Shown: in pieces, positions 1 to 64,000 of the stretch
How the letters are laid out: each line of letters starts with the position of its first letter
Position numbering within the stretch: the first letter of the stretch is position 1
From: a bacterium
GTDB lineage: Bacteria > SZUA-79 > Acidulodesulfobacterales > Acidulodesulfobacteraceae
DNA length: 64,000 bases
Direction of reading: 5' to 3'
Assembly (NCBI GenBank): GCA_021798875.1
Contig: JAJZBN010000001.1
Location: 1 to 64,000 of the forward strand
Translations under genes and position numbers: made by a program
The notes under the pieces: generated by a model
Told to the model about the DNA's origin: nothing
The model's input: the letters and a program-made list of their open reading frames with translations, nothing else
Database searches by the model: none

Positions 1-10
1 TCTTGACGGC

Positions 11-21
11 GGGGGGGGGGG
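11..21. repeat. 11-bp poly-G tract
   Basis: Eleven consecutive G residues lie near the left edge of the window, about 148 bp upstream of the first gene, in otherwise very AT-rich sequence. Such tracts can be slippage-prone sites that alter promoter spacing, but a homopolymer near a sequence edge may also be an assembly or sequencing artefact. The rest of positions 1-168 is AT-rich with no recognisable gene. Confidence 0.6.
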
Positions 22-168
22 TATTATTATATAATATCTTAATCAGTTAATAAAAATATTATTTAAAGTTATACAATATAAATTTTTATTTGTTATTTGA
101 TATAAATTTGTAAATTTATATTATTATTATAATATAGGTAGAAAGAAAAGTAGTAGCGGGGTATATTT

Positions 169-2178
169 GTGAACGTCTTTAAATCAAAGCAATTTTTAAT
201 AGGGCTAACGACGGGAATAGTATTTTTAATATTTTCGGCATTAATAGTCTATTTTACCGGAGATTTCAATTATGCTATAAGAAGGTTCAATATAATATTT
301 TTTTTTAGCACATTTATAATCACTTCTTCGATATTTTTATCGTCTTATATGATTGCCAAAAGAGATTTAAAATTATCCGAACAAAAAAAACTTTTTGACG
401 CAATAATGGAATATACCACCGATACCATTGTAGTAAAAAACCATTCGGGAGTATATATAACGGCAAGCAAAAGCGCAGAGAAATTTCATTATAGTCCCCA
501 AATTATTTCTACCATAGGAAAAACGGATGAACAATTAAAAAATTTATCCTTTCAAGCGGAAGACTTCTTTAAAACGGTCGAAGATGCCGACAAAATAATA
601 TGGGAAACAGGAAAACCCAATAATTTTTTGCTCCGACTTTATGATAAGAATAAATCCTCCCATATCTTTGATATTACAAAGATACCTATTTTTGACGAAA
701 AAGGCGGAAGACTGCTGTCTATAGCCGTAGGGCACGATATAACCGATAGAATGGAGAGCGAAAAACAGTTCAAATCCATGTTTTATGATAATTCCCTCCC
801 GATGTTTATTTTTGACTTAAAAAACCTTGTTTTGCAGGATGTAAATAAATCCGCGATAAAATACGGCGGGTATCCCAAAAACGAAGTTATAGGCAAAACC
901 CTGGATGAAATCAACCCGTTTGTTACGAAGGATATAATTTTTAAATTTTTAGATAAATTCAAGGACGGAAAATATAAAACCTTCAGAGGTCTTAAATTTC
1001 CTTTAAAAAATGGAGAAATAAGGTGTATCGAGGTCAGTCTTACGTTAATTTATAAAAAGAATGAGCCTATAGCTGTTGCTACTATAATAGATGTTACCGA
1101 AAAACTTGCAAACGAATATAAAATAAATTTGCTTAAGCATTTATACGAATCATTAATCAAAGAGGTTTCTTTAATATTAAACCCCGAAAGCGAGAATGCA
1201 GTTTTTCACAGGACGCTTGTTGCACTGCAAAAAAGCGGTATTTTTAACGCGGTGTGGATAGGCAGGCTTGAATTGGACAAGAACATAAAATATATATCAG
1301 CCAGAGGCAGGGGAACACAAGAACTTATGAAGATAAAATTAAGCGCTGATTGCGATAAAAAGTTTTTGACGCTTGCCGAAAGAGCTATATGTTTAAGCCG
1401 CATAGTGTATAACAACGACCATATTTCCGATCCGCTTCTTGAGCCGTATCTTGATTTTCTTATAAAAAACGAGTGGCTTTCCGCCTGCGCCGCTCCAATC
1501 CGCAGGCGAAATAAAGTGTGGGGAGTTATTGCATTGATTTCAGACAAAAAGAATATTTTTGACAGGGAAATACTGGAATTCGTTTCTAAAATATCCGCCC
1601 TTTTATCACATAGCCTTAATGAAATAGATATCAAAAAGGAACTTGAAAGGGAGAAAAGAAAATCGGAATATCTTGCCCACCACGATGCGCTTACCGGGCT
1701 TCCTAACAGGCTTCTTCTTACTCATATGCTGGAGAGTGCGTTAAACAGAGCAGATAGAAGTAAAACATATGTCGGCGTAGGGTTAATCGACTTCGACGAC
1801 TTTAAACAAATTAACGATACTTTCGGACATGATGAGGGAGACAATCTTTTAAAAGAATTTGCAAAAAGATTAAAAAATATTTTAAGGCAGACGGACCACT
1901 TAGTCAGGCTTGGAGGAGATGAATTTGTTATAATTATGGAGGACTTAAAAAATAAGGACGACTTATATATACTTATGTTTAGGATAAAAGAGGCATTTGC
2001 AAAACCAATTATAATCAAAGGAAACGATATTTATTTAAAAATAAGTTTAGGTATTACTCTTTACCCACTCGACAAACAGCCGCCGGATATATTACTTGTT
2101 CACGCCGATAATGCAATGTACGGCATAAAGGCAAAAAAGGGGGGAAGAGAAAAATTCTGGCAATTATATAAAGAATAA
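169..2178 (+). CDS. Membrane-anchored PAS/GAF diguanylate cyclase
   Basis: This predicted inner-membrane sensor makes cyclic di-GMP from two GTP. Two hydrophobic segments (about residues 9-30 and 41-62) are followed by two PAS-like regions (about 75-195 and 200-315), a GAF-like region (about 325-490) and a C-terminal GGDEF domain. The active-site GGDEF is intact at residues 582-586. An RQTD inhibitory I-site lies five residues upstream (573-576), so product feedback is likely. No EAL or HD-GYP domain is present. The start is a GTG with only a weak purine-rich ribosome site. A PilZ gene follows on the same strand about 250 bp downstream. The sensed signal is unknown. Confidence 0.9.
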   Translation: MNVFKSKQFLIGLTTGIVFLIFSALIVYFTGDFNYAIRRFNIIFFFSTFIITSSIFLSSYMIAKRDLKLSEQKKLFDAIMEYTTDTIVVKNHSGVYITASKSAEKFHYSPQIISTIGKTDEQLKNLSFQAEDFFKTVEDADKIIWETGKPNNFLLRLYDKNKSSHIFDITKIPIFDEKGGRLLSIAVGHDITDRMESEKQFKSMFYDNSLPMFIFDLKNLVLQDVNKSAIKYGGYPKNEVIGKTLDEINPFVTKDIIFKFLDKFKDGKYKTFRGLKFPLKNGEIRCIEVSLTLIYKKNEPIAVATIIDVTEKLANEYKINLLKHLYESLIKEVSLILNPESENAVFHRTLVALQKSGIFNAVWIGRLELDKNIKYISARGRGTQELMKIKLSADCDKKFLTLAERAICLSRIVYNNDHISDPLLEPYLDFLIKNEWLSACAAPIRRRNKVWGVIALISDKKNIFDREILEFVSKISALLSHSLNEIDIKKELEREKRKSEYLAHHDALTGLPNRLLLTHMLESALNRADRSKTYVGVGLIDFDDFKQINDTFGHDEGDNLLKEFAKRLKNILRQTDHLVRLGGDEFVIIMEDLKNKDDLYILMFRIKEAFAKPIIIKGNDIYLKISLGITLYPLDKQPPDILLVHADNAMYGIKAKKGGREKFWQLYKE

Positions 2179-2430
2179 ATGTTAAATTAATCTATTAATT
2201 TTTAAATAAAATAAAAATACCATACCATACCATACATTAAACAACTGTTTTGTTTATTTATATGAAGCAAATAAAAAAAATCTCATAGAACAGTTCAAAG
2301 TTATTTGACGTATTGACGCCTATAATATTTTTACTTTTTCACATTATGTGGTATATTTTATATATAAATTTATATATGATATAGCTGTTTTTTAATAATA
2401 AACGTAATTAAAAAATCGATAAATTTAAAA

Positions 2431-3159
2431 ATGGAAGCTGATAAATTAGAAACTGATAGCGGTGAAGATAATAACGTAAACATTATTAAAGTAAAAAAAA
2501 ATGAAATAATAGACCAGATTATCCACAATGCATTGACGTCAAATGTGGAGCTGGGAATTACCGTTTTTCCTCAAGACCAGTTTTTTAAATCTTATTTTAT
2601 AGAGACAAAGTCTAAATATTTAATTATAGACAGTCTTATGCCTTTCTACGGAAACAAGATACTGCCGAAAACGGAATATCTAAAAATCAACATGAATGCA
2701 AATAATCAAATAGCTGATAAATATTTCTTTTCAAAATATAAAGACGAAATAACTTCGGGAGACGAAAGTAATTTTTTGATTTATAAACCTGAAGAAATAG
2801 TAATAGTCGAAAAAAGAAGCGTTCTAAGAGTCTCTACCGATGAATACAACGCAGCTTTTATCGTCGGCAAATACCAAAATAACGACTTTTTTTATCCTCT
2901 GTATGATTTATCGTGGAACGGCATATCTTTTAATTCCGATGTAAAAATGGAACAGGGAACATTATTAAAGAATACTATTGTAAAATTTTTAGATAAAATT
3001 ATTCATATGGATTTAAAAATTATTCATTCTACTTATATTAATAATGACGGAAAATTCAGGATAGGATGCTATATAAACAATATTTCGGAAAAGGACAGGG
3101 ATGTCCTGATTAACTTTATTTTAGGCATAGAAAGACAAAATATAAAAAATGCCGATTAA
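2431..3159 (+). CDS. PilZ-domain c-di-GMP receptor, YcgR-like
   Basis: This is a predicted cytoplasmic c-di-GMP effector with a YcgR-like N-terminal region (about residues 20-125) and a C-terminal PilZ domain. Both binding motifs are intact: RxxxR at 129-133 and DxSxxG at 159-164. It lies downstream of the diguanylate cyclase, suggesting a local synthesis-and-response pair. It is paralogous to the minus-strand PilZ gene at 57378-58097: both share the IDSL(M/I)P, YLKI and EKR...R blocks in the same order. YcgR-type proteins usually act on the flagellar motor or switch; that role here is inference. No convincing Shine-Dalgarno precedes the ATG. Confidence 0.8.
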   Translation: MEADKLETDSGEDNNVNIIKVKKNEIIDQIIHNALTSNVELGITVFPQDQFFKSYFIETKSKYLIIDSLMPFYGNKILPKTEYLKINMNANNQIADKYFFSKYKDEITSGDESNFLIYKPEEIVIVEKRSVLRVSTDEYNAAFIVGKYQNNDFFYPLYDLSWNGISFNSDVKMEQGTLLKNTIVKFLDKIIHMDLKIIHSTYINNDGKFRIGCYINNISEKDRDVLINFILGIERQNIKNAD

Positions 3160-3249
3160 CTAAGTAATAATACAAGAAAACAGCGTATATTATTTATGTC
3201 GATAAAAGTTTTATGGAATATCAGCCGGAAAAACCACAAAGTATTTTAT

Positions 3250-4395
3250 TTATATAGCGTTTAAGTCGAAGGCTTTTTTGAAAAATATTTCGGCTTCCTC
3301 CGATTTGCCTGAATTTTTAAGGCATCTTGCGTATTCGTAAGGGTATCGGGGATTATTGGGGTTATAAGCCATAGCGCGTTGGAAATATCTCAGCGCTTTG
3401 TCGTAAAGTTCATATATTTCCTTATACATTTTTTCTCCATAAACATACTTGTATATGTTTTTAGCGCCGTTAGATTCCGAAAAGTTTTCGCCGTTTTCTT
3501 CGCCTCTTATATCTTCTATTTTGCGAAATAACTCTTTTTGAGACGCTCCGTTATTGCCGCCGACGATGCTGTTTAATTTAGCTGCGTCTGCGGGTTTTAT
3601 ATCAAGGGATTTACGGGTGTTTCTCTCTTCTGCTTTTAAATCGACGCAATCTGCAAGTTCGTCCATAATAAAAAGTCCGTTCATAAAGCATATTTCGTCT
3701 TTAGTATAGTATCCGTTAATTTTTTCTTTCCATCCTGAAAGTATTAAAAAAAACTTATCGAATGCTTTATCAAAAAGTTTAGGGTCAAAGGCGGCTTCGT
3801 CTCTTTTCGACCTTTCCCGTTTAAATTCGGCGAAAGGATCGTCTTTGCTTTCCGATTCGCCGCCTGAATCGTTATCCGAAAGATAGTCAGCATCTTCTTC
3901 CTCTTTATCATCTATATTGCTTGTTATAACTGGAATTTCCCTTGCATATATAAGGAGATTATAAAAAAAAGTCAAAGTTTCCGCCTCTTTAATTTCGTAT
4001 AAAAAACTGCATAAGTTAAAAAGATGCGGAATTATATAATTTCTGTATTTTGTTTTGGGAGCGGCGCGGAAAAGATCAGCATACGTTTCTATTAAAGCAG
4101 GTAAATTTTGCTTATCGTGTTTAGAAAGTTTTTTTAAAGCCTGAATAACCGTAAGATAATAATTGGATAAAAGCACTTCAAAAAGCATCATGCTTGATTC
4201 GCTGTCGGATTCGTTTCTTATGGCGGCGCCGTTTTGTATTTTTTTTTCAGCCTCTTTTTCTATTTCGGCAATATTGTAATTATAATCGGAGGCGTTCATG
4301 CGTTTTAAATAGCCGTCGAAAGATTCCTTGAATATTTCTACTTGTTTCGCAAGATTTTCAAAATCCTTATTATTTTCTTCTTTATTTTTTTTCAT
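3250..4395 (-). CDS. TPR-containing protein of unknown function
   Basis: This 381-residue, highly charged, apparently soluble protein has no signal peptide. The last 50 or so residues form a recognisable TPR pair (YFQRAMAYNPNNPRYPYEYA, then an EEAEIFFKKAFDLN helix). An acidic low-complexity stretch lies near residues 165-190. It is encoded 55 bp downstream of the large HNH-motif gene on the same strand, so the two probably form one transcript. TPR proteins act as interaction scaffolds; a chaperone or immunity role toward the HNH protein is possible but not shown by the sequence. Confidence 0.65.
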   Translation of the reverse strand: MKKNKEENNKDFENLAKQVEIFKESFDGYLKRMNASDYNYNIAEIEKEAEKKIQNGAAIRNESDSESSMMLFEVLLSNYYLTVIQALKKLSKHDKQNLPALIETYADLFRAAPKTKYRNYIIPHLFNLCSFLYEIKEAETLTFFYNLLIYAREIPVITSNIDDKEEEDADYLSDNDSGGESESKDDPFAEFKRERSKRDEAAFDPKLFDKAFDKFFLILSGWKEKINGYYTKDEICFMNGLFIMDELADCVDLKAEERNTRKSLDIKPADAAKLNSIVGGNNGASQKELFRKIEDIRGEENGENFSESNGAKNIYKYVYGEKMYKEIYELYDKALRYFQRAMAYNPNNPRYPYEYARCLKNSGKSEEAEIFFKKAFDLNAI

Positions 4396-4441
4396 AAATT
4401 TATACCTCTAATTTTTTTATTATTTTCTTCTTTATTTTTTT
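4367..4441. repeat. Short direct repeat around the TPR gene start
   Basis: A 24-25 bp T-rich sequence covering the first codons of the minus-strand TPR gene (about 4367-4391) recurs about 50 bp away (about 4417-4441), just after the stop of the upstream HNH gene. It looks like a small local duplication of the beginning of the gene. No function is evident. Confidence 0.6.
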
Positions 4442-4449
4442 AGTTTGCT

Positions 4450-5880
4450 TTAACGTTTTACGGTACTGGTCGCAAGATCTCCTATAAAATTGATTAAAGC
4501 TGTTTTTGACACCGATTTTTCTGTAGCATCTGCCGTTTTTAAAGCAAGAAGCCTTAATTCTTCGCCTGTTTTGCGGTCTATAAAAAGGAGTTTCATATCT
4601 TCGTCGGTATCTCTGAGCATGGCTAAACGCATGGAAGTATTAGATTCGATATCAAGTTTGATATCGTTAAGCATTATTTTGTCGTTTAAATCTAATCTGC
4701 TTATGTCGTTTAAAAGTTTTTGCATAACTTCTTTGTTGTATATCATAAGTTTGTCTTCGTTTCCGTCTTTGCCGCCGTCTCTATGGAAATTTCCTTCGGA
4801 ATCGTTATTTAAACTCCTGAGCCCCGACGTTTTTTCAAAATATTTCTCCCTGTAATATCCAGTATTTTTATCGATTAAAACTTTATAAGTATCTGCAAGC
4901 CGGTGCTTATCTTCGCTAAGCGCTATAAGATTGTCCACGTTTTCCCTTCCGTCGTCCTGCAGTTGATTTATATGATGAATTTCTATCCTTCCAGCTATTT
5001 CTCCTTTTCCGTAATCTTTTGTTCCTTTTAAAAATTCCATATCTCTTATTTTTACATAATGTATAATTTTTTGCCAGTTATGAATAGATTCTATTTCTAA
5101 AATTTTTTTTTCGTTTACAGTAACTTTTAAGTTTTTAAAACCGTCTATAGTGTCTTTATATTCTTTTAATCTTCCAAGAGAGGGATTTTTGCCGAATTCT
5201 TCGACTTCTCCGGCATATTCCTTTTTAAATTTGTACGCCGAAGGAGATTCGGTTATAGAGTATCTTATTTGGCTCGATTTTCCGGCGGCATTATCCGTTA
5301 AGTTTATTATTCCGGGGGCGGCGTTTTTTGCGTCTATAACGGTATTGGGTTTTATACAGGGAATTTTTTGTTTTAAATCGAAATAATTTTCAAGCGTAAA
5401 TTTTGACAGCTTATATTCTTCGTTGAATTTTCGGTCGTATTTGGCATAATTGCTCGTATATTTGGCCGAATTTATATCGTTAAATTTTTCGGACGACATT
5501 ATTATGTTCTTTACCGTTATATTTCTTCCGTAAGGAGTCATAGAACTGAAAGAAGCCCCCTGAACTTCGACGAAACTGTTTTTTAAAAATAGGTCGTTAA
5601 AATTATTTTTGACGTCTTTATCTATAAAACCGTAAGTGTTTAATAAAAAATTTTCGCTGTTTTTTATTATAAATCCTGAATTTAAAAGCGCTTTAATTTC
5701 ATTTTCGCCTTTTGAAATAGCCCTCTCTTTAATTTTAATTATATCTTTATTAACGTCTTTATTTATATCTTTGTTATTTTGATTTAGATTTCTAATATCG
5801 AAACTTCCGTTGCCGGCCGCAGGATTTATTGTCTGTCTTTCAGGCTGAAATGCCGTTTTATTCCACAGGTTTAATTCCAT
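4450..5880 (-). CDS. Large protein with HNH nuclease-like motif
   Basis: This 476-residue protein is of uncertain function. An HNH-like motif lies in its second half: H302-H303, then N317 in a DNLIALS context, then H326 in EDKHRL, matching the HH-N-H spacing of HNH nucleases. The zinc-binding cysteine pairs of many HNH proteins are absent. The roughly 290-residue N-terminal part is Asn/Lys/Asp-rich and not recognised; there is no signal peptide. The HNH match suggests DNA or RNA cleavage, perhaps as an effector or toxin. A flagellar-locus protein with a degenerate motif is an alternative. It is probably cotranscribed with the TPR gene downstream and is divergent from cysS. Confidence 0.55.
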   Translation of the reverse strand: MELNLWNKTAFQPERQTINPAAGNGSFDIRNLNQNNKDINKDVNKDIIKIKERAISKGENEIKALLNSGFIIKNSENFLLNTYGFIDKDVKNNFNDLFLKNSFVEVQGASFSSMTPYGRNITVKNIIMSSEKFNDINSAKYTSNYAKYDRKFNEEYKLSKFTLENYFDLKQKIPCIKPNTVIDAKNAAPGIINLTDNAAGKSSQIRYSITESPSAYKFKKEYAGEVEEFGKNPSLGRLKEYKDTIDGFKNLKVTVNEKKILEIESIHNWQKIIHYVKIRDMEFLKGTKDYGKGEIAGRIEIHHINQLQDDGRENVDNLIALSEDKHRLADTYKVLIDKNTGYYREKYFEKTSGLRSLNNDSEGNFHRDGGKDGNEDKLMIYNKEVMQKLLNDISRLDLNDKIMLNDIKLDIESNTSMRLAMLRDTDEDMKLLFIDRKTGEELRLLALKTADATEKSVSKTALINFIGDLATSTVKR

Positions 5881-6040
5881 AAGATATTCTCCTTAAAATA
5901 TTTTATATTTAACAATATATCAAATTAATGTTACGGTATTATGACAATTATGTTACGTTTAGGTTAAATTTTTGTTAAAAATATGTTAAAAAAAACTTCC
6001 GTATATGATATGATATGAAGTTGCGAGGATTTATAAAATT

Positions 6041-7651
6041 ATGGATAAAAAAAATAAAAAACAGGATATTTACATTTTTAATACTCTTTCCCTTTCAAAA
6101 GAGCGGTTTAAGCCGATAAACGAAGATAAAGTCTTGATGTACGTGTGCGGAATTACTGCCTACGACCTGTCTCATATCGGACATGCAAGGGCATATATTA
6201 CTTTCGACATAATTTACCGTTTTTTAAAAAGCGCCGGTTATAACGTAATATACGTCAGAAATTTTACCGATATCGACGATAAGATTATAAAAAAAGCAAA
6301 CGAAGAAAAAAAGACTACCGAGGCGGTTTCTTTAAAATATATAGACGAATATCATAAAGATATGAATACGCTTAGCGTTTTAAGTCCCTCTTATGAACCC
6401 AAGGCGACCGAAACAATTCCCGAAATGATAGAAGTCGCTTCCAAACTTATAGATAAAGGCAACGCATACGAGATTAACGGCGACGTATTTTTCAGGGTTA
6501 ATTCGTTTAAAGACTACGGCAAACTTTCCCATAAAAATATCGACGAGTTGATTGCCGGTTCGAGAATTCCGGTAAATGAAGAAAAAGAAAACTTTTTGGA
6601 TTTTGCTTTATGGAAAAAATCGAAAGAAGGAGAGCCGAGCTGGGACAGTCCGTGGGGCAAAGGAAGGCCGGGCTGGCATATAGAATGTTCGGCAATGAGC
6701 ATGAAGTTTCTCGGTGAAAGCATAGACATTCACGGAGGCGGTTCCGACCTTATTTTCCCTCATCATGAAAACGAAATTGCACAGTCGGAAAGCTATACCG
6801 GAAAAAATTTCGTGAATTACTGGATACATAACGGTTTCGTAAACATAAACAGCGAAAAAATGTCGAAATCGCTAAAAAACTTTATTACCATACGAGACGT
6901 ACTGGAAAAATTTCATCCGGAAGCGTTGAGACTTTTTTTTATGTTTACCCATTACCGGTCTTTTATAGATTTTTCTTACGAAGGAATAGAAAGCGCAAGG
7001 CAGAGCCTGCTCAGACTTTACCAGTCCGTAAATCTTTATAGCGAATTTAAAAAATTGACGGACGAAAAACGAATAGAAATAAAAGACGCAAAAGAAAAAT
7101 ATACGGACAAGGAGAAAACCGAAAATAGCGTTTCAACCGGAGACGGCTTTAACGGCACGCCGTTTAAAGGCAAAAATCCTGAAAATATAGAAAGCTACTC
7201 CGACCAATTTTATGCTTCTATGTGCGACGATTTTAATACCGCCAAGGCTTTATCGGTTGTATTCGACCTCGTCAGAAAAACCAATAAGATTATAAAAGAC
7301 GCTATGGCGCAAAATTTTATCGAAAGGGCGGATTTAACTTTTACGGATTCCGCTATGATTTTTATGAAGCGGTCTCTTTCCGATATATTCGGAATTTTAA
7401 ACGAAGACCCGAAGTTATTTATAGAATCTAATTCCGCATCGGTAAACCATGAAGAGGGTAAAACGGGGGTTTCGCCGGCTGCGGCTATCAGCGGCGAAGA
7501 GATTGAAAAACTTATAGAACGGCGGAATGCATTGCGCAAGAATAAAGAGTACGCCGCGGCGGACGAAATAAGAAAATCGCTTTTGGAAAAAGGCGTAACT
7601 TTGGAAGATACCAATTTTGGGACTACGTATAAAATAACCGGCGTAAATTAA
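6041..7651 (+). CDS. cysS: Cysteine--tRNA ligase
   Basis: This class I aminoacyl-tRNA synthetase charges tRNA-Cys. The HIGH signature is at residues 45-48 and the KMSKS loop at 273-277. Cys36 and the GWHIECS and GGSDLIFPHHENEIAQ segments match the zinc-binding, cysteine-specific active site. At 536 residues it is longer than the common 460-490. The excess includes a polar linker at about 340-385 between the catalytic core and the DALR-like helical domain, and an extended stretch near 470-490. The DALR region and the short C-terminal anticodon-binding part are present. A Trm112-like gene follows within 20 bp. Confidence 0.97.
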   Translation: MDKKNKKQDIYIFNTLSLSKERFKPINEDKVLMYVCGITAYDLSHIGHARAYITFDIIYRFLKSAGYNVIYVRNFTDIDDKIIKKANEEKKTTEAVSLKYIDEYHKDMNTLSVLSPSYEPKATETIPEMIEVASKLIDKGNAYEINGDVFFRVNSFKDYGKLSHKNIDELIAGSRIPVNEEKENFLDFALWKKSKEGEPSWDSPWGKGRPGWHIECSAMSMKFLGESIDIHGGGSDLIFPHHENEIAQSESYTGKNFVNYWIHNGFVNINSEKMSKSLKNFITIRDVLEKFHPEALRLFFMFTHYRSFIDFSYEGIESARQSLLRLYQSVNLYSEFKKLTDEKRIEIKDAKEKYTDKEKTENSVSTGDGFNGTPFKGKNPENIESYSDQFYASMCDDFNTAKALSVVFDLVRKTNKIIKDAMAQNFIERADLTFTDSAMIFMKRSLSDIFGILNEDPKLFIESNSASVNHEEGKTGVSPAAAISGEEIEKLIERRNALRKNKEYAAADEIRKSLLEKGVTLEDTNFGTTYKITGVN

Positions 7652-7670
7652 ATACGGGAGTCAATTGATT

Positions 7671-7880
7671 ATGAACGTCAAGGAAATGGCGGAAGAATTT
7701 TTAGCCTGTCCGAAATGTCTCGGCAATCTCGTTTATAAAGAGATTGACGGAAAAGAAATACTTATATGCAAAAATTGCAGGGTTTACTATCCGGTAGAAG
7801 ACGAAATTCCTATTCTGTTGATAGAAGACGCAAAAAGCATAGACGAACTAAAAGTCGGCGCCGATGAAAATATTTTCTAA
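7671..7880 (+). CDS. Trm112-family zinc-ribbon protein
   Basis: This 69-residue protein has CPKC (13-16) and CKNC (33-36) pairs in the typical Trm112/YcaR arrangement and a PVEDEIPILL ending. Bacterial members are small proteins of mostly unknown function, often encoded near lipid A genes, as here with the KDO-transferase-like gene that overlaps it by 17 bp. The ATG at 7671 is preferred over a TTG six bases upstream, because GGGAG (7656-7660) then lies 10 bp from the start. Confidence 0.85.
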   Translation: MNVKEMAEEFLACPKCLGNLVYKEIDGKEILICKNCRVYYPVEDEIPILLIEDAKSIDELKVGADENIF

Positions 7881-9213
7881 ATTAAAAAGTTTTTATTTTT
7901 TAAACTCACATTTTTTTAAGTCGCTGAAAAGGTTTGATGCCGGTATTTCTTTGCAAAGCAAGGAGTTTAACGGAACGGAAGGAATAAAAAAAACAGAACG
8001 AAAAAAAATATGGATTTATGCCGAATCTATAGGCGAATTTAAGATTGCCGTTTACATAGCGGAAATAATCGGGCAGATATTTTCAGAAAAAAACGACGGC
8101 GCAGAGCCGCCGATTTTTTTTATAAGTTTTAAAACGTTTTCGACGCTTTCAGTCGCTCAAAACCTTAACGACGGCAAAATATTATATTTTTTTCATCCTT
8201 TTTTGCCGGTAAGAGCGGTTTTCAAAAAATATATAAATTCCGTAAAACCGGATTATTTTATATCGGTTCAGCACGCCGTTTCTAAGAAATTAATAAAAGA
8301 GCTTTTAAATTTCGGGTTTAATTCAAATTTAAAACTTAAATTAATTTTTACCGGCATTTCGGTTTCCGATTTTAAAAAAATGAATATTGCGGAAATAACT
8401 AATTATAATAATGTTTTTCTTTCGTCCGCTATTTCGTTAAATTCAGCGGGAATAGACGTTAAATCCGAAGTTTTGCCTCTTTCTTTAAAATATATCTCTT
8501 GTACCGGCGTCGATAAAATTAATAATAATAATAACGTAAATAGAATTGAAAAATTTATAAAACCGAATAAAGATGAACTCTCGGATGTTAACTTAGACGT
8601 CAAAATTATGTCTTTCGTTTCGATACATAAAAAAGAATCTGTATATATATTGAAAATTTTAAAAGAAATAGCGTCTGACGAAAAACTTCCAAAAAACTTA
8701 CGTTTAAAATTTATTTTAGTTCCGAGAAACGTTAAAATCGCCGGCATGCTTTTTAAAAAGGCTTCGGATGAGGGTTTTAACGCCGTTTATTGCGGTTCGG
8801 GGAAAAACGAATCCGATTTAGAAGTTTTTTTAAATTCAAAAAACGATAACGTTTTAATAGTAAAACGTTACGGCATATTAAATAAGATATATCCTGTTTC
8901 CGATTTAGTTTACGTAGGCAAAAGCCTTTTTGCGGATGAAAGCGGCGGACATAATATTCTTGAACCCGCCGGATACGGCAAAACTGTCGTTACGGGCAAA
9001 TATGCCCTTAATTTTATGGATATAACAGGCGAAATGTCGGAAAATAAGGCTTTAATTTTAGCGGATGAAAAAAATATCAAAGAATCTATATTAAAACTTA
9101 TATATGACGATAAATTAAGAACCGAAACCGGAATAAACGGATTAGATTTTTGTTTAAAGAAAAAAGAAGAATTTGAAGAATATTTTAAGAAATATCTGAG
9201 TGCTGCGTTGTGA
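7864..9213 (+). CDS. waaA: 3-deoxy-D-manno-octulosonic acid transferase-like
   Basis: This is probably the GT-B glycosyltransferase that adds KDO to lipid A precursor at the inner membrane. The N-terminal YAESIGEFKIA segment matches the conserved GE region of WaaA/KdtA. The C-terminal block GGHNILEPAGYGKTVVTGKY, followed by NF, matches the signature nucleotide-sugar region. The usual N-terminal membrane anchor is weak, and the middle is divergent and Asn/Lys-rich. The gene overlaps the Trm112-like gene by 17 bp, indicating translational coupling. The family is fairly certain; acceptor number and exact specificity are not. Confidence 0.8.
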   Translation: MKIFSKLKSFYFLNSHFFKSLKRFDAGISLQSKEFNGTEGIKKTERKKIWIYAESIGEFKIAVYIAEIIGQIFSEKNDGAEPPIFFISFKTFSTLSVAQNLNDGKILYFFHPFLPVRAVFKKYINSVKPDYFISVQHAVSKKLIKELLNFGFNSNLKLKLIFTGISVSDFKKMNIAEITNYNNVFLSSAISLNSAGIDVKSEVLPLSLKYISCTGVDKINNNNNVNRIEKFIKPNKDELSDVNLDVKIMSFVSIHKKESVYILKILKEIASDEKLPKNLRLKFILVPRNVKIAGMLFKKASDEGFNAVYCGSGKNESDLEVFLNSKNDNVLIVKRYGILNKIYPVSDLVYVGKSLFADESGGHNILEPAGYGKTVVTGKYALNFMDITGEMSENKALILADEKNIKESILKLIYDDKLRTETGINGLDFCLKKKEEFEEYFKKYLSAAL

Positions 9214-9220
9214 AAAAATT

Positions 9221-10486
9221 ATGAATATATTTTTATTTGTCGTATCGACGAGAATTATTTTAATTTTAATTCTGATTTTATTGGTTTTATTTTATTTCAG
9301 GATAAAATTTTTTAAATTAAAAATCGATTTTATCGACCGCAAGAGCGAAAACCGCAGCAGATTTAAACTTAAAGAGATTAACGGAATAATACATTTTCAT
9401 ACGGTATATTCCGACGGTTCCGGACGCATCGAAGATCTTATAAAGACCGCTAAAGAACTTAAAGCGGATTTTCTCGTTTCTTCCGACCATAACACGCTTA
9501 AGCCTAAAGTTGACGGATTGGAAGGTTATTACGACGGACTTTTTTATTTTGCGGGAGAAGAAATTAATACTGAATTCGGACATTTCCTTGCATTAGGTAT
9601 CGAAAAAGAGATAAAACGAGGCAACTATAAAGACGTTTTATCCGAGATAAAAAAGCAGAACGCGGCGGGAATTATATGCCATCCGCATAACTGGTGGACG
9701 CCTTGGAAAAATTTCAAAGTAAAAGGTTACGACGGCATCGAAATTATAAATTTAGACTCTCAGTGGCGGGGCATGAGCCCTTTATATATGATTGCCGTAA
9801 TTTTTACTTATAAAATAAATTCTTTTTACGCCCTTCATTTTTTGTCGCATAAACCGGTAAAAACCATAAAATTTTGGGACTCGGTTCAGAAGCACAAAAA
9901 TATGAAGACCGGTATAGCGTCTGCCGATGCTCATTCAAACGTTAAGGTAACGAGAAAAAAGCGGGTTAAATTTCCTAAATATTCGGAACTTTTTTCGGTA
10001 GCAAGGACTCACGTTATTTTGGACGAAAAGCCGTCCGGCAAAGTTGCCGGCGACAAAAAGAAAATTACGGAAGCGATAAAAAAAGGAAGATGTTTTTTTG
10101 CTTTCGACATGTTCGGTATTCCAAAAGGTTTTTACTTCGGAGCGGAGTCTTCGGACGGAAAAAAATATTTCAGCGGCGATTATATAAACGCCGCTGAAAT
10201 TAATTTTGTCGTCAAAAATTTAGACAAAAACGATAAAAAAAATGTTATAATATTTGCCGGAATAGATATAAACGGCAGGAAAAATCCTTATAAAATAAAT
10301 TTATTTAGAAACGGAAAAAAAATATTTTCGTCGAAGAATACCGACTTTATTTATGAAATAAACGATTTTTCAAAAGAACCTAAACCGGAACCTAAGTCAA
10401 ATTTTTACAGGGTAGAAATAGACGTTTATTTCGGGCGCAAAAAAATAACGTATCTTTATTCAAACAATATAGAAATATACGGGTGA
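9221..10486 (+). CDS. Membrane-anchored PHP-domain phosphoesterase
   Basis: A single N-terminal hydrophobic segment (about residues 3-27) precedes a PHP metal-dependent phosphoesterase domain. Candidate metal ligands are visible in IHFHTVYSDGSG, SSDHNT, ICHPHNWW and ASADAH. A C-terminal region of about 130 residues looks beta-rich. The substrate is unknown; PHP proteins hydrolyse phosphate esters. An alternative GTG start at 9200 would overlap the upstream gene; the ATG at 9221 gives a cleaner membrane anchor. The stop overlaps the region just before bioA, suggesting one operon with its neighbours. Confidence 0.8.
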   Translation: MNIFLFVVSTRIILILILILLVLFYFRIKFFKLKIDFIDRKSENRSRFKLKEINGIIHFHTVYSDGSGRIEDLIKTAKELKADFLVSSDHNTLKPKVDGLEGYYDGLFYFAGEEINTEFGHFLALGIEKEIKRGNYKDVLSEIKKQNAAGIICHPHNWWTPWKNFKVKGYDGIEIINLDSQWRGMSPLYMIAVIFTYKINSFYALHFLSHKPVKTIKFWDSVQKHKNMKTGIASADAHSNVKVTRKKRVKFPKYSELFSVARTHVILDEKPSGKVAGDKKKITEAIKKGRCFFAFDMFGIPKGFYFGAESSDGKKYFSGDYINAAEINFVVKNLDKNDKKNVIIFAGIDINGRKNPYKINLFRNGKKIFSSKNTDFIYEINDFSKEPKPEPKSNFYRVEIDVYFGRKKITYLYSNNIEIYG

Positions 10487-10494
10487 GACATATT

Positions 10495-11880
10495 ATGAAC
10501 GGTAATAACGATAATTTAAAAACGGACTTAAACGCCGCAGATATCGAAAAAATAGACAGAGAGTTCGTCTGGCATCCTTTTACGCAAATGTCGGACTGGG
10601 AAAAAGAACGCAACCTTATAATCGAAAGAGGGGAGGGAGTTTACCTTTACGATATTCACGGAAACAGGTATATAGACGGAGTATCGTCCTTATGGGTAAA
10701 CGTTCACGGACACAATAATCCGGAACTGAACTCCGCGCTTAAAGAACAGATAGATAAAATAGCGCACAGCACGCTTTTGGGTCTTGCAAACGTGCCGTCG
10801 GCGATTCTTGCAGAAAAACTAATTGAAATAGCGCCTGGAAATCTTAAAAAAGTTTTTTATTCCGACTCCGGTTCGACCTCAGTTGAAATTGCTATAAAAG
10901 TAGCTTTTCAGTACTTCAGGCAAAAAGGGCCGAAATATAAAGACAAGAAAAAAATAATAGCAGCAACGTCGGCTTATCACGGAGATACAATAGGAAGCGT
11001 TTCGGTCGGAGGAATAGGACTTTTTCATTCCATATATAAACCCCTGTTGTTTGATACCGTAAGAATAACCTATCCTTACTGCTACAGATGCCCTTACGGT
11101 TTAAAATATCCTGACTGCGCTTTGCACTGCGCAAAAGAAGCCGAAAAGATAATTAAAGTGCATGCGGAAGAGTCCTGCGCTTTGATTATAGAGCCTATGA
11201 TACAGGGAGCGTCGGGGATGATAACTATGCCGGTAGGATATTTGAAAAAAATAGAAAGAGCATGTAAAGACAACGGAGTTTTGCTGATATTGGACGAAGT
11301 TGCTACCGGTTTCGGCAGGACGGGAAAAATGTTCGCCGCTTTCCATGAAGACGTTTCGCCGGACGCAATGTGTGTCGCAAAAGGAATTACCGGCGGCTAT
11401 CTCCCTATGGCGGCTACTTTGTTCACGCAGGAAATTTACGACGGATTTCTCGGAAAATACGAAGACAATAAAACGTTCTTTCACGGACATACTTATACCG
11501 GAAATCAGCTTGCTTCTGCCTGCGCCGTAAAATCCGTCGAACTTTTCAAAAAAAACGGAATTTTAAATAAAATGAAACCGGTTATCAAACGTTTTAACGA
11601 ACTTTTGAAACGCTTTTATGACCTTAAACACGTCGGAGAAGTTAGAAATATAGGACTTATGGCGGGAATCGAATTAGTTAAAGACAAAGAAACCAAAGAA
11701 CCGTTTGCCGAACATGAAAGAATAGGACATAAAGTAATTTTAAAAGCAAGGGAGAAAGGCGTAATCATAAGACCGTTAGGCAACGTCATCGTCTTAATGC
11801 CGCCGTTGGTTATAGACGAAAATACCCTTGAAACGCTCTGTTCCGTCGTTAACGAATCTATCGAAGAGGTAACACAGTAG
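10495..11880 (+). CDS. bioA: Adenosylmethionine-8-amino-7-oxononanoate aminotransferase
   Basis: This PLP-dependent class III aminotransferase converts KAPA to DAPA in biotin synthesis, normally with SAM as amino donor. The N-terminal WHPFTQM motif and DGVSSLWVNVHGH are characteristic of BioA. LDEVATGFGRTG is the cofactor-binding segment, and Lys296 in VAKGITGG is the predicted PLP lysine. The length (461 residues) is normal. The ATG at 10495 is preferred over a GTG at 10483 because GGTGAG lies about seven bases before it. No other biotin gene is in the window. A palindromic repeat follows the stop. Confidence 0.93.
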   Translation: MNGNNDNLKTDLNAADIEKIDREFVWHPFTQMSDWEKERNLIIERGEGVYLYDIHGNRYIDGVSSLWVNVHGHNNPELNSALKEQIDKIAHSTLLGLANVPSAILAEKLIEIAPGNLKKVFYSDSGSTSVEIAIKVAFQYFRQKGPKYKDKKKIIAATSAYHGDTIGSVSVGGIGLFHSIYKPLLFDTVRITYPYCYRCPYGLKYPDCALHCAKEAEKIIKVHAEESCALIIEPMIQGASGMITMPVGYLKKIERACKDNGVLLILDEVATGFGRTGKMFAAFHEDVSPDAMCVAKGITGGYLPMAATLFTQEIYDGFLGKYEDNKTFFHGHTYTGNQLASACAVKSVELFKKNGILNKMKPVIKRFNELLKRFYDLKHVGEVRNIGLMAGIELVKDKETKEPFAEHERIGHKVILKAREKGVIIRPLGNVIVLMPPLVIDENTLETLCSVVNESIEEVTQ

Positions 11881-11902
11881 GTAAATAAAATTATGTATCA
11901 AG

Positions 11903-11989
11903 AAAAAGGTGTCAGATTTTATTTTCCGCATGTAAAAAGTTAATTGTTGTCTAATGTTGGTAGCGGAAAATTAATCTGACACCTTTTTC
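11903..11989. repeat. Palindromic repeat, AAAGGTGTCAGATT family
   Basis: This is an imperfect palindrome of about 85 bp between bioA and the dedA-like gene. The left arm runs from AAAAAGGTGTCAGATTTTAT through TTTCCGC (11903-11929). The right arm runs from GCGGAAAATTAATCTGACAC to CTTTTT (11963-11988), with a loop of about 33 bp. The same arms recur at 23447-23536 and 27649-27731. The structure resembles REP/BIME elements mobilised by REP-associated tyrosine transposases. In RNA it could form a strong hairpin and might act as a terminator or stability element. Confidence 0.85.
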
Positions 11990-11999
11990 AAATAAAATT

Positions 12000-12623
12000 A
12001 TGAATTTAAACACTTTAAATAAAGGCTATATAGGGGTATTTTTTTCATGGGCTTTAGCCGTCGGGCTTTTTTACCCCGGAATTATTTTTTTAATGTTTTT
12101 AGAATCGTGCGCTATCCCCATTTCTTCGGAAGTTGTTTTAATGGTTTCCGGTTTTCTTTCAGGAGAAGGCAAAATAAATTTTTACCTTGTAGTTTTAAGC
12201 GCTACGGTAGGAACTTTAGCCGGTTCATCCCTGCTTTATTATATAGGTAAAAAAGGCGGAAGGCGTATAATGGAAAAATACGGAAAATATTTCTTGGTAA
12301 GCAAAAAAGACCTTGATAAAGCGGAAGTCTGGTTTAAAAAATACGGTTCCATAACCGTTTTTATCGGTATATGCCTTCCCGTCATTAAAACTTATATCGG
12401 TTTTCCCCCGGGCGCTTCCCTTATGAATTACAAAAAATTTGCCGTTTATATAGTCATAGGCTCGCTGATATATAATACTGCCGTCGCTTATCTCGGCTTA
12501 GTAGTGGGACGAAACATAAATCTTTTTATTCCGTATTTTAAAAAATTCGGTATTATTCTTATAGCAGCCGTTATAGTGCTTATAATTATATACTTGTACA
12601 GGCATATAAAAGAATCAAGATAA
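12000..12623 (+). CDS. DedA-family membrane protein
   Basis: This 207-residue inner-membrane protein has several hydrophobic segments and the DedA (SNARE-associated/VTT) pattern. FLESCAIPISSEVVLMVSGF matches the conserved acidic-proline region, and GSLLYYIGKKGGRR and FIGICLPVIKTYIGFPPG match the re-entrant loop regions. Family members are lipid transporters or flippases that support membrane homeostasis. The palindrome at 11903-11989 ends about 10 bp before the ATG, so the immediate 5' region is repeat-derived and no clear ribosome site is seen. Confidence 0.88.
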   Translation: MNLNTLNKGYIGVFFSWALAVGLFYPGIIFLMFLESCAIPISSEVVLMVSGFLSGEGKINFYLVVLSATVGTLAGSSLLYYIGKKGGRRIMEKYGKYFLVSKKDLDKAEVWFKKYGSITVFIGICLPVIKTYIGFPPGASLMNYKKFAVYIVIGSLIYNTAVAYLGLVVGRNINLFIPYFKKFGIILIAAVIVLIIIYLYRHIKESR

Positions 12624-12668
12624 CAAGATTATATAAATTCTATAATTATTATAATATTATAATAAAAG

Positions 12669-14444
12669 ATGTTTTCTAAAAAATCGCACCCTGCGGCAGC
12701 CGGACGTTTTGCTTCATACGGCGAAATAGTTAATAATTTCAGCGTACGCATAGCGGACTCAGGCAAAACAGGCAATGGCGGTAAAGCGGGCGAGGGAAAC
12801 GCATCGATGCCTGCTTTAAACGCAAACATCCCTTATATTATTGCATTATATTTAGTATCTTTAATAACCGCCATAATTTTGACGCTGTTTTTAAATACCG
12901 TATCCGGATTTACGTTAACGATAGAATATATTTTACTGTCGGTTTTTATTTTTTTTATATTATATTTTACGATAAATAAAATAAGAAGTTTAAAAAATGA
13001 AATAAACGGAAACGCTTTCGCCAAAAAAGTTAAAATCGATAATTTTTTAAAAGAAGAAAAATCTTTCGACCTCGGTATTTTAAAAACTTCGGCAGGTAAA
13101 ACAGGAAAGACAGGAACGGGCGGTAAAAAATATCCGGACGTCGTTATCGGACTTGACGAGAAAAAAAGGTACGAACACATGCTGATAGTTTCGCCGACCG
13201 GAGGAGGAAAAACTTCCAACTATATAATTCCCGGAATTATTTCCGATGCTTCGTCGTCCGGTATATCGGTTTTTGCGGTAGATATAGACAGTCCCTATTT
13301 ATACGAAGCTGTTAAAAAAGACTGGAAAAAAACCGGCAAGAGGGTAGTATTGTTTGACCCCTACGCAGAATTTTATGAAAATTCAGTAAATTTTAATCCG
13401 CTTACCGATAAAAACGGCAGACCTTTAACAGACGATAAACTGCTAAATATTACTTCCATGCTTTTTCATATAGATAAAAGCGAGATGAAAGGCGGCGACG
13501 TCCATGCACATAAATATTACGCAAGAAGGTCCTCTGACCTGTTTTATGCCGTTCTTCTTTATTTAAAATACAGATATGAAGAGAAATATTTCGATTTTTT
13601 TACCGTTAAGTCGTTTTTTGAAAGAGGGGTCAAGTTTATCGAAAACGAAATCGTTAAATTTAACGGTGAAAACGAAAAGAAAATAAAAAATTTATTCAAC
13701 AATTTTTTGGAACTTCCCGTTTACGAAAGAGCAAAAGTAGCAACCGACGTATTAAACAATTTAGATTTTTTAAACGATCCGAACGTCGGAAAATATTTTA
13801 AATGCAAAAATAAAAATAATGATAATGATAAAAAAGCAGATTGTTTTTATTTAGAAGACTTTTTTACGGAAGATACGCTCTTTATAACAGGCATTCCGAA
13901 AGAAAAAATAAATTCCGGCGGAGGCAGGCTGATATCTTTTATTGCGCAAATATTTATAGACGGAATATACGAAAACAGAAGAAGCGCATTAAGGGAGAAA
14001 AACGGCGAAATTCAAGATGCCGAACGCAGTTTTTTTATTTATCTCGACGAATTTCCGGTTTTAACTTTAAGCGATTTCGATACGGAACTTGCAAATTTAA
14101 GGAAAACAAATACCGGCGTGTGTATTACCGTTCAGGATATCGCTTTTTTAAAAGCACGTTACGGCGATATTGCTTTAATTGCATCGAATATCGGAACTCA
14201 TATAGTTATGGGTCATGCAGGATGGGAAACCTGCAAATACTATTCCGAAATGTCGGGCGAGCGTTACGTATTGCATAAAGAATTTTTAAAAAAACATATC
14301 AATGATTTAGATTTCGGCGAATCTCCCGTAGCTTCAGGTTTATATCCCTTAATTTCGCCGGACGAATTAAAAAATATGGATAGAAATTCCGTTTTTGTTT
14401 ACACTAAATACGTAAACCCCTTTATATTAAGTTTACGTCAGTAA
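12669..14444 (+). CDS. VirD4/TraG-like type IV coupling ATPase, orphan
   Basis: This 591-residue membrane ATPase resembles type IV coupling proteins. Two transmembrane helices (about 54-75 and 84-101) are followed by Walker A SPTGGGKT (175-182) and Walker B YLDEF with D460-E461. FDPYAEFYENSVNFNPL and TVQDIAFLKARYG match VirD4/TraG regions. Coupling proteins deliver DNA-protein complexes to conjugation channels. No relaxase, VirB or mating-pair gene is in the window, so this is either a remnant or a lone DNA/protein pump. The N-terminus (residues 1-50) is Gly/Ser/Ala-rich. No Shine-Dalgarno is evident before the ATG. Confidence 0.82.
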   Translation: MFSKKSHPAAAGRFASYGEIVNNFSVRIADSGKTGNGGKAGEGNASMPALNANIPYIIALYLVSLITAIILTLFLNTVSGFTLTIEYILLSVFIFFILYFTINKIRSLKNEINGNAFAKKVKIDNFLKEEKSFDLGILKTSAGKTGKTGTGGKKYPDVVIGLDEKKRYEHMLIVSPTGGGKTSNYIIPGIISDASSSGISVFAVDIDSPYLYEAVKKDWKKTGKRVVLFDPYAEFYENSVNFNPLTDKNGRPLTDDKLLNITSMLFHIDKSEMKGGDVHAHKYYARRSSDLFYAVLLYLKYRYEEKYFDFFTVKSFFERGVKFIENEIVKFNGENEKKIKNLFNNFLELPVYERAKVATDVLNNLDFLNDPNVGKYFKCKNKNNDNDKKADCFYLEDFFTEDTLFITGIPKEKINSGGGRLISFIAQIFIDGIYENRRSALREKNGEIQDAERSFFIYLDEFPVLTLSDFDTELANLRKTNTGVCITVQDIAFLKARYGDIALIASNIGTHIVMGHAGWETCKYYSEMSGERYVLHKEFLKKHINDLDFGESPVASGLYPLISPDELKNMDRNSVFVYTKYVNPFILSLRQ

Positions 14445-14522
14445 TTAATCAGCTATTAGTCGTTCGTTAATGGCATCGCAGTCATTTCGCGAACCGTAAA
14501 GCGTCGAAACAGCTTCTCCAAG

Positions 14523-16409
14523 CTATTTCTGCAAATTTATTGCGGAAATCATAGTGTCCGCAAGGTTTTTATAGGTAGAAGAAGACGCATTTTTTTTTAG
14601 TATGGAATAGTATTTCAGGGCAAGTTTTTTATTTTTTAAATATTTCATATATATATATGCTATCTGGGACAGTTCGTACTGAAAATGTTTGCCGGAGGCA
14701 TCAAGTCCGTATCCATTACTAAAATCGTCGAGCGAAAGTTTATATTTTTTCTGCGAATAATTTATCAGCCCAAGATAATAATAAACGTCGTATAATATGT
14801 TTTCGTTCTTTTTTTCTTTTGAAAATCCGTTATTTAAAATTTGTTCAAAATAATATTTCGCCTTTATTGTATTATTTTTGTCGAATTCATTTTTTCCGAG
14901 ATAATAAAGATATTTTATTCTATTTTCGGGTTTCATTAAATTCATGCTGTTTTTCAACAGGGTAGTATAATTTTCAACGAGATTTAATTTTTTGTATAGT
15001 TTTAGTTTCAATTTTATTATTTTATCCGCCAGTTTTAAATTCTTTACAGCCTTTATATTTATTTTATTAAGAAGCGAAAGAGATTTTTTGTAATTTTTCA
15101 TTTTAAAATATATATATGCGTTAAGATATAAGCTTTTATATTTTTTTGCATAAAACAGAGCCGACTTAAAATTCTTTTCGTTAAGTTTAATTTTAGCAAG
15201 GTATGCATAAGTTTTAGGTTTTATATACTTAGATGGAATTAAAAAACTTATATTATTAAAAGTTTTAAAAGCATCTTTATATTTTTCCGTTTTTTTGGAT
15301 TTATAGTCGTTTTTTACTATCTTATATAGCAGTCCTGCAGCTTTTTTTTCGGTTTCGGTTTTTTCTTTTCCTTTTATCAAACGAATGGAGCCGGAATCGA
15401 AAAGTATTCGTTTTACGTATTTTAATTCTTTTTCAGGTTTGTTTAAAGATTTATAATATGACGCCAAAAATTTTAAAGATTTCATTTCGATGACGGGATA
15501 GCCTATTTCTAAAGAAGCATTTTTAATATATTTAATTCCTTTTTTATTATTCTGTTTAACTAACGACATTCCGTAATAAGCCAAACCGTTTTTATAATAG
15601 TACCCGGTGCAGTATCCGGAAGATTTAACGAAATAGTTTTGGGCGACTGGGTATTTTTTCTCATAGTATGCTATCATTCCGGAAAAGTAGGATTTATAGC
15701 ACGACTCTTTCTTTTTATCGGAAAATAAATTTTTTATGTTTTTTAATGTTCTAAGAGCTCTTGAAAAATTTTTTTTATGATTGATAAGATAATTTAAATA
15801 AACCGTTTTGAAATAACCGCTTCTTTTTTTTAAAAATATGGATTTTTGCAAAATTTTTTTAACATGGTCTTTATCGTAAAGTTTGTCGGCGTTTTTCACG
15901 ACTCCGCAAGAAGCGTAAGATAAAGTCAAGAATACGAGCGACCTGTCGTAAAGTTTGCTTCCTTTTTTGCTTTTAGTTAAAAGAAAATCGAAATCCCGTA
16001 TCGAGCGTCTGTAATTTTTTAAATTAAAATCGCATCTCGCCATATAATATATAACGTTATAAATATCTTTATAATCGGGATTTTTATAAATTACTCTTTG
16101 AAAATAGGGTTTTGCCAAGAAAAAATTTTTTTCTTTAAAAAGAACTTTTCCGGTAAGGAAATAAACGCCGGAATATAATTTTTTCCCCATTCTAAAGTTA
16201 TTTAATATATATTTAAGATTAATGCGCGCATTGTAATAACTGCCGGCTTTATACTCTTTTAAAGCCTTTTCGTATAACTGTTCAGCTTTAGAATGTGCGG
16301 CGGCTGCGGCTGTTTGAGCATTAGCGCCGAAAATAAAAAAACTTTGCGTGAATGCGGAAAATATAAGAGCTATATATATAAAGAGTATTTTATTTTTTAT
16401 TCTTTTCAT
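14523..16409 (-). CDS. Secreted TPR-repeat protein
   Basis: This 628-residue, very Lys/Tyr-rich protein has an N-terminal signal peptide (hydrophobic residues about 8-31, then an Ala-rich stretch). Multiple degenerate TPR units follow, for example KALKEYKAGSYYNARINLKY near the start and YYFEQILNNG near the end. It is predicted to be periplasmic or outer-membrane-associated. Its start overlaps the end of the upstream FleQ-like gene by 20 bp, so the two are translationally coupled. Function is unknown; a motility-related or secretin-pilotin-like scaffold role is inference from position only. Confidence 0.7.
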   Translation of the reverse strand: MKRIKNKILFIYIALIFSAFTQSFFIFGANAQTAAAAAHSKAEQLYEKALKEYKAGSYYNARINLKYILNNFRMGKKLYSGVYFLTGKVLFKEKNFFLAKPYFQRVIYKNPDYKDIYNVIYYMARCDFNLKNYRRSIRDFDFLLTKSKKGSKLYDRSLVFLTLSYASCGVVKNADKLYDKDHVKKILQKSIFLKKRSGYFKTVYLNYLINHKKNFSRALRTLKNIKNLFSDKKKESCYKSYFSGMIAYYEKKYPVAQNYFVKSSGYCTGYYYKNGLAYYGMSLVKQNNKKGIKYIKNASLEIGYPVIEMKSLKFLASYYKSLNKPEKELKYVKRILFDSGSIRLIKGKEKTETEKKAAGLLYKIVKNDYKSKKTEKYKDAFKTFNNISFLIPSKYIKPKTYAYLAKIKLNEKNFKSALFYAKKYKSLYLNAYIYFKMKNYKKSLSLLNKINIKAVKNLKLADKIIKLKLKLYKKLNLVENYTTLLKNSMNLMKPENRIKYLYYLGKNEFDKNNTIKAKYYFEQILNNGFSKEKKNENILYDVYYYLGLINYSQKKYKLSLDDFSNGYGLDASGKHFQYELSQIAYIYMKYLKNKKLALKYYSILKKNASSSTYKNLADTMISAINLQK

Positions 16410-17877
16410 ATCTTTTTAATTTTTCTATTAAAGTTGTTCTGTTAAGCCCCAGCATTTTTGCCGCTTTTTCCTTTACGCCTCCGGAAATTTTCATGGCTTT
16501 TTCAATAATTTCTCTTTCGGCGGCTTCCATTTTTTCTTTTAAATTAATTTTAAACGGTTCTTCCGCGAATCCGGTTTCAAATTTTTCTTCTATATTTAAA
16601 TATTCCGTACGTTCTTGAAGTAAATTTTCGGAATGGACGATATTATTCGATTTTTTTAAATATTTATCGGGTATATCTTTTCCGGTTATCAAACCACCTT
16701 CGTTTAATACTACCAGCATTTCCATTAAATTTTCAAGCTCCCGGACGTTGCCCGTCCACGGATAATTTAATAGTATATCGAAAGCGTCTTCGGAAATTCC
16801 GTAAACCGAGTCGTTCTGGTAGCCGCCGAATTTTTTTAAAAAATAGTATATAAGAATAATAATATCCGTCTTCCTTTCTCTTAAGGGCAGAAGATGAACG
16901 GGTATTACGTTAATTCTGTAATAGAAATCTTCTCTAAATAGATTTTTGGCAATAAGTTTTTCTAAATTTTTATTAGTAGCGGAAATAATTCTCACGTCTA
17001 TTTTTTTTGTTTTTACCGAACCTATAGGTTCTATTTCTCTTTCCTGAATAACTCTTAAAAGTTTTACTTGAAGAGAAGGGCTCATATCGCCTATTTCGTC
17101 CAAAAACAGTGTTGATTTATCCGCAAGATCCAATCTGCCAGGTTTGTCGGCAAAAGCACCGGTAAAGGCGCCTTTTTTATATCCGAACAGCTCGCTTTCT
17201 AAAAGTCCTTCCGGAAACGCCCCGCAATTTACCGACACCATTGGACGTCCGCTTCGTTTTGATTTATTATGTATTAATCTTGCTATCAGTTCTTTTCCCG
17301 TGCCGGATTCTCCCGTAATAAGAACCGAACTTTCAGAAGGCGCTATTCTGCAAATTTTTTTAACGGTTTGGGTTATATGCTCCGAAATTCCGTAAATATT
17401 GACGCCGGTATCTTTAACATCTTCATTTTCGGAACATAAATCTTCAAGCAGGGTAGATTCTTTATCGATAAAAGCGTTGTAGCGCTTCTTTTTGAAAATT
17501 TTAGCGTCGATAAACCTTTCGTAAGCCAATTTTTTGATATTTGCCGAATGAATTACGTGGTCTATATTATGTTTTATTAAAAAAATTACGTCCCGCTCGT
17601 TTAATTTGTTTAAGTTTTCTATATAAACATAAAGCTTAACGTTTCTTTTCGGTTTTATCGACGATATTTCTTTTATGTAATTTTTGTCGTATTCGGTTAT
17701 AATATATGTATTGCTGTTGAAACTGCGCGGCAGGTTTTTGAAATTGCCGTATATCGCTATATTATCTTCCGGCAAAGTCCGCGAAAGAGCTTTTTTTATA
17801 GTTTCTACCGTTTTTTTTTGTTCGGACAATATATAGACTAAATATTCGTTTTTTTCCGTTTGACTAATATTGTTCAT
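16390..17877 (-). CDS. Sigma54-dependent activator, FleQ/FlrA-like
   Basis: This enhancer-binding protein has a degenerate receiver-like N-terminal domain (about 1-140), a central AAA+ domain and a C-terminal Fis-type helix-turn-helix (about 450-490; AAKMLGLNRTTLIEKLKRY). Walker A GESGTGKE is at 189-196, the sigma54-contacting GAFTGA loop is intact and FLDEIGDM is Walker B. The receiver lacks a clear phosphoacceptor aspartate (ITEYDK where a D would be expected), as in FleQ/FlrA flagellar master regulators. It probably activates the sigma54 promoters seen before flgD, fliL or flgF. FleQ proteins also bind c-di-GMP; whether this one does is not visible. Confidence 0.85.
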   Translation of the reverse strand: MNNISQTEKNEYLVYILSEQKKTVETIKKALSRTLPEDNIAIYGNFKNLPRSFNSNTYIITEYDKNYIKEISSIKPKRNVKLYVYIENLNKLNERDVIFLIKHNIDHVIHSANIKKLAYERFIDAKIFKKKRYNAFIDKESTLLEDLCSENEDVKDTGVNIYGISEHITQTVKKICRIAPSESSVLITGESGTGKELIARLIHNKSKRSGRPMVSVNCGAFPEGLLESELFGYKKGAFTGAFADKPGRLDLADKSTLFLDEIGDMSPSLQVKLLRVIQEREIEPIGSVKTKKIDVRIISATNKNLEKLIAKNLFREDFYYRINVIPVHLLPLRERKTDIIILIYYFLKKFGGYQNDSVYGISEDAFDILLNYPWTGNVRELENLMEMLVVLNEGGLITGKDIPDKYLKKSNNIVHSENLLQERTEYLNIEEKFETGFAEEPFKINLKEKMEAAEREIIEKAMKISGGVKEKAAKMLGLNRTTLIEKLKRYEKNKK

Positions 17878-17898
17878 ATTATTTATAATTTATATACT

Positions 17899-18432
17899 AT
17901 GCTGACTATAATAATAGACGGATACAATTTTATTTTCAACTCTTACTTTAAAGTTAGTTTTAAATCCGACGAACTTCAAAAGCTAAGAGAGGAGACGATA
18001 AATTTTTTATCAAAATATTATAATGTAAAAAAGAATAAAGTGGTAGTGGTTTTTGACGGATACAATACCGACGAACCTTTGGAGTCGAAATACAACCGTC
18101 AAAATATTGATGTGGTGTATTCAAAAAAAGACGAAAAAGCTGATGACGTTATAGTAAGGCTGTCTAAGAGCATAAAGGGCAGTTTATTGGTCGTAACTAA
18201 CGATAACGGTATAAGGCGGAGAGTTTCAAATAGCGATTGTTCCTGCTTGGATATCGACGAGTTTGTAAAATTAGCCCGCGGTATTATCGAAAATGGGGAA
18301 AATCGATTTTATGAAGAATATGGCGACGATGAAGAAGGCACAGAAAGGAGAATAGGCGGAGTTAAAAAGGGCAATCCTCATAAACTTTCAAAGAAAGAAA
18401 GATCAAAAATAAAAAAGATCAAAAAACTTTAG
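17899..18432 (+). CDS. NYN-domain ribonuclease, YacP/Rae1-like
   Basis: This 177-residue protein has a PIN-like NYN fold. Conserved acidic positions occur in IIIDGYNF, VVVFDGYN, KADDVIVRL and VTNDNGIRRRV. YacP-type proteins are predicted or shown endoribonucleases. A basic C-terminal tail (last 25 residues) may contact RNA. The ATG at 17899 starts the domain cleanly; a longer in-frame TTG start at 17860 would run into the divergent FleQ-like gene. It is divergent from that gene by about 20 bp and overlaps the fliH 3' end by 14 bp. Confidence 0.85.
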   Translation: MLTIIIDGYNFIFNSYFKVSFKSDELQKLREETINFLSKYYNVKKNKVVVVFDGYNTDEPLESKYNRQNIDVVYSKKDEKADDVIVRLSKSIKGSLLVVTNDNGIRRRVSNSDCSCLDIDEFVKLARGIIENGENRFYEEYGDDEEGTERRIGGVKKGNPHKLSKKERSKIKKIKKL

Positions 18433-19147
18433 TAAACATATTTGTTATTCTTTCTATCTGGGTAGAAATTCTTGCGTCTATTTCTCCGAAATCAGTTTTT
18501 ATAACGACGTTTCCTGGTTGAACGTTTTTATCCTGAATAAAATCTATCGACGCCTCTTTTGACAAAAAATCATTTAAGGCATCGGGGTTTTTATTTAATA
18601 TTTTGAAATCTTCAGGATTGAGGCATATAATAAAATTTACCGCATCCGACGACTGATTTATTGCAGAGGCTATTATATTAAGCAATATGCCGTCGTCGGC
18701 GGCTATTTTGGATTTAGTTATAGTTTCGGCGATTTTTATCGACAGGTTTACTACATCTTTTTTAACGTCTTCGTATAGTTCGTTCTTAAACTGTTTTATG
18801 GATTCGGCGGCGGAAAATATATTTTTGACGCCTTCTTCCATTGATTTTAATGCTTCCGATTTGCCGCTTTCAAAACCTTCGGCATATCCTTTTTGCTTTG
18901 CAGCTTCAAAAACGGAATTTTCTTTTTCTTCAAACTCTTTTTGCGTTTTATTTTTGTAATTGTCTATATAAGAAATTATATATTTTTGAAGCGAAGCAGG
19001 TACCGATTCAAGAGCCGATACGAGTTCCGCGTTTTCTTTCGCGCTTACTCCTTCGCCTCTGAGAACGTTGGCTAAGATGGTTTTTTTGCCGTCGTATAAT
19101 GCTTGACCGTCAATATTTAATTCGTAATCTTTAAGGATTTTACTCAT
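18419..19147 (-). CDS. fliH: Flagellar export regulator FliH
   Basis: FliH is the peripheral stator and regulator of the FliI export ATPase. This 242-residue protein has a charged N-terminal half with a KGYAEGFESGKSEALKSM stretch typical of the Gly-rich helical region. Its C-terminal domain (about 120-242) contains VVNLSIKIAETI and VVIKTDFGEIDARISTQIERI, matching FliH/YscL. It overlaps fliG by 4 bp. The ATPase gene fliI, which normally follows, is absent; the convergent NYN gene lies there instead. Confidence 0.9.
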   Translation of the reverse strand: MSKILKDYELNIDGQALYDGKKTILANVLRGEGVSAKENAELVSALESVPASLQKYIISYIDNYKNKTQKEFEEKENSVFEAAKQKGYAEGFESGKSEALKSMEEGVKNIFSAAESIKQFKNELYEDVKKDVVNLSIKIAETITKSKIAADDGILLNIIASAINQSSDAVNFIICLNPEDFKILNKNPDALNDFLSKEASIDFIQDKNVQPGNVVIKTDFGEIDARISTQIERITNMFTKVF

Positions 19148-20145
19148 ACTAATTTTTCGCTTTCGCTTTTTACGGCAAGACTTATTTTACCTTCGTCTTC
19201 AAGCCTTCTTGCAACCTTTAATATTTCGTGCTGAACTTTTTCGACTTCGGAAAGTTTTTTAGGACCCATAGCTTCAAGGTCGTCTTTAATCATTTCCTGA
19301 GCTCTTTTTGAAACGTTTGCAAAAATTTTATTGGTAAGTTCTTCCGAAGCCGTTTTTAAAGCAAGAACTATCTGATCGTGAGAAACCTCTCTTAAAATCA
19401 GCTGCATAGATTTATCGTCCACGCTTGCAAGGTCGTCGAAAGTAAACATTAATTCCCTGATTTTTTCAGCTTCTTCTTTGTCTAATTTTTCGATGTCGGC
19501 AAGAATAGGTTCCTCTATAGATTTATCCATATTATTTAAAATATCGGCGACTACCCTGACGCCTCCCACCAATTTGCTCTGGGTAGAGCCGGTAGATTTA
19601 AGCTGTTCCTGAAGCACTTCGTCTAAATCTTTGATAACGCCGGGCGGCACTCTTTCAAGTTTTGAAAGCCTGAATACTACCTGAGACCTGATGGAAGACG
19701 GCAGGAGTCCTATTACTACGGCTGCAGAAATAGGTTCCAGGTGTCCAAGAATGAGGGCAATTGTTTGAGGATGTTCGTTTTTAACGAAATCTGCTATAAC
19801 ATGAGGGTCGAGCCACTTTAAAGTCTGCAGACCTTCTTCTTCTATAGGGCCGTGAAGATTGTCCAATATTTTTTTAGCTTTGTCGGGGTCAAGCGATTTT
19901 GCTATTAAATTTTTTACGTAATCGTCGCCTTTTACTATAAGTCCGACCTTTGAAAAATTAGAGTTAAAATCCTTAAGTATATTTTCGGAATCTTCTTTTT
20001 CTATAGTCGGAAGATTATCCATATATTTGGTAATTTTTTGGATTTCCATAAGCTCTAATCGTTTAATGATTTCGGATGCGGCGTCTTCGCCTACGGAAAC
20101 CAAGAAAATCGCCGCTTTTTCGGGTCCGGATAATCTTCTTCCCAT
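19144..20145 (-). CDS. fliG: Flagellar motor switch protein FliG
   Basis: FliG forms the rotor ring that receives stator torque and binds FliF and FliM. This 333-residue protein shows the full N, middle and C-terminal domains. The EHPQTIALIL motif of the middle domain is present, as is a C-terminal region with TFDDLASVDDKSMQLILREV carrying the charged torque residues. The length is normal. It starts one base before the fliF stop region and overlaps fliH by 4 bp, so the genes are tightly coupled. Confidence 0.97.
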   Translation of the reverse strand: MGRRLSGPEKAAIFLVSVGEDAASEIIKRLELMEIQKITKYMDNLPTIEKEDSENILKDFNSNFSKVGLIVKGDDYVKNLIAKSLDPDKAKKILDNLHGPIEEEGLQTLKWLDPHVIADFVKNEHPQTIALILGHLEPISAAVVIGLLPSSIRSQVVFRLSKLERVPPGVIKDLDEVLQEQLKSTGSTQSKLVGGVRVVADILNNMDKSIEEPILADIEKLDKEEAEKIRELMFTFDDLASVDDKSMQLILREVSHDQIVLALKTASEELTNKIFANVSKRAQEMIKDDLEAMGPKKLSEVEKVQHEILKVARRLEDEGKISLAVKSESEKLV

Positions 20146-21747
20146 TTATATTTCCCTTCCGGTATCTTTCAATAAATTTCTTACGTAATTAACGGCGGCG
20201 TCCGGGTCTGATTTTACGATATTAGCGGCTACTTCTTTAACGTCAGGTTCAGGAGGCGCTATGGATTCCTGTTTTATCTGAGCAAGCGCTTCCAACTTTT
20301 CTTCATCGGAAGAACGGGCGTTTTCGTGCGATTCGTAAGAAGTTATATACTGCATTAACGGTCTTAAAATAATTAAAATTAACAATATAATGCCTATCAA
20401 TATAACGCCGTATCTTATTATTTCTCCGAGATGGGATTTTATAAGTTTTACGAAAGTTTTTTTAGGAGGCGCAGGTATCTTATAGCTTATTTTTTTAAAA
20501 GGAATATTAGCCACGACGACTTTATCTTTTGCCGTCTTGGAATAACCTATAGCCGTTTTTACTATATTTTTAAAAAGGCTCATTTCGGATGAGCTTCTGG
20601 GAATATAACGTTCGGCAGTTTTGCCTTTAGCCGATTTAATTTTTTTATAAGTTCCGTTAACTAATACGGAAGCGTAAACTCTTTTGATTGTTCCTACCGG
20701 ATACGATATTTTCTCTATTTTTTTAGATACGTCGTAATTTGTCGTTTCTTTTTTTACCGTATGAACGCTAGGTTTTCCGACCGGTATAGGAACCTTTCCC
20801 GGCGGCAGGTTTGATTTTGCGCCAGGTATACCTTGAGGTCTTAATGCTCCGGTAGAAGAAGATTTATATGTCTGCTGAGATACAATAGCCGTCGTATTGG
20901 GGTTATAAGTCAGTTTAGATTCTACTTTTTTTGCGAAATCGACCTTAACGTAAACTTTAGACGTTACGTTTCCCGCTCCTACCACGGGTATTAACATTGA
21001 ATTAATTTTACTTTCAAAGCTTTTTTCTATTTTACGGACGTAGTTTAACTGATTTACGGTATATGCGAAAGAGCTTTTTGTAGGAATTGAGAGTACCTTT
21101 CCTTCCGTATCCACTATGGTAATATTCTTGGGTTTTAAGCCTTCTACGGCGCTTGCGACTAAATGAATTATTCCGTTTACCTGCATTTTGTCAAGGGTCA
21201 TCCCTGCCCTTAACTTAACAATTACGGACGCTTTTGCCGGCGTTCTTCTCGTAACGAAAACCGATTGCCTCGGCAGTACTATAAGTACCCTCGAATATTT
21301 AATGCTGTTAATCTGGTCTATCGTTCTTTCAAGTTCGCCCTGCAGCGCCCTCTGATAATCTACGTGCTGCATAAAATCGGTCATTCCTATCTGGACTTTG
21401 TCAAATATGGAAAAACCGACGCCTTCCTGTCTTGGAAGACCTATGGAAGCGAGTTTGAGCCGCGTTTTGTAAACGTCGCTTTTAGGTATAAGAACGGTTT
21501 TACCCCTGTCTTTAAGTTGATAAGGAATATTGTATGAATGGAGTTTGCTTATTATTTCAGAAGCGCTCGTTGCGTTTAGATTTGAATAAAGAACGCCGTA
21601 TTTAGGAGCGGTAGCGTAAATCGCCGTTAAATATACGGCTATAACTACCCCTGCTAGTACAAGGACGAAGACTATCTTTCTTTCGATGGAAAGTTCGGTA
21701 AAAAAAGTCTTTAACTGCGTACCTAATTCTTTAAAATTAGCTGCCAT
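20146..21747 (-). CDS. fliF: Flagellar MS-ring protein FliF
   Basis: FliF is the inner-membrane MS-ring on which the motor is built. Two transmembrane segments bracket a large periplasmic region: about residues 24-46 and 434-456. The conserved N-terminal ring-building sequence is seen (YGVLYSNLNATSASEIISKL, and GVGFSIFDK further on). The cytoplasmic tail (about 457-533) ends in NYVRNLLKD, the usual FliG-binding element. The length of 533 is typical. It sits between fliE and fliG in the standard order. Confidence 0.97.
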   Translation of the reverse strand: MAANFKELGTQLKTFFTELSIERKIVFVLVLAGVVIAVYLTAIYATAPKYGVLYSNLNATSASEIISKLHSYNIPYQLKDRGKTVLIPKSDVYKTRLKLASIGLPRQEGVGFSIFDKVQIGMTDFMQHVDYQRALQGELERTIDQINSIKYSRVLIVLPRQSVFVTRRTPAKASVIVKLRAGMTLDKMQVNGIIHLVASAVEGLKPKNITIVDTEGKVLSIPTKSSFAYTVNQLNYVRKIEKSFESKINSMLIPVVGAGNVTSKVYVKVDFAKKVESKLTYNPNTTAIVSQQTYKSSSTGALRPQGIPGAKSNLPPGKVPIPVGKPSVHTVKKETTNYDVSKKIEKISYPVGTIKRVYASVLVNGTYKKIKSAKGKTAERYIPRSSSEMSLFKNIVKTAIGYSKTAKDKVVVANIPFKKISYKIPAPPKKTFVKLIKSHLGEIIRYGVILIGIILLILIILRPLMQYITSYESHENARSSDEEKLEALAQIKQESIAPPEPDVKEVAANIVKSDPDAAVNYVRNLLKDTGREI

Positions 21748-21807
21748 TTAATCCTAATTGCAAATTTATAGTATTTTATTTGTAGAACGGTATTTATATG
21801 GAAAATT

Positions 21808-22155
21808 TTATACCTGCATTTGCATAATAGTATTATAAGCCGTGACTATTTTGTTTCTGACCTGCATCATAAGTTCGAAAGAGTCGTTAGCTTTTTCCAT
21901 ATCTATCATAGCTTGATGTATATTTGAAGATTGACCAGTAGCTATAGCTTCGGCGGCGTTATTTGCCGTATTTTGCAGTTCGTTGACTTTATTTATGGAA
22001 TTTAAAAGAGTATCGGCAAAAGAACTGCTTCCGGAATCGGGCTGTATCGAACCCCCGCCGCTTCCCAATATATTATTTGGATTAAGCTCTTTAATTTCCG
22101 ATGCTGGATTAAGTCCAGCCAAATCGCCGCTTCCTATTCCTATCGGTATCGCCAT
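21808..22155 (-). CDS. fliE: Flagellar hook-basal body protein FliE
   Basis: FliE joins the MS-ring to the proximal rod. This 115-residue protein has a variable, Gly/Ser-rich N-terminal half. The conserved C-terminal helical region runs from about residue 48 and includes the characteristic AMIDMEKANDSFELMMQVRN core and an ending of YNTIMQMQV. A good ribosome site (AGGAGG type, complement seen just right of the start) precedes the ATG. The gene lies between flgC and fliF. Confidence 0.93.
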   Translation of the reverse strand: MAIPIGIGSGDLAGLNPASEIKELNPNNILGSGGGSIQPDSGSSSFADTLLNSINKVNELQNTANNAAEAIATGQSSNIHQAMIDMEKANDSFELMMQVRNKIVTAYNTIMQMQV

Positions 22156-22331
22156 TATAAATCAGACCTCCTTTTTGAAGAACTTTAATTAAAAAAATCT
22201 TTAAATAATCTTAAACCGGCTTAATTTTTATATTATGAATTAATAAATGAATGAATTCATTAAACCGTTAAACATCTTTTAGTAAATTATATCATATTTG
22301 CATAAAACATAACATATTTTTATGTATTTCG

Positions 22332-22724
22332 CTAAATTTGTAAAGACGACTGCGACATAGCTTTAGATTCCGAAATAACTTGAGCATCCGCCTGATAAGC
22401 CCTTGTAGCGGAAATCATATTTACGAGCTCCCTTATAGCCGATATATTAGGGGTTTTAACGTATCCCGCTTTGTTTGCGAGAGGGTTGCTTGGGTCGTAT
22501 TTTTCTGAAAACGGATTTTTAGCGTTTTCTATTTTTTCCACTTCTACTCCGAAATAGTTTTTAAATTTGACGGTTTTAAACAACGGCTCTTTTTTTACGT
22601 AAGGCAGTCCGTTTCCGGCATCGTCGGTATTTATGTTCGCAAGATTGGATGAAATTACGTTCATCCTTATTCTTTCGGCGTTAAGTCCCTGCGCCGCAAT
22701 TTTTAAAGATTCGTTAAATCCCAT
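22332..22724 (-). CDS. flgC: Flagellar basal-body rod protein FlgC
   Basis: This proximal rod protein of 130 residues has the rod/hook N-terminal motif (NVISSNLANINT near residues 22-33). The C-terminal helix (ELVNMISATRAYQADAQVI) is shared by axial proteins. The length is normal for FlgC. An AGGAGG-like ribosome site precedes it. It lies between flgB and fliE; the roughly 175-bp gap to fliE holds only AT-rich sequence with a small GAATTC-centred palindrome. Confidence 0.95.
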   Translation of the reverse strand: MGFNESLKIAAQGLNAERIRMNVISSNLANINTDDAGNGLPYVKKEPLFKTVKFKNYFGVEVEKIENAKNPFSEKYDPSNPLANKAGYVKTPNISAIRELVNMISATRAYQADAQVISESKAMSQSSLQI

Positions 22725-22812
22725 AAGTTACTTCCTCCTTTCAATTTTTCGTTTTACCGCCGTGCATGACGTGCAGGAATTTAATTCCGACTCAACGGTA
22801 ATAATTACGCAG

Positions 22813-23244
22813 TTACGGCATAGTATTATCTATGGCATAAGTAAGCGTAGCAAATTTTTTAGACAGTAATTTTGCAACAGCCTGAAATCTTATCGCGTTT
22901 GAAGTCATATCGCTCATCTCTTTGCTTAGATTTACGGTATTGCCGTCTAAAGCCGGCACCGTTTCGCTGTTTTGATTATGCACGAAAGATTTTATGTAAT
23001 CCGACTGTTCTTCCGAAGACGAACCTGCCGCAAGACCTCCGCCAGATAAATCTTTATGCGAAGTTGTCTTCATAGGCAGAGAATCAGCCGACGGAACGAG
23101 TCCGCGCATAACCTGTTCGAAGTTAAGCTCTTTCGCTTTATATCCAGGCGTGTTTGCGTTTGCTATGTTGGAAGCTATAACGTTCTGCCTGTCGTCAAGC
23201 ACGTTTAAACTGTCGCCGAGTATTCCGTAAATAATGCTGAACAT
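22813..23244 (-). CDS. flgB: Flagellar basal-body rod protein FlgB
   Basis: This proximal rod protein of 143 residues is the first gene of the flgB-flgC-fliE-fliF-fliG-fliH unit. The N-terminal motif VIASNIANANTPGYKAKELNF (about 22-42) and a C-terminal axial helix region are present. No sigma54 promoter match was found upstream on the minus strand; the upstream 430 bp instead carries a cluster of AAAGGTGTC-type repeats. Confidence 0.94.
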   Translation of the reverse strand: MFSIIYGILGDSLNVLDDRQNVIASNIANANTPGYKAKELNFEQVMRGLVPSADSLPMKTTSHKDLSGGGLAAGSSSEEQSDYIKSFVHNQNSETVPALDGNTVNLSKEMSDMTSNAIRFQAVAKLLSKKFATLTYAIDNTMP

Positions 23245-23330
23245 TTTTAGATACCGTTATTAATAAATGTTAAAATTAAATATTGACTGTTAAGTCTTAT
23301 AAGGAAAATATGTCTTCAGCAATACTTTTT

Positions 23331-23600
23331 TCGATTTTCAGGAAAAGGTGTCAGTAATAAAGTTTTCGATCAATAATTACTGTTTCAGGAAAATATGCCA
23401 ATAATTACTGTTTTCAGGAAAAGGTGTATCAATAATTACTGTTTTCAGGAAAAGGTGTCAGATTAATTTTCCGCAATATTTTTCTCGATTATTGTTTTTG
23501 CGTTCAGGCGGAAAATAAAATCTGACACCTTTTCCTTTGACACCATTAATAAAAAAATAAATCTGACACCTTTTCCTATAGACACCTTTTTCTTTGACAC
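23331..23600. repeat. Repeat cluster with tandem units and a palindrome
   Basis: This stretch between flgB and the histidine kinase is made mostly of AAAGGTGTC-family sequence. Three to four tandem units of about 28-31 bp (AATAATTACTGTTTTCAGGA, then AAAGGTGT) run from about 23372 to 23461. A full palindrome with the same arms as at 11903-11989 spans 23447-23536. Further inverted half-units (AAATCTGACACCTTTTCC and similar) run to about 23600. No credible protein is encoded. It may insulate the divergently arranged flgB and kinase transcripts or simply be a mobile-repeat landing zone. Confidence 0.85.
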
Positions 23601-23680
23601 CCTTAATGCATCTTTTCATGGCGTCAATATTTTCACTTTTAAAGAACAATTTTTTCCGTCTATATTTTTATATGCAAAAA

Positions 23681-24853
23681 TTATGCCATATAGGGGAGGA
23701 AGACGCTGATTTTTGCGCCGCCGGTTTCTTTTGAATTTTCGGCGCCGATGTATCCGCCGTGAACCATAACGTTGTTAAGGGCTATCGAAAGTCCTAAGCC
23801 GGTACCGCCGCTTTTTTTAGTCGAAAAAAAAGGGTTGAAAATATTTTTTACGACGTCTTCCGAAAAACCTGGTCCGTTGTCTTCAAAATCGATGCGGATG
23901 TAGCCGCTCCCGTCTTCTCCGCCGAAAACAGCGGAAGTTCTTACTTTTATTATGCCGTCAAAATTTTGAACGGCGTGCGCGGCGTTAATGAGTATATTGA
24001 CGAAAGTCTGCCCAATAAGATTTTCGTCTATTTCTAAGATGATATTTTCATCTATTTCCGTAATTACTTTCACGTTTTTTTCTTTTATTGCATAGGAAGA
24101 GTACATAATGGATTTATTTACAATATCGGATAAACTGCATTTAGAAAGGGCAGGATTGACGGTTTTGGAAAATTCCAGAACATTATTTATGGTAGTGTTC
24201 ATATTTTTGACGGCGGATATTATATTGGAAATAATTTCCGCATGCTCTTCGTTTTTAATTTCTTTTTTCAGGATTGAAGCGAACAGTTCAATGGAACCCA
24301 GAGGGTTACGTATTTCGTGGGCTATTTTTGCGGACATTTCGCCGAGTTCCGCCAGACGTTTAAACTTTTTTATTTCTTCTATGTTTTGAATTATAAATAT
24401 CCGTCCTGCATTTTTTTTGTTGTTTCCGTGCACGGTTTTAATATATAAAAATACAGGAATAAATTTTCCTGAGCCGTTTTTGTCGTCGCCCGATTTCATA
24501 AACTTTTCTACCGGATAAAAAACCTGTCTCGTAAAATCGGAAAGCGATGTCCCGTTAAAGAAAAACTTTAAAAACTCGTCAACCGGACGGTTCAAATAGT
24601 TTAATTGGTCATATCCTCCTGCAAGTTCTATTAACGACCTGTTAATAAATTTGATTAAATTATTTTCGTCCGTAATCATTATTCCGAGCGGCATGCTTTC
24701 TATAACGGTATTCAGGTTTTCTTTTAAGTCTTTAACCTGTTCTTCGAGATTTTTATAATATTCGGAAAGTTTGAGGGAAGCCGCCTCGAAGGATTCGAAT
24801 GCTTTTTTCAGGTCTTCGCCGGTAAGAGTTGAAACGGTATTTTTATTTTCCAT
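23681..24853 (-). CDS. Sensor histidine kinase, FleS/FlrB-like
   Basis: This soluble two-component kinase of 390 residues has a PAS domain (about 45-165), a HisKA dimerisation helix with phosphoacceptor H179 in AHEIRNP, and a HATPase_c domain. The N box (NILINAAHAV), G1 (DNGPGF) and G2 (GGTGLGLS) motifs are present. There is no transmembrane segment, as in FleS/FlrB-type flagellar kinases. It is divergent (63 bp) from an NtrC-family response regulator, its probable partner, which would activate sigma54 flagellar promoters. Confidence 0.88.
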   Translation of the reverse strand: MENKNTVSTLTGEDLKKAFESFEAASLKLSEYYKNLEEQVKDLKENLNTVIESMPLGIMITDENNLIKFINRSLIELAGGYDQLNYLNRPVDEFLKFFFNGTSLSDFTRQVFYPVEKFMKSGDDKNGSGKFIPVFLYIKTVHGNNKKNAGRIFIIQNIEEIKKFKRLAELGEMSAKIAHEIRNPLGSIELFASILKKEIKNEEHAEIISNIISAVKNMNTTINNVLEFSKTVNPALSKCSLSDIVNKSIMYSSYAIKEKNVKVITEIDENIILEIDENLIGQTFVNILINAAHAVQNFDGIIKVRTSAVFGGEDGSGYIRIDFEDNGPGFSEDVVKNIFNPFFSTKKSGGTGLGLSIALNNVMVHGGYIGAENSKETGGAKISVFLPYMA

Positions 24854-24916
24854 TTTGATTAAAAAGATTTAATATTTTTATTTTTTACTTCATTTTATAT
24901 TATAATATACTTCGTT

Positions 24917-26599
24917 ATGGAAAAAATCGATAAAAAAAATGAAGCGTCTGTTAAAACAGGAAATAAAATTTTAATAGTGGACGACGACCCGCACATGAGG
25001 TCGGCATTAAGCCTGAGCCTTAAAAAGACCGGAAAAGAAGGCGATATTTTTGCTTCGGCGGAAGAAGCGTTAAGTTACATAGGTAAAAATTTTACTTCGG
25101 GAGATGTGCCTGCCGCCGAACCGACAATTAACCAAAGTCCTTATTTTTTAATTTTGTCGGATTTAAATATGCCGGGTATGGACGGTATCTCTTTTTTAAA
25201 CGAAATTAAAAAATATCCGGTTTTTCAATCCGTTCCTTTCGTGATAATTACTGCGTACGGAACTATAGAAAGCGCAGTTTCCGCAATGAAAACGGGCGCT
25301 TCCGACTATATGCTTAAACCGTTCGATATTTCCGATTTTGAAAGAATAGTCAAAAATGCGGAAAAATTTTCCTCGTCTTATAATATTTTAAGAAAAACCG
25401 TAAAAGATAAAGAATGCTGTAAAGATAATAAAGATAAAGTAAAAGATATTATATCGTCTAATTTTATATACAGGTCGGATGCCATGAAACGGATAGACGA
25501 ATATATAAAAGCGGTAGCTTCCGCCGATGCGACGGTGCTTATAACCGGAGAGTCCGGCACAGGCAAGGAAGTCGCGGCAAAAAGAATACATGAATTAAGC
25601 GGAAGAAAAGGAAGATTCGTCGCCGTCAACTGTTCCGCCATAGTGCCGACGCTTTTAGAAAGCGAACTTTTCGGACACGAAAAAGGGGCGTTTACCGGCG
25701 CCGTTTCCGCAAAGAAAGGAAAGTTCGAGCAGGCGGATAACGGAACTATTTTTCTCGACGAAATAGCCGAAATGGATAAAAACCTTCAGGCTAAAATTCT
25801 CAGGGCGCTTCAGGAAAAAACCATAGACAGAGTAGGAGGGGACGAGCCAGTTTCAGTAAACGCAAGGGTAGTAGCCGCTACTAATAAAGACATCGAAAAA
25901 GCCGTATCTGAGGGAAATTTCAGGGACGACCTTTTCTACAGGCTGAACGTAATCCGCCTGCATATGCCTCCGCTCAGAGACAGAAAAGACGACGTGATTG
26001 CTCTTGCCGAGTATTTTGCTTCCGTTTATTCAAATAAATATTTCAGGGAAGTTTCCGGTATTTCGGAAGATGCGAAAAAATATCTGCTTTCGTTGGATTT
26101 TCAGGGCAATATAAGAGAACTGGAAAATATAATAGAAAGGGCGGTTATACTTGCCCAGAAAGACAAATTTTTAGACGTCCGACATTTCGGCAGTTTTGAA
26201 CCCGCGTTTTATGCTGGTAATGTTTCATATGGCGGAAACGCAGACTGCGGGGATGATAAATCTGCCGCCGGTAATACAAGAGCAAACGGCACGGGGGCGA
26301 TTATAACGAACGGAGCGGATAATAATATAGATAATATAAATAAAGACGGTAAAGACGCAATAAACGAATCAGATAAGTTTAATGGTTCCGTTTCGTCGTC
26401 GGAATCTGCCGACAATAGAGCGGCCGCGGATATCTTTAACGGCAGCGGCGGACGCAGCCTAAATATTAAAGAAATGGAAGAAAAGCTAATTTTTGCCGCA
26501 CTCAAAGAAACAGGCGGCAATAAAACCAAAGCCGCCGAAAAACTTGGAATTACCTCAAGAACCCTCAGAAATAAACTTAAAGAACTTGGTATAGATTAA
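24917..26599 (+). CDS. NtrC-family response regulator, FleR/FlrC-like
   Basis: This sigma54 activator of 560 residues has a receiver domain (about 17-150, phosphoacceptor D82 in LSDLNMPGMDG), an AAA+ domain (Walker A GESGTGKE 211-218, GAFTGA loop 257-262, FLDEIAEM) and a Fis-type helix-turn-helix at the C-terminus (AAEKLGITSRTLRNKLKEL). A linker of about 85 residues between the AAA+ and HTH parts is Asn/Asp/Gly/Ala-rich and unusually long. The gene is divergent from its probable kinase and lies directly upstream of a sigma54 promoter and flgD. Confidence 0.9.
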   Translation: MEKIDKKNEASVKTGNKILIVDDDPHMRSALSLSLKKTGKEGDIFASAEEALSYIGKNFTSGDVPAAEPTINQSPYFLILSDLNMPGMDGISFLNEIKKYPVFQSVPFVIITAYGTIESAVSAMKTGASDYMLKPFDISDFERIVKNAEKFSSSYNILRKTVKDKECCKDNKDKVKDIISSNFIYRSDAMKRIDEYIKAVASADATVLITGESGTGKEVAAKRIHELSGRKGRFVAVNCSAIVPTLLESELFGHEKGAFTGAVSAKKGKFEQADNGTIFLDEIAEMDKNLQAKILRALQEKTIDRVGGDEPVSVNARVVAATNKDIEKAVSEGNFRDDLFYRLNVIRLHMPPLRDRKDDVIALAEYFASVYSNKYFREVSGISEDAKKYLLSLDFQGNIRELENIIERAVILAQKDKFLDVRHFGSFEPAFYAGNVSYGGNADCGDDKSAAGNTRANGTGAIITNGADNNIDNINKDGKDAINESDKFNGSVSSSESADNRAAADIFNGSGGRSLNIKEMEEKLIFAALKETGGNKTKAAEKLGITSRTLRNKLKELGID

Positions 26600-26721
26600 C
26601 CGCTATACTATAAATAACTATGCTTAGATAGAGCATTATCTGGGGGAATCCTCAATGAATGCGAACATAACGAATCAATCTGCGCTTATAAAATCATTTT
26701 CTTTTACATACTAATATCCCG

Positions 26722-26737
26722 TGGCACGAAGATTGCA
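26722..26737 (+). promoter_or_regulatory. Sigma54 promoter upstream of flgD
   Basis: TGGCACGAAGATTGCA fits the -24/-12 consensus (TGGCACG, four bases, TTGCA) exactly. It lies about 140 bp upstream of the flgD ATG, in the 280-bp gap after the response regulator. It probably drives flgD-flgE and the genes that follow. Transcription would start about 12 bp downstream of the GC element. Confidence 0.85.
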
Positions 26738-26878
26738 TTAATACATGTAAAGGCACAAAAAGTCTTTAAAATAGGAAAATTTTTCCTATTAACGTTCTAT
26801 TTGGTTGTCTTTAAAAGTTTAAAAATTAATAAAATTATTATTAAATAAAGTATAAATTAAGTTACGGAGGGAATAAAA

Positions 26879-27592
26879 ATGTCGGTAAATTCATTATTTG
26901 CGCCAACGACTACGACAAATGCAAATACCGTTACATCAACGGCCGCAAGCGCAGCGGCAAGTACCGCAAGCTCGTCCAATTCAAACAACAGCGGTCTCGT
27001 AAGCGCAACAACTTTTATGCAGTTAATGGTTCAGCAGCTTGAAAATCAGGACCCCTTAAATCCGCAGTCGAGTTCGGCTTCGCTTGCACAGCTTGCCCAG
27101 TTCGATTCGCTTAATCAGTTAAACACCGTAAACTCAAATCTTCAAACCCTTGTAGCAGATCAAAATCAGGCGACGCTCGGCAGTGCAGTAAATATGGTAG
27201 GAAAGTCTGTTCAGGCAAACGGCAACGCATTTGGTTACTCCAGCGGTAGTACTTCAAATTTAAGTTATTCTTTGCCGAGCAATGCAAGTTCGGTCAGTAT
27301 GGATATATATAATTCATCCGGAAATCTCGTTTACAATACCAATCTCGGAGCGCAGAGCGCAGGTTCGCAGTCTTTTACATGGGACGGAGCGGAAAACAGC
27401 GGACAGACTGCTCCTTCAGGCAATTATACTTTCTCGGTCGGCGCAACTGGTTCCGGCGGCAAGGCTATTACGCCCTCAACCTTTACGCAGGCGACTGTTA
27501 CCGGTCTTTCGACTTCATCGACCGGCGCGGTCCAGCTCGAACTAAGCAATGGCTCTACCGTTCCGTTGTCCAGCGTAACAAACGTCGAATAG
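26879..27592 (+). CDS. flgD: Flagellar hook capping protein FlgD
   Basis: FlgD is the scaffold that caps the growing hook and is later replaced. This 237-residue protein has a Ser/Thr/Asn/Ala-rich N-terminal export region and the conserved FMQLMVQQLENQDPLNP motif (about 45-61). Its C-terminal region has the FlgD Ig-like fold pattern (SYSLPSNASSVSMDIYNSSG and FTWDGAENSGQTAPSGNYTF). A strong ACGGAGGG ribosome site precedes the ATG. A palindromic repeat separates it from flgE. Confidence 0.93.
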   Translation: MSVNSLFAPTTTTNANTVTSTAASAAASTASSSNSNNSGLVSATTFMQLMVQQLENQDPLNPQSSSASLAQLAQFDSLNQLNTVNSNLQTLVADQNQATLGSAVNMVGKSVQANGNAFGYSSGSTSNLSYSLPSNASSVSMDIYNSSGNLVYNTNLGAQSAGSQSFTWDGAENSGQTAPSGNYTFSVGATGSGGKAITPSTFTQATVTGLSTSSTGAVQLELSNGSTVPLSSVTNVE

Positions 27593-27601
27593 CCGTCTAA
27601 G

Positions 27602-27731
27602 GTTAAAGGTGTCAGATTTATTTAAAATGTAATTAAAGGTGTCAAGGTTAAAGGTGTCAGATTAATTTTCCGCTCGACTATCTTGATTAAAGATACTTTT
27701 TTAATGCGGAAAATAAAATCTGACACCTTTA
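27602..27731. repeat. Palindromic repeat cluster between flgD and flgE
   Basis: Two partial AAAGGTGTCAGATT units (27605 and 27634 onward) are followed by a full palindrome (27649-27731) with arms ending in TTTTCCGC and GCGGAAAAT and a loop of about 32 bp. The sequence closely matches the elements at 11903-11989 and 23447-23536. It could reduce read-through from flgD into flgE or simply be a tolerated insertion. Confidence 0.85.
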
Positions 27732-27877
27732 ACCGAAAGTGATACATAGAACGGTTATAAAAATAAAAAATATGCCGATATAATATATATAGGCAATAAA
27801 TTTAACTTTAAAAAATTATAAAAAAATTAATTTTTTACAATATATTTCAGTTTTACGTTATACAGGAGGAATGAAAA

Positions 27878-29704
27878 ATGGGTGTAAATGCGCTTTTTAC
27901 CGCAGTGTCGGGATTGGATTCAAACCAGACTTATCTCGGCGTTATAGGCAACAATATAGCTAACTCTAATACTATAGGTTTTAAAAGTTCAACTCCTATA
28001 TTCGAAAACTTAGTAAGTCAGACGTTAAGCGGCACGTCCAATTCCCAGGAGGGTCTCGGAACGGACGTTTATTCTATTCAACAGCAGTTTGGTCAGGGCG
28101 CTTTGCAGAATACTTCCAATCCTCTAAATATGGCTATCGACGGCAACGGGTTTTTCATAGTTCAGGCTCCAAACGGCGCTACTTATTATACAAGAAACGG
28201 TGAATTCAGCGAAAACGCGCAGGGTCAGATAGTCGATTCGACGGGGCAGAACGTCGTACTGGGCTATCCTCTAAATTCGCAGGGAATAGCGACTACGGGC
28301 ACTCCCACCGCTATAACTTTAAATACAGGAGCATTAGCGCCTCTTGCTACGACTACGGCAGACCTGACGGCAAATCTGGATTCTAATGTTTCGCCGCAGA
28401 GTTCTACGACAACAACAGGAGATTTTATGGGTGGTTATATAACGGGAAACTATTCGGCGGGAGCTACTACTTTAAACGTCAGTAATATGACATTCAAGGG
28501 AACAGCAGGGGATGCTCCTAATAGTCTTTTAATCGGCAATGGCGATGGAACTACAAATCTCTATAGCGTGGCTTCTTATACCGTTTCTGCTCCAGCTTCA
28601 AGCACTGGGACATATTCTCTTGCGCCAAACGGAACTTATACATCGAATGGAACAAATGCCGGAACACCTATTCCAAGTAGCACAACTATAAGTTCTGTAA
28701 CCCTGTCTTCTGCTTTAACTAGCAATGTTCTTCAAAATACCGCAATTTCTCAGCAGACCCTCGGCGTTGCATCCACGACTGGTATTGAACCTGGTTCGGA
28801 TATTCAAATAGAGGCAACATCATCATCAACAGCCAATCCCAACGCTTATCAGTTCTTAAATACCGTCGAGAGCGTCAGTAAGGCAAACAGCACAGTAAAT
28901 CTTTCTAATGCTATGCCTGTGGGAAATAGTACTTATGCATTTAAATCGGGCGGTTCGGTTCTTGTAGGTCCTGCGCAGGATTATTATTCTACTACTATTA
29001 ATGTTTATGACTCTCTTGGCAACGCTTTGCCTTTGACCGTTACTTTTGCGCCAGACGGTTCAACAGCCGGAGCATGGAACGCTTATTATTCGATTAACGG
29101 GACTGCTGCGCAGAGACCATCGTTAAGTCTCACAGCAGACGCCAGCCCTGATATAACATTCAATTCAAGCGGTCAGATTACCGGCACGCCGTCGCTTACA
29201 TTAACAGATGTTCCTGCTTATGCAAGTGCCTCTACTCTTCCCGACGGAGCATCTCAGCCTTTAAATATAGCTTTAAACCTTGCAAACGTAACCCAGTACG
29301 CCGCTCCGTCCGCCACCACCGCATTTACTCAAAACGGCTATGCAACGGGAACGCTTACAAGTTTTACGGTTAATCAGGACGGAAAAATTTCTGGACAGTA
29401 TTCTAACGGACAGACTCAATATATCGCCCAGGTCGCCCTTGCTAACTTTATCGCTCCGACGGGACTTACTTCCGAGGGCAACAGCCTTTACGCACAGACT
29501 TTTGCGTCCGGTCAGCCTGCAATAGGCGCGGCTAATACCGGAAACTTCGGCTATATTACAGATTCGGCTCTTGAACAGTCCAACGTCGATATTTCGTCGC
29601 AGTTTACGGATATGATTATAGCGCAGAATGCTTACGTCGCCAACTCTAAAGTGCTGACTACGGAAAACTCGGTATTGACGGCTCTCGAAACTGCGGTTCC
29701 ATAA
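27878..29704 (+). CDS. flgE: Flagellar hook protein FlgE
   Basis: FlgE is the main subunit of the hook. At 608 residues it is longer than classical FlgE (about 400), with the extra sequence in the Ser/Thr-rich central domains (about 110-480) that would face outward. The N-terminal axial motif (NNIANSNTIGFKSS), the NPLNMAIDGNGFFIVQ strand and the C-terminal SNVDISSQFTDMIIAQNAYVANSK helix are present. A good GGAGGA ribosome site precedes the ATG. Repeats lie on both sides, and no sigma54 match was found directly upstream. Confidence 0.94.
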   Translation: MGVNALFTAVSGLDSNQTYLGVIGNNIANSNTIGFKSSTPIFENLVSQTLSGTSNSQEGLGTDVYSIQQQFGQGALQNTSNPLNMAIDGNGFFIVQAPNGATYYTRNGEFSENAQGQIVDSTGQNVVLGYPLNSQGIATTGTPTAITLNTGALAPLATTTADLTANLDSNVSPQSSTTTTGDFMGGYITGNYSAGATTLNVSNMTFKGTAGDAPNSLLIGNGDGTTNLYSVASYTVSAPASSTGTYSLAPNGTYTSNGTNAGTPIPSSTTISSVTLSSALTSNVLQNTAISQQTLGVASTTGIEPGSDIQIEATSSSTANPNAYQFLNTVESVSKANSTVNLSNAMPVGNSTYAFKSGGSVLVGPAQDYYSTTINVYDSLGNALPLTVTFAPDGSTAGAWNAYYSINGTAAQRPSLSLTADASPDITFNSSGQITGTPSLTLTDVPAYASASTLPDGASQPLNIALNLANVTQYAAPSATTAFTQNGYATGTLTSFTVNQDGKISGQYSNGQTQYIAQVALANFIAPTGLTSEGNSLYAQTFASGQPAIGAANTGNFGYITDSALEQSNVDISSQFTDMIIAQNAYVANSKVLTTENSVLTALETAVP

Positions 29705-29715
29705 TTATAAAATAA

Positions 29716-29860
29716 TAAAGGTGTCAGATTTAATAAAGGTGTCAAATAAAGGTGTCAGATTTATTTATTATCTTACTCTCATCTGTATTTGCGGGTAGGT
29801 TAAATAAAAAATAAAGGTGTCAAGGTTAAAGGTGTCAGATTTATTTATTTTTCAAATAAC
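29716..29860. repeat. AAAGGTGTC repeat cluster after flgE
   Basis: At least five AAAGGTGTC(A) units in direct orientation follow the flgE stop (29718, 29735, 29748, 29813 and 29828 onward). The segment 29748-29805 resembles 58529-58585, upstream of flgF: both read AAAGGTGTCAGATTTATTTA, then a TCTTACT segment, then a TTTGCGG-like core. The last unit (from 29828) runs straight into the first fliK-like fragment and is repeated 297 bp downstream. Confidence 0.8.
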
Positions 29861-29886
29861 AATAAATAATAGAAAATAATAAAACT

Positions 29887-30126
29887 ATGCTTGGAAATAT
29901 TGCTTTAAATTTATCGGTAGATGCGGGGCTTTCGTTAGTCAACGACGTTATAGGCGCAGTTTCGGGAAACTTATCGAACCAGTTGCTTTCTACGTCGGGT
30001 AATACCGATTCAAGCGCAGGTTACGGCTCGTCTGGTTTTGCAGATCAGGGGTCGTTCGGCGAAATGCTTAACAGCTCTATAAACAGTTTGTCTAACGCGG
30101 CTTCTTCCGTTTTAGGTATTAAATAA
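29887..30126 (+). pseudogene. Truncated fliK copy 1, diverged N-terminal fragment
   Basis: This 79-residue frame matches the N-terminus of the full fliK at 31512 (ALNLSVDAGLSLVNDVIGAV is shared) but has several substitutions, such as NQLLSTSGNTD for SRLLPSQGNTG. It breaks off after SSVLGIK, where an AAAGGTGTC repeat supplies the stop codon. Together with its upstream AT-rich leader it forms one unit of a 297-bp tandem duplication with copy 2. It is probably a remnant. If expressed, it would be a free FliK export-signal and hook-binding segment. Confidence 0.75.
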
Positions 30127-30183
30127 AGGTGTCAGATTTATTTATTTTTCAAATAACAATAAATAATAGAAAATAATAAAACT

Positions 30184-30645
30184 ATGCTTGGAAATATTGC
30201 ATTAAATTTATCGGTAGATGCGGGGCTTTCGTTAGTCAACGACGTTATAGGCGCAGTTTCGGGAAACTTATCGAGCCGGTTGCTTCCTTCGCAGGGTAAT
30301 ACCGGTTCAAGCGCCGGTTACGGCTCGTCGGGTTTCGGCGGACAGGGATCTTTCGGCGAAATGCTTAATAATTCTATAGACAGCTTGTCTAATGCCTATT
30401 CTTCCGTTTCGGGCGGTGGTCAAAATCAAGGCGGGGCGGTTCAGCCTGCAAGCGTCTCATTTAAAGGTTACGGCGGCTCTCAGGCGGATAATGCTTCAGT
30501 TGCGTCTGCGCCTGTTTCGCAGACGGTCAGCCAGCCTAACAGCGGATTAAACTCTGCCTCTAACAATAACGGAGGCGCTCAGCCGGAAAACAATATAAGC
30601 GGAAGAATAAAAAAGGTGTCAGATTTATTTATTTTTCAAATTTAA
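30184..30645 (+). pseudogene. Truncated fliK copy 2 with repeat-encoded tail
   Basis: This 153-residue frame encodes the first 141 or so residues of FliK, apart from its start (MLGNIALNL versus MLNTLALNL). It then switches to a tail, KKVSDLFIFQI, translated from an AAAGGTGTC repeat. Positions 30202-30605 are identical by eye to 31530-31933. The 58 bp before the ATG match those before copy 1. It lacks the C-terminal hook-length domain, so it cannot be a functional FliK. It could still be secreted and interfere with hook-length control. Confidence 0.8.
30202..30605. repeat. 404-bp direct repeat, left copy
   Basis: This segment matches 31530-31933 without indels and, as far as can be read by eye, without substitutions (constant offset 1328 bp). 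The two copies flank the repeat cluster and the MNT/HEPN genes. Such identity implies a recent duplication or ongoing gene conversion. Recombination between the copies would delete exactly 1328 bp including the MNT/HEPN pair and leave one intact fliK. Confidence 0.9.
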
Positions 30646-30686
30646 AAAGGTGTCAGATTTATTTATTTTTCAAATTTAAAAAGGTG
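30610..30686. repeat. 34-bp tandem AAAGGTGTC repeats before the MNT gene
   Basis: Two full 34-bp units (AAAAAGGTGTCAGATTTATT, then TATTTTTCAAATTT) and the start of a third (AAAAAGGTGT) are arranged head to tail. The first encodes the tail of fliK copy 2. The third provides AAGGTG at 30681-30686, seven bases before the TTG start of the MNT gene, and so seems to serve as its ribosome site. Confidence 0.85.
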
Positions 30687-30693
30687 TTTAAAA

Positions 30694-31035
30694 TTGAAAA
30701 ATTTTGATAACTTAAATTTAAAATCTAAAGAAAAGAATGCTATATATTTATTTAGGAAAAAAGTTTTAAATTTATATCCTAAATCTGAGTTAATTATTTT
30801 CGGTTCTAAAGCGAGAGGAGATTTTAATAAAGATTCTGATATAGATATATTAATTCTCGTAGATGAAATAAACAATAAAGTTGAATCGGATATACACGAT
30901 ATTGTTTACGATATTATTTATAAATTTGAGATTCCTATAAATGAAACTATAGCGGAAAAAAAATTATTAGAAACCGCATGGTCGGTTCAAATACCTTTTT
31001 ATGCAAATGTAATTAAAGAAGGTGTTAAAGTTTAG
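30694..31035 (+). CDS. MNT-type nucleotidyltransferase (antitoxin-like)
   Basis: This 113-residue minimal nucleotidyltransferase has the signature GSKARGDFNKDSDIDILI. G37-S38 starts the motif and D49 and D51 are the predicted metal-binding aspartates. In HEPN/MNT modules the MNT protein neutralises the HEPN toxin, in characterised cases by adding AMP to it. The start is TTG, with the repeat-derived AAGGTG seven bases upstream. The stop overlaps the HEPN start by one base. The gene looks more AT-rich than the fliK copies around it, consistent with acquisition. Confidence 0.88.
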   Translation: MKNFDNLNLKSKEKNAIYLFRKKVLNLYPKSELIIFGSKARGDFNKDSDIDILILVDEINNKVESDIHDIVYDIIYKFEIPINETIAEKKLLETAWSVQIPFYANVIKEGVKV

Positions 31036-31490
31036 TGGATATTGAAATTAAAAAAGTTCTTGCAAAACATGAAATCGAAAAATCTAAAAAAGCCTTAGAG
31101 CAAGCATTAAATATTTTTCAAGGAAATGATTCTGATTTGCAATTAGTGGTTAATAGATTATATTATGCAAAGTTTTATGTTGTAAATGGACTTTTTATAA
31201 CAAAAGATTTTATGACATCTAAACATTCAAGCGCGAGAGCAATTTTTATTGCTGAATTTGTTAAGAAAGGCTTAATAGATGATGATTCGGGAAGATTCTA
31301 TTCAAATATGTATAATAGAAGACAGGAAGGGGATTATACTGATATTAAAAAATACCAAAATGTAGATATTAAAAATTTTAAATTTACCCCCACTCAATTT
31401 AAAAGAGAAGATGTTGAAGAGTGGATTGAAAAGACAAAACATTTTATTGAAAAAATTGAACAACTTATATATAAATTTCTTGAGCAATAA
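31035..31490 (+). CDS. HEPN-domain protein (toxin-like partner of MNT)
   Basis: This 151-residue all-helical HEPN protein has the N-terminal NRLYYAKFYVVNGLF helix and a second conserved block YNRRQEGDYTD (R95, R96, D100, Y101), typical of HEPN partners of MNT proteins. The classical Rx4-6H ribonuclease motif is not evident in that block, so RNase activity is uncertain. GTG start; it overlaps the MNT stop by one base, indicating translational coupling. Together they form a likely toxin-antitoxin module lying between fliK duplicates inside a flagellar operon. Confidence 0.82.
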   Translation: MDIEIKKVLAKHEIEKSKKALEQALNIFQGNDSDLQLVVNRLYYAKFYVVNGLFITKDFMTSKHSSARAIFIAEFVKKGLIDDDSGRFYSNMYNRRQEGDYTDIKKYQNVDIKNFKFTPTQFKREDVEEWIEKTKHFIEKIEQLIYKFLEQ

Positions 31491-31511
31491 AATTGATAAT
31501 AAATAACCTAT

Positions 31512-33542
31512 ATGCTAAATACTCTTGCTTTAAATTTATCGGTAGATGCGGGGCTTTCGTTAGTCAACGACGTTATAGGCGCAGTTTCGGGAAACTTATC
31601 GAGCCGGTTGCTTCCTTCGCAGGGTAATACCGGTTCAAGCGCCGGTTACGGCTCGTCGGGTTTCGGCGGACAGGGATCTTTCGGCGAAATGCTTAATAAT
31701 TCTATAGACAGCTTGTCTAATGCCTATTCTTCCGTTTCGGGCGGTGGTCAAAATCAAGGCGGGGCGGTTCAGCCTGCAAGCGTCTCATTTAAAGGTTACG
31801 GCGGCTCTCAGGCGGATAATGCTTCAGTTGCGTCTGCGCCTGTTTCGCAGACGGTCAGCCAGCCTAACAGCGGATTAAACTCTGCCTCTAACAATAACGG
31901 AGGCGCTCAGCCGGAAAACAATATAAGCGGAAGTATGCCTAATAGCAATACGAATAGCGGTAACGGTTATCCGGCGGGTCAGCCCGTAAGTAATAATGCC
32001 GGCGGGTCTTCAAACGCTGACGGCGGAAAAAGCGCCGCAAACGTTTCGTTCTCTAACGGCGATTCGCCGCAGGCTTCTGACGGAAATGGAAATACGGGAC
32101 ATACGTCCAATAATTCAGCAGGACGCGATTCCGCAAATAAATCTTCTAAAACCGCTTCGGAAAAAGACGGGAACGTCATATCTAACGGTAATGCCAATAT
32201 TCACGGTGGACGAAACGTTTATTTCATAGGAAATACGAATATTAATTTTGCAGGACAATTAGCAGCCGCAAAAAAAACAGATATAAAATCGGGCGGTACG
32301 GGCGGCAAAGGAAACGGCGCAGAAGGTGCGAATTCAAATTCAAAGCATAACGTAAACGTTTCATTATTGAACGCGAACGGGACGCCGGTATCGGACGGCG
32401 GTTCTATTGCCGGAAACGGAAATATCGGCGGCAGTTATTCCGGTATAAACGCGCTTGCGAATAACGTCAAAAATATTGGTAAAGAAGACCATCCTGCTTT
32501 GGGACATAATAACGCAAATAACGCAGCGTCAACTTCCGCAGGCGGTTCATCGTCCAAATCATCGGATGCAGCTGCTGCCGCTAATAAAAATACCGATAGC
32601 CAAAATATTACGGACAAAACCACCGCAAATAAAGCAAATCTTAATTCAAATACCGCCGATGCAAATAAAATTAATATTTCTAATGCAAACGCCGTAAATA
32701 ACGACGCAAATAACGGCAATAATACCGTAAAAGCCGACGTAAAAATGAGTATTATTAACGCTCAAAATGCAAAAACGCTGAACGAAGATATTAAAAATAA
32801 TGCTCTTAATTCCGAAAATCTTAAAAATTCGTTAGCCTCAGGTTTGTCGTTTTCCGGTTCCGCTGCATCTTCGGGAATTAACGCCGCAGGCGGTTTAAAA
32901 GCAGGAGATTCCGGTTCTTTATCTTCAAATATTTTCGGCTCCGCAGGTTCGGCGGTTTCAGCCTCGGCAAGTTCGGGGTCGCCTTCCGCTTCCGGCGGAA
33001 ATTCCTCAGGTTTTAGTTTGACCGGCAGCGGCGTGTCCGGACTCGAAGACGATACGGCAGGGGAAACTACAGGTTCTTTAGCGATTAATTCGGTTATGTT
33101 TATGCTGAGAAGAAACGTACAGTCGGCTGTTATAACGTTAAATCCTGCTTCGCTCGGCACCGTCAAAATAAATATTTCCTTAAACCCGTCAAATTCATTG
33201 AACGCGCTTAATCAAGCGGTTTCCGGAGGCGCTATAACTGTCAATATGCTTGCTCAGAACGAAGCGGCAAAAAATGCGCTTCAAGCGTCTTCAGATTCTC
33301 TGCAGAACGCCCTTAAAAACCAGGGATTTTCTACTATAAACTTGAATATAAGCACCGGTTCGGGTTATAATAACGGCAACGGCGGCGGCGCAAACGAATC
33401 TTTTAATAACTCTTTCGGGTCGGGCAATACGGGTTATAATTCAGGATATTCAAACGGAGAGGCAGAAATACAAGCTGTTTCAGCAGGAGCAAACGGTTTA
33501 AGATATGCTAATCCCAATGCATTGGTAGATTATTTCGTATAA
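31512..33542 (+). CDS. fliK: Flagellar hook-length control protein FliK
   Basis: FliK measures the hook during export and triggers the switch of export specificity through FlhB. This 676-residue protein is mostly Ser/Asn/Gly/Ala-rich and low in complexity, as expected of the long unfolded ruler. The C-terminal Flg_hook domain (about 520-625) has AVITLNPASLGTVKINISLN followed by a second strand-helix region. It is longer than the usual 400-500. The first 141 residues are duplicated upstream. No clear ribosome site precedes the ATG. Confidence 0.9.
   Translation: MLNTLALNLSVDAGLSLVNDVIGAVSGNLSSRLLPSQGNTGSSAGYGSSGFGGQGSFGEMLNNSIDSLSNAYSSVSGGGQNQGGAVQPASVSFKGYGGSQADNASVASAPVSQTVSQPNSGLNSASNNNGGAQPENNISGSMPNSNTNSGNGYPAGQPVSNNAGGSSNADGGKSAANVSFSNGDSPQASDGNGNTGHTSNNSAGRDSANKSSKTASEKDGNVISNGNANIHGGRNVYFIGNTNINFAGQLAAAKKTDIKSGGTGGKGNGAEGANSNSKHNVNVSLLNANGTPVSDGGSIAGNGNIGGSYSGINALANNVKNIGKEDHPALGHNNANNAASTSAGGSSSKSSDAAAAANKNTDSQNITDKTTANKANLNSNTADANKINISNANAVNNDANNGNNTVKADVKMSIINAQNAKTLNEDIKNNALNSENLKNSLASGLSFSGSAASSGINAAGGLKAGDSGSLSSNIFGSAGSAVSASASSGSPSASGGNSSGFSLTGSGVSGLEDDTAGETTGSLAINSVMFMLRRNVQSAVITLNPASLGTVKINISLNPSNSLNALNQAVSGGAITVNMLAQNEAAKNALQASSDSLQNALKNQGFSTINLNISTGSGYNNGNGGGANESFNNSFGSGNTGYNSGYSNGEAEIQAVSAGANGLRYANPNALVDYFV
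31530..31933. repeat. 404-bp direct repeat, right copy (inside fliK)
   Basis: This right-hand copy of the repeat also at 30202-30605 covers codons about 7-141 of fliK. The sequence diverges before 31530 (CTCTTGCTT in place of AATATTGCA) and after 31933, where fliK continues with TATGCCTAATAGC while the left copy runs into AAAGGTGTC repeats. Confidence 0.9.
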
Positions 33543-33576
33543 TTCTGTCCAGTCACAAATAATTAACTATGTAACT

Positions 33577-34008
33577 ATGGCGTTTAAATTTCAGAACATA
33601 TTGAACCACCGGAAAACGATTCTCGATAAAAAATACACGGAACTTTCCGAAGTTCAGAAGAGAGTCGCCCTGATAAATTTAGCTATATTCGACGTCCAAA
33701 AATCTTTGGAATCTTTTAAAGAATCCTATTCGGCGCAGATTTATGGTATTTCCGATATATACGGTTACAATATGCTTGAATCCGGATATAAATCCCTTCA
33801 GACCAAACTGAACGAACTGCTTGCCTCTCAAGAAGCGGCGGAGCGGGAACTTGAAATTAAAAAAAAATCGGTCATTCAAGCCAAAATAGAATATGAAAAA
33901 ATAAACAAACTTAGAGAAAAGCATCTTGTGATAGATAAAATTAACGAATTAAAAAGAGAAGAAGCCGCAGCTTCGGATTTTGCTTCTAACCGTTTTATAA
34001 GGCAGTAA
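33577..34008 (+). CDS. fliJ: Flagellar export chaperone FliJ
   Basis: This 143-residue protein is an almost continuous coiled coil, rich in Lys/Glu/Leu, with the FliJ-type start (FKFQNILNHRKTILDKKYTEL). FliJ links the FliI ATPase ring to the FlhA export gate and helps cycle chaperones. It is placed after fliK rather than after fliI, which is not in the window. FliJ is weakly conserved in sequence, so the call rests on length, coiled coil, opening motif and context. Confidence 0.85.
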   Translation: MAFKFQNILNHRKTILDKKYTELSEVQKRVALINLAIFDVQKSLESFKESYSAQIYGISDIYGYNMLESGYKSLQTKLNELLASQEAAERELEIKKKSVIQAKIEYEKINKLREKHLVIDKINELKREEAAASDFASNRFIRQ

Positions 34009-34066
34009 ATAAATATTTAAAGATAAATATATAAAGAATATATAAATAATATAACATATTATTAAT

Positions 34067-34492
34067 ATGATAAAGAAAAAATTAAGTCTGCATAACGCTG
34101 TTTTTATCTCTTTTTTAATGTTTGCCGCGGTATTTTTATCTTACTGCTATTGCTGCTTTTCGCCCGTTTCGGCTTATGCTTCAAGCGTTTCTGCGGAAAA
34201 ACAGGAGATTAAAGTTCTCAAAAATCAGATAAAATCCGAAGTGAAACAGTTAAAAGAAATAGAGTCTAAAATCCATCATATAAAAGCCGCTCAAAAGGCT
34301 AAAATAAAAAACCTAATACCCGTTTATTCTTCTATGAGTCCAAGAAAAGCCGCCGCTATACTTCCCGGTATAGATAAAAGCGTCGCAATTTACATTTTGT
34401 CGCACATGACCGCAAAGACCGCTTCCGCAATAATTTCAAGGATGCCCGTAAAATCCGCTATATTTTTTACCAATGCCATAGCCGGCAAATAA
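34067..34492 (+). CDS. MotE-like flagellar protein (MgtE N-domain-like)
   Basis: This 141-residue protein has an N-terminal hydrophobic segment (about 10-35), a coiled coil (about 42-80), and a C-terminal helical region with MSPRKAAAILPGIDKSVAIYILSHM and MTAKTASAIISRM repeats typical of MgtE-N/MotE proteins. MotE is a periplasmic chaperone for the motor protein MotC in rhizobia. In other bacteria the same gene follows fliJ and its role is less clear. It appears to close the flgD-fliJ operon. Confidence 0.82.
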   Translation: MIKKKLSLHNAVFISFLMFAAVFLSYCYCCFSPVSAYASSVSAEKQEIKVLKNQIKSEVKQLKEIESKIHHIKAAQKAKIKNLIPVYSSMSPRKAAAILPGIDKSVAIYILSHMTAKTASAIISRMPVKSAIFFTNAIAGK

Positions 34493-34765
34493 TATTAATA
34501 ATTCTAAACTCCATTCCAAATCCATTATCTTATTACTGCTGAATTTTATTTAGAAATTTCTATTGAATATAATATCTATTAAAATTAAAATAAATAAAAT
34601 TAAAATTAATTATAAAAATTTGACTATGATTATAAACAGCGTCATAATAATGACGATACTTTATATTTTGATTTAATTAATACGCATTGATTTAATTAAT
34701 AAATTAGTTAATAAGTTATTGATTTTGTTAAATTATTATATTGAATGTTATAATTTTGTATAGCA

Positions 34766-34781
34766 TGGCATAGATATTGCA
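34766..34781 (+). promoter_or_regulatory. Sigma54 promoter upstream of fliL
   Basis: TGGCATAGATATTGCA matches the -24/-12 consensus with correct spacing. It lies 65 bp upstream of the fliL ATG in the 350-bp gap after motE, the rest of which is AT-rich without other recognisable elements. It probably drives the long fliLMNOPQR-flhBAFG-fliA transcript. Confidence 0.82.
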
Positions 34782-34845
34782 TAATCTTTTGCAAGGATAT
34801 TTTTATATATTTTTATTAAATTTTATTTTTTTTAGGAGGCGGTTT

Positions 34846-35388
34846 ATGGCTGGCAACGATAACGGCAAAACAAACAAAGAGATGGGCAGCGTCGACGACG
34901 ACGAGATGTCCACTATTTCGCAGATAGAAGCATCAAAGAAAAAAGGCGGAAAGAAAAAACTTTTGTTTATCATTGTTCCGCTTCTGCTTGTACTTGGAGG
35001 CGGAGGTTTTGCGGCTTACCATTTTTTATTTGCCAAAAAAAGTAAAACTCCGGTTAATCAGCCGACTGCGCTTTCCAATATGCAGCCCGGACCTATGATA
35101 AAACTTAAATCGTTTTTGACTAACCTTGCAAACACGAACAGAACGGCTTACGTAAAAGTTTCTATGTCCATAGAGTTAAAACCCGGTTCTAATATCGGCA
35201 CGTTTAAACAGCTTACCCCTCAGGTAAGAAACCGCATAATAATGATTTTAAGTTCTAAAACGTCAAAAGAAATAAAAAGTCCGCAAGGACAGCTTTCATT
35301 AAGGCATCAGATTGCTAGGAGCCTTAATCAGCTTCTTGGGGACGGTACCGTAACCGGAGTGTATTTTAATAATTATTTGGTTCAATAA
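34846..35388 (+). CDS. fliL: Flagellar basal-body-associated protein FliL
   Basis: FliL is a single-pass membrane protein that surrounds the stators and supports torque. This 180-residue protein has a charged N-terminal tail, one transmembrane helix (about 42-62; LLFIIVPLLLVLGGGGFAAY) and a periplasmic domain with FLTNLANTNRTAYVKVSMSI, as in the FliL family. The ATG at 34846 is chosen because AGGAGG (34834-34839) lies six bases upstream. Longer in-frame reading from a TTG would begin inside the sigma54 promoter. Confidence 0.93.
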   Translation: MAGNDNGKTNKEMGSVDDDEMSTISQIEASKKKGGKKKLLFIIVPLLLVLGGGGFAAYHFLFAKKSKTPVNQPTALSNMQPGPMIKLKSFLTNLANTNRTAYVKVSMSIELKPGSNIGTFKQLTPQVRNRIIMILSSKTSKEIKSPQGQLSLRHQIARSLNQLLGDGTVTGVYFNNYLVQ

Positions 35389-35415
35389 ATTCAATAAAAA
35401 TTAAAAAATAAATAT

Positions 35416-36408
35416 ATGGCTGAAATATTATCTCAGGACGAAGTTAACGCTCTGCTGAGAGGCATATCTTCCGGCGCGATAGAATCGGAAAAAAAAGAAG
35501 AAAACACCGGCGGCATAAAGCCTTACGATTTAACTTCGCAGGACAGGATAGTCAGAGGCAGAATGCCGACTCTTGAAATAATCAACGAAAGGTTTGCCCG
35601 CCTTTTAAGAAACGATTTGACTTCAGCCCTCAGAAAAGTTGCGGAAATAACGGCTACATCGGTAGATATGCAGAAATTCGGGGAGTTTTTAAAAAATATT
35701 CCGCTTCCGACGAGCCTGACTATTTTTAAAATGCCGCCCCTTCGCGGCTATGCTATTTTTGTTTTAGACGCAAGATTGGTATATAACCTGATAGATATTT
35801 TTTTCGGCGGCACAACCGACCTGCACGTAAAAATAGAAGGAAGAGATTTTTCGCCCATAGAAAATAAGCTGATCAAAAAGATAACGGATATGGCTTTCAA
35901 TGCCCTTAAAACAGCTTGGACGCCCGTTTCGCCGGTAGATATAGAATATCAAAGAAGCGAAATAAATCCTCAGTTTGCTACTATAGTCACGCCGACTGAG
36001 GTCGTAATCATAAGCAGATTCGAAGTTGACATAGAAGGCGCCGTTTCTAAATTTATGATATGCATACCTTATTCGATGATAGAGCCGATTAAAGAAAAAC
36101 TTTACAGCGGATTTCAGAGCGAACAGCTTGAAGTCGATCACAGGTGGATAGAAAGATTTAAAGAAAGGCTTAAAGAATCGGAACTTAATATAAAAGTAGA
36201 TATCGGAAAGACGAGCATAAGTTCCCGCGATTTTTTAAAAATCAAAAAAGGCGATGTCATCGTCTTAGACAAAAGAATAGAAGATCCGTTAGTGGTAGAT
36301 ATAGAAAATCTTCCGAAATTTATTGCTTATCCGGGTAAAATAAACAATAACGTTGCCGTAAAAATAATTTCCGACATACCGTTGGGTAAAGAGGGCTATT
36401 ATGAGTGA
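35416..36408 (+). CDS. fliM: Flagellar motor switch protein FliM
   Basis: FliM is the C-ring protein that binds phosphorylated CheY. The N-terminal LSQDEVNALLRG (5-16) is the CheY-binding peptide. The middle CheC-like domain includes FKMPPLRGYAIFVLDARLVYNLIDIFFGG, and the C-terminal SpoA domain (about 250-325) follows. The length of 330 is normal. It overlaps fliN by 8 bp. Confidence 0.97.
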   Translation: MAEILSQDEVNALLRGISSGAIESEKKEENTGGIKPYDLTSQDRIVRGRMPTLEIINERFARLLRNDLTSALRKVAEITATSVDMQKFGEFLKNIPLPTSLTIFKMPPLRGYAIFVLDARLVYNLIDIFFGGTTDLHVKIEGRDFSPIENKLIKKITDMAFNALKTAWTPVSPVDIEYQRSEINPQFATIVTPTEVVIISRFEVDIEGAVSKFMICIPYSMIEPIKEKLYSGFQSEQLEVDHRWIERFKERLKESELNIKVDIGKTSISSRDFLKIKKGDVIVLDKRIEDPLVVDIENLPKFIAYPGKINNNVAVKIISDIPLGKEGYYE

Positions 36409-37048
36409 AGAAAATAAGACCGAAGAATTAAAAAATAAAGCAGGAGAAAGCGCTCAGGTTCAAAACCAGCCGCCTGCTCCAGCCGCGGAAACCGCTAAAC
36501 AGGCTGCGCCTCCGGAGGATGAAGACGACAATATCAGTTGGGAGGACGCTTTTAAAGAGGAAGAAGCGGCTAATGCCGCCGCGGGAGCAGATACTTCGTC
36601 CGAAAGTTCATCGCCTGCGCAAAGCAAAACTATAGGCAGTGCCGCAACGGCAGGAACGCCGGACGCGGCAGATTTGGGAGTCGAAGATATTAAGCCTGCA
36701 AAAAATGAAACTGCGCAACCCGCTCCTAAGAAACCGGTAAAAAAATTAGAATTTGCGTCGTTCGACGAATCCGATAAAACTACCGAACCGCCAAAAAATT
36801 TGGATTTTATTCTCGATATACCTCTTACCATATCGGTAGAGCTGGGAAGGACAAAAATGGTTATTAACGATATGCTCCAGCTTGGACAGGGTTCGGTTAT
36901 AGAACTTGCAAAACTTGCCGGCGAGCCTTTGGATATATACGTTAACGGCAAACTTATGGCGAGGGGAGAGGTTGTTTTGGTCAACGATAAATTCGGCGTC
37001 AGGCTGACGGATATTATAAGCCCCGTGGAAAGGGTTAAAAAACTTTAA
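36401..37048 (+). CDS. fliN: Flagellar motor switch protein FliN
   Basis: FliN is the C-ring base protein. The C-terminal SpoA domain (about 133-212) is typical (LDIPLTISVELGRTKMVIND, then LAGEPLDIYVNGKLMARGEV). A roughly 130-residue N-terminal extension is Ala/Pro/Glu-rich, acidic and probably disordered; E. coli FliN has about 137 residues in total. The extension may bind FliH or other C-ring partners. It overlaps fliM by 8 bp, so they are translationally coupled. Confidence 0.95.
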   Translation: MSEENKTEELKNKAGESAQVQNQPPAPAAETAKQAAPPEDEDDNISWEDAFKEEEAANAAAGADTSSESSSPAQSKTIGSAATAGTPDAADLGVEDIKPAKNETAQPAPKKPVKKLEFASFDESDKTTEPPKNLDFILDIPLTISVELGRTKMVINDMLQLGQGSVIELAKLAGEPLDIYVNGKLMARGEVVLVNDKFGVRLTDIISPVERVKKL

Positions 37049-37068
37049 TATAAATTAATATAATTAGT

Positions 37069-38391
37069 ATGTTCAATATGAATAAAATTAAATCTTTTTT
37101 TTATGCTTTTTGCTTTATTTCAGTGTTTTTGGTTTTTTTCGCAGCGGCCGCCTGCAATAAAGCATATGCCGAAAACGGTTTGACGTTAAAAGGAATTTCG
37201 GTTTCGGAAAGCAAAAAAAACAATTCTTATTTTATATGGTTCAGATTTAACGGCAAACCGCAAAACGTTTTAAAAAATATGATTTATAAAAAATACGGAA
37301 TTGAAGCCGTTTTTAATAATACGGTTTCCTATGCTTCCGCAAAGCAGGCTAAGTTTGTATATTTTAAAGGCAGCAGGCTTTTTAAAGCGGCTGAAATTAT
37401 ACCTGTGGGTAATTCGGGATTAGATGCCGTCGTTTATTTTAATAAAAATATAAAAATAGCACGGAAAGACGTCTTTGCTTCTTTTTACCGCAATTATTTA
37501 GTTATTAAAATAGTCCATGAATTTCCGGCAGGTATATTTAAAAACGTAGGCAAGAAAAATGCAGTATCGGCAAATAAAAAGGCTGCAGACAAAACAACTA
37601 AAGCGAATAAATCCTATGCGGCATCAAATGCCGGCGCTCTTTCCAATGCAAAACATTTGAATTTAAAAAATTCTTCTTTAAAAAACCCTGCCGGTTTAAA
37701 CATGGGGTTTGAAGCCGTTAAAACCGCAATTTATCTAGCTCTTATTATCGGTATGATTTACGGTATATATTTCTTTATGAATAAATTTAAAAACAGGGTT
37801 TCTACGAAAGAAAAAATTAACAGCCTGAAAATAATATCTTCTATTAATCTAGGCAATAAAAAATCTATTCTGCTGATAGAAGTAAATAAAGAATTTTTTT
37901 TAGTAGGGGTTTCGCCTTCAAATATTCAGATGATAGGACATTTGCAGGGAGTCCCGAGTCTCCAAAATTCGGAGATTTCGGACTATGCAGACAAACAAGG
38001 CAAAACTGCGGTAAAAGAAATAAAAGAATCTAAAGAAATTAAAGGAAAAAGCGTCAAACAATTTAATCCCGAAGCTTATGCGGCATATGATGAAATGCCT
38101 GTTTACGGGAACACGGGTTCGGACGATACGGGAAATGCTTTAAACGCTCCGTTCGCCAGCCCTTCGCCTGCAGTCAAAACCTACGGCAGATTTGCGGACG
38201 TTATGAGGGAAAAAGTCGGCGGAAGGTCGGAGCATCCCGAAAATACCGTCAGTGATGCTTTCGATAAATCAAGTAAAGTTAAAAACATCAACGAAGCTAA
38301 ATTTAAAAACAAAGCCGATAATATATTTTTCGATATAGAGGAAAGACTTAAGGGGTTGATGGAGAGCGATGTTAAAAGTAAAAAGCTTTAA
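37069..38391 (+). CDS. fliO: FliO-like flagellar export-gate assembly protein, long form
   Basis: FliO helps assemble the FliP ring of the export gate. A FliO-like region is visible: one transmembrane helix (about 222-242) followed by LKIISSINLGNKKSILLIEVNKEFFLVGVSPSN. It differs from the usual protein of 100-150 residues in having a signal sequence (about 8-32), a periplasmic domain (about 35-135) that weakly resembles an AMIN domain, a Lys/Ala-rich linker, and a 130-residue cytoplasmic tail. Position between fliN and fliP supports the call. It overlaps fliP by 23 bp. Confidence 0.82.
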   Translation: MFNMNKIKSFFYAFCFISVFLVFFAAAACNKAYAENGLTLKGISVSESKKNNSYFIWFRFNGKPQNVLKNMIYKKYGIEAVFNNTVSYASAKQAKFVYFKGSRLFKAAEIIPVGNSGLDAVVYFNKNIKIARKDVFASFYRNYLVIKIVHEFPAGIFKNVGKKNAVSANKKAADKTTKANKSYAASNAGALSNAKHLNLKNSSLKNPAGLNMGFEAVKTAIYLALIIGMIYGIYFFMNKFKNRVSTKEKINSLKIISSINLGNKKSILLIEVNKEFFLVGVSPSNIQMIGHLQGVPSLQNSEISDYADKQGKTAVKEIKESKEIKGKSVKQFNPEAYAAYDEMPVYGNTGSDDTGNALNAPFASPSPAVKTYGRFADVMREKVGGRSEHPENTVSDAFDKSSKVKNINEAKFKNKADNIFFDIEERLKGLMESDVKSKKL

Positions 38392-39079
38392 AAACACTTC
38401 GCTTTTAGCTTTGCCTGCTATAACTATGACCGGTCATGCCGCACATTCGCAGGTATCTATGCTTATACAGATACTTCTTATTTTCACCGTCATTTCTATA
38501 GCGCCTTCTATCTTGATTATGATGACTTCTTTCGTAAGAATAGTGGTAGTATTATCTTTTTTAAGGACTTCTCTCGGGCTTACGACGGAACCTCCAAACC
38601 AGGTAATAATCGGATTGAGCCTTTTTCTTACTTTTTTTATAATGGCTCCGGTTATAAGTTCGGTATATAAAAATGCTTACGTTCCATATACAAAAGGTTT
38701 TATAGGAATTAAAAAAGCTTATAAAATAGGAATTCAGCCCGTCAGGGGTTTTATGCTAAGGCAGACGAGGCTTAAAGACTTGGAGCTTTTCGTTAAAATG
38801 TCTAAAATCAAGAACGTTAAATCGCCTAAAGACGTGCCGACTTACGTTCTCGTTCCGGCATTTATAGTAAGCGAACTTACTACTGCTTTCGAGATAAGTT
38901 TTCTTATATATCTTCCGTTTTTGATATTAGACCTTGTGGTTTCGAGCCTTTTAATGTCGATGGGTATGCTTATGCTGCCGCCTACCATGATATCTCTTCC
39001 GTTTAAGCTTATGCTTTTCGTTATGGTAAACGGCTGGTATTTAGTAATAGGTTCTCTGGTACAGAGTTTTCATACATAG
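38369..39079 (+). CDS. fliP: Flagellar export gate protein FliP
   Basis: FliP is a core subunit of the FliPQR export gate in the inner membrane. It has a signal-like N-terminus, then hydrophobic segments including SILIMMTSFVRIVVVLSFLR and QVIIGLSLFLTFFIM. VPAFIVSELTTAFEISFLIYLPF and SMGMLMLPPTMISLPFKLMLF are highly characteristic. The length of 236 is normal. The start overlaps the fliO 3' end. Confidence 0.97.
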   Translation: MLKVKSFKNTSLLALPAITMTGHAAHSQVSMLIQILLIFTVISIAPSILIMMTSFVRIVVVLSFLRTSLGLTTEPPNQVIIGLSLFLTFFIMAPVISSVYKNAYVPYTKGFIGIKKAYKIGIQPVRGFMLRQTRLKDLELFVKMSKIKNVKSPKDVPTYVLVPAFIVSELTTAFEISFLIYLPFLILDLVVSSLLMSMGMLMLPPTMISLPFKLMLFVMVNGWYLVIGSLVQSFHT

Positions 39080-39118
39080 CGGCAAATAATAAATTAACTT
39101 TTTAAACTGGACGAAAAT

Positions 39119-39397
39119 ATGTCTACGGCGTTCGTAAATTTTATAATTCAAAAAGTAATACTCACGGTTTTATATTTAAGCGCTCCTCCGCTTATAGCGA
39201 GCCTTGCGATAGGAATAATTATAAGTATGTTTCAGGCCGTTACGCAGCTTCAGGATCAGACGCTTACTTTTGTTCCCAAAATTATCATAGTTATAATCGT
39301 TTTGCTAATTTTTGGACCGTGGATGCTAAACATTATGGGAAATTTTGCGACGGCAATGTTTTCGCATTTTCCGGAATATATAAGGGGAGGAAGCTGA
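39119..39397 (+). CDS. fliQ: Flagellar export gate protein FliQ
   Basis: This 92-residue protein has two transmembrane helices forming a hairpin (about 15-40 and 55-78), with the conserved ISMFQAVTQLQDQTLTFVPKI loop between them. It packs around the FliP-FliR core of the export gate. It is followed one base later by fliR. Confidence 0.96.
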   Translation: MSTAFVNFIIQKVILTVLYLSAPPLIASLAIGIIISMFQAVTQLQDQTLTFVPKIIIVIIVLLIFGPWMLNIMGNFATAMFSHFPEYIRGGS

Positions 39398-39398
39398 T

Positions 39399-40193
39399 TT
39401 GCCGTCAATTATAATACACCAGTATCTTTTAATAGAATTTATGCTGATATTTTTCAGGATTATCGCAATGATAATCGTTCTTCCGTTTATAGGCAGTTCT
39501 TTAGTCCCAAACTGGGCAAAGATAGGTCTGGCTTTTTTCATGTCGTTAATAGTCTATCCTTTGGTCGTTAAAACTCAGATAATTCCCCATCTAACCTTGC
39601 CGGAGCTGATTTTGGCAGTTATTTCCCAAATTCTTATAGGTATTATTTTCGGATATTTAGTTCTTATAATTTTTACCGGCATAGAAGTCGCAGGACAGCT
39701 TATAAGCAATATGGTAGGTTTTGGAATGATAAGTCTTCTAAACCCGCTTTTGTCTAATCAGCAGGTTTCTTTAATATCGAATTTGCAAAACTACGTAGCT
39801 CTTATAATTTTTATACAGACATCCGCTTTTTTCTTTGTAATAGAGGGGATATACAGAAGTTTTCAAACTATACCTCTGACTTTCGTCAATTTTTCCCCGC
39901 ATATTTTCCAATATTTAGTTTTAAAGTCCAACGACATTTTCTTAATAGGTTTGGATATAAGTATTCCTATAGTTTTGGTAGCGATAATATTAAACGTAAT
40001 TATCGCTCTTATGGGAAGAATCGCTCCTCAATTTAATATTTTTGCCGTAGGTTTTCCTATAACTATAGCGGTGGGACTTCTCATGCTTTACGTAACGGCG
40101 CCCTATTTTACCGATTACGTAACGCAGTCTTTCGGAGGTTTAAAGACGGAATTCAATCATATGATAAATTATATGGCATATATTAAAAAATAG
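39399..40193 (+). CDS. fliR: Flagellar export gate protein FliR
   Basis: This 264-residue membrane protein has multiple transmembrane segments and forms part of the FliPQR gate together with FlhB. FliR-type segments are visible (LPFIGSSLVPNWAKIGLAFF, NMVGFGMISLLNPLLSNQQV and IALMGRIAPQFNIFAVGFPI). The start is a TTG, supported by GGGGAGG eight bases upstream. It sits between fliQ and flhB in the standard order. Confidence 0.95.
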   Translation: MPSIIIHQYLLIEFMLIFFRIIAMIIVLPFIGSSLVPNWAKIGLAFFMSLIVYPLVVKTQIIPHLTLPELILAVISQILIGIIFGYLVLIIFTGIEVAGQLISNMVGFGMISLLNPLLSNQQVSLISNLQNYVALIIFIQTSAFFFVIEGIYRSFQTIPLTFVNFSPHIFQYLVLKSNDIFLIGLDISIPIVLVAIILNVIIALMGRIAPQFNIFAVGFPITIAVGLLMLYVTAPYFTDYVTQSFGGLKTEFNHMINYMAYIKK

Positions 40194-40242
40194 CAGTTAA
40201 ATAAAATACATAATAAACAATAATTAATGTAATAAATTAAAT

Positions 40243-41325
40243 ATGGCGGAAGATCAGTTCGACAAAACAGAACAGCCTACTCCCAAACGTATTCAGGACG
40301 CAAGGGAAAAAGGGCAGGTAATGAAATCGAGAGAGGTGACGACCGCTTTCGTATTCGTTGCCGTAATAATATATTTTTATTTTAATATTGCACATATCGG
40401 GAAAATAATAGACGAGCGTTTTGTGTATTTTTTATCTAATTTTTCCAATTTAAATTTAGGTTATACGGAATGTATAAAAATTATCGACGGTTTAATTTAT
40501 ACGGTAGTTTATGCTATTCTTCCGTTTATCTTATTGGTTTTAGCGGCTTCGGTGCTTTCAAATCTGGTGCAGGTAGGTTTTTTGCTGACACTTCAACCGC
40601 TAATTCCCGATATTACTAAAATAGATCCTGTTTCAGGCGTTAAAAGATTTTTTTCTCTTCAGTCGGTAAACGAACTCGTAAAATCTATTTTTAAATTTTT
40701 CGTGTTAACGGCTATAGTATATTTTACTATAGCTCCTTATTTAAAAAAGATATTAGTATTGCAGTATATGACTCCTTCATACGATGCGTTTTTTACGTTG
40801 AAAATCATTTATAAACTTTTTTTTAACGTAATTATGGCGTTGATTGTTCTTGCGATAGCCGATTATTTTTTTCAGAAATACAAGTATAACAAAGGGCTGA
40901 TGATGACCAAGCAGGAAGTAAAGGACGAAGCCAAACAGTTTGAAGGCGACCAGCAGGTTAAAGGAAAAATAAGAAAAATGCAGAGGGAAATCGCAAGAAG
41001 AAAAATTTTAAAAGAGGTTAAGAATGCCCATGTAGTAATTACAAACCCGACGCATTTTGCGGTAGCCTTAAAATACGACAATAAAAAACACAATGCTCCC
41101 GTAGTTATTGCTAAAGGAGCTGACAACCTGGCTTTGCTTATTAAAAAAATAGCAAAGGATAACGATATTCCGACGGTCGAAAATAAAATGGTGGCGCGTG
41201 CGCTTTACGAGACGTGCGAACCAGGGCAGGCTATTCCGGCATCGCTTTATAAAGCCGTCGCAGAAATACTTGCCCATTTATATACTACAAATCAAAAATT
41301 TAAACAGATATGGAGCTTTATTTAA
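40243..41325 (+). CDS. flhB: Flagellar export switch protein FlhB
   Basis: FlhB selects export substrates and switches from hook to filament when FliK signals. Four transmembrane helices occupy about 30-215. The autocleavage motif NPTH (268-271) is intact and is followed by the C-terminal FlhB-C domain ending near residue 360. The N-terminal QFDKTEQPTPKRIQDAREKGQV is the family signature. A stand-alone copy of the C-terminal domain is encoded at 57103-57381. Confidence 0.97.
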   Translation: MAEDQFDKTEQPTPKRIQDAREKGQVMKSREVTTAFVFVAVIIYFYFNIAHIGKIIDERFVYFLSNFSNLNLGYTECIKIIDGLIYTVVYAILPFILLVLAASVLSNLVQVGFLLTLQPLIPDITKIDPVSGVKRFFSLQSVNELVKSIFKFFVLTAIVYFTIAPYLKKILVLQYMTPSYDAFFTLKIIYKLFFNVIMALIVLAIADYFFQKYKYNKGLMMTKQEVKDEAKQFEGDQQVKGKIRKMQREIARRKILKEVKNAHVVITNPTHFAVALKYDNKKHNAPVVIAKGADNLALLIKKIAKDNDIPTVENKMVARALYETCEPGQAIPASLYKAVAEILAHLYTTNQKFKQIWSFI

Positions 41326-41328
41326 AAA

Positions 41329-43431
41329 ATGGCTGAAAGAGCGGAAAACGCGGCGGTTTTGCCCCGCAATATATTTTTTAGGAATACCGACGTAATGCTG
41401 GCACTCCTTTTCATGATGGTTATAGGGCTTATGGTTATACCTATAACTACGTGGATGCTTGATATATTTCTTACTTTTTCGATATCTTTCGGCATAATAA
41501 TTCTTCTGATTTCTATTTACGTCCTAAGACCGTTGGAATTTTCGGTTTTTCCGACTATTCTTTTGACGGCGACCCTTTTCCGTCTTTCTTTGGAAATTGC
41601 GGCTACAAGACTTATATTGCTTTACGGCTACAAAGGTCCGGATGCGGCCGGCGTCGTCATTCAGTCTTTCGGGCAGTTCGTCGTAGGCGGAAATTTTGCG
41701 GTAGGCATAGTAATATTTATAATTTTTATAGTAATAAATTTCTTGGTTATTACAAAGGGCGCAACCAGAGTAGCCGAAGTATCGGCAAGATTTACGTTAG
41801 ACGCATTGCCTGGAAAGCAGATGTCTATAGACGCGGAACTTAATTCAGGTTTTATAACGGATGCGGAAGCAAGGAAAAAAAGGTTGGATTTAACTAAAGA
41901 AGTTGATTTTTACGGTTCCATGGACGGTGCAAGCAAATTCGTCAGGGGAGACGTAGTAGCAGCTATAATCATTATTATAGTAAACATAATCGGCGGACTT
42001 CTTATAGGAATATTTCAGCATCATATGTCTATTTTGCAGGCCGCTTCGGATTATACGCTTCTCACGGTAGGCGAAGGCTTGGTGGCACAGATTCCCGCTT
42101 TAATAGTTTCGACTTCCGCAGGTATTATAATGACCAGGGCAAGCCGCGAAAGCGACCTGTCCAAAGATTTTTCAAACCAGTTTATATCTAATCCGAGAGT
42201 GCTTTATACGGCCGCAGGCATACTGTTTTTTTTCGGAATTATCCCCGGACTTCCTCACTGGCCGTTTATTTTGTTTGCGGCGATAGCAGGATTAATAGGA
42301 TATATAATATCAAGGGAAGCAGCTAAGAAAAAAACCGAAACCGCCAAAAAAACTGCCGAAGAAAAGAAAGAAATTCCGGAATCGCAGATAATAGAAAATG
42401 CGATGCAGATAGATATTCTAGAGCTCGAAGTAGGATACAACCTTATACCGTACGTAGATGCCTCCAGAAGCGGCGAACTTTTGGAAAGAATAAAAGGCAT
42501 AAGGAAACAGCTTGCGTCAGATATGGGTATTATAGTTCCGCCTATCCACATCAAAGATAATTTAAATTTAAAACCAAACGAGTACATTTTTTTAATTAAA
42601 GGTATAGAAACCGCAAGATACGAAACTATGCCGAATAAACTTCTTGCGATGAACCCGGGCAGCGTTTCCGAAAATATTCCCGGCGTAGTTACTAAAGAGC
42701 CTGCGTTTAATTTACCTGCGCTTTGGATCGACGAAGGATTAAAACAGAAGGCGATAATGGCAGGATGGACTGTCGTTGAAATACCCGCTGTTATAGCGAC
42801 GCACATAGTAGAAATTATTAAAAACAATGCTGCGGAACTACTTACCCGCCAGGATGTTCAAAAACTTCTCGATATACTTTCATCTAAATACCCAAAAATC
42901 GTGGACGAACTTATTCCCGGAGTTCTTTCCCTCAGTTCCGTCCAGAACGTTTTAGAGAATCTCCTTCAGGAAGGAATTCCTATTAAAGATATGCTTACCA
43001 TAGTAGAAGCTCTGCATAATTATGCGCCCAATACCAAAGACCCGACTATACTTACGGAGTACGTCAGGAGCGCTTTAAAAAGAACTATAACAAAAACATT
43101 GCTTGGGCAGGACAATGCGGTTCATCCTCTTTTGCTCGGAAAAAATTTAGAAACGGTAATTATAAACGAATATAATAAAACTAAAGAGCAAGGACAGGGT
43201 TATTCGGGTATCGATCCTTCTTATTACGGCAAAATGGTTTCTGCGGTAAAAGAAGGCGTAAAAAAAGCATTGGATTCCGGACAGTCTCCCGTTATCATGA
43301 CTCAGCCGCGAATAAGGCTTTTTTTGAGAAATATTTTAAACGAAATAACACCCGGCATAACCGTAGTTTCGACGGGAGAGATTTCTCCCAACATTAAAAT
43401 TAAACCGGTCGGTACCGTTGAAATATCTTAA
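41329..43431 (+). CDS. flhA: Flagellar export gate protein FlhA
   Basis: FlhA is the major export gate subunit and chaperone-substrate docking platform. About eight transmembrane helices lie in residues 20-335. The cytoplasmic FHIPEP region is conserved (KGATRVAEVSARFTLDALPG, then GKQMSIDAELNSG). The C-terminal domain (about 360-700) ends the protein. The length of 700 is typical. It starts 3 bp after the flhB stop. Confidence 0.97.
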   Translation: MAERAENAAVLPRNIFFRNTDVMLALLFMMVIGLMVIPITTWMLDIFLTFSISFGIIILLISIYVLRPLEFSVFPTILLTATLFRLSLEIAATRLILLYGYKGPDAAGVVIQSFGQFVVGGNFAVGIVIFIIFIVINFLVITKGATRVAEVSARFTLDALPGKQMSIDAELNSGFITDAEARKKRLDLTKEVDFYGSMDGASKFVRGDVVAAIIIIIVNIIGGLLIGIFQHHMSILQAASDYTLLTVGEGLVAQIPALIVSTSAGIIMTRASRESDLSKDFSNQFISNPRVLYTAAGILFFFGIIPGLPHWPFILFAAIAGLIGYIISREAAKKKTETAKKTAEEKKEIPESQIIENAMQIDILELEVGYNLIPYVDASRSGELLERIKGIRKQLASDMGIIVPPIHIKDNLNLKPNEYIFLIKGIETARYETMPNKLLAMNPGSVSENIPGVVTKEPAFNLPALWIDEGLKQKAIMAGWTVVEIPAVIATHIVEIIKNNAAELLTRQDVQKLLDILSSKYPKIVDELIPGVLSLSSVQNVLENLLQEGIPIKDMLTIVEALHNYAPNTKDPTILTEYVRSALKRTITKTLLGQDNAVHPLLLGKNLETVIINEYNKTKEQGQGYSGIDPSYYGKMVSAVKEGVKKALDSGQSPVIMTQPRIRLFLRNILNEITPGITVVSTGEISPNIKIKPVGTVEIS

Positions 43432-43454
43432 AACATTATAACTGATTAAATGTT

Positions 43455-44654
43455 ATGCAGATTAAAAGATACGAAGTTTTAGACATTAAAGATGCGATAG
43501 ACCTTATAAAAAAAGATCTCGGCGAAGATGCGCTTATTATTTCTACGAGACAGGTTAACGGCTCTTCAGGAGAACTTGGCTTTTTCGGTAAACCGTTTCT
43601 GGAAGTTATCGCGGCTATAGATTATAAAGAGGAAGATATGGTACCGCCTAAAGACGAATCGCCGCTTTTTAATAAGGATTTGCTTGCGCCTATTTACGAC
43701 GATGTCAGATTTTTAAAAGAAAATTTCGATAGTATAGTAGAAGACAAAGTCGATTATGCTCTTAACGTCAAATTTAAAGAAATAAAGAACTTTATGGAGG
43801 AAATAAAATTCGATTTAAATTTGCTGAAAAACGAAAGATCGCATAGTGCAGGACTCAAAGAAAACGATTTGCTGATTTATTTGGACGGCGTTTCTTTTGA
43901 CAGAAGCGTATCTTCTAAATTGATAGATATATTTTTTAAAGGGATAAAATTGTCTAATTTTAAAAAAGAAGATAAAATCGAATATTTCAAGAAATTTTTC
44001 AAAAAGATAATAGAGAAAAAAACCGAAAGAAAAAAATTCATCCGTTCTTTAGACGGCAAAATAGTAATAGCGGTTGCCGGCAACAGCGGTTCCGGTAAAA
44101 CATCTACGGCCGCAAAGTTATGCTCTAAGTTTATCTACGAGAAAAATCTTCACGTTTCTTTATGCTCCATAGATTCTTTAAAAATGGGAGGATATGAAAC
44201 TTTAAAAAATTATGCCGGAAAGCTTAAAATAGATTTCGCGATAGCAAAGGATCCATCCGTATTGAATGCTTTTATCGCAGGTTCGCGTTCGGACGTCGTA
44301 ATAATAGATACATTTGCGGTTAACCATAATAATGTTTACCGTTTAAACGCGCTTGCTAAATTTTTTGAAGGGCTTAAGGGTTCCGTTAATATAGAACTTA
44401 TAGTTCCTGCGCATTTTAAACATATAGACGCATTAAGGTCGTATGAATCATTCAGGAATAAAATAGGAGTTAACGGAATTATAATAACTAAAACTGACGA
44501 ATCGAAAGGTATCGGCAATCTTGCCGGTTTGTTTATGCTTGAAGATTCTGCCGTAGATTACGTGTCTTACGGAGAAAGCGTTCCGGAAGATATCGAAGAA
44601 GCAAGTGCAGGCAGCATTTACGACTTATTTTTTCCAAAGCCTGCGTCATTCTAA
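43455..44654 (+). CDS. flhF: SRP-family GTPase FlhF, with altered G3 motif
   Basis: FlhF sets flagellar placement and number together with FlhG. The N-terminal domain (KRYEVLDIKDAIDLIKKDLG) and the NG GTPase domain (about 190-395) are present. The P-loop reads AGNSGSGKTS (208-217) and G4 is TKTDES. The usual DTAGR G3 motif is replaced by DTFAVN (D285-N290), losing the glycine used in catalysis. It may therefore bind GTP but hydrolyse it poorly. The stop is followed at once by a palindromic repeat. Confidence 0.9.
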   Translation: MQIKRYEVLDIKDAIDLIKKDLGEDALIISTRQVNGSSGELGFFGKPFLEVIAAIDYKEEDMVPPKDESPLFNKDLLAPIYDDVRFLKENFDSIVEDKVDYALNVKFKEIKNFMEEIKFDLNLLKNERSHSAGLKENDLLIYLDGVSFDRSVSSKLIDIFFKGIKLSNFKKEDKIEYFKKFFKKIIEKKTERKKFIRSLDGKIVIAVAGNSGSGKTSTAAKLCSKFIYEKNLHVSLCSIDSLKMGGYETLKNYAGKLKIDFAIAKDPSVLNAFIAGSRSDVVIIDTFAVNHNNVYRLNALAKFFEGLKGSVNIELIVPAHFKHIDALRSYESFRNKIGVNGIIITKTDESKGIGNLAGLFMLEDSAVDYVSYGESVPEDIEEASAGSIYDLFFPKPASF

Positions 44655-44734
44655 CTGCGGGGACAGAATTCAATTCCGTCCCGCCGCAAATCGGAAAATG
44701 GAAATCGTGGACAGAATTCAATTCTGTCCCTGCC
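44655..44734. repeat. EcoRI-core palindromes between flhF and flhG
   Basis: Two imperfect palindromes lie here (44655-44688 and 44707-44734), each with a GACAGAATTCAATTCTGTC-type core (variant bases in the first), flanked by G/C runs (TGCGGG and CCCGCC). They are separated by CAAATCGGAAAATGGAAATC. Three related copies lie at 45625-45737, on the other side of flhG. In RNA each would fold into a strong hairpin. Confidence 0.88.
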
Positions 44735-44761
44735 AAAAAAAAGAAACTGAGGAATGTAAAA

Positions 44762-45619
44762 ATGAAAAGACAAGGAAACTTAAACGGCAATTCATACACT
44801 AAAATAATTTCGGTTACAAGCGGCAAAGGAGGAGTCGGCAAAACCAATATCGTCTGCAATCTTGCCTATTGTTTTGCTTCTATGGGAAAAAGGGTTATAA
44901 TAATGGATGCAGACCTGAGTTTAGGAAACGTTTCGGTTTTAATGGGCATGATTCCGAAATATAATATATCGCAGGTTATATACGGAGATAAGCAGCTAAG
45001 CGATATTATAATGACCGACCAGAACGGAATTATGATTCTTCCTGCCTCATCAGGAATACCCGAACTTTCTAATCTTACCGAACCGCAGAAAATAAATCTT
45101 ATGTCGAGATTCGACGAATTTGCCGGCAGTTTGGAAGCCGGAGGACAGCCCATAGACGTTTTGTTAGTCGATACCGGAGCGGGTATATCGTCAAACGTTT
45201 TATATTTTAACCTTGCCGCAAGCGAAATATACGTTATAGTTACTCCGGAACCTACTTCCATTACCGATGCTTATGCCCTGATTAAGGTCTTAAGCACTAA
45301 ATACAGCGAAAAGTATTTTTCTATTATAGTTAATAACGTAAAAAACGAAAAGGAAGCAAAGGACGTTTATAAACACTTAAGTCTCGTTTCCGATAAATTT
45401 CTTAAAGTAAATTTAAATTATCTCGGACATATCGTAAGCGACGATAATCTTTCGCGTTCGGTGATAATGCAGAGACCTGTCTCAAATATTTTTCCCGATT
45501 CAAAATCTTCTCAATGTTTTAAAAAAATGGCGTATAATATATTATCTCAAAAAGACAATAAAATATCTAACGGCAACATCCAGTTCTTTCTCAACAAACT
45601 GCTGACGTCGTTGTCTTAA
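44762..45619 (+). CDS. flhG: MinD-like ATPase FlhG/FleN
   Basis: FlhG is a ParA/MinD-type ATPase that limits flagellar number. The deviant Walker A SGKGGVGKT (20-28) has both lysines, with IMDADLSLGN following. The C-terminal region (about 255-285) may hold the membrane-targeting helix. Only about 14 residues precede the ATPase core, and the DQAxxLR-type activator helix that stimulates FlhF in characterised systems is not visible. A TGAGGAA ribosome site supports the ATG. Palindromic repeats flank the gene. Confidence 0.93.
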   Translation: MKRQGNLNGNSYTKIISVTSGKGGVGKTNIVCNLAYCFASMGKRVIIMDADLSLGNVSVLMGMIPKYNISQVIYGDKQLSDIIMTDQNGIMILPASSGIPELSNLTEPQKINLMSRFDEFAGSLEAGGQPIDVLLVDTGAGISSNVLYFNLAASEIYVIVTPEPTSITDAYALIKVLSTKYSEKYFSIIVNNVKNEKEAKDVYKHLSLVSDKFLKVNLNYLGHIVSDDNLSRSVIMQRPVSNIFPDSKSSQCFKKMAYNILSQKDNKISNGNIQFFLNKLLTSLS

Positions 45620-45624
45620 TTTAA

Positions 45625-45737
45625 CTGCGGGGCAGAATTCAATTCTGTCCCCGCCACAAAATGGAAAGCGGAATTCAATTCCGACCCATCACAAATTGGA
45701 AAACTGCGGGACAGAATTCAATTCTGTCCCCGCCACA
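45625..45737. repeat. EcoRI-core palindromes between flhG and fliA
   Basis: Three tandem palindromes (about 45625-45656, 45664-45690 and 45704-45737) have an AGAATTCAATTCTGTC-type core and CACAAAATGGAAA-like spacers. They share the sequence of the pair at 44655-44734. The last one ends ten bases before the fliA ATG. An open frame runs through it in the fliA phase but is unlikely to be coding. Confidence 0.88.
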
Positions 45738-45746
45738 AAATGTATT

Positions 45747-46457
45747 ATGCAAAAAATAGACGAAAAGTCAAAAAAATTAATAGAAGAAAATTTTAATCTC
45801 GTAAATAAAGTCGCAAACTTTATGTCGCTGAAATTTAACGGCGTCGTAAATAAAGACGATATAATAGAGTTTGGAATTTTCGGATTGATAGATGCGGCTA
45901 TAAAGTTCGACCCGTCAAAAAACGAAAATTTCCGGTTTTATGCCGTGACGCGGATAAAAGGTACGATATTGGACAATGTACGCAAACTTGATTATATGCC
46001 GAGAAACGTCCGCGAACTTTCCGGAAGAATAGAAAAAGTTTATGCTAAATTAGAACAGAAATATGGCAGAATGCCTTCCGACGAAGAGATTGCGGAAGAA
46101 TTAAGCATAGGAATAGGCGAACTTAACGAAATGTTTTATAAAATAAGAGGAGCCTCTTTTTTAAACGATAAAGATTTTATATCAATGGATAAGCCCAAAT
46201 CGGAGACGTTAGATACTATAGAAAGCAAAGAGCCTTCGGCTATGGATGTACTTTTAATAGAAGAAAAGAAAAATATGCTGATAAAATATATAGATATGCT
46301 TGAAGAAGTTGAAAAAAATGTTTTAATGATGTATTATTACGATGAACTTACTTTAAAAGAGATAGGTCATATTTTAAATTTAACCGAATCTAGGATATGT
46401 CAGATTCATTCTAAGTCAATTTTAAAATTGAGGTCAAAATTAAAAGCCTATGAATAA
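45747..46457 (+). CDS. fliA: RNA polymerase sigma factor FliA (sigma28)
   Basis: FliA is the sigma factor for late flagellar genes, held inactive by FlgM until hook completion. Region 2 (GLIDAAIKFDPSKNENFRFYAVTRIKGTILD), region 3 (ELSGRIEKVYAKLEQKYGRMPSDEEIAEEL) and region 4 (LTLKEIGHILNLTESRICQIHSK) are all present in 236 residues. The ATG at 45747 is chosen because upstream in-frame sequence is repeat DNA. No clear Shine-Dalgarno is present. It overlaps the next gene by 8 bp. Confidence 0.95.
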   Translation: MQKIDEKSKKLIEENFNLVNKVANFMSLKFNGVVNKDDIIEFGIFGLIDAAIKFDPSKNENFRFYAVTRIKGTILDNVRKLDYMPRNVRELSGRIEKVYAKLEQKYGRMPSDEEIAEELSIGIGELNEMFYKIRGASFLNDKDFISMDKPKSETLDTIESKEPSAMDVLLIEEKKNMLIKYIDMLEEVEKNVLMMYYYDELTLKEIGHILNLTESRICQIHSKSILKLRSKLKAYE

Positions 46458-48438
46458 GAAAGAAATCGAAAAAATCGTTAAGTCGGGAAGCATCGACGAA
46501 AAAAAGAAATTAGTAGAACTTTTAGATTCCGAAAATCTTGAAACTGCCGAGCATGCGCAAGATGCTATAATAAACGGAACAGAAGGGCAGGATAAAAAAG
46601 AACTTGTCAAAAAATTAATGGACACAGCAGTTTCTTCGGATATAGGCATAAGGCTCAGGTCAAACGCTTTCGACGTGTTAAAACGGCTTGCTATGCATGA
46701 CGGCAACTTTTTAATCGATTTTGCGGTCAAAAACAAAGGAAGATACGAAAGAATTACAGCCGAATTAATCAGGTACGGAAAGTTCGACCCAGTCGATCTG
46801 CCGAAAGAAGTTTTAAAAATTCTTGCGTCGAGTCCCGACGAAATTACCAAAGCAAATGCTCTGGAATCCATCGGTATATTAAAAATTAATCTCGGCGGTT
46901 TATTGATTAAATCGTTAAAAGAGGTTAAAAGCAATTTTTTCGTTCTGTCGGCGGCAATTTTTGCCGTAGGAGAACTGAAACTTAAAAAAGCTTTCCCCGT
47001 ATTAAAAGAATTATTTTTAAAAGCGGAAGACAGAGTGGTTAAAAACGTAATTATAGAATCTCTTTCTAAAATAGGCGGGGACGAAATTATAAATTTTCTG
47101 CTCGATATTTTAAAGAATAACGTTAAATATAAATTAGATAAAGTTTATATTCTTAAGGGTCTTTATAAATTATGCATAGCGGACGAGTGCAGCGTGGACG
47201 AAAGCAGCGACGTAAAAAACAAAATGTATGTCCGCCTGTCCAAAATGAATTTAAAAATGAGTTTATATCTGCTAAGCGATTATGAAGAAAAAGATGCGAT
47301 AGACGCTATTTTGTGCTATTTTTCGCTTATGAATCATAAAAAATCACAAAAATTATTTCAATTTATTTTTGATTTTTACAAAAAAAATGAAAACTTAGAC
47401 GAAAACGAGTATAAATACATTAAAGAGATAATCAAAAAATTGGCGAGACCTAAATTTATAACGGAATTTTTAATGACCTTAAGCCCTTTTTCGGAATATA
47501 ACGATAAAACGGATATACTTATTGACGTTTTATCCGAAATTGCATATAAAGACGTAATAGATCTTCTTGCTTTTTATGCGGACAAAAAACTTTTCGTCGA
47601 AGTAAAAATTCTGCTTTTAAAATATTCTACTAAAATCAGCGGTGCTTTATACGAGCGCAGACTTATCGAAGAGGTAGTCGGGAGCTATATAGGCGATGCC
47701 AACGGAAACGTTAGGAAATATGCCGTAAAACTTGCCGGTAATTTTCAATATGCTTCAAAATATATGGACAAGTTTTTTGATAATCTTCTTAAAGAGAAAT
47801 ATGCAGACGTAATAGATGCATACGTAGAAACGATTTCCAACTTTGCGGCGCAAGATAAAAGCGGAGATTATATTAAATTTTTCATAAATAATATTTCTTC
47901 GAAAAACGATAAAATAGCCGAATATTCTTTAAGAATATTGTCGTCGGATAATATTCGCCTTAATGCGAGACAAATCTCCGATTTTTATTCTAAGATATTT
48001 TTATTTAAAAATAAACCTTTAAATTTAAAAAGGCTGCTTGCAAAAAGCCTTGGAAAATTTGATTTGATAAACCACAAAGACGAAACAGCTTTTTTGTTTG
48101 ATGAAAAAGACGAAGAAACTAAATTTAACTATTTGGAATCGCTTTTATCGGCAGGAGAAAAAAAGTCGCCTGTTTACTTAGACGCTCTTAAATCCGGCGG
48201 TTTTTCCGAAATTTTCAGATATAAAGTTGTGGAGCTTATTCAAAAAACAGGCGCAAAAGACATATTCGACAAACTTGCTTCCATGCTTCCATCAGAAAAA
48301 AGCAAAATGGTTAAAATTGCTCTTTTAAAAACGCTTCACGTTTTAAATAAAGAAAAATCTAATTCTATTATTAAAAAATATAATTCTTCAAAAGACGAAG
48401 ATATAAAGAATTTCTCGATTGAATTAATTAACGGATGA
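46450..48438 (+). CDS. HEAT-repeat-like protein of unknown function
   Basis: This 662-residue, Lys/Asp-rich, all-helical protein shows repeating helix-pair units (for example AVGELKLKKAFPVLKELFLK, then RVVKNVIIESLSKIGGDEII) typical of HEAT/armadillo folds. No enzymatic motif or signal peptide is visible. It is translationally coupled to fliA (8-bp overlap) and precedes cheR by about 20 bp, so it probably belongs to motility or chemotaxis. It may be a scaffold; its partner is unknown. Confidence 0.7.
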   Translation: MNKKEIEKIVKSGSIDEKKKLVELLDSENLETAEHAQDAIINGTEGQDKKELVKKLMDTAVSSDIGIRLRSNAFDVLKRLAMHDGNFLIDFAVKNKGRYERITAELIRYGKFDPVDLPKEVLKILASSPDEITKANALESIGILKINLGGLLIKSLKEVKSNFFVLSAAIFAVGELKLKKAFPVLKELFLKAEDRVVKNVIIESLSKIGGDEIINFLLDILKNNVKYKLDKVYILKGLYKLCIADECSVDESSDVKNKMYVRLSKMNLKMSLYLLSDYEEKDAIDAILCYFSLMNHKKSQKLFQFIFDFYKKNENLDENEYKYIKEIIKKLARPKFITEFLMTLSPFSEYNDKTDILIDVLSEIAYKDVIDLLAFYADKKLFVEVKILLLKYSTKISGALYERRLIEEVVGSYIGDANGNVRKYAVKLAGNFQYASKYMDKFFDNLLKEKYADVIDAYVETISNFAAQDKSGDYIKFFINNISSKNDKIAEYSLRILSSDNIRLNARQISDFYSKIFLFKNKPLNLKRLLAKSLGKFDLINHKDETAFLFDEKDEETKFNYLESLLSAGEKKSPVYLDALKSGGFSEIFRYKVVELIQKTGAKDIFDKLASMLPSEKSKMVKIALLKTLHVLNKEKSNSIIKKYNSSKDEDIKNFSIELING

Positions 48439-48460
48439 TGAATAAATAAACTTTATTTTA

Positions 48461-49309
48461 ATGGAATATTCTAATTTAAATTTATCCGACGATGTTTTTA
48501 AAAAGCTTAAGGATATGATTTACGAAATATCCGGCATATTTTTTAGCGACCAGAAGAAATATCTGCTGGAAACAAGGCTGTCTAAAAGAATTTCGGTTTT
48601 AAACCTTTCTAATTTTGAAGATTATTACAACTATTTAAAATATTCGCCGCTTAAAAATGCAGAGATAAAAGAACTTTTAAACAGCATAACTACCAACGAA
48701 ACCAGTTTTTTTAGAGATATGCCTCAGTTAGAAGTTTTCGTGGATGTATTAAAGCAGATAATTCAATCGTCCGGAAATAACGCTATGAAAAATATAAGGA
48801 TATGGAGCGCCGCATGTTCTACGGGAGAAGAACCTTATACCTTAGGAATTTTGATTAAAGAAAATTTTTCCTCGTTGGCTACCGGCATAAAATTTGAAAT
48901 AGTAGGTACGGATATAAGCGAGCGCGTTCTTGAATCGGCAAAAAAGGGCATATATAACGGATATACTCTAAGAAACGCATCGCAGGCTATTCTAGGAAAA
49001 TATTTCGAAAAAATCGGCGAAGACGAATATAAAATTAAAGATGAAATTAAAAAAATGACGGTTTTTGGAAACGTTAATCTTATAAGCGGCAATGAAGTAA
49101 AAAAAAATGGTTCGTTCGATATTGTTTTATGCAGAAATGTTATAATATATTTTGATGCGGAATCGAAAAAGAAAGCTATAGAAAATATATACGAAAGTTT
49201 AAAACCAGGGGGATATCTGTTTTTAGGGCATTCGGAGTCGCTTCACTCTATATCTTCGCTATTTAAGTTGGTAGGGTTGGGCAAAACCCCTCTATACAAA
49301 AAAGAGTAA
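48461..49309 (+). CDS. cheR: Chemotaxis protein methyltransferase CheR
   Basis: CheR transfers methyl groups from SAM to chemoreceptor glutamates. The small N-terminal helical domain (about 1-75) is followed by the conserved TTNETSFFRD, the SAM-binding WSAACSTGEEPYTLGI, EIVGTDIS and FDIVLCRNVIIYFD. At 282 residues it is a normal CheR. No chemoreceptor gene is present in the window. Confidence 0.97.
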   Translation: MEYSNLNLSDDVFKKLKDMIYEISGIFFSDQKKYLLETRLSKRISVLNLSNFEDYYNYLKYSPLKNAEIKELLNSITTNETSFFRDMPQLEVFVDVLKQIIQSSGNNAMKNIRIWSAACSTGEEPYTLGILIKENFSSLATGIKFEIVGTDISERVLESAKKGIYNGYTLRNASQAILGKYFEKIGEDEYKIKDEIKKMTVFGNVNLISGNEVKKNGSFDIVLCRNVIIYFDAESKKKAIENIYESLKPGGYLFLGHSESLHSISSLFKLVGLGKTPLYKKE

Positions 49310-49326
49310 GCAAAAGAGGCATATTC

Positions 49327-49689
49327 ATGAAAAATTATACCGTATTGATCGTCGAAGATTCGATAGTCGTCATAAAATTTTTAACTATAGCTTTCAAAGA
49401 TGCCGGATTCAAAGTAAAAACTGCACAGGATGGATTCGAAGCCTTGGAAAAAGCTATAAAGGAAGATATTAATCTTATAGTTACGGATTTAAATATGCCG
49501 CAAATGGACGGCATAACGCTGTTAAAGAATCTTAAAGAAAACGACGATACTAAAAAGATTCCGGTGATACTTATATCGTCGAATATACCGGGTAAAAATG
49601 AAATAGCGGGGAGTTTTGCTTTTTTGCAGAAGCCTTTTAAAGAAAGCGATATAATACGCCTCGCCAAAAATGCGGTAAAAGATCAATAA
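49327..49689 (+). CDS. Single-domain response regulator
   Basis: This 120-residue receiver domain has the acidic pocket (E10, D11), phosphoacceptor D54 in VTDLNMPQMDG, a Ser at the switch position (about S84-S85) and K102 in QKPF. It is shorter and more divergent than the CheY that follows. It could be a second CheY-type output, a phosphate sink for CheA, or a partner of another kinase. It follows cheR by 17 bp. Confidence 0.9.
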   Translation: MKNYTVLIVEDSIVVIKFLTIAFKDAGFKVKTAQDGFEALEKAIKEDINLIVTDLNMPQMDGITLLKNLKENDDTKKIPVILISSNIPGKNEIAGSFAFLQKPFKESDIIRLAKNAVKDQ

Positions 49690-49690
49690 T

Positions 49691-49720
49691 ATTATTTAAA
49701 TATCGGTATATTTAAATAAT
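49691..49720. terminator. AT-rich perfect hairpin before cheY
   Basis: Two 13-base arms (ATTATTTAAATAT and ATATTTAAATAAT) are separated by CGGT. The symmetry continues weakly outward. It lies two bases after the receiver-gene stop and about 94 bp before cheY. It is low in GC and lacks a T-run, so it is a weak terminator at best; an operator or RNA-processing site is equally possible. Confidence 0.35.
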
Positions 49721-49813
49721 ATATTGATTAAGATATAAATTTTTATTATTATATATTATTAAAATAAAACGGCAGACATTTTATTTTGAAGCATTAACAG
49801 GGGATAATTAAAT

Positions 49814-50200
49814 ATGGCTCTAGATTTATCGATGAGAATTCTCGTAGTGGACGATTTTTCGACCATGAGAAGAATAATAAAAAATATTTTAAAACAGATA
49901 GGTTTTACCAACGTCGACGAAGCCGAAAACGGACAGGCGGCGCTTGCCAAAATAGGCGACGGAGGTAATTACGATTTTGTTATTTCCGATTGGAATATGC
50001 CGGAAATGACAGGGATAGAATTATTAAAGCAGGTAAGGGCAAATGAATCTACTAAAGACCTGCCTTTTTTAATGGTTACCGCCGAAGCTAAAAAAGAAAA
50101 CGTCGTAGAGGCGGTTAAAGCAGGCGTCAATAATTATATAGTAAAACCTTTTACCGCGGAAGTGCTGCAGGAAAAAATTTCAAAAATTTTCCCGGATTAA
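49814..50200 (+). CDS. cheY: Chemotaxis response regulator CheY
   Basis: Phosphorylated CheY binds FliM to change rotation. All key residues are present: D13-D14, phosphoacceptor D59 ([12 protein letters not shown]), T90 and K112 (VKPF). The length of 128 and the opening ([19 protein letters not shown]) are typical of CheY proper. It precedes cheA by about 30 bp. Confidence 0.96.
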
Positions 50201-50230
50201 TTTTATTTAATTTTTTAAGGACGGTCCGAA

Positions 50231-52321
50231 ATGATTGACGATTCGATGCAGGAAATTGTAAACGACTTTATTCAGGAAGCGCTTGAACTTCTCGATAGTC
50301 TTAACGAAAATTTTATAGAGTTGGAAAAAAATCCCGAAGATAAAGAAATTTTGAATACTATATTCAGAGCTGCACATACCGTTAAAGGCTCTGCAGGATT
50401 TCTTGGTTTTCAAAACATAGTAGAACTTGCGCACAGCGCCGAAAATATTCTTAATAAATTAAGACAGGGCGAAATAACCCTTACTTCCGAAATGACCGAT
50501 TATCTTTTAAAAACCATGGACATCCTAAGGTCTATGATAGTAACCGTTTCGGAAACCGGCAGCGAAGGAGAACCGCCCGAAGGCAACGCAGAGCTTATTA
50601 AAAAACTTAACGAATTGTCGGAAGGCAAAGGCACGGACGACAAAAAAGAAACGCCGTCCGCAGTTTCAAATGCCGCTGAGCCTGCCGCCGTTCCAGAGAC
50701 GCCTGCCAAAGAAACTGAAAATACAGCCGGCAAAGATAACGATAAAGAAAAAACAAAGACAGCAGATTCTGCTAATAAAACGGCTGATTCCGGAAAAAAG
50801 AAACCAAGAAGTCTCGGAGATATACTTCTAGAGGATAATCTTATTTCAAAGGAAGAATTAGAAGAGATTTATAAAGAAAAAGAAGAAGAAGAACATGCAG
50901 CGGGAAAAATTTCCGCAGTGCCGGAAGTTTCGGCGGAAGAAATACCTCATCCTTCGGCGTCGGCCGAAACTTTTCCGTCTGCCGAAGAAAAACAAGTTTC
51001 TGCCAAACCGGTCGAAGAAATTAAACCTAATCCAAATGTCGTTCAGCAAAAATCAGTCCCTGCAGCTTCAGTTGCCTCTAAGCCTGCTGTTGCAGTTCCA
51101 GTTGCAGAAATTAAAGAAACTACTATAAGGGTAGATATAGAAAGATTAGACAACGTTATGAACTTAGTAGGAGAACTGGTTCTTGCAAGAAACAGGCTTT
51201 TCAATATATCTTCAAAATTAGAAATAAAATATGCCGACGACGATCTCTCTTCCGCCCTTGCGCAGGTTGTTGCAGGACTCAATCTTGTAACGACGGATCT
51301 GCAGCTTGCCGTTATGAAAACGAGAATGCAGCCGGTAAAAAAAGTTTTCAGTAAATTTCCGAGAATGGTTAGAGACCTTTCTAGAGAACTCGGAAAAGAT
51401 ATTGAACTTCTAATTTCAGGCGAAGAAACCGAACTCGATAAATCCGTTATCGAAGAGATAGGGGATCCTTTAGTGCATTTAATCAGAAACAGCGTCGATC
51501 ACGGAATCGAAGACAAAGAAACCAGAAAATTAAACGGAAAACCGGAAAAAGGAACCATAAAATTAGGCGCCGAGCATGAAGGCAATTACATTATTATATC
51601 TGTTATAGACGACGGTAAAGGAATGGATCCCGCGATAATAAAAAGAAAAGCGGTAGAAAAAGGAGTAATAGACGAAAAAACAGCGGCGGGTCTTTCCGAC
51701 AAAGATGCTTTAAATCTTATTTTTGCTCCAGGTTTCAGTACAAAGGATAAAGCTACCGAAATATCGGGAAGAGGCGTAGGAATGGACGTCGTTAAGACGA
51801 ATATACAAAAACTTAACGGTATTATAGAAATTAATTCTACTCCAGGACAGGGTTCTTCCATAATATTAAAACTTCCTCTTACCGTCGCAATTATACAGAC
51901 TTTAATAGTAGGCATAGGCGACGAAGTATTTGCCATACCTTTAAATTCGGTGGTAGAGACTTTAAGAATCAAAGAATCGACTATACAAACTATCGATAAG
52001 CACGAGGTTATCAATTTAAGAAAATCGGTACTTTCATTGTTAAGGCTCGGAGATGAGTTCGGAGTAACCGAAAGCGCTGTTTCTAAGGTAAATGCTAAAT
52101 CTTCCGACAGAGAAATATATGTAGTAGTAGTAGCGCTTGCCGAGAAAAAAATAGGGATAGTAGTGGATGACCTGTTCGGACAGGAAGAAGTCGTCATTAA
52201 ATCGCTCGGGGATTACCAGTTGGGATACAAAGGTATTTCCGGCGCTACTATAACCGGAGACGGAAAAGTAGTTTTAATTATCGACGTAGCGTCTATGATA
52301 GATGCCGTAAGCGTGAGATAA
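50231..52321 (+). CDS. cheA: Chemotaxis histidine kinase CheA
   Basis: CheA is the receptor-coupled kinase that phosphorylates CheY and CheB. An Hpt domain (H49 in AAHTVKGSAGF), a long Ala/Glu/Pro-rich linker (about 130-295), a dimerisation domain, a HATPase (HLIRNSVDHGIE, GRGVGMDVVK) and a C-terminal CheW-like domain are in order. A separate CheY/CheB-binding P2 domain is not obvious. Inside the linker, RSLGDILLEDNLISKEELEE (about 195-215) looks like a small helical module. The length is 696. Confidence 0.97.
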   Translation: MIDDSMQEIVNDFIQEALELLDSLNENFIELEKNPEDKEILNTIFRAAHTVKGSAGFLGFQNIVELAHSAENILNKLRQGEITLTSEMTDYLLKTMDILRSMIVTVSETGSEGEPPEGNAELIKKLNELSEGKGTDDKKETPSAVSNAAEPAAVPETPAKETENTAGKDNDKEKTKTADSANKTADSGKKKPRSLGDILLEDNLISKEELEEIYKEKEEEEHAAGKISAVPEVSAEEIPHPSASAETFPSAEEKQVSAKPVEEIKPNPNVVQQKSVPAASVASKPAVAVPVAEIKETTIRVDIERLDNVMNLVGELVLARNRLFNISSKLEIKYADDDLSSALAQVVAGLNLVTTDLQLAVMKTRMQPVKKVFSKFPRMVRDLSRELGKDIELLISGEETELDKSVIEEIGDPLVHLIRNSVDHGIEDKETRKLNGKPEKGTIKLGAEHEGNYIIISVIDDGKGMDPAIIKRKAVEKGVIDEKTAAGLSDKDALNLIFAPGFSTKDKATEISGRGVGMDVVKTNIQKLNGIIEINSTPGQGSSIILKLPLTVAIIQTLIVGIGDEVFAIPLNSVVETLRIKESTIQTIDKHEVINLRKSVLSLLRLGDEFGVTESAVSKVNAKSSDREIYVVVVALAEKKIGIVVDDLFGQEEVVIKSLGDYQLGYKGISGATITGDGKVVLIIDVASMIDAVSVR

Positions 52322-52394
52322 GTTAAGGCAATTTTAAATAAATAAAATATTATAGATAAAAATTATTTAAGAACAATAAAGGAGTTTTAAATTT

Positions 52395-53480
52395 ATGACA
52401 GAACCTATTAGGGTTTTAATAGTTGACGATTCACCTTTTATGAGGAGGGCTATAAGCTCTTTTTTCGACGACGTTGATGATATTAAAGTCGTAGGAATGG
52501 CGAAAAACGGAGAAGAAGGAATACGGCAGATACAGGAATTAAAACCCGATATAGTTACAATGGATATAGAAATGCCGGTTATGGACGGACTAACCGCCCT
52601 TAAGATAATTATGGAAAAGCATCCTGTGCCCGTAATTATGCTCAGCTCGCTGACGGAGGACGGAGCTAAAGAAACTTTAGACGCTTTAGATATAGGTGCA
52701 GCCGATTATATTCCAAAAAATCTTTCCAACGTATCGCTTAATATTTTAAAAGTAAAAGACGACTTAGTTTCTAAAATAAGAGCTATAACGGCAAAAAAAT
52801 ATTTTTTCAGGAAAACGGACAGGCATGAGCCGGAACCTAAGTCTAATATAATTAAGCGGGAAGGAACGCCGATTGAGACTTCCTGTATCCGCAAAAACGG
52901 AGGCAAAATAGATATAGTAGCCATAGGTTCTTCAACAGGCGGACCAAAAGCCCTGCAGGACGTCATACCCAAAATTCCGGGAAATTTTCCGGTGCCGATT
53001 ATTCTCGTACAGCATATGCCTAAGGCGTTTACCGGTTCTTTTGCCGAAAGGCTGTCGTCTTTATCTCATATAAAAGTCGTAGAAGCGTCCGGAGGAGAAA
53101 TAATTAAACCTGGAAACGCTTATCTGTCGCCTGGCGATAAACATCTTTCTTTGGTTAAAGACTTAAAGGAAGGTTATAAAATTTCGCTTTCCACTGAACC
53201 TGAAGATCTTATTAACAGACCGTCCGTTTCTGTTATGATGGAATCGGTAGCAAAATTATATCCGGGCAGGGCTCTCGGCGTTATACTGACGGGTATGGGC
53301 TCAGACGGTCTTTCCGGTATGAAAAAAATTAAAGAGAGCGGCGGCAGAACCATAGCGCAGGACGAAGCTACCTGCGTCGTTTACGGTATGCCTAAAGCAG
53401 TAGTGGATGCCGGCGTTGCCGATTTAATTCTGCCTATATATAAAATATCCGACCAAATTATCATAGAGACGGAGTGCTGA
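52395..53480 (+). CDS. cheB: Chemotaxis methylesterase CheB
   Basis: CheB removes methyl groups from chemoreceptors when phosphorylated. The receiver domain has D57 in TMDIEMPVMDG. The C-terminal esterase domain has the predicted catalytic triad S180 (GSSTGGP), H207 (VQHMPKAF) and D304 (GMGSDG). The length of 361 is normal. A GGAG ribosome site precedes the ATG. Confidence 0.97.
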   Translation: MTEPIRVLIVDDSPFMRRAISSFFDDVDDIKVVGMAKNGEEGIRQIQELKPDIVTMDIEMPVMDGLTALKIIMEKHPVPVIMLSSLTEDGAKETLDALDIGAADYIPKNLSNVSLNILKVKDDLVSKIRAITAKKYFFRKTDRHEPEPKSNIIKREGTPIETSCIRKNGGKIDIVAIGSSTGGPKALQDVIPKIPGNFPVPIILVQHMPKAFTGSFAERLSSLSHIKVVEASGGEIIKPGNAYLSPGDKHLSLVKDLKEGYKISLSTEPEDLINRPSVSVMMESVAKLYPGRALGVILTGMGSDGLSGMKKIKESGGRTIAQDEATCVVYGMPKAVVDAGVADLILPIYKISDQIIIETEC

Positions 53481-53530
53481 TATTATTATTAATAGATTAA
53501 ACATATATAATTTTAGGAGGAATATGTTTT

Positions 53531-54040
53531 ATGGAAACGGAAAATAAAAAAAATGCGGTTTCGGCTGCCGAACATTCGGCATCCGATGAAATAGTTCAGC
53601 TTGTTACTTTTAAATTGGGCAACGAAGAATTTGCGCTGGATATTTTAAAAGTTCAGGAGATAAACAGGGTAGTCGAAATTACGAAAGTTCCGAAAGCTCC
53701 GGATTTCGTAGAAGGGGTAATCAATTTAAGGGGAAGAGTTATACCTATAGTTGATATAAGAAAGAAATTCCATCTTAATATTAAAGAAGCGACTAAAGAA
53801 ACCAGAATTATCGTAGTAAACATAATGAATAAAACTATAGGTTTAATAGTGGACAGCGTGTCGGAAGTTTTAAGGATTAACTCTTCGACTATACAGCCTC
53901 CTCCGCCGTTAATTGCAGGACTTGATTCAGATTACATTAAAGGCGTAGGAAAACTCGACGAAAGACTTATAATACTTTTAGATATAGACAAGATATTTAC
54001 GACCGGAGAACATAAACTTATAGAAGGCATGATAAAGTGA
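53531..54040 (+). CDS. cheW: Chemotaxis coupling protein CheW
   Basis: CheW bridges CheA to chemoreceptors. This 169-residue protein carries a single CheW domain (about 22-165) with EFALDILKVQEINRVVEITKVP, FVEGVINLRGRVIPIVDIRKKF and GLIVDSVSEVLRI. It is followed within six bases by a ParA-like gene and a second CheW-domain gene. Confidence 0.96.
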   Translation: METENKKNAVSAAEHSASDEIVQLVTFKLGNEEFALDILKVQEINRVVEITKVPKAPDFVEGVINLRGRVIPIVDIRKKFHLNIKEATKETRIIVVNIMNKTIGLIVDSVSEVLRINSSTIQPPPPLIAGLDSDYIKGVGKLDERLIILLDIDKIFTTGEHKLIEGMIK

Positions 54041-54045
54041 TTTAA

Positions 54046-54861
54046 ATGAAATCTCCGTATATCTTTGCAACCGCAAACCAGAAAGGAGGAGTCGGCAAAA
54101 CTACCACGACTATTACGCTTGGAAGTTCCCTTTCCGTTTTCGGGTGCAGAGTACTTTTGGTAGATTTAGACCCTCAGGCAAGCCTTACGAACCACCTTGC
54201 CGTCGAGCCTGAAAAGCTTGAATATTCCATCGCTAACCTTATAATGTCGGATTCCATAAATCCGGCGGACGTTCTTATTAATAAGTATAGACTTAAAAAC
54301 GGGGGATGTTTAGATCTTATACCCTCCAATATAAATCTCGCGAGAATAGAGGCGGAACTTTCCAACTCTAAAGGCGGAGGCTTAAGGCTCAAAGAGAAAT
54401 TAAAGTTTTTTTACGATAATTACGACTATATATTAATAGATTCTTCGCCTGCGTTGAGCGTACTGCTTATAAGCGCGGTAGCGGCATGCGATGAAATTAT
54501 CGTTCCGGTAATGTCCGATTTTTTATCGGTCAGGGGCGTCGAGCTTCTGCTATCTACGATAGATAAAATAGAAAAGGCTCTCGACTATAAATGTTCTTAC
54601 AGACTTTTAATTACTATGTTCGATAAAAGAACGAATTCATCTTTGAAATCACTTGAATACTTTAAAAATAAATATAAAGATACGCATTTTCATAGTATAA
54701 TTAACATAGATACCAGATTTAAAGACGCAAGTATGCTTAGAAAACCGCTTACTTATATCGATGTACATGCAAGAGGAGCTATGGATTATATTAGCGTAGC
54801 AAGAGAAATATTAGACGGTTTTAAAAGTTCCGTCGAATCGGGGGAGGAAAGCAAGATATGA
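54046..54861 (+). CDS. ParA-family ATPase, ParC-like
   Basis: This 271-residue ParA/Soj ATPase has deviant Walker A KGGVGKTT (13-20, with signature K13), VDLDPQASLT (D40, D42) and the DYILIDSSPALSVL motif. No ParB gene is adjacent. Its position directly after cheW and in a 4-bp overlap with a CheW-domain protein matches the ParC/ParP pair of polar chemosensory arrays, so it probably positions the array rather than a chromosome. The function is inferred from context. Confidence 0.82.
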   Translation: MKSPYIFATANQKGGVGKTTTTITLGSSLSVFGCRVLLVDLDPQASLTNHLAVEPEKLEYSIANLIMSDSINPADVLINKYRLKNGGCLDLIPSNINLARIEAELSNSKGGGLRLKEKLKFFYDNYDYILIDSSPALSVLLISAVAACDEIIVPVMSDFLSVRGVELLLSTIDKIEKALDYKCSYRLLITMFDKRTNSSLKSLEYFKNKYKDTHFHSIINIDTRFKDASMLRKPLTYIDVHARGAMDYISVAREILDGFKSSVESGEESKI

Positions 54862-55655
54862 ATAACACTTATAATTTGTTTGATTTAAAATTTGCTAAAG
54901 CCGCGGGTTCGGACATAGTTACTCCGTGGATAGACGGCCTTTTAGACAAAAAAAGCGGCGAAAACACCGATGCTGGAAAGCAGACGGCTCAGATATTTTC
55001 CTATCCCGTAGAAAGAATACTTTCCGTCGAGGCGGAATTTCCTGCGTCAAATCTTACGCCTGAAAGCGAAACTCCCAATATACGTATAATATCTGCGCCG
55101 GTTGCGGATAACTTAGAAAAAAAGGGATTAAATTTAAACGCAGCAGCAATAAATCAGACTCGGGCGGTCAATTTTCAAATGCAGGCGGAAAGCGTTCAGC
55201 CCGCTCCTTATTTTGACCTTGAAAAAGAAGTATCTTATTTTACGTTTATTGCAGGAGGTTCTTTTTACGCTATTCCGGCTTTAAATATTAACGAGATTAT
55301 TAAATATAAAACTCCGGTTAGTATTTTTTCAAAAAAAGCAGCTCATCTCGGTATAATTTTATACAGGAATAGAATGGTGCCGGTTTATGATTTTTATCTG
55401 CTTTCAAACGGAAACATAGACATCAAAACGCCCTTAAAATATATTGTCGTGTGCGTATATAACGACAAGTTTTTCGGATTGGCGGTAAACGAAATAAAAA
55501 ACATAACAGCCGTAAAAAATAAAAACATTATAGCCGGTTCGTCTTTCAAATTTAAAAACGTGAACGATATAACTTCCGGAGTTTTCGAGGATGCAGAAGG
55601 AAAATTTTATTCGGTAATAGACTTAAAAAACGTCTATTCTTATTTAATATCTTAA
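54858..55655 (+). CDS. CheW-domain protein, ParP-like
   Basis: This 265-residue protein has an N-terminal region (about 1-125) with no recognised motif and a C-terminal CheW-like domain (about 128-265; SYFTFIAGGSFYAIPALNIN, then GIILYRNRMVPVYDFY). It overlaps the ParA-like gene by 4 bp. In ParP proteins this layout ties ParC to CheA and chemoreceptors. The relationship to ParP is inferred from architecture and context. Confidence 0.78.
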   Translation: MNNTYNLFDLKFAKAAGSDIVTPWIDGLLDKKSGENTDAGKQTAQIFSYPVERILSVEAEFPASNLTPESETPNIRIISAPVADNLEKKGLNLNAAAINQTRAVNFQMQAESVQPAPYFDLEKEVSYFTFIAGGSFYAIPALNINEIIKYKTPVSIFSKKAAHLGIILYRNRMVPVYDFYLLSNGNIDIKTPLKYIVVCVYNDKFFGLAVNEIKNITAVKNKNIIAGSSFKFKNVNDITSGVFEDAEGKFYSVIDLKNVYSYLIS

Positions 55656-55677
55656 CATATAAACAAACGGTGCTATT

Positions 55678-55980
55678 ATGATAGATACCGTAGAACTTCA
55701 GCAGATTATTTCAAATCTTCCGCAGATAGAAAAAACTGCGGCTTCTTCCCATGTACTTGCGGCAAATTCAAATGCTATAACTCAAAAAGAAATGGAAATA
55801 GTCGATGAGACTAAGCTTAATACCGTAGTAGAATTAAGCGAAACGCTTGAAGCGGTCAACGATAAGGAAAAAGAAAAGAAACGCGATAATGAAGAAAAAA
55901 ACAAAAAAGAAATGAACGAAGAAAACGAAACGGAAAATGAAAGAGAAGCAGGAAAAGATCATATAGATATAGTAGCATGA
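55678..55980 (+). CDS. Small acidic hypothetical protein
   Basis: This 100-residue protein is not recognised. The N-terminal half is ordinary (VELQQIISNLPQIEKTAASS); the C-terminal half is a run of Lys/Glu/Asn, strongly charged and probably helical or disordered. It overlaps the next gene by 4 bp and lies within the same operon, so it is likely expressed. It might be a partner or chaperone of the FliK-like protein. Confidence 0.6.
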   Translation: MIDTVELQQIISNLPQIEKTAASSHVLAANSNAITQKEMEIVDETKLNTVVELSETLEAVNDKEKEKKRDNEEKNKKEMNEENETENEREAGKDHIDIVA

Positions 55981-57116
55981 ACTTTATTATCGACGGCAAT
56001 GCAGGTTATCTTAGCGTTATTGGCAATGCGAAAGATTTAGCTAAAAATGTTTCCAATGACGTTACTCAGATACTTTTTGGAACTATAAAAGGAGATTCCG
56101 CAAAATCAGGCGCATTAGTAAAAGCGGGAGATATAATATCTGCCGAATTGCTCGATGCTTCCGTTTCCGAAAACGGAAGTTTTACCGGAATTATAGATAT
56201 AAACGGAAGTTTGCTAAAATCCGTTATAACCGAAGACCTTTATAACGAATTCGTTACCGGAAAAACGTTTAACGGCGAATTCGTCATTCCTATAAAACTT
56301 CAGTTAAGCAGTATTAACGGAAAATCGCCGGTTGAAACGAATCAATATTCAGGCGAAACAGAGACGCAAGACATATTGGGAAATTCTGTAAATTCATCGC
56401 CGGAGTTTAATATAATTTTTAAGATTTTAAACGAATCGTCGGGCGAAAATACCGTAAATATTCAAAAAACTATCGATTTATACGGTAAAGCCGTTGCCGA
56501 TAATATTCAGGGGAAATTTGAAACTATTTTAAATTCTTTAGGTTCCGAAAATTCTCAAATAAGTTCAGGTTTATCAAACGAAATACAAAATATTTTTCAA
56601 AATGCAGCTCAGAATATATCCGTTTCGGTTAAAGGAAATTTTGCCTTTATACATATAGATTCAGGCGGTTTCTTCGGTCTTTCGACGGTAATTTTAACTA
56701 CCGACGGATCTAATTATAAAGTAAAAAACGACGATAAAAAAGAAAGCGATAAAAAAAATTCTCTCAATTCCAAAAAAAAATATCTGTTTATGATAGAAAT
56801 AAACTTAAAAAATTTAGGTCGGCTCAAACTTTTTTCATATTATTGCGACAAAAATTTAAGCATAAAATTCGACGGCTATACAGATGCTTTTAAAAAAATT
56901 TTATCCGAAAACTTAGAATTATTAAAAGAAATGATGTCTGCGGACGGAATAAAACTTAACGATATTTCTTTTAAAAACATGAAATTAAATAAGCAAAACG
57001 TAGTTGAAAACGATACGGAATCCACTGGAGTAGTGCATAATCAATCATCCGTAAATATGAACGACTCCGACTCTTACGAATTTTTAAACGGAAAAATAAT
57101 CGATGAAAGAATTTAA
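55977..57116 (+). CDS. FliK-like protein with Flg_hook-type C-terminus
   Basis: This 379-residue protein is low in complexity in the middle. Its C-terminal part (about 265-345) has the Flg_hook pattern: MIEINLKNLGRLKLFSYYCD, a second strand LSIKFDGYTDA, and a helix LELLKEMMSADGI followed by a final strand. This is the same arrangement as the FliK C-terminus. It overlaps the downstream FlhB-C-like gene by 14 bp. The pair resembles the ylqG-ylqH pair of Bacillus. Function is unknown. Confidence 0.68.
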   Translation: MNFIIDGNAGYLSVIGNAKDLAKNVSNDVTQILFGTIKGDSAKSGALVKAGDIISAELLDASVSENGSFTGIIDINGSLLKSVITEDLYNEFVTGKTFNGEFVIPIKLQLSSINGKSPVETNQYSGETETQDILGNSVNSSPEFNIIFKILNESSGENTVNIQKTIDLYGKAVADNIQGKFETILNSLGSENSQISSGLSNEIQNIFQNAAQNISVSVKGNFAFIHIDSGGFFGLSTVILTTDGSNYKVKNDDKKESDKKNSLNSKKKYLFMIEINLKNLGRLKLFSYYCDKNLSIKFDGYTDAFKKILSENLELLKEMMSADGIKLNDISFKNMKLNKQNVVENDTESTGVVHNQSSVNMNDSDSYEFLNGKIIDERI

Positions 57117-57381
57117 AAAAAACAAAAAAGCGGCGGCATTAAAATACGACCCTAAAAAAAACGGCGCTCCCATAGTCGTAGCAAAAGGAAGGGGAGAGCT
57201 TGCCGAAAAAATATTAGAGATAGCGAAAAAAGAAAATATACCGATTACTCAAAACGACGCGCTTGCGGATATTCTCGACGGGCTTGATATATATCAGGAA
57301 ATACCGCCGGAACTTTATAAAGCTATAGCGAATATTTTTGCGTTTTTATACAAACTGAACGATAAAATAGGTATGCATTAA
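57103..57381 (+). CDS. Stand-alone FlhB C-terminal domain protein (FhlB-like)
   Basis: This 92-residue protein aligns with the cytoplasmic end of FlhB: AAALKYDPKKNGAPIVVAKG corresponds to AVALKYDNKKHNAPVVIAKG of the FlhB at 40243-41325. The NPTH autocleavage motif and the membrane domain are absent. YlqH/FhlB-like proteins are thought to substitute for the FlhB C-terminal fragment in export switching. The 3' end overlaps the convergent PilZ gene by 4 bp. Confidence 0.88.
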   Translation: MKEFKKNKKAAALKYDPKKNGAPIVVAKGRGELAEKILEIAKKENIPITQNDALADILDGLDIYQEIPPELYKAIANIFAFLYKLNDKIGMH

Positions 57382-58097
57382 ACCGTTCCCTTCATTGCGG
57401 CTACTATCTCTCTCTGCCTTTTAAAAATATAGTTAAACAGTATATCTTGCTGCGCCGGTTTTATATTTATAGCTTTAGCGCCGGTTTTATATTTTAAATT
57501 GTCTAATTTTACGTTAGACATTATTTCCAACCTCAGCGTAACTTCAGGAAGTCCAAAAGGAAATTTAATCTTTACGTTTTCCAGTACGGTATATTTTTCC
57601 AAAGGAAAATCCAGTAAAAAAGAAAAACCTTCGCCGGACAAGTCGTACAGCCTGGTTTCTAAATATTTATTGTTGTAAAAAAAAGATACGTTAACAGGTT
57701 CGTTAATCGATGGTTCTATCCTGAAAAATTTTCTTTTTTCTAAAGATAATATTTCGATAGGCTTGTAAATATCGAATACGAAATAATCCCCGTCTTTTTC
57801 GTAGTTATAAAGTTTGGACAGAAAAAAATGGTCGTTATTGGAAAACTTAAACGCTATTTTTAAATAAGACGACTCTACCATTTTTAAATTTCCGGACTTT
57901 GGAATAAGGGAATCTATGGTTATAGTATCGTCTTTTACTTTAAGGATATTGGTCGTGTATTCGTCGTTAAACGGAACGGGGTAAATAACGACGGGTTTTT
58001 TTTGATTGGCAAAACCTTTGAGTATAGAGTGTATTTCCTGTTTTTTTGAATATATATTTATATCAGGATTTTCTTTTAATTTTTTTATGTCGAACAT
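57378..58097 (-). CDS. PilZ-domain c-di-GMP receptor, YcgR-like
   Basis: This 239-residue protein is a paralogue of the PilZ protein at 2431-3159. The N-terminal YcgR-like domain (about 15-118) is followed by PilZ with intact RxxxR (R122-R126) and DxSxxG (D152-G157). It should bind c-di-GMP. It lies convergent to the chemotaxis/FlhB-C operon and near flgF, which suggests control of the motor or switch. Confidence 0.82.
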   Translation of the reverse strand: MFDIKKLKENPDINIYSKKQEIHSILKGFANQKKPVVIYPVPFNDEYTTNILKVKDDTITIDSLIPKSGNLKMVESSYLKIAFKFSNNDHFFLSKLYNYEKDGDYFVFDIYKPIEILSLEKRKFFRIEPSINEPVNVSFFYNNKYLETRLYDLSGEGFSFLLDFPLEKYTVLENVKIKFPFGLPEVTLRLEIMSNVKLDNLKYKTGAKAINIKPAQQDILFNYIFKRQREIVAAMKGTV

Positions 58098-58141
58098 ATT
58101 TTGCGTTAGGAATAGAAATAAAAAATAAAATTTATATTATA

Positions 58142-58480
58142 TTAGAATAGCAAGACTCTGTCGTTTTCTTTAAGTTCGTTAATAATTTTTGCGTTTTCGA
58201 ATTGCGAAGAATAGTTAAAAATTTCATCCCTATAAACTACGCCGTTTACGTTGCAGGAGTATTCGCAAACGGAAACGTTATCTATTATACCGCCCAGTTC
58301 TTTTAAAAGGGAAATAAATTCCTTATTTTCGGTCAAAAAAACGCCTTTATCGGTAATAAAAAAAGACACCGATATATCCCCGCCTTTTTTAGCCGCCGCC
58401 TTTATCAATCCGGCAATATGACCTAAATGCCTGTCTTCTGAAATTATAACCGCAAGTTTATTTTTTTCCATAATAATCAT
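58142..58480 (-). CDS. DsrE-like small protein
   Basis: This 112-residue alpha/beta protein has the opening LAVIISEDRHLGHIAGLIKA and the FFITDKGVFL segment seen in DsrE/DsrF-like sulfur-relay or peroxiredoxin-like proteins. Two cysteines (VCEYSC) lie in the middle. In sulfur metabolism such proteins carry persulfide; that role here is only suggested. The start could be the first ATG or the in-frame ATG three codons later. Confidence 0.5.
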   Translation of the reverse strand: MIIMEKNKLAVIISEDRHLGHIAGLIKAAAKKGGDISVSFFITDKGVFLTENKEFISLLKELGGIIDNVSVCEYSCNVNGVVYRDEIFNYSSQFENAKIINELKENDRVLLF

Positions 58481-58528
58481 TAATATTGTATATCATTCCC
58501 ACCAGCTATATCAATAACAATTTTTTTT

Positions 58529-58585
58529 AAAGGTGTCAGATTTATTTATTTTCTTACTGCCGACAGCGTTTGCGGTAAATTAAAC
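58529..58585. repeat. AAAGGTGTC element upstream of flgF
   Basis: One AAAGGTGTCAGATTTATTTA unit is followed by TTTTCTTACTGCCGACAGCG and a TTTGCGG core. It resembles 29748-29805 after flgE. It lies just upstream of the sigma54 promoter of flgF, about 30 bp away. Confidence 0.75.
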
Positions 58586-58613
58586 TATTTTGGGAAATTT
58601 TTTCCCTTTTTAA

Positions 58614-58629
58614 TGGCACATTTATTGCA
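58614..58629 (+). promoter_or_regulatory. Sigma54 promoter upstream of flgF
   Basis: TGGCACATTTATTGCA matches the -24/-12 consensus with correct spacing, 125 bp before the flgF ATG. It probably drives flgF-flgG-flgA-flgH-flgI. Between it and the ATG the sequence is AT-rich with no other recognisable element. Confidence 0.83.
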
Positions 58630-58753
58630 TTGAATTATATTGAATAAAATTTATAATTTCTAATTAATATATTGCATAATTTTTGTTTAGATTTTTTTAT
58701 GTTTATTTATTAATAGATTAATTTAATTATTGCAATAACCGGAGTTTTAAAAG

Positions 58754-59530
58754 ATGAACGGCGGTTCCTACATAACTTTGAGCGGCATATTGGCGGTAGA
58801 AAGACAGCTTTCCGCCGTTACCAATAATCTTGCAAACGTGAATACGGCGGGTTATAAAAGCACAAACGTTAATTTTGCCGAATTTTTATCGCAAAAAGCT
58901 ATAAACGCAAACGAATCAGGAGAAAATAAACCGCTTGTCGATAAAGCGTATCCTATTGTTTTAAATACTTATAACAATATGTCCCAGGGGCCTATAAAAA
59001 AAACGGGCAACAGGCTCGACCTTGCTATTAAAGGCAGCGGATATTTTGTAGTTTCAACTCCTGCCGGCGTTAAATACACGAGAGACGGAGTGCTTTCGCT
59101 TAATCAGGACGGCGAACTCGTAACGCAGGAAGGGTATCCTGTTTTAAGTACGTTTAAAAAACCTATCTTTCTTAACGAAAGAGGTTCCGACGTAACTATC
59201 AGCGGTTCTGGCGAAATAAGTCTTACAGATCCGCAGACCGGCAACGAAATTTATTCGGGTAAAATATTAATTGCTAATTTTAAAAATCCGCAGTATTTAT
59301 CTAAATACGGAAATACCCTGTTTTCCGAAACCAAAAGTTCCGGTGTTCCCGTCGAAAATCAAAATCCCGATATACTTCAAGGTTATATAGAAGAATCAAA
59401 CGTAAACGAAATCAAAGGCATGGTTCAGATGATAAATATTTCGGAAACGTACAATAATATGATGCAGGCGTTAAAATCATATTCTACGGTAGATAATACA
59501 GCCATTAACACGGTCGGAGCGGCGGTATAA
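58754..59530 (+). CDS. flgF: Flagellar basal-body rod protein FlgF
   Basis: This proximal rod protein of 258 residues has the axial N-terminal motif (VTNNLANVNTAGYKSTNVNF), the NRLDLAIKGSGYFVV strand and a C-terminal axial helix (SNVNEIKGMVQMINISETYNN). It is the first gene of the sigma54-driven unit. FlgF rather than FlgG is called by order and by comparison with the FlgG that follows. Confidence 0.93.
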   Translation: MNGGSYITLSGILAVERQLSAVTNNLANVNTAGYKSTNVNFAEFLSQKAINANESGENKPLVDKAYPIVLNTYNNMSQGPIKKTGNRLDLAIKGSGYFVVSTPAGVKYTRDGVLSLNQDGELVTQEGYPVLSTFKKPIFLNERGSDVTISGSGEISLTDPQTGNEIYSGKILIANFKNPQYLSKYGNTLFSETKSSGVPVENQNPDILQGYIEESNVNEIKGMVQMINISETYNNMMQALKSYSTVDNTAINTVGAAV

Positions 59531-59603
59531 ATTAAAAATTTATAATAAATAATAGATTAATATATCGATAGATTAATTTTATAATTACGGAGGTTATTTA
59601 TTA

Positions 59604-60389
59604 ATGAGAGCTTTATGGACGGCGGCTACCGGAATGGAAGGTCAGCAGATAGAAATAGACAACATAGCAAATAATCTTGCAAATACCAACACTACCGGTT
59701 TTAAAGAATCGAGGGTCAATTTTGAAGATCTGTTTTACCAGACTATTAAATCTCCTGGTGCTTATTCATCGGAATATACCCAGTCGCCTACCGGAATTCA
59801 GATAGGTCTCGGTTCAAAAGTGTCTTCCATAGAAAAAGAGTTTACGCAGGGCGATCTTCAACAGACCTCTAATCCTTTAGATATCGCAATTTCCGGTCAG
59901 GGTTTTTTTCAGGTGCAGATGCCGGACGGCGAAACGGCATATACCAGAGACGGAACTTTCGATACCAATTCACAGGGTCAGTTGGTAGATGCCAACGGAT
60001 ATCCTCTGGTTCCGGCTATTACCATACCGCCCAATGCTACGTCGGTAACTATTTCCGAAAACGGAACGGTTACGGCGGTCATATCCGGACAGACTAATCC
60101 TGCGCAAATCGGAACTATCAGTCTTGCAAATTTTATTAATCCGGCGGGACTTAACAGCATCGGCAGCAATCTTTATCTTCAAACTTCGGCTTCGGGGGTT
60201 CCGCAGGTCGGCACGCCGAATCAAAACGGACTTGGAACGCTTCAGCAGGGGTTTTTGGAAATGTCTAACGTAAATCTCGTAGGTCAGATGGTTGACATGA
60301 TTACGGCTCAAAATGCCTATACCATAGATTCAAAGGCTATTACGACAGCAAATCAGATGCTTCAAACTATGAGCGGTTTAATACCTTAA
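59604..60389 (+). CDS. flgG: Flagellar distal rod protein FlgG
   Basis: This 261-residue distal rod protein has MRALWTAATGMEGQQIEIDN at the N-terminus and NNLANTNTTGFKESRVNFEDL, as usual for FlgG. The C-terminal helix reads EMSNVNLVGQMVDMITAQNA. A GGAGG ribosome site precedes the ATG. Confidence 0.97.
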   Translation: MRALWTAATGMEGQQIEIDNIANNLANTNTTGFKESRVNFEDLFYQTIKSPGAYSSEYTQSPTGIQIGLGSKVSSIEKEFTQGDLQQTSNPLDIAISGQGFFQVQMPDGETAYTRDGTFDTNSQGQLVDANGYPLVPAITIPPNATSVTISENGTVTAVISGQTNPAQIGTISLANFINPAGLNSIGSNLYLQTSASGVPQVGTPNQNGLGTLQQGFLEMSNVNLVGQMVDMITAQNAYTIDSKAITTANQMLQTMSGLIP

Positions 60390-60523
60390 TAAATTTTAAT
60401 AAATTAAGTTAGTTACAGTGATGAAATTAAACTTATTTATTAAATAAATATAAATGATAAATGCGGATAATATAGCAGCTAAATAATAAAAAATAAAAAA
60501 TAAATAATAAACATATATATAGA

Positions 60524-61276
60524 ATGAAATTAATTTTTGCATTAATAGCGTTAGCAGCGGCAGTTGCTGTATCGCCAGGCATATTTACCGTTAAAAATGC
60601 GTCGGCGGCTGCATATTCGGACTCAGCCGTCATCGGCAATAAGGGCAGCGATATTTTACTAAAACGTTTAATAATAAAAGCTTACTTAAAAAAAGTTCCC
60701 GTAAAATTTAAAAAATATTTTCATTTCGGGAATTTTCATTTTAATATGCCGTATAAAAATTTTAATTTCAAAAATTTAAGAATAAATATTGCCGATACAC
60801 GATATTCAGGATATCACACGGCATTAATAAAAATTTTAAATATAAAAAACGGCGAAATGCAGGGTTTGGATGCCGCCACTTTTAAAACGTCTATTTATGC
60901 TCCCGTTGCCGTTGCATCCGAAACTATCGGAAAATTTCAGATTATAAAAAGAGGCGAGATAAGAATATCTTACAAAAATATTCCGAGTTTAAACGACGGC
61001 TATTTTTTAAGCGTTAAAAAAGCGGCGGGAAGGGAAGCTAAATTTTTTATCGCCGCAGGGTCGGCTTTAAATAATGCAGATACCGAAAGACGCAGGATAA
61101 TAAACTTCGGCGACAGGGTAAATATAATTTACGACGAAGGCGGATTGATTTTAAAAACAAAAGGCATGGCTCTTCAATCAGGCGCTTTAAATTCTAAAAT
61201 AAGGGTAAGAAATTTGGAATCGGGAGAAATAGTGAAATGCTTGGTAAAATCGCCCAAAAATGCAGAAGTAAATTAA
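60524..61276 (+). CDS. flgA: P-ring assembly chaperone FlgA
   Basis: This 250-residue exported periplasmic protein has a signal peptide (about 1-28). The C-terminal SAF/FlgA-type region includes APVAVASETIGKFQIIKRGE, INFGDRVNIIYDEGGLILK and an ending in VRNLESGEIVKCLV, the FlgA signature. The N-terminal half is divergent. It precedes flgH and flgI, its partner. Confidence 0.88.
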   Translation: MKLIFALIALAAAVAVSPGIFTVKNASAAAYSDSAVIGNKGSDILLKRLIIKAYLKKVPVKFKKYFHFGNFHFNMPYKNFNFKNLRINIADTRYSGYHTALIKILNIKNGEMQGLDAATFKTSIYAPVAVASETIGKFQIIKRGEIRISYKNIPSLNDGYFLSVKKAAGREAKFFIAAGSALNNADTERRRIINFGDRVNIIYDEGGLILKTKGMALQSGALNSKIRVRNLESGEIVKCLVKSPKNAEVN

Positions 61277-61361
61277 TAGCGGCAGAGAAATATTAGACTG
61301 AAAATTTAAAACCTAAAACCGAAAAGAAAAAAGTAACGGCGTATAAAGGAGTATAAAATAT

Positions 61362-62117
61362 ATGGAACTTAAAAAAATACAAATACTAATCCAAACGCAA
61401 ACGCAAATAAAATTTAAATCAAAATCCAAATCAAGAATTAAAGTATTTTTGATATTAACATTATTTTTTGCCGCTTTATTGCCGCTTGCTTTAACCGGTT
61501 GCGGAGTTAATCCTCCTAAGTCAATGATTCCTCCCACTTATGTAAAACCTACGGCAAAAAACGGAGGACTGCAGTCTAAGCCTGTTCTCGGTTCTCTCTG
61601 GACGGGCACCGGAAGCGGAACTAATCTTTATGCCGATAACGTCGCATTTAGGCTGAACGATACCGTAACTATTATAGTTGACGACCAGACGCAGGTTTCT
61701 GATTCGTCGGGGACTTCTCTTTCGCATAATTCGTCGGGTACCGGAGAGTTTGCTTTCGGCACGCTTTCCACTGCTAAACCTACCGGTTATGAAGGTTCTA
61801 ACGACGAAACTTTCGACGGCGGCGGAGGAGTAGCCGAATCGGGACAGATAAACTCGACGATTCAGGCTCAGGTAGTAAAAGTATTTCCAAACGGCAATGT
61901 TGAACTTAAAGGAGAAAGAGAAGTATCGGTGAACGGAGAAACAAGATTTCTGCTGATTAAAGGCATAGCCCGTCCGATAGACATATCGCCGGCAAACACC
62001 ATACTGTCCACCCAGCTTGCAGACGAAAGAATATGGATAAACGGCAGAGGCTACGTCAACAGTTCCCAGAGTCCTAACTGGCTTTATAAAATTATGCAGG
62101 ATATCTGGCCGTTCTAA
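61362..62117 (+). CDS. flgH: Flagellar L-ring lipoprotein FlgH
   Basis: FlgH forms the outer-membrane L-ring. A basic N-terminus is followed by a hydrophobic stretch ending in a lipobox (LTGC, with Cys near residue 47). SLWTGTGSGTNLYADNVAFR, then LNDTVTIIVDD, and the closing NTILSTQLADERIWINGRG and SPNWLYKIMQDIWPF match FlgH. The pre-lipobox segment is longer than usual, so a later internal start is possible. Confidence 0.93.
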   Translation: MELKKIQILIQTQTQIKFKSKSKSRIKVFLILTLFFAALLPLALTGCGVNPPKSMIPPTYVKPTAKNGGLQSKPVLGSLWTGTGSGTNLYADNVAFRLNDTVTIIVDDQTQVSDSSGTSLSHNSSGTGEFAFGTLSTAKPTGYEGSNDETFDGGGGVAESGQINSTIQAQVVKVFPNGNVELKGEREVSVNGETRFLLIKGIARPIDISPANTILSTQLADERIWINGRGYVNSSQSPNWLYKIMQDIWPF

Positions 62118-62226
62118 AGAGAATAAGGATTGGACTGCGATGACTACTAAATGCTTAAAAATATATAGTATAAATATTTAAGAAATTAATATATATTGCA
62201 ATAATATTTGGAGGCCGTCATAATAA

Positions 62227-63300
62227 ATGAATAAAAGAATATTGTTAATATCTTTAGTTTTTCTGCTTTCGCTGTTTTGGGGCTTAACCGCAGTTACTTT
62301 TTTTGCCCCCGATTATTCCTGCGCCGCTACTATAGGAAATATTACTTCGGTTTACGGAGCGATGAGTAATCCTATAGTAGGCTACGGTTTAGTTACCGGT
62401 CTTGACGGCACGGGCGACCAGTGGGGCGTTAACGTTACACAACAGTCTATAGTTACAATGCTGTCTAAACTGGGCATTAATACCGACGAAGCTTCTCTTT
62501 ACGAAATCAGGGATACCGCCGCCGTTATGGTAACGGCAGAACTTCCGCCGTTTGCCGTTCCGGGCGAAAGGATAAACGTTACCGTCAGCGCCATCGGTAA
62601 CGCCGAAAGCATAGAAGGCGGAGTTCTGCTTATGACCCCTCTAAAAGGTCCTAACGGAAAAGTTTACGCCCTTGCGCAGGGCTCAATTTCGACAGGCGGA
62701 AGCGTTGCGGCTCAAAACGTTATGCCTCTTCCTGGTTATGTTCCGGTATCGCAGAATTTTCAAACTGCAGGCATTATAGATAACGGCGGAATAGTAGAAA
62801 AGGGAGTTTCTATCGGCTTAAATACTTTTAAAACCGTCAGGCTTATCCTTAAAAACCCAAGTTTTACCAATTCCTCGAGAATAGCCGCCGCCATAAACGC
62901 AAAAATTGGAAAAGGAACTGCAAAGCCTTTAAATTCCGCAAGCGTAGAAGTCGCAGTTCCGGCTTCTTATTCCGGAAACGTATCTCAGTTTATATCCGTC
63001 GTTAACGCCATAAAGGTAAAAACGCATTCCAAGGCAATAATAGTTATAGACGAAAGGTCGGGAACGGTGGTAATGGGCGGCAATATAAAAATAAATCCCG
63101 TTGCCGTATCAAACAGAAATATTACGCTTAAAATAAACGGGAAAAGAACGCCCAACGCTTTTTATTTAAAGAAAGGCTTAACCGTGGCTAATTTAGTAAA
63201 AGCTCTTAATGCGGTAGGCGCTTCTACATCGAGCATTATTTCTATGCTTGAATCTATAAAAGCCGCTGGAGCGCTTTCCGCAGAAATAAAAGTTATATAA
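62227..63300 (+). CDS. flgI: Flagellar P-ring protein FlgI
   Basis: FlgI forms the periplasmic P-ring. A signal peptide (about 1-33) is followed by NPIVGYGLVTGLDGTGD, the family signature, VMVTAELPPFAVPGERINVTVSAIG and VVIDERSGTVVMGGNIKI-like sequence. The length of 357 is normal. A GGAGG ribosome site precedes the ATG. A putative sigma28 site follows before flgM. Confidence 0.97.
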   Translation: MNKRILLISLVFLLSLFWGLTAVTFFAPDYSCAATIGNITSVYGAMSNPIVGYGLVTGLDGTGDQWGVNVTQQSIVTMLSKLGINTDEASLYEIRDTAAVMVTAELPPFAVPGERINVTVSAIGNAESIEGGVLLMTPLKGPNGKVYALAQGSISTGGSVAAQNVMPLPGYVPVSQNFQTAGIIDNGGIVEKGVSIGLNTFKTVRLILKNPSFTNSSRIAAAINAKIGKGTAKPLNSASVEVAVPASYSGNVSQFISVVNAIKVKTHSKAIIVIDERSGTVVMGGNIKINPVAVSNRNITLKINGKRTPNAFYLKKGLTVANLVKALNAVGASTSSIISMLESIKAAGALSAEIKVI

Positions 63301-63409
63301 AATAAAAACATCGAAAAAATTTAATAATCAAACAGTATAGAATCCGATAAAATAACTTAATTAATATATTCCTATATATAGTATAGGAATAGGGTATAGG
63401 AGGCAAAAT

Positions 63410-63437
63410 TAAAGTTACGGTTTGAAAATGCCGATTG
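63410..63437 (+). promoter_or_regulatory. Sigma28 (FliA) promoter-like site before flgM
   Basis: TAAAGTTA (63410-63417) fits the -35 consensus TAAAGTTT, and GCCGATTG (63430-63437) is close to the -10 GCCGATAA. The spacer between TAAA and GCC is 16 bases, one more than usual. It sits 50 bp before the flgM ATG. This would let FliA produce its own anti-sigma factor. Not confirmed by any other copy in the window. Confidence 0.5.
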
Positions 63438-63486
63438 TTATATAAAAGAAATTAAAATATCTTAATTTTTAAGAAGGTATAAAATT

Positions 63487-63783
63487 ATGGCAATCGAAAT
63501 TTCAAACGTAACGCCGGTTGTCGGCGAGACAATTCAAAACGGAAACGTTCAGAAGAAAAAAGACGTTTCTTCGGCGGGAAATATCCAGTCTTCTTCCGAT
63601 AAGGTAAGCATATCTGGAGACGCAACTTTTATTAGCAATTTAAGGGGGCAGATAGGTTCTTCGAAAACGTCTTCTCCGTCTAAAATTAACGATATAATTC
63701 AAAAAATAGCTTCCGGCACTTATGCGGACAGTTCAAAAATAGCCGAAGGTTTGATTAATTCGCTAAGTATTTTCGAAGAATAA
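63487..63783 (+). CDS. flgM: Anti-sigma28 factor FlgM
   Basis: FlgM binds FliA until the hook is finished and is then exported. This 98-residue protein has the N-terminal Ser/Lys-rich disordered part and a C-terminal FliA-binding region (KINDIIQKIASGTYADSSKI, then AEGLINSLSIFEE), matching FlgM. AAGAAGG precedes the ATG. It is followed by a flgN-like gene. Confidence 0.92.
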   Translation: MAIEISNVTPVVGETIQNGNVQKKKDVSSAGNIQSSSDKVSISGDATFISNLRGQIGSSKTSSPSKINDIIQKIASGTYADSSKIAEGLINSLSIFEE

Positions 63784-63824
63784 CAACGTATTAGTTTATA
63801 TATAAAATTATATATATTCAAACT

Positions 63825-64000
63825 ATGAAAAACGAAACTAAATTAAAAACATACGAAGAACTTTTAGATATAATCCTTAAATTAAAAACCGAGCTTTCGG
63901 ATTGCTATAACGTTTTAAAAACAAGTTTTAATCCTTTAAGCAATATAAGCTTATTTGAAAAAAAAGGAGCTATTTTAAAGGAAATAACCGAAAAAATAAA
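63825..64000 (+). CDS. flgN: FlgN-like export chaperone, partial
   Basis: The gene is cut by the right edge of the window. The 58 residues visible are helical and charged (KLKTYEELLDIILKLKTELS, then LFEKKGAILKEITEKI). This fits the FlgN family, the chaperone of the hook-filament junction proteins FlgK and FlgL, as does the position after flgM. The sequence is too short to be certain. Confidence 0.6.
   Translation, partial: MKNETKLKTYEELLDIILKLKTELSDCYNVLKTSFNPLSNISLFEKKGAILKEITEKI

Follow-up and report, generated by a model that had tools for sequence, protein, structure and literature searches.

The window, a 64,000-nt stretch of bacterial DNA, encodes a flagellar cluster in which flhA (41329–43431), flhF, flhG and a gene for a flagellar-type sigma factor follow one another in this order; FliM, FliN, FliG and two sigma-54 activators are also encoded in the window. 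The genome to which it belongs is 2.5 Mb in size, assembled in 126 contigs and 97% complete. The features considered here are the following.

43455–44654, + strand: flhF, encoding an SRP-type GTPase homologue of 399 aa, single copy in its genome
44762–45619, + strand: flhG, encoding a MinD-type ATPase of 285 aa, with the KGGVGKT core and the C-terminal GNIQFF end intact and no activator helix
43455–43634, + strand: FlhF residues 1–60, an N-terminal domain of the FliG-binding type (FID), the most conserved part of FlhF in the window's family
44079–44105, + strand: FlhF G1/P-loop GNSGSGKTS, residues 209–217, Walker A intact
44172–44204, + strand: FlhF G2 DSLKMGGYETL, residues 240–250, with the arginine finger R replaced by K243 and Gln by T249
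44307–44330, + strand: FlhF G3 DTFAVNHN, residues 285–292, with D kept and AGR replaced by FAV, followed by an invariant NHN
44487–44504, + strand: FlhF G4 TKTDES, residues 345–350, guanine recognition retained
44762–44803, + strand: FlhG residues 1–14 (MKRQGNLNGNSYTK), the expected site of DQAxxLR as read from the sequence

The G motifs of the window FlhF read AGNSGSGKTS (G1), DSLKMGGYETL (G2), DTFAVN (G3), TKTDES (G4) and GESVPEDI (G5). The protein resembles FlhF, and its gene precedes flhG in a flagellar cluster; its P-loop, G3 Asp and G4 TKxD are kept in 23/23 family rows, with T, S or A as the first G4 residue; the G2 DTxR arginine finger is missing, Lys being found instead at all 24 family loci. 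TIGR03499 was its best NCBIfam match, at 130.5 bits against a curated cut-off of 174.15, and the protein therefore appears recognisable as an FlhF yet unusually diverged. PF00448 matched it above the cut-off, and the closest solved structure was that of B. subtilis FlhF (2px0, E 7.1e-14). The own genome encodes exactly three SRP54-type GTPases, FtsY (L001/L002), Ffh (L001/L002) and FlhF, of which FtsY and Ffh have ordinary G motifs with DTAGR kept. The window FlhG has the deviant Walker A core, the position adjoining flhF and the GNIQFF-type C-terminal end of the FlhG/FleN/YlxH group, and its closest solved structures are those of FleN (5j1j, E 3.8e-58); the N-terminal DQAxxLR enhancer helix, which is not universal in that group since Pseudomonas FleN is reported to lack it (PMC12713375), is absent from 25/25 FlhG N-termini of the window's family. 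Only 14 residues (MKRQGNLNGNSYTK) precede IISVTSGKGGVGKT. Against the model for bacterial cell-division MinD (TIGR01968) it scored 96.8 bits, below the cut-off of 212.9, and falls outside that family. No MinD above the cut-off was detected in the own genome, which is an incomplete assembly.

We searched 61 genomes, 30 of the window's family and 31 others. Beyond the family, the next relatives in this search share only the rank of domain with the window, and its group is therefore called phylum-level here; the family relatives examined are metagenome-assembled genomes, whose sample names suggest an origin in mine drainage, and the group may be Candidatus Acidulodesulfobacterales (SZUA-79). FlhF was found in 22 of the 30 family genomes and, with second copies in G001 and G003, at 24 loci. 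These second copies sit next to two FlhA copies, and the same G3 motif occurs in both FlhF copies; given the two FlhA copies, both bins are likely mixed. The original prediction, made from the window alone, had pointed out that G3 reads DTFAVN where SRP GTPases have DTAGR, that about 14 residues precede the FlhG core without a DQAxxLR helix, and that the two halves of the pair are altered together. These readings were confirmed and hold throughout the family: G3 is D[TS]F[AG]VN at 24/24 loci where it is readable (17 DTFAVN and 7 DSFGVN), and DQAxxLR is missing from every one of the 25 FlhG N-termini read, of which 24 adjoin FlhF and one is from G018. The FlhG core of the 24 FlhF-adjoining copies starts approximately 11–14 residues past the likely start, and KGGVGKT and other core stretches are invariant in the 22 full-length family rows. 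A loose helix pattern, counter to the absence of the helix, flagged 7 of 23 family FlhG rows; these flags appear, from the residues involved, to reflect a Q-T-K-I-I stretch that leads into the first strand of the core and is no helix.

Several trivial explanations were rejected. In most relatives, an in-frame stop codon shortly before the FlhG start excludes a missed longer start; the window, L013, L014 and L019 have a frame that remains open beyond this point, with no DQAxxLR in the upstream stretch read. Relocation of the helix to another protein was discounted because the DQAxxLR codon pattern has no match in the own genome, and misassembly, a sequencing slip or general degeneracy because the 24 loci agree and FtsY and Ffh of the own genome are normal.

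FlhA was present in 23 of the 30 family genomes and FlhF in 22 of these 23, the exception being G002, whose FlhA is truncated by the end of a contig; FlhF therefore seems to be retained wherever flagella appear to be retained. The 99% complete family genome G018 (L074, 3087–4297), which has no FlhA, keeps a 129-aa N-terminal FlhF fragment with no G domain, together with an FlhG with an intact core and the sigma factor, adjoining a sigma-54 regulator. The counterpart of this regulator in the window lies approximately 26 kb upstream, and the intervening flagellar genes seem to have been deleted in G018. A 51-residue FlhG remnant (51% identity) was found at G007:C78:13814–13966, in a family genome that has neither FlhA nor FlhF.

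To define which FlhF residues had changed, we compared 23 family rows with 62 FlhF proteins from other bacterial families, among the matches listed, whose adjoining FlhG carries a strict DQAxxLR-like motif. G209, G212, G214, K215, T216, A220, K221, D240, D285, K346, E349, G373 and P377 are kept in 23/23 family rows and in 62/62 of the outside proteins among the matches listed, and D348 in 23/23 and 61/62, respectively, within the same set. The P-loop AGNSGSGKTS, singled out in the original prediction, was correctly read but is ordinary, GxxxxGKT being intact and the G1 residues kept in 23/23 rows. By contrast, position 243 is Arg in 62/62 of the helix-paired FlhF proteins among the matches listed and Lys in 23/23 family rows, as well as in the partial 24th locus, L025, and position 249 is Gln in 62/62 of those outside proteins but Thr (16) or Ala (7) in the family. 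T211, invariant in helix-paired FlhF among the matches listed, and Q374 (now Glu or Gly; Q374E in the window) are lost in 23/23 family rows, T217 is replaced in 22/23, and the DxxG glycine at 288 is Ala in 16/23 rows and gone from 17/24 loci. The G2 DTxR motif bears an arginine finger that facilitates hydrolysis (PMC10910532); its loss (R243K), which the original prediction did not list, any more than Q249T and Q374E, is a stronger change than that in G3. Since the kept and lost residues divide along binding and catalysis, the residues needed for GTP binding would remain and those needed for hydrolysis would be gone, and we read the family FlhF as a GTP-binding, probably non-cycling protein. 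T211 and Q374, which are placed near the nucleotide, are among the changed residues, and GTP binding is thus a prediction from the residues that are kept. An AlphaFold model of single-chain window FlhF with nine relatives had a mean pLDDT of 51, too low for the pocket to be judged.

One run beside G3, V289-N290-H291-N292, is invariant in the 23 rows from four genera; only seven invariant stretches, this one included, reach four residues or more. It could be that catalysis has been rebuilt in cis, with V-N-H-N contributing a polar residue that takes over from the FlhG glutamine and making FlhF a self-contained GTPase, an idea favoured by the invariance of the run across genera whose synonymous divergence is saturated in places. 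However, the arginine finger has been lost too, Asn 290 or His 291 is also carried by B. subtilis and other canonical FlhFs, so that the motif is not unique, and the quality of the model does not allow V-N-H-N to be positioned; we regard this possibility as very unlikely.

A 2025 review (PMC12826062) describes stimulation of FlhF by FlhG as the core of a switch in which the GTPase requirement varies among species, and the glutamine of the FlhG DQAxxLR motif stimulates hydrolysis by FlhF (PMC12826062, PMC11236974). The G3 arginine alone is not decisive, because the GTPase of S. putrefaciens FlhF (structure 8r9r, organism from PMC10910532), in which G3 is DTAGMG, is stimulated by FlhG (PMC11236974), and because L114 and L115, which are the closest rows to the family in the tree (support 89, not starred), combine G3 His or Gln and G2 Arg with a normal FlhG helix. 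The view of G3 as the decisive altered site was therefore abandoned, the G2 losses being the stronger evidence. Alignment of related FlhF and FlhG proteins, proposed with the prediction as a check, upheld the joint change across the whole family, while the counter-evidence that it had named, a normal helix in relatives, turned up beside the non-Arg G3 of L114 and L115 and applies to G3 taken alone.

With B. subtilis (2px0, 2px3, 3syn) and S. putrefaciens (8r9r) the window's family shares the flhF-flhG order, the B-N-G architecture and the nucleotide-binding motifs, but unlike both it lacks the helix, the arginine finger and the G2 Gln. As in P. aeruginosa, where FleN is reported to be without DQAxxLR (PMC12713375), the partner has no such motif, and the window FlhG best matches FleN structures; P. 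aeruginosa FlhF, however, keeps the arginine finger R251, and its GTPase activity is lost upon the R251G substitution (PMC6092412), whereas the family has Lys in 24/24 loci. The closest parallel in V. alginolyticus is the R334A mutant, altered at the residue equivalent to K243, in which GTPase activity is abolished even with FlhG while polar localization and flagella are normal (PMC6092412); that case is a laboratory Ala with FlhG intact, whereas here a natural, fixed Lys goes with an altered FlhG. In the same species FlhF G380A is more strongly polar and motility is reduced (PMC6092412), and G380, being the DxxG Gly, would by motif be equivalent to A288 of the window. Hydrolysis is dispensable for FlhF localization in P. 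aeruginosa and V. alginolyticus (PMC12713375). Each half of the idea, a helix-less FlhG and dispensable hydrolysis, thus has precedent. In the literature searched, which was mostly open-access, we came across no natural FlhF described as lacking the arginine finger, and no lineage described as having lost finger and helix jointly.

FipA (PF10975) had matches in 0/30 family genomes. As a control, a first set of genomes gave no match and a second search matched 1 of 6 other genomes (G311), indicating that the model works. Polar recruitment of FlhF in the family may use something other than FipA.

The family FlhF G domain is under purifying selection, as indicated by dN/dS values of 0.06–0.16 in family pairs with unsaturated synonymous change and by the G3 block, in which pN is 0.000 and pS 0.90 between L009 and L013. 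The N-terminal domain is conserved even more strongly: 38 of the 60 FID positions are invariant in 23 family rows, and family pairs with a G-domain identity of 0.45–0.85 have an FID identity of 0.78–0.98. At a G-domain identity of 0.55–0.65, residues 1–55 are 0.78–0.87 identical in family FlhF (mean 0.83, 116 pairs), compared to 0.27–0.75 in other FlhFs (mean 0.56, 15 pairs), and the FID was more conserved than the G domain in 210/210 family pairs versus 152/699 other pairs, pairs that are not independent. Combined with the FliG-binding role of the N-terminal domain in S. putrefaciens FlhF (PMC11236974), this pattern suggests that the family, unlike other FlhFs, protects the end that binds FliG more strongly than the end that carries the GTPase.

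Such a bias could mean that the G domain is simply decaying, its changes being drift, and that FlhF acts through its N-terminal domain as a scaffold independent of nucleotide, as the lower conservation of the G domain and the G-domain-less fragment in G018 would allow. We find this very improbable, because the P-loop and G4 residues are kept in 23/23 rows and dN/dS is well below 1; moreover, G018 has no FlhA, so its fragment is uninformative on flagellated cells. The original prediction had left the choice between a GTP-bound and a nucleotide-independent FlhF. The residue pattern fits the former, and the latter is disfavoured by the retention of the nucleotide-binding residues.

The selection on the G domain is also compatible with an FlhF that still hydrolyses GTP usefully, with K243 taking the role of the arginine finger and with stimulation coming, through a different contact, from FlhG or some other partner such as FliG. 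Arg to Lys at 243 is a conservative replacement, counter to our main reading, and three other lineages, L127, L137 and L138 (G039, G326 and G187), have G2 Lys together with an ordinary G3 (DTVGRS) and an FlhG with a Q-bearing helix of the NQ/IQ type, so that Lys might still support catalysis. Furthermore, P. aeruginosa FlhF is GTPase-active (PMC6092412) although FleN is reported to lack DQAxxLR (PMC12713375), and a different contact must hold there as well, provided that FleN acts on FlhF in the first place. On the other hand, in the family G2 has lost both R and Q, the DxxG Gly is gone at most loci, and the G domain has drifted much faster, compared with the FID, than in other FlhFs. We therefore consider useful hydrolysis in the family to be unlikely.

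Overall, the residue pattern suggests an FlhF uncoupled from FlhG, with poor or absent hydrolysis, and we think it probable that the pair's hydrolysis switch has been taken apart and the remainder of the system preserved. With G1, the G2 Asp, the G3 Asp and G4 in place, FlhF would still bind GTP-Mg, probably form the GTP dimer and stay in the active form, whereas without the arginine finger, the G2 glutamine and the G3 AGR segment its GTP hydrolysis would be very slow or nil. Assuming polar flagellation, stable GTP-bound FlhF would present its highly conserved N-terminal domain to FliG and thereby recruit it, and the turnover of FlhF would proceed by dissociation, exchange or dilution, not by FlhG-triggered hydrolysis. 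FlhG, which keeps its core and C-terminal membrane-type end, would act as a MinD/FleN-like ATPase on other partners, the candidates being FliM/FliN or a sigma-54 regulator. Accounts of the switch place FlhG-stimulated hydrolysis at its conserved core, although model species differ in whether their cells need it; a lineage that has neither arginine finger nor helix and has kept FlhF along with flagella is a natural experiment, the implication of which is that what is conserved may be the need for GTP binding, with hydrolysis as an optional addition.

Correlated losses elsewhere would provide further FlhF/FlhG pairs for testing that implication. Of 120 outside FlhF rows, 30 had no close FlhG match and were left out, giving 90 outside rows among the matches listed; G128 and G204 (contig ends) and G045 and G192 (Ffh-looking) were also left out of the outside set. 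G3 Arg was present in 51/62 strict-helix and 13/28 other outside rows among the matches listed (Fisher p 0.0009), 11/62 strict-helix pairs among them thus having no G3 Arg. After unclear N-termini had been read by eye there were, among the matches listed, 69 helix-bearing rows (55 with G3 Arg) and 23 helix-lacking rows (4 with G3 Arg; 7 being family representatives); the helix-lacking outside pairs keeping G3 Arg are L134, L148, L153 and L155 (4/16 among the matches listed). In three other, distant lineages, L112 (G296), L139 (G372) and L162 (G051), the G2 Arg and G3 Arg of FlhF are both replaced and the adjoining FlhG has no DQAxxLR.

A tree was built from 94 FlhF/FlhG pairs, the outside rows being among the matches listed, after L062, L065 and L102 had been removed and the family reduced from 23 rows to 7, with L146 and L150 coded as ambiguous; it requires at least 11 helix changes. 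For the 94 pairs, a Pagel-type test of G3-Arg loss against helix loss favoured dependence (LR 16.6, p ~0.002), with p = 0.008 when the family was excluded and 0.05 when the long branches L112, L143 and L162 were excluded as well; 1 of 40 simulated nulls reached at least the observed value (LR 14.0 in that refit). For G2 R and Q against the helix, p was 0.047. In the fitted rates, helix loss mainly follows G3-Arg loss (1.18 versus 0.008), and G2 R and Q are lost for the most part once the helix is gone (0.97 versus 0.035). These tests are exploratory, with analyst-made state coding, one quick tree and long branches, and an independent-pairs test of the helix against FlhF residues had only three usable pairs and no power; for these reasons the correlated loss of G3 Arg and helix across lineages is treated as a lead. 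It is conceivable, though rather doubtful, that bacteria have repeatedly made FlhF a fixed GTP-bound scaffold by the ordered loss of G3 Arg, FlhG helix and arginine finger, the window's phylum-level lineage being the end state without a GTPase cycle.

Two sets of repeats were also observed in the window. GACAGAATTCAATTCTGTC-like palindromic repeats lie at 44662–44680 and 44710–44728 in the flhF-flhG gap and at 45631–45649 and 45710–45728 in the gap between flhG and the sigma factor gene, with 8 strand matches at no more than 3 mismatches against 0.02 expected. Exact GACAGAATTCAATTCTGTC-like copies occur in 7 of 165 loci, including L003 and L004 (the window region), L002 (own genome) and some family relatives. 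A 300-nt direct repeat, 98% identical, occupies 30183–30482 and 31511–31810 and corresponds to a duplicated 5′ end of a fliK-like gene; between its two copies lies a small ORF (31035–31490) that looks HEPN-like by eye.
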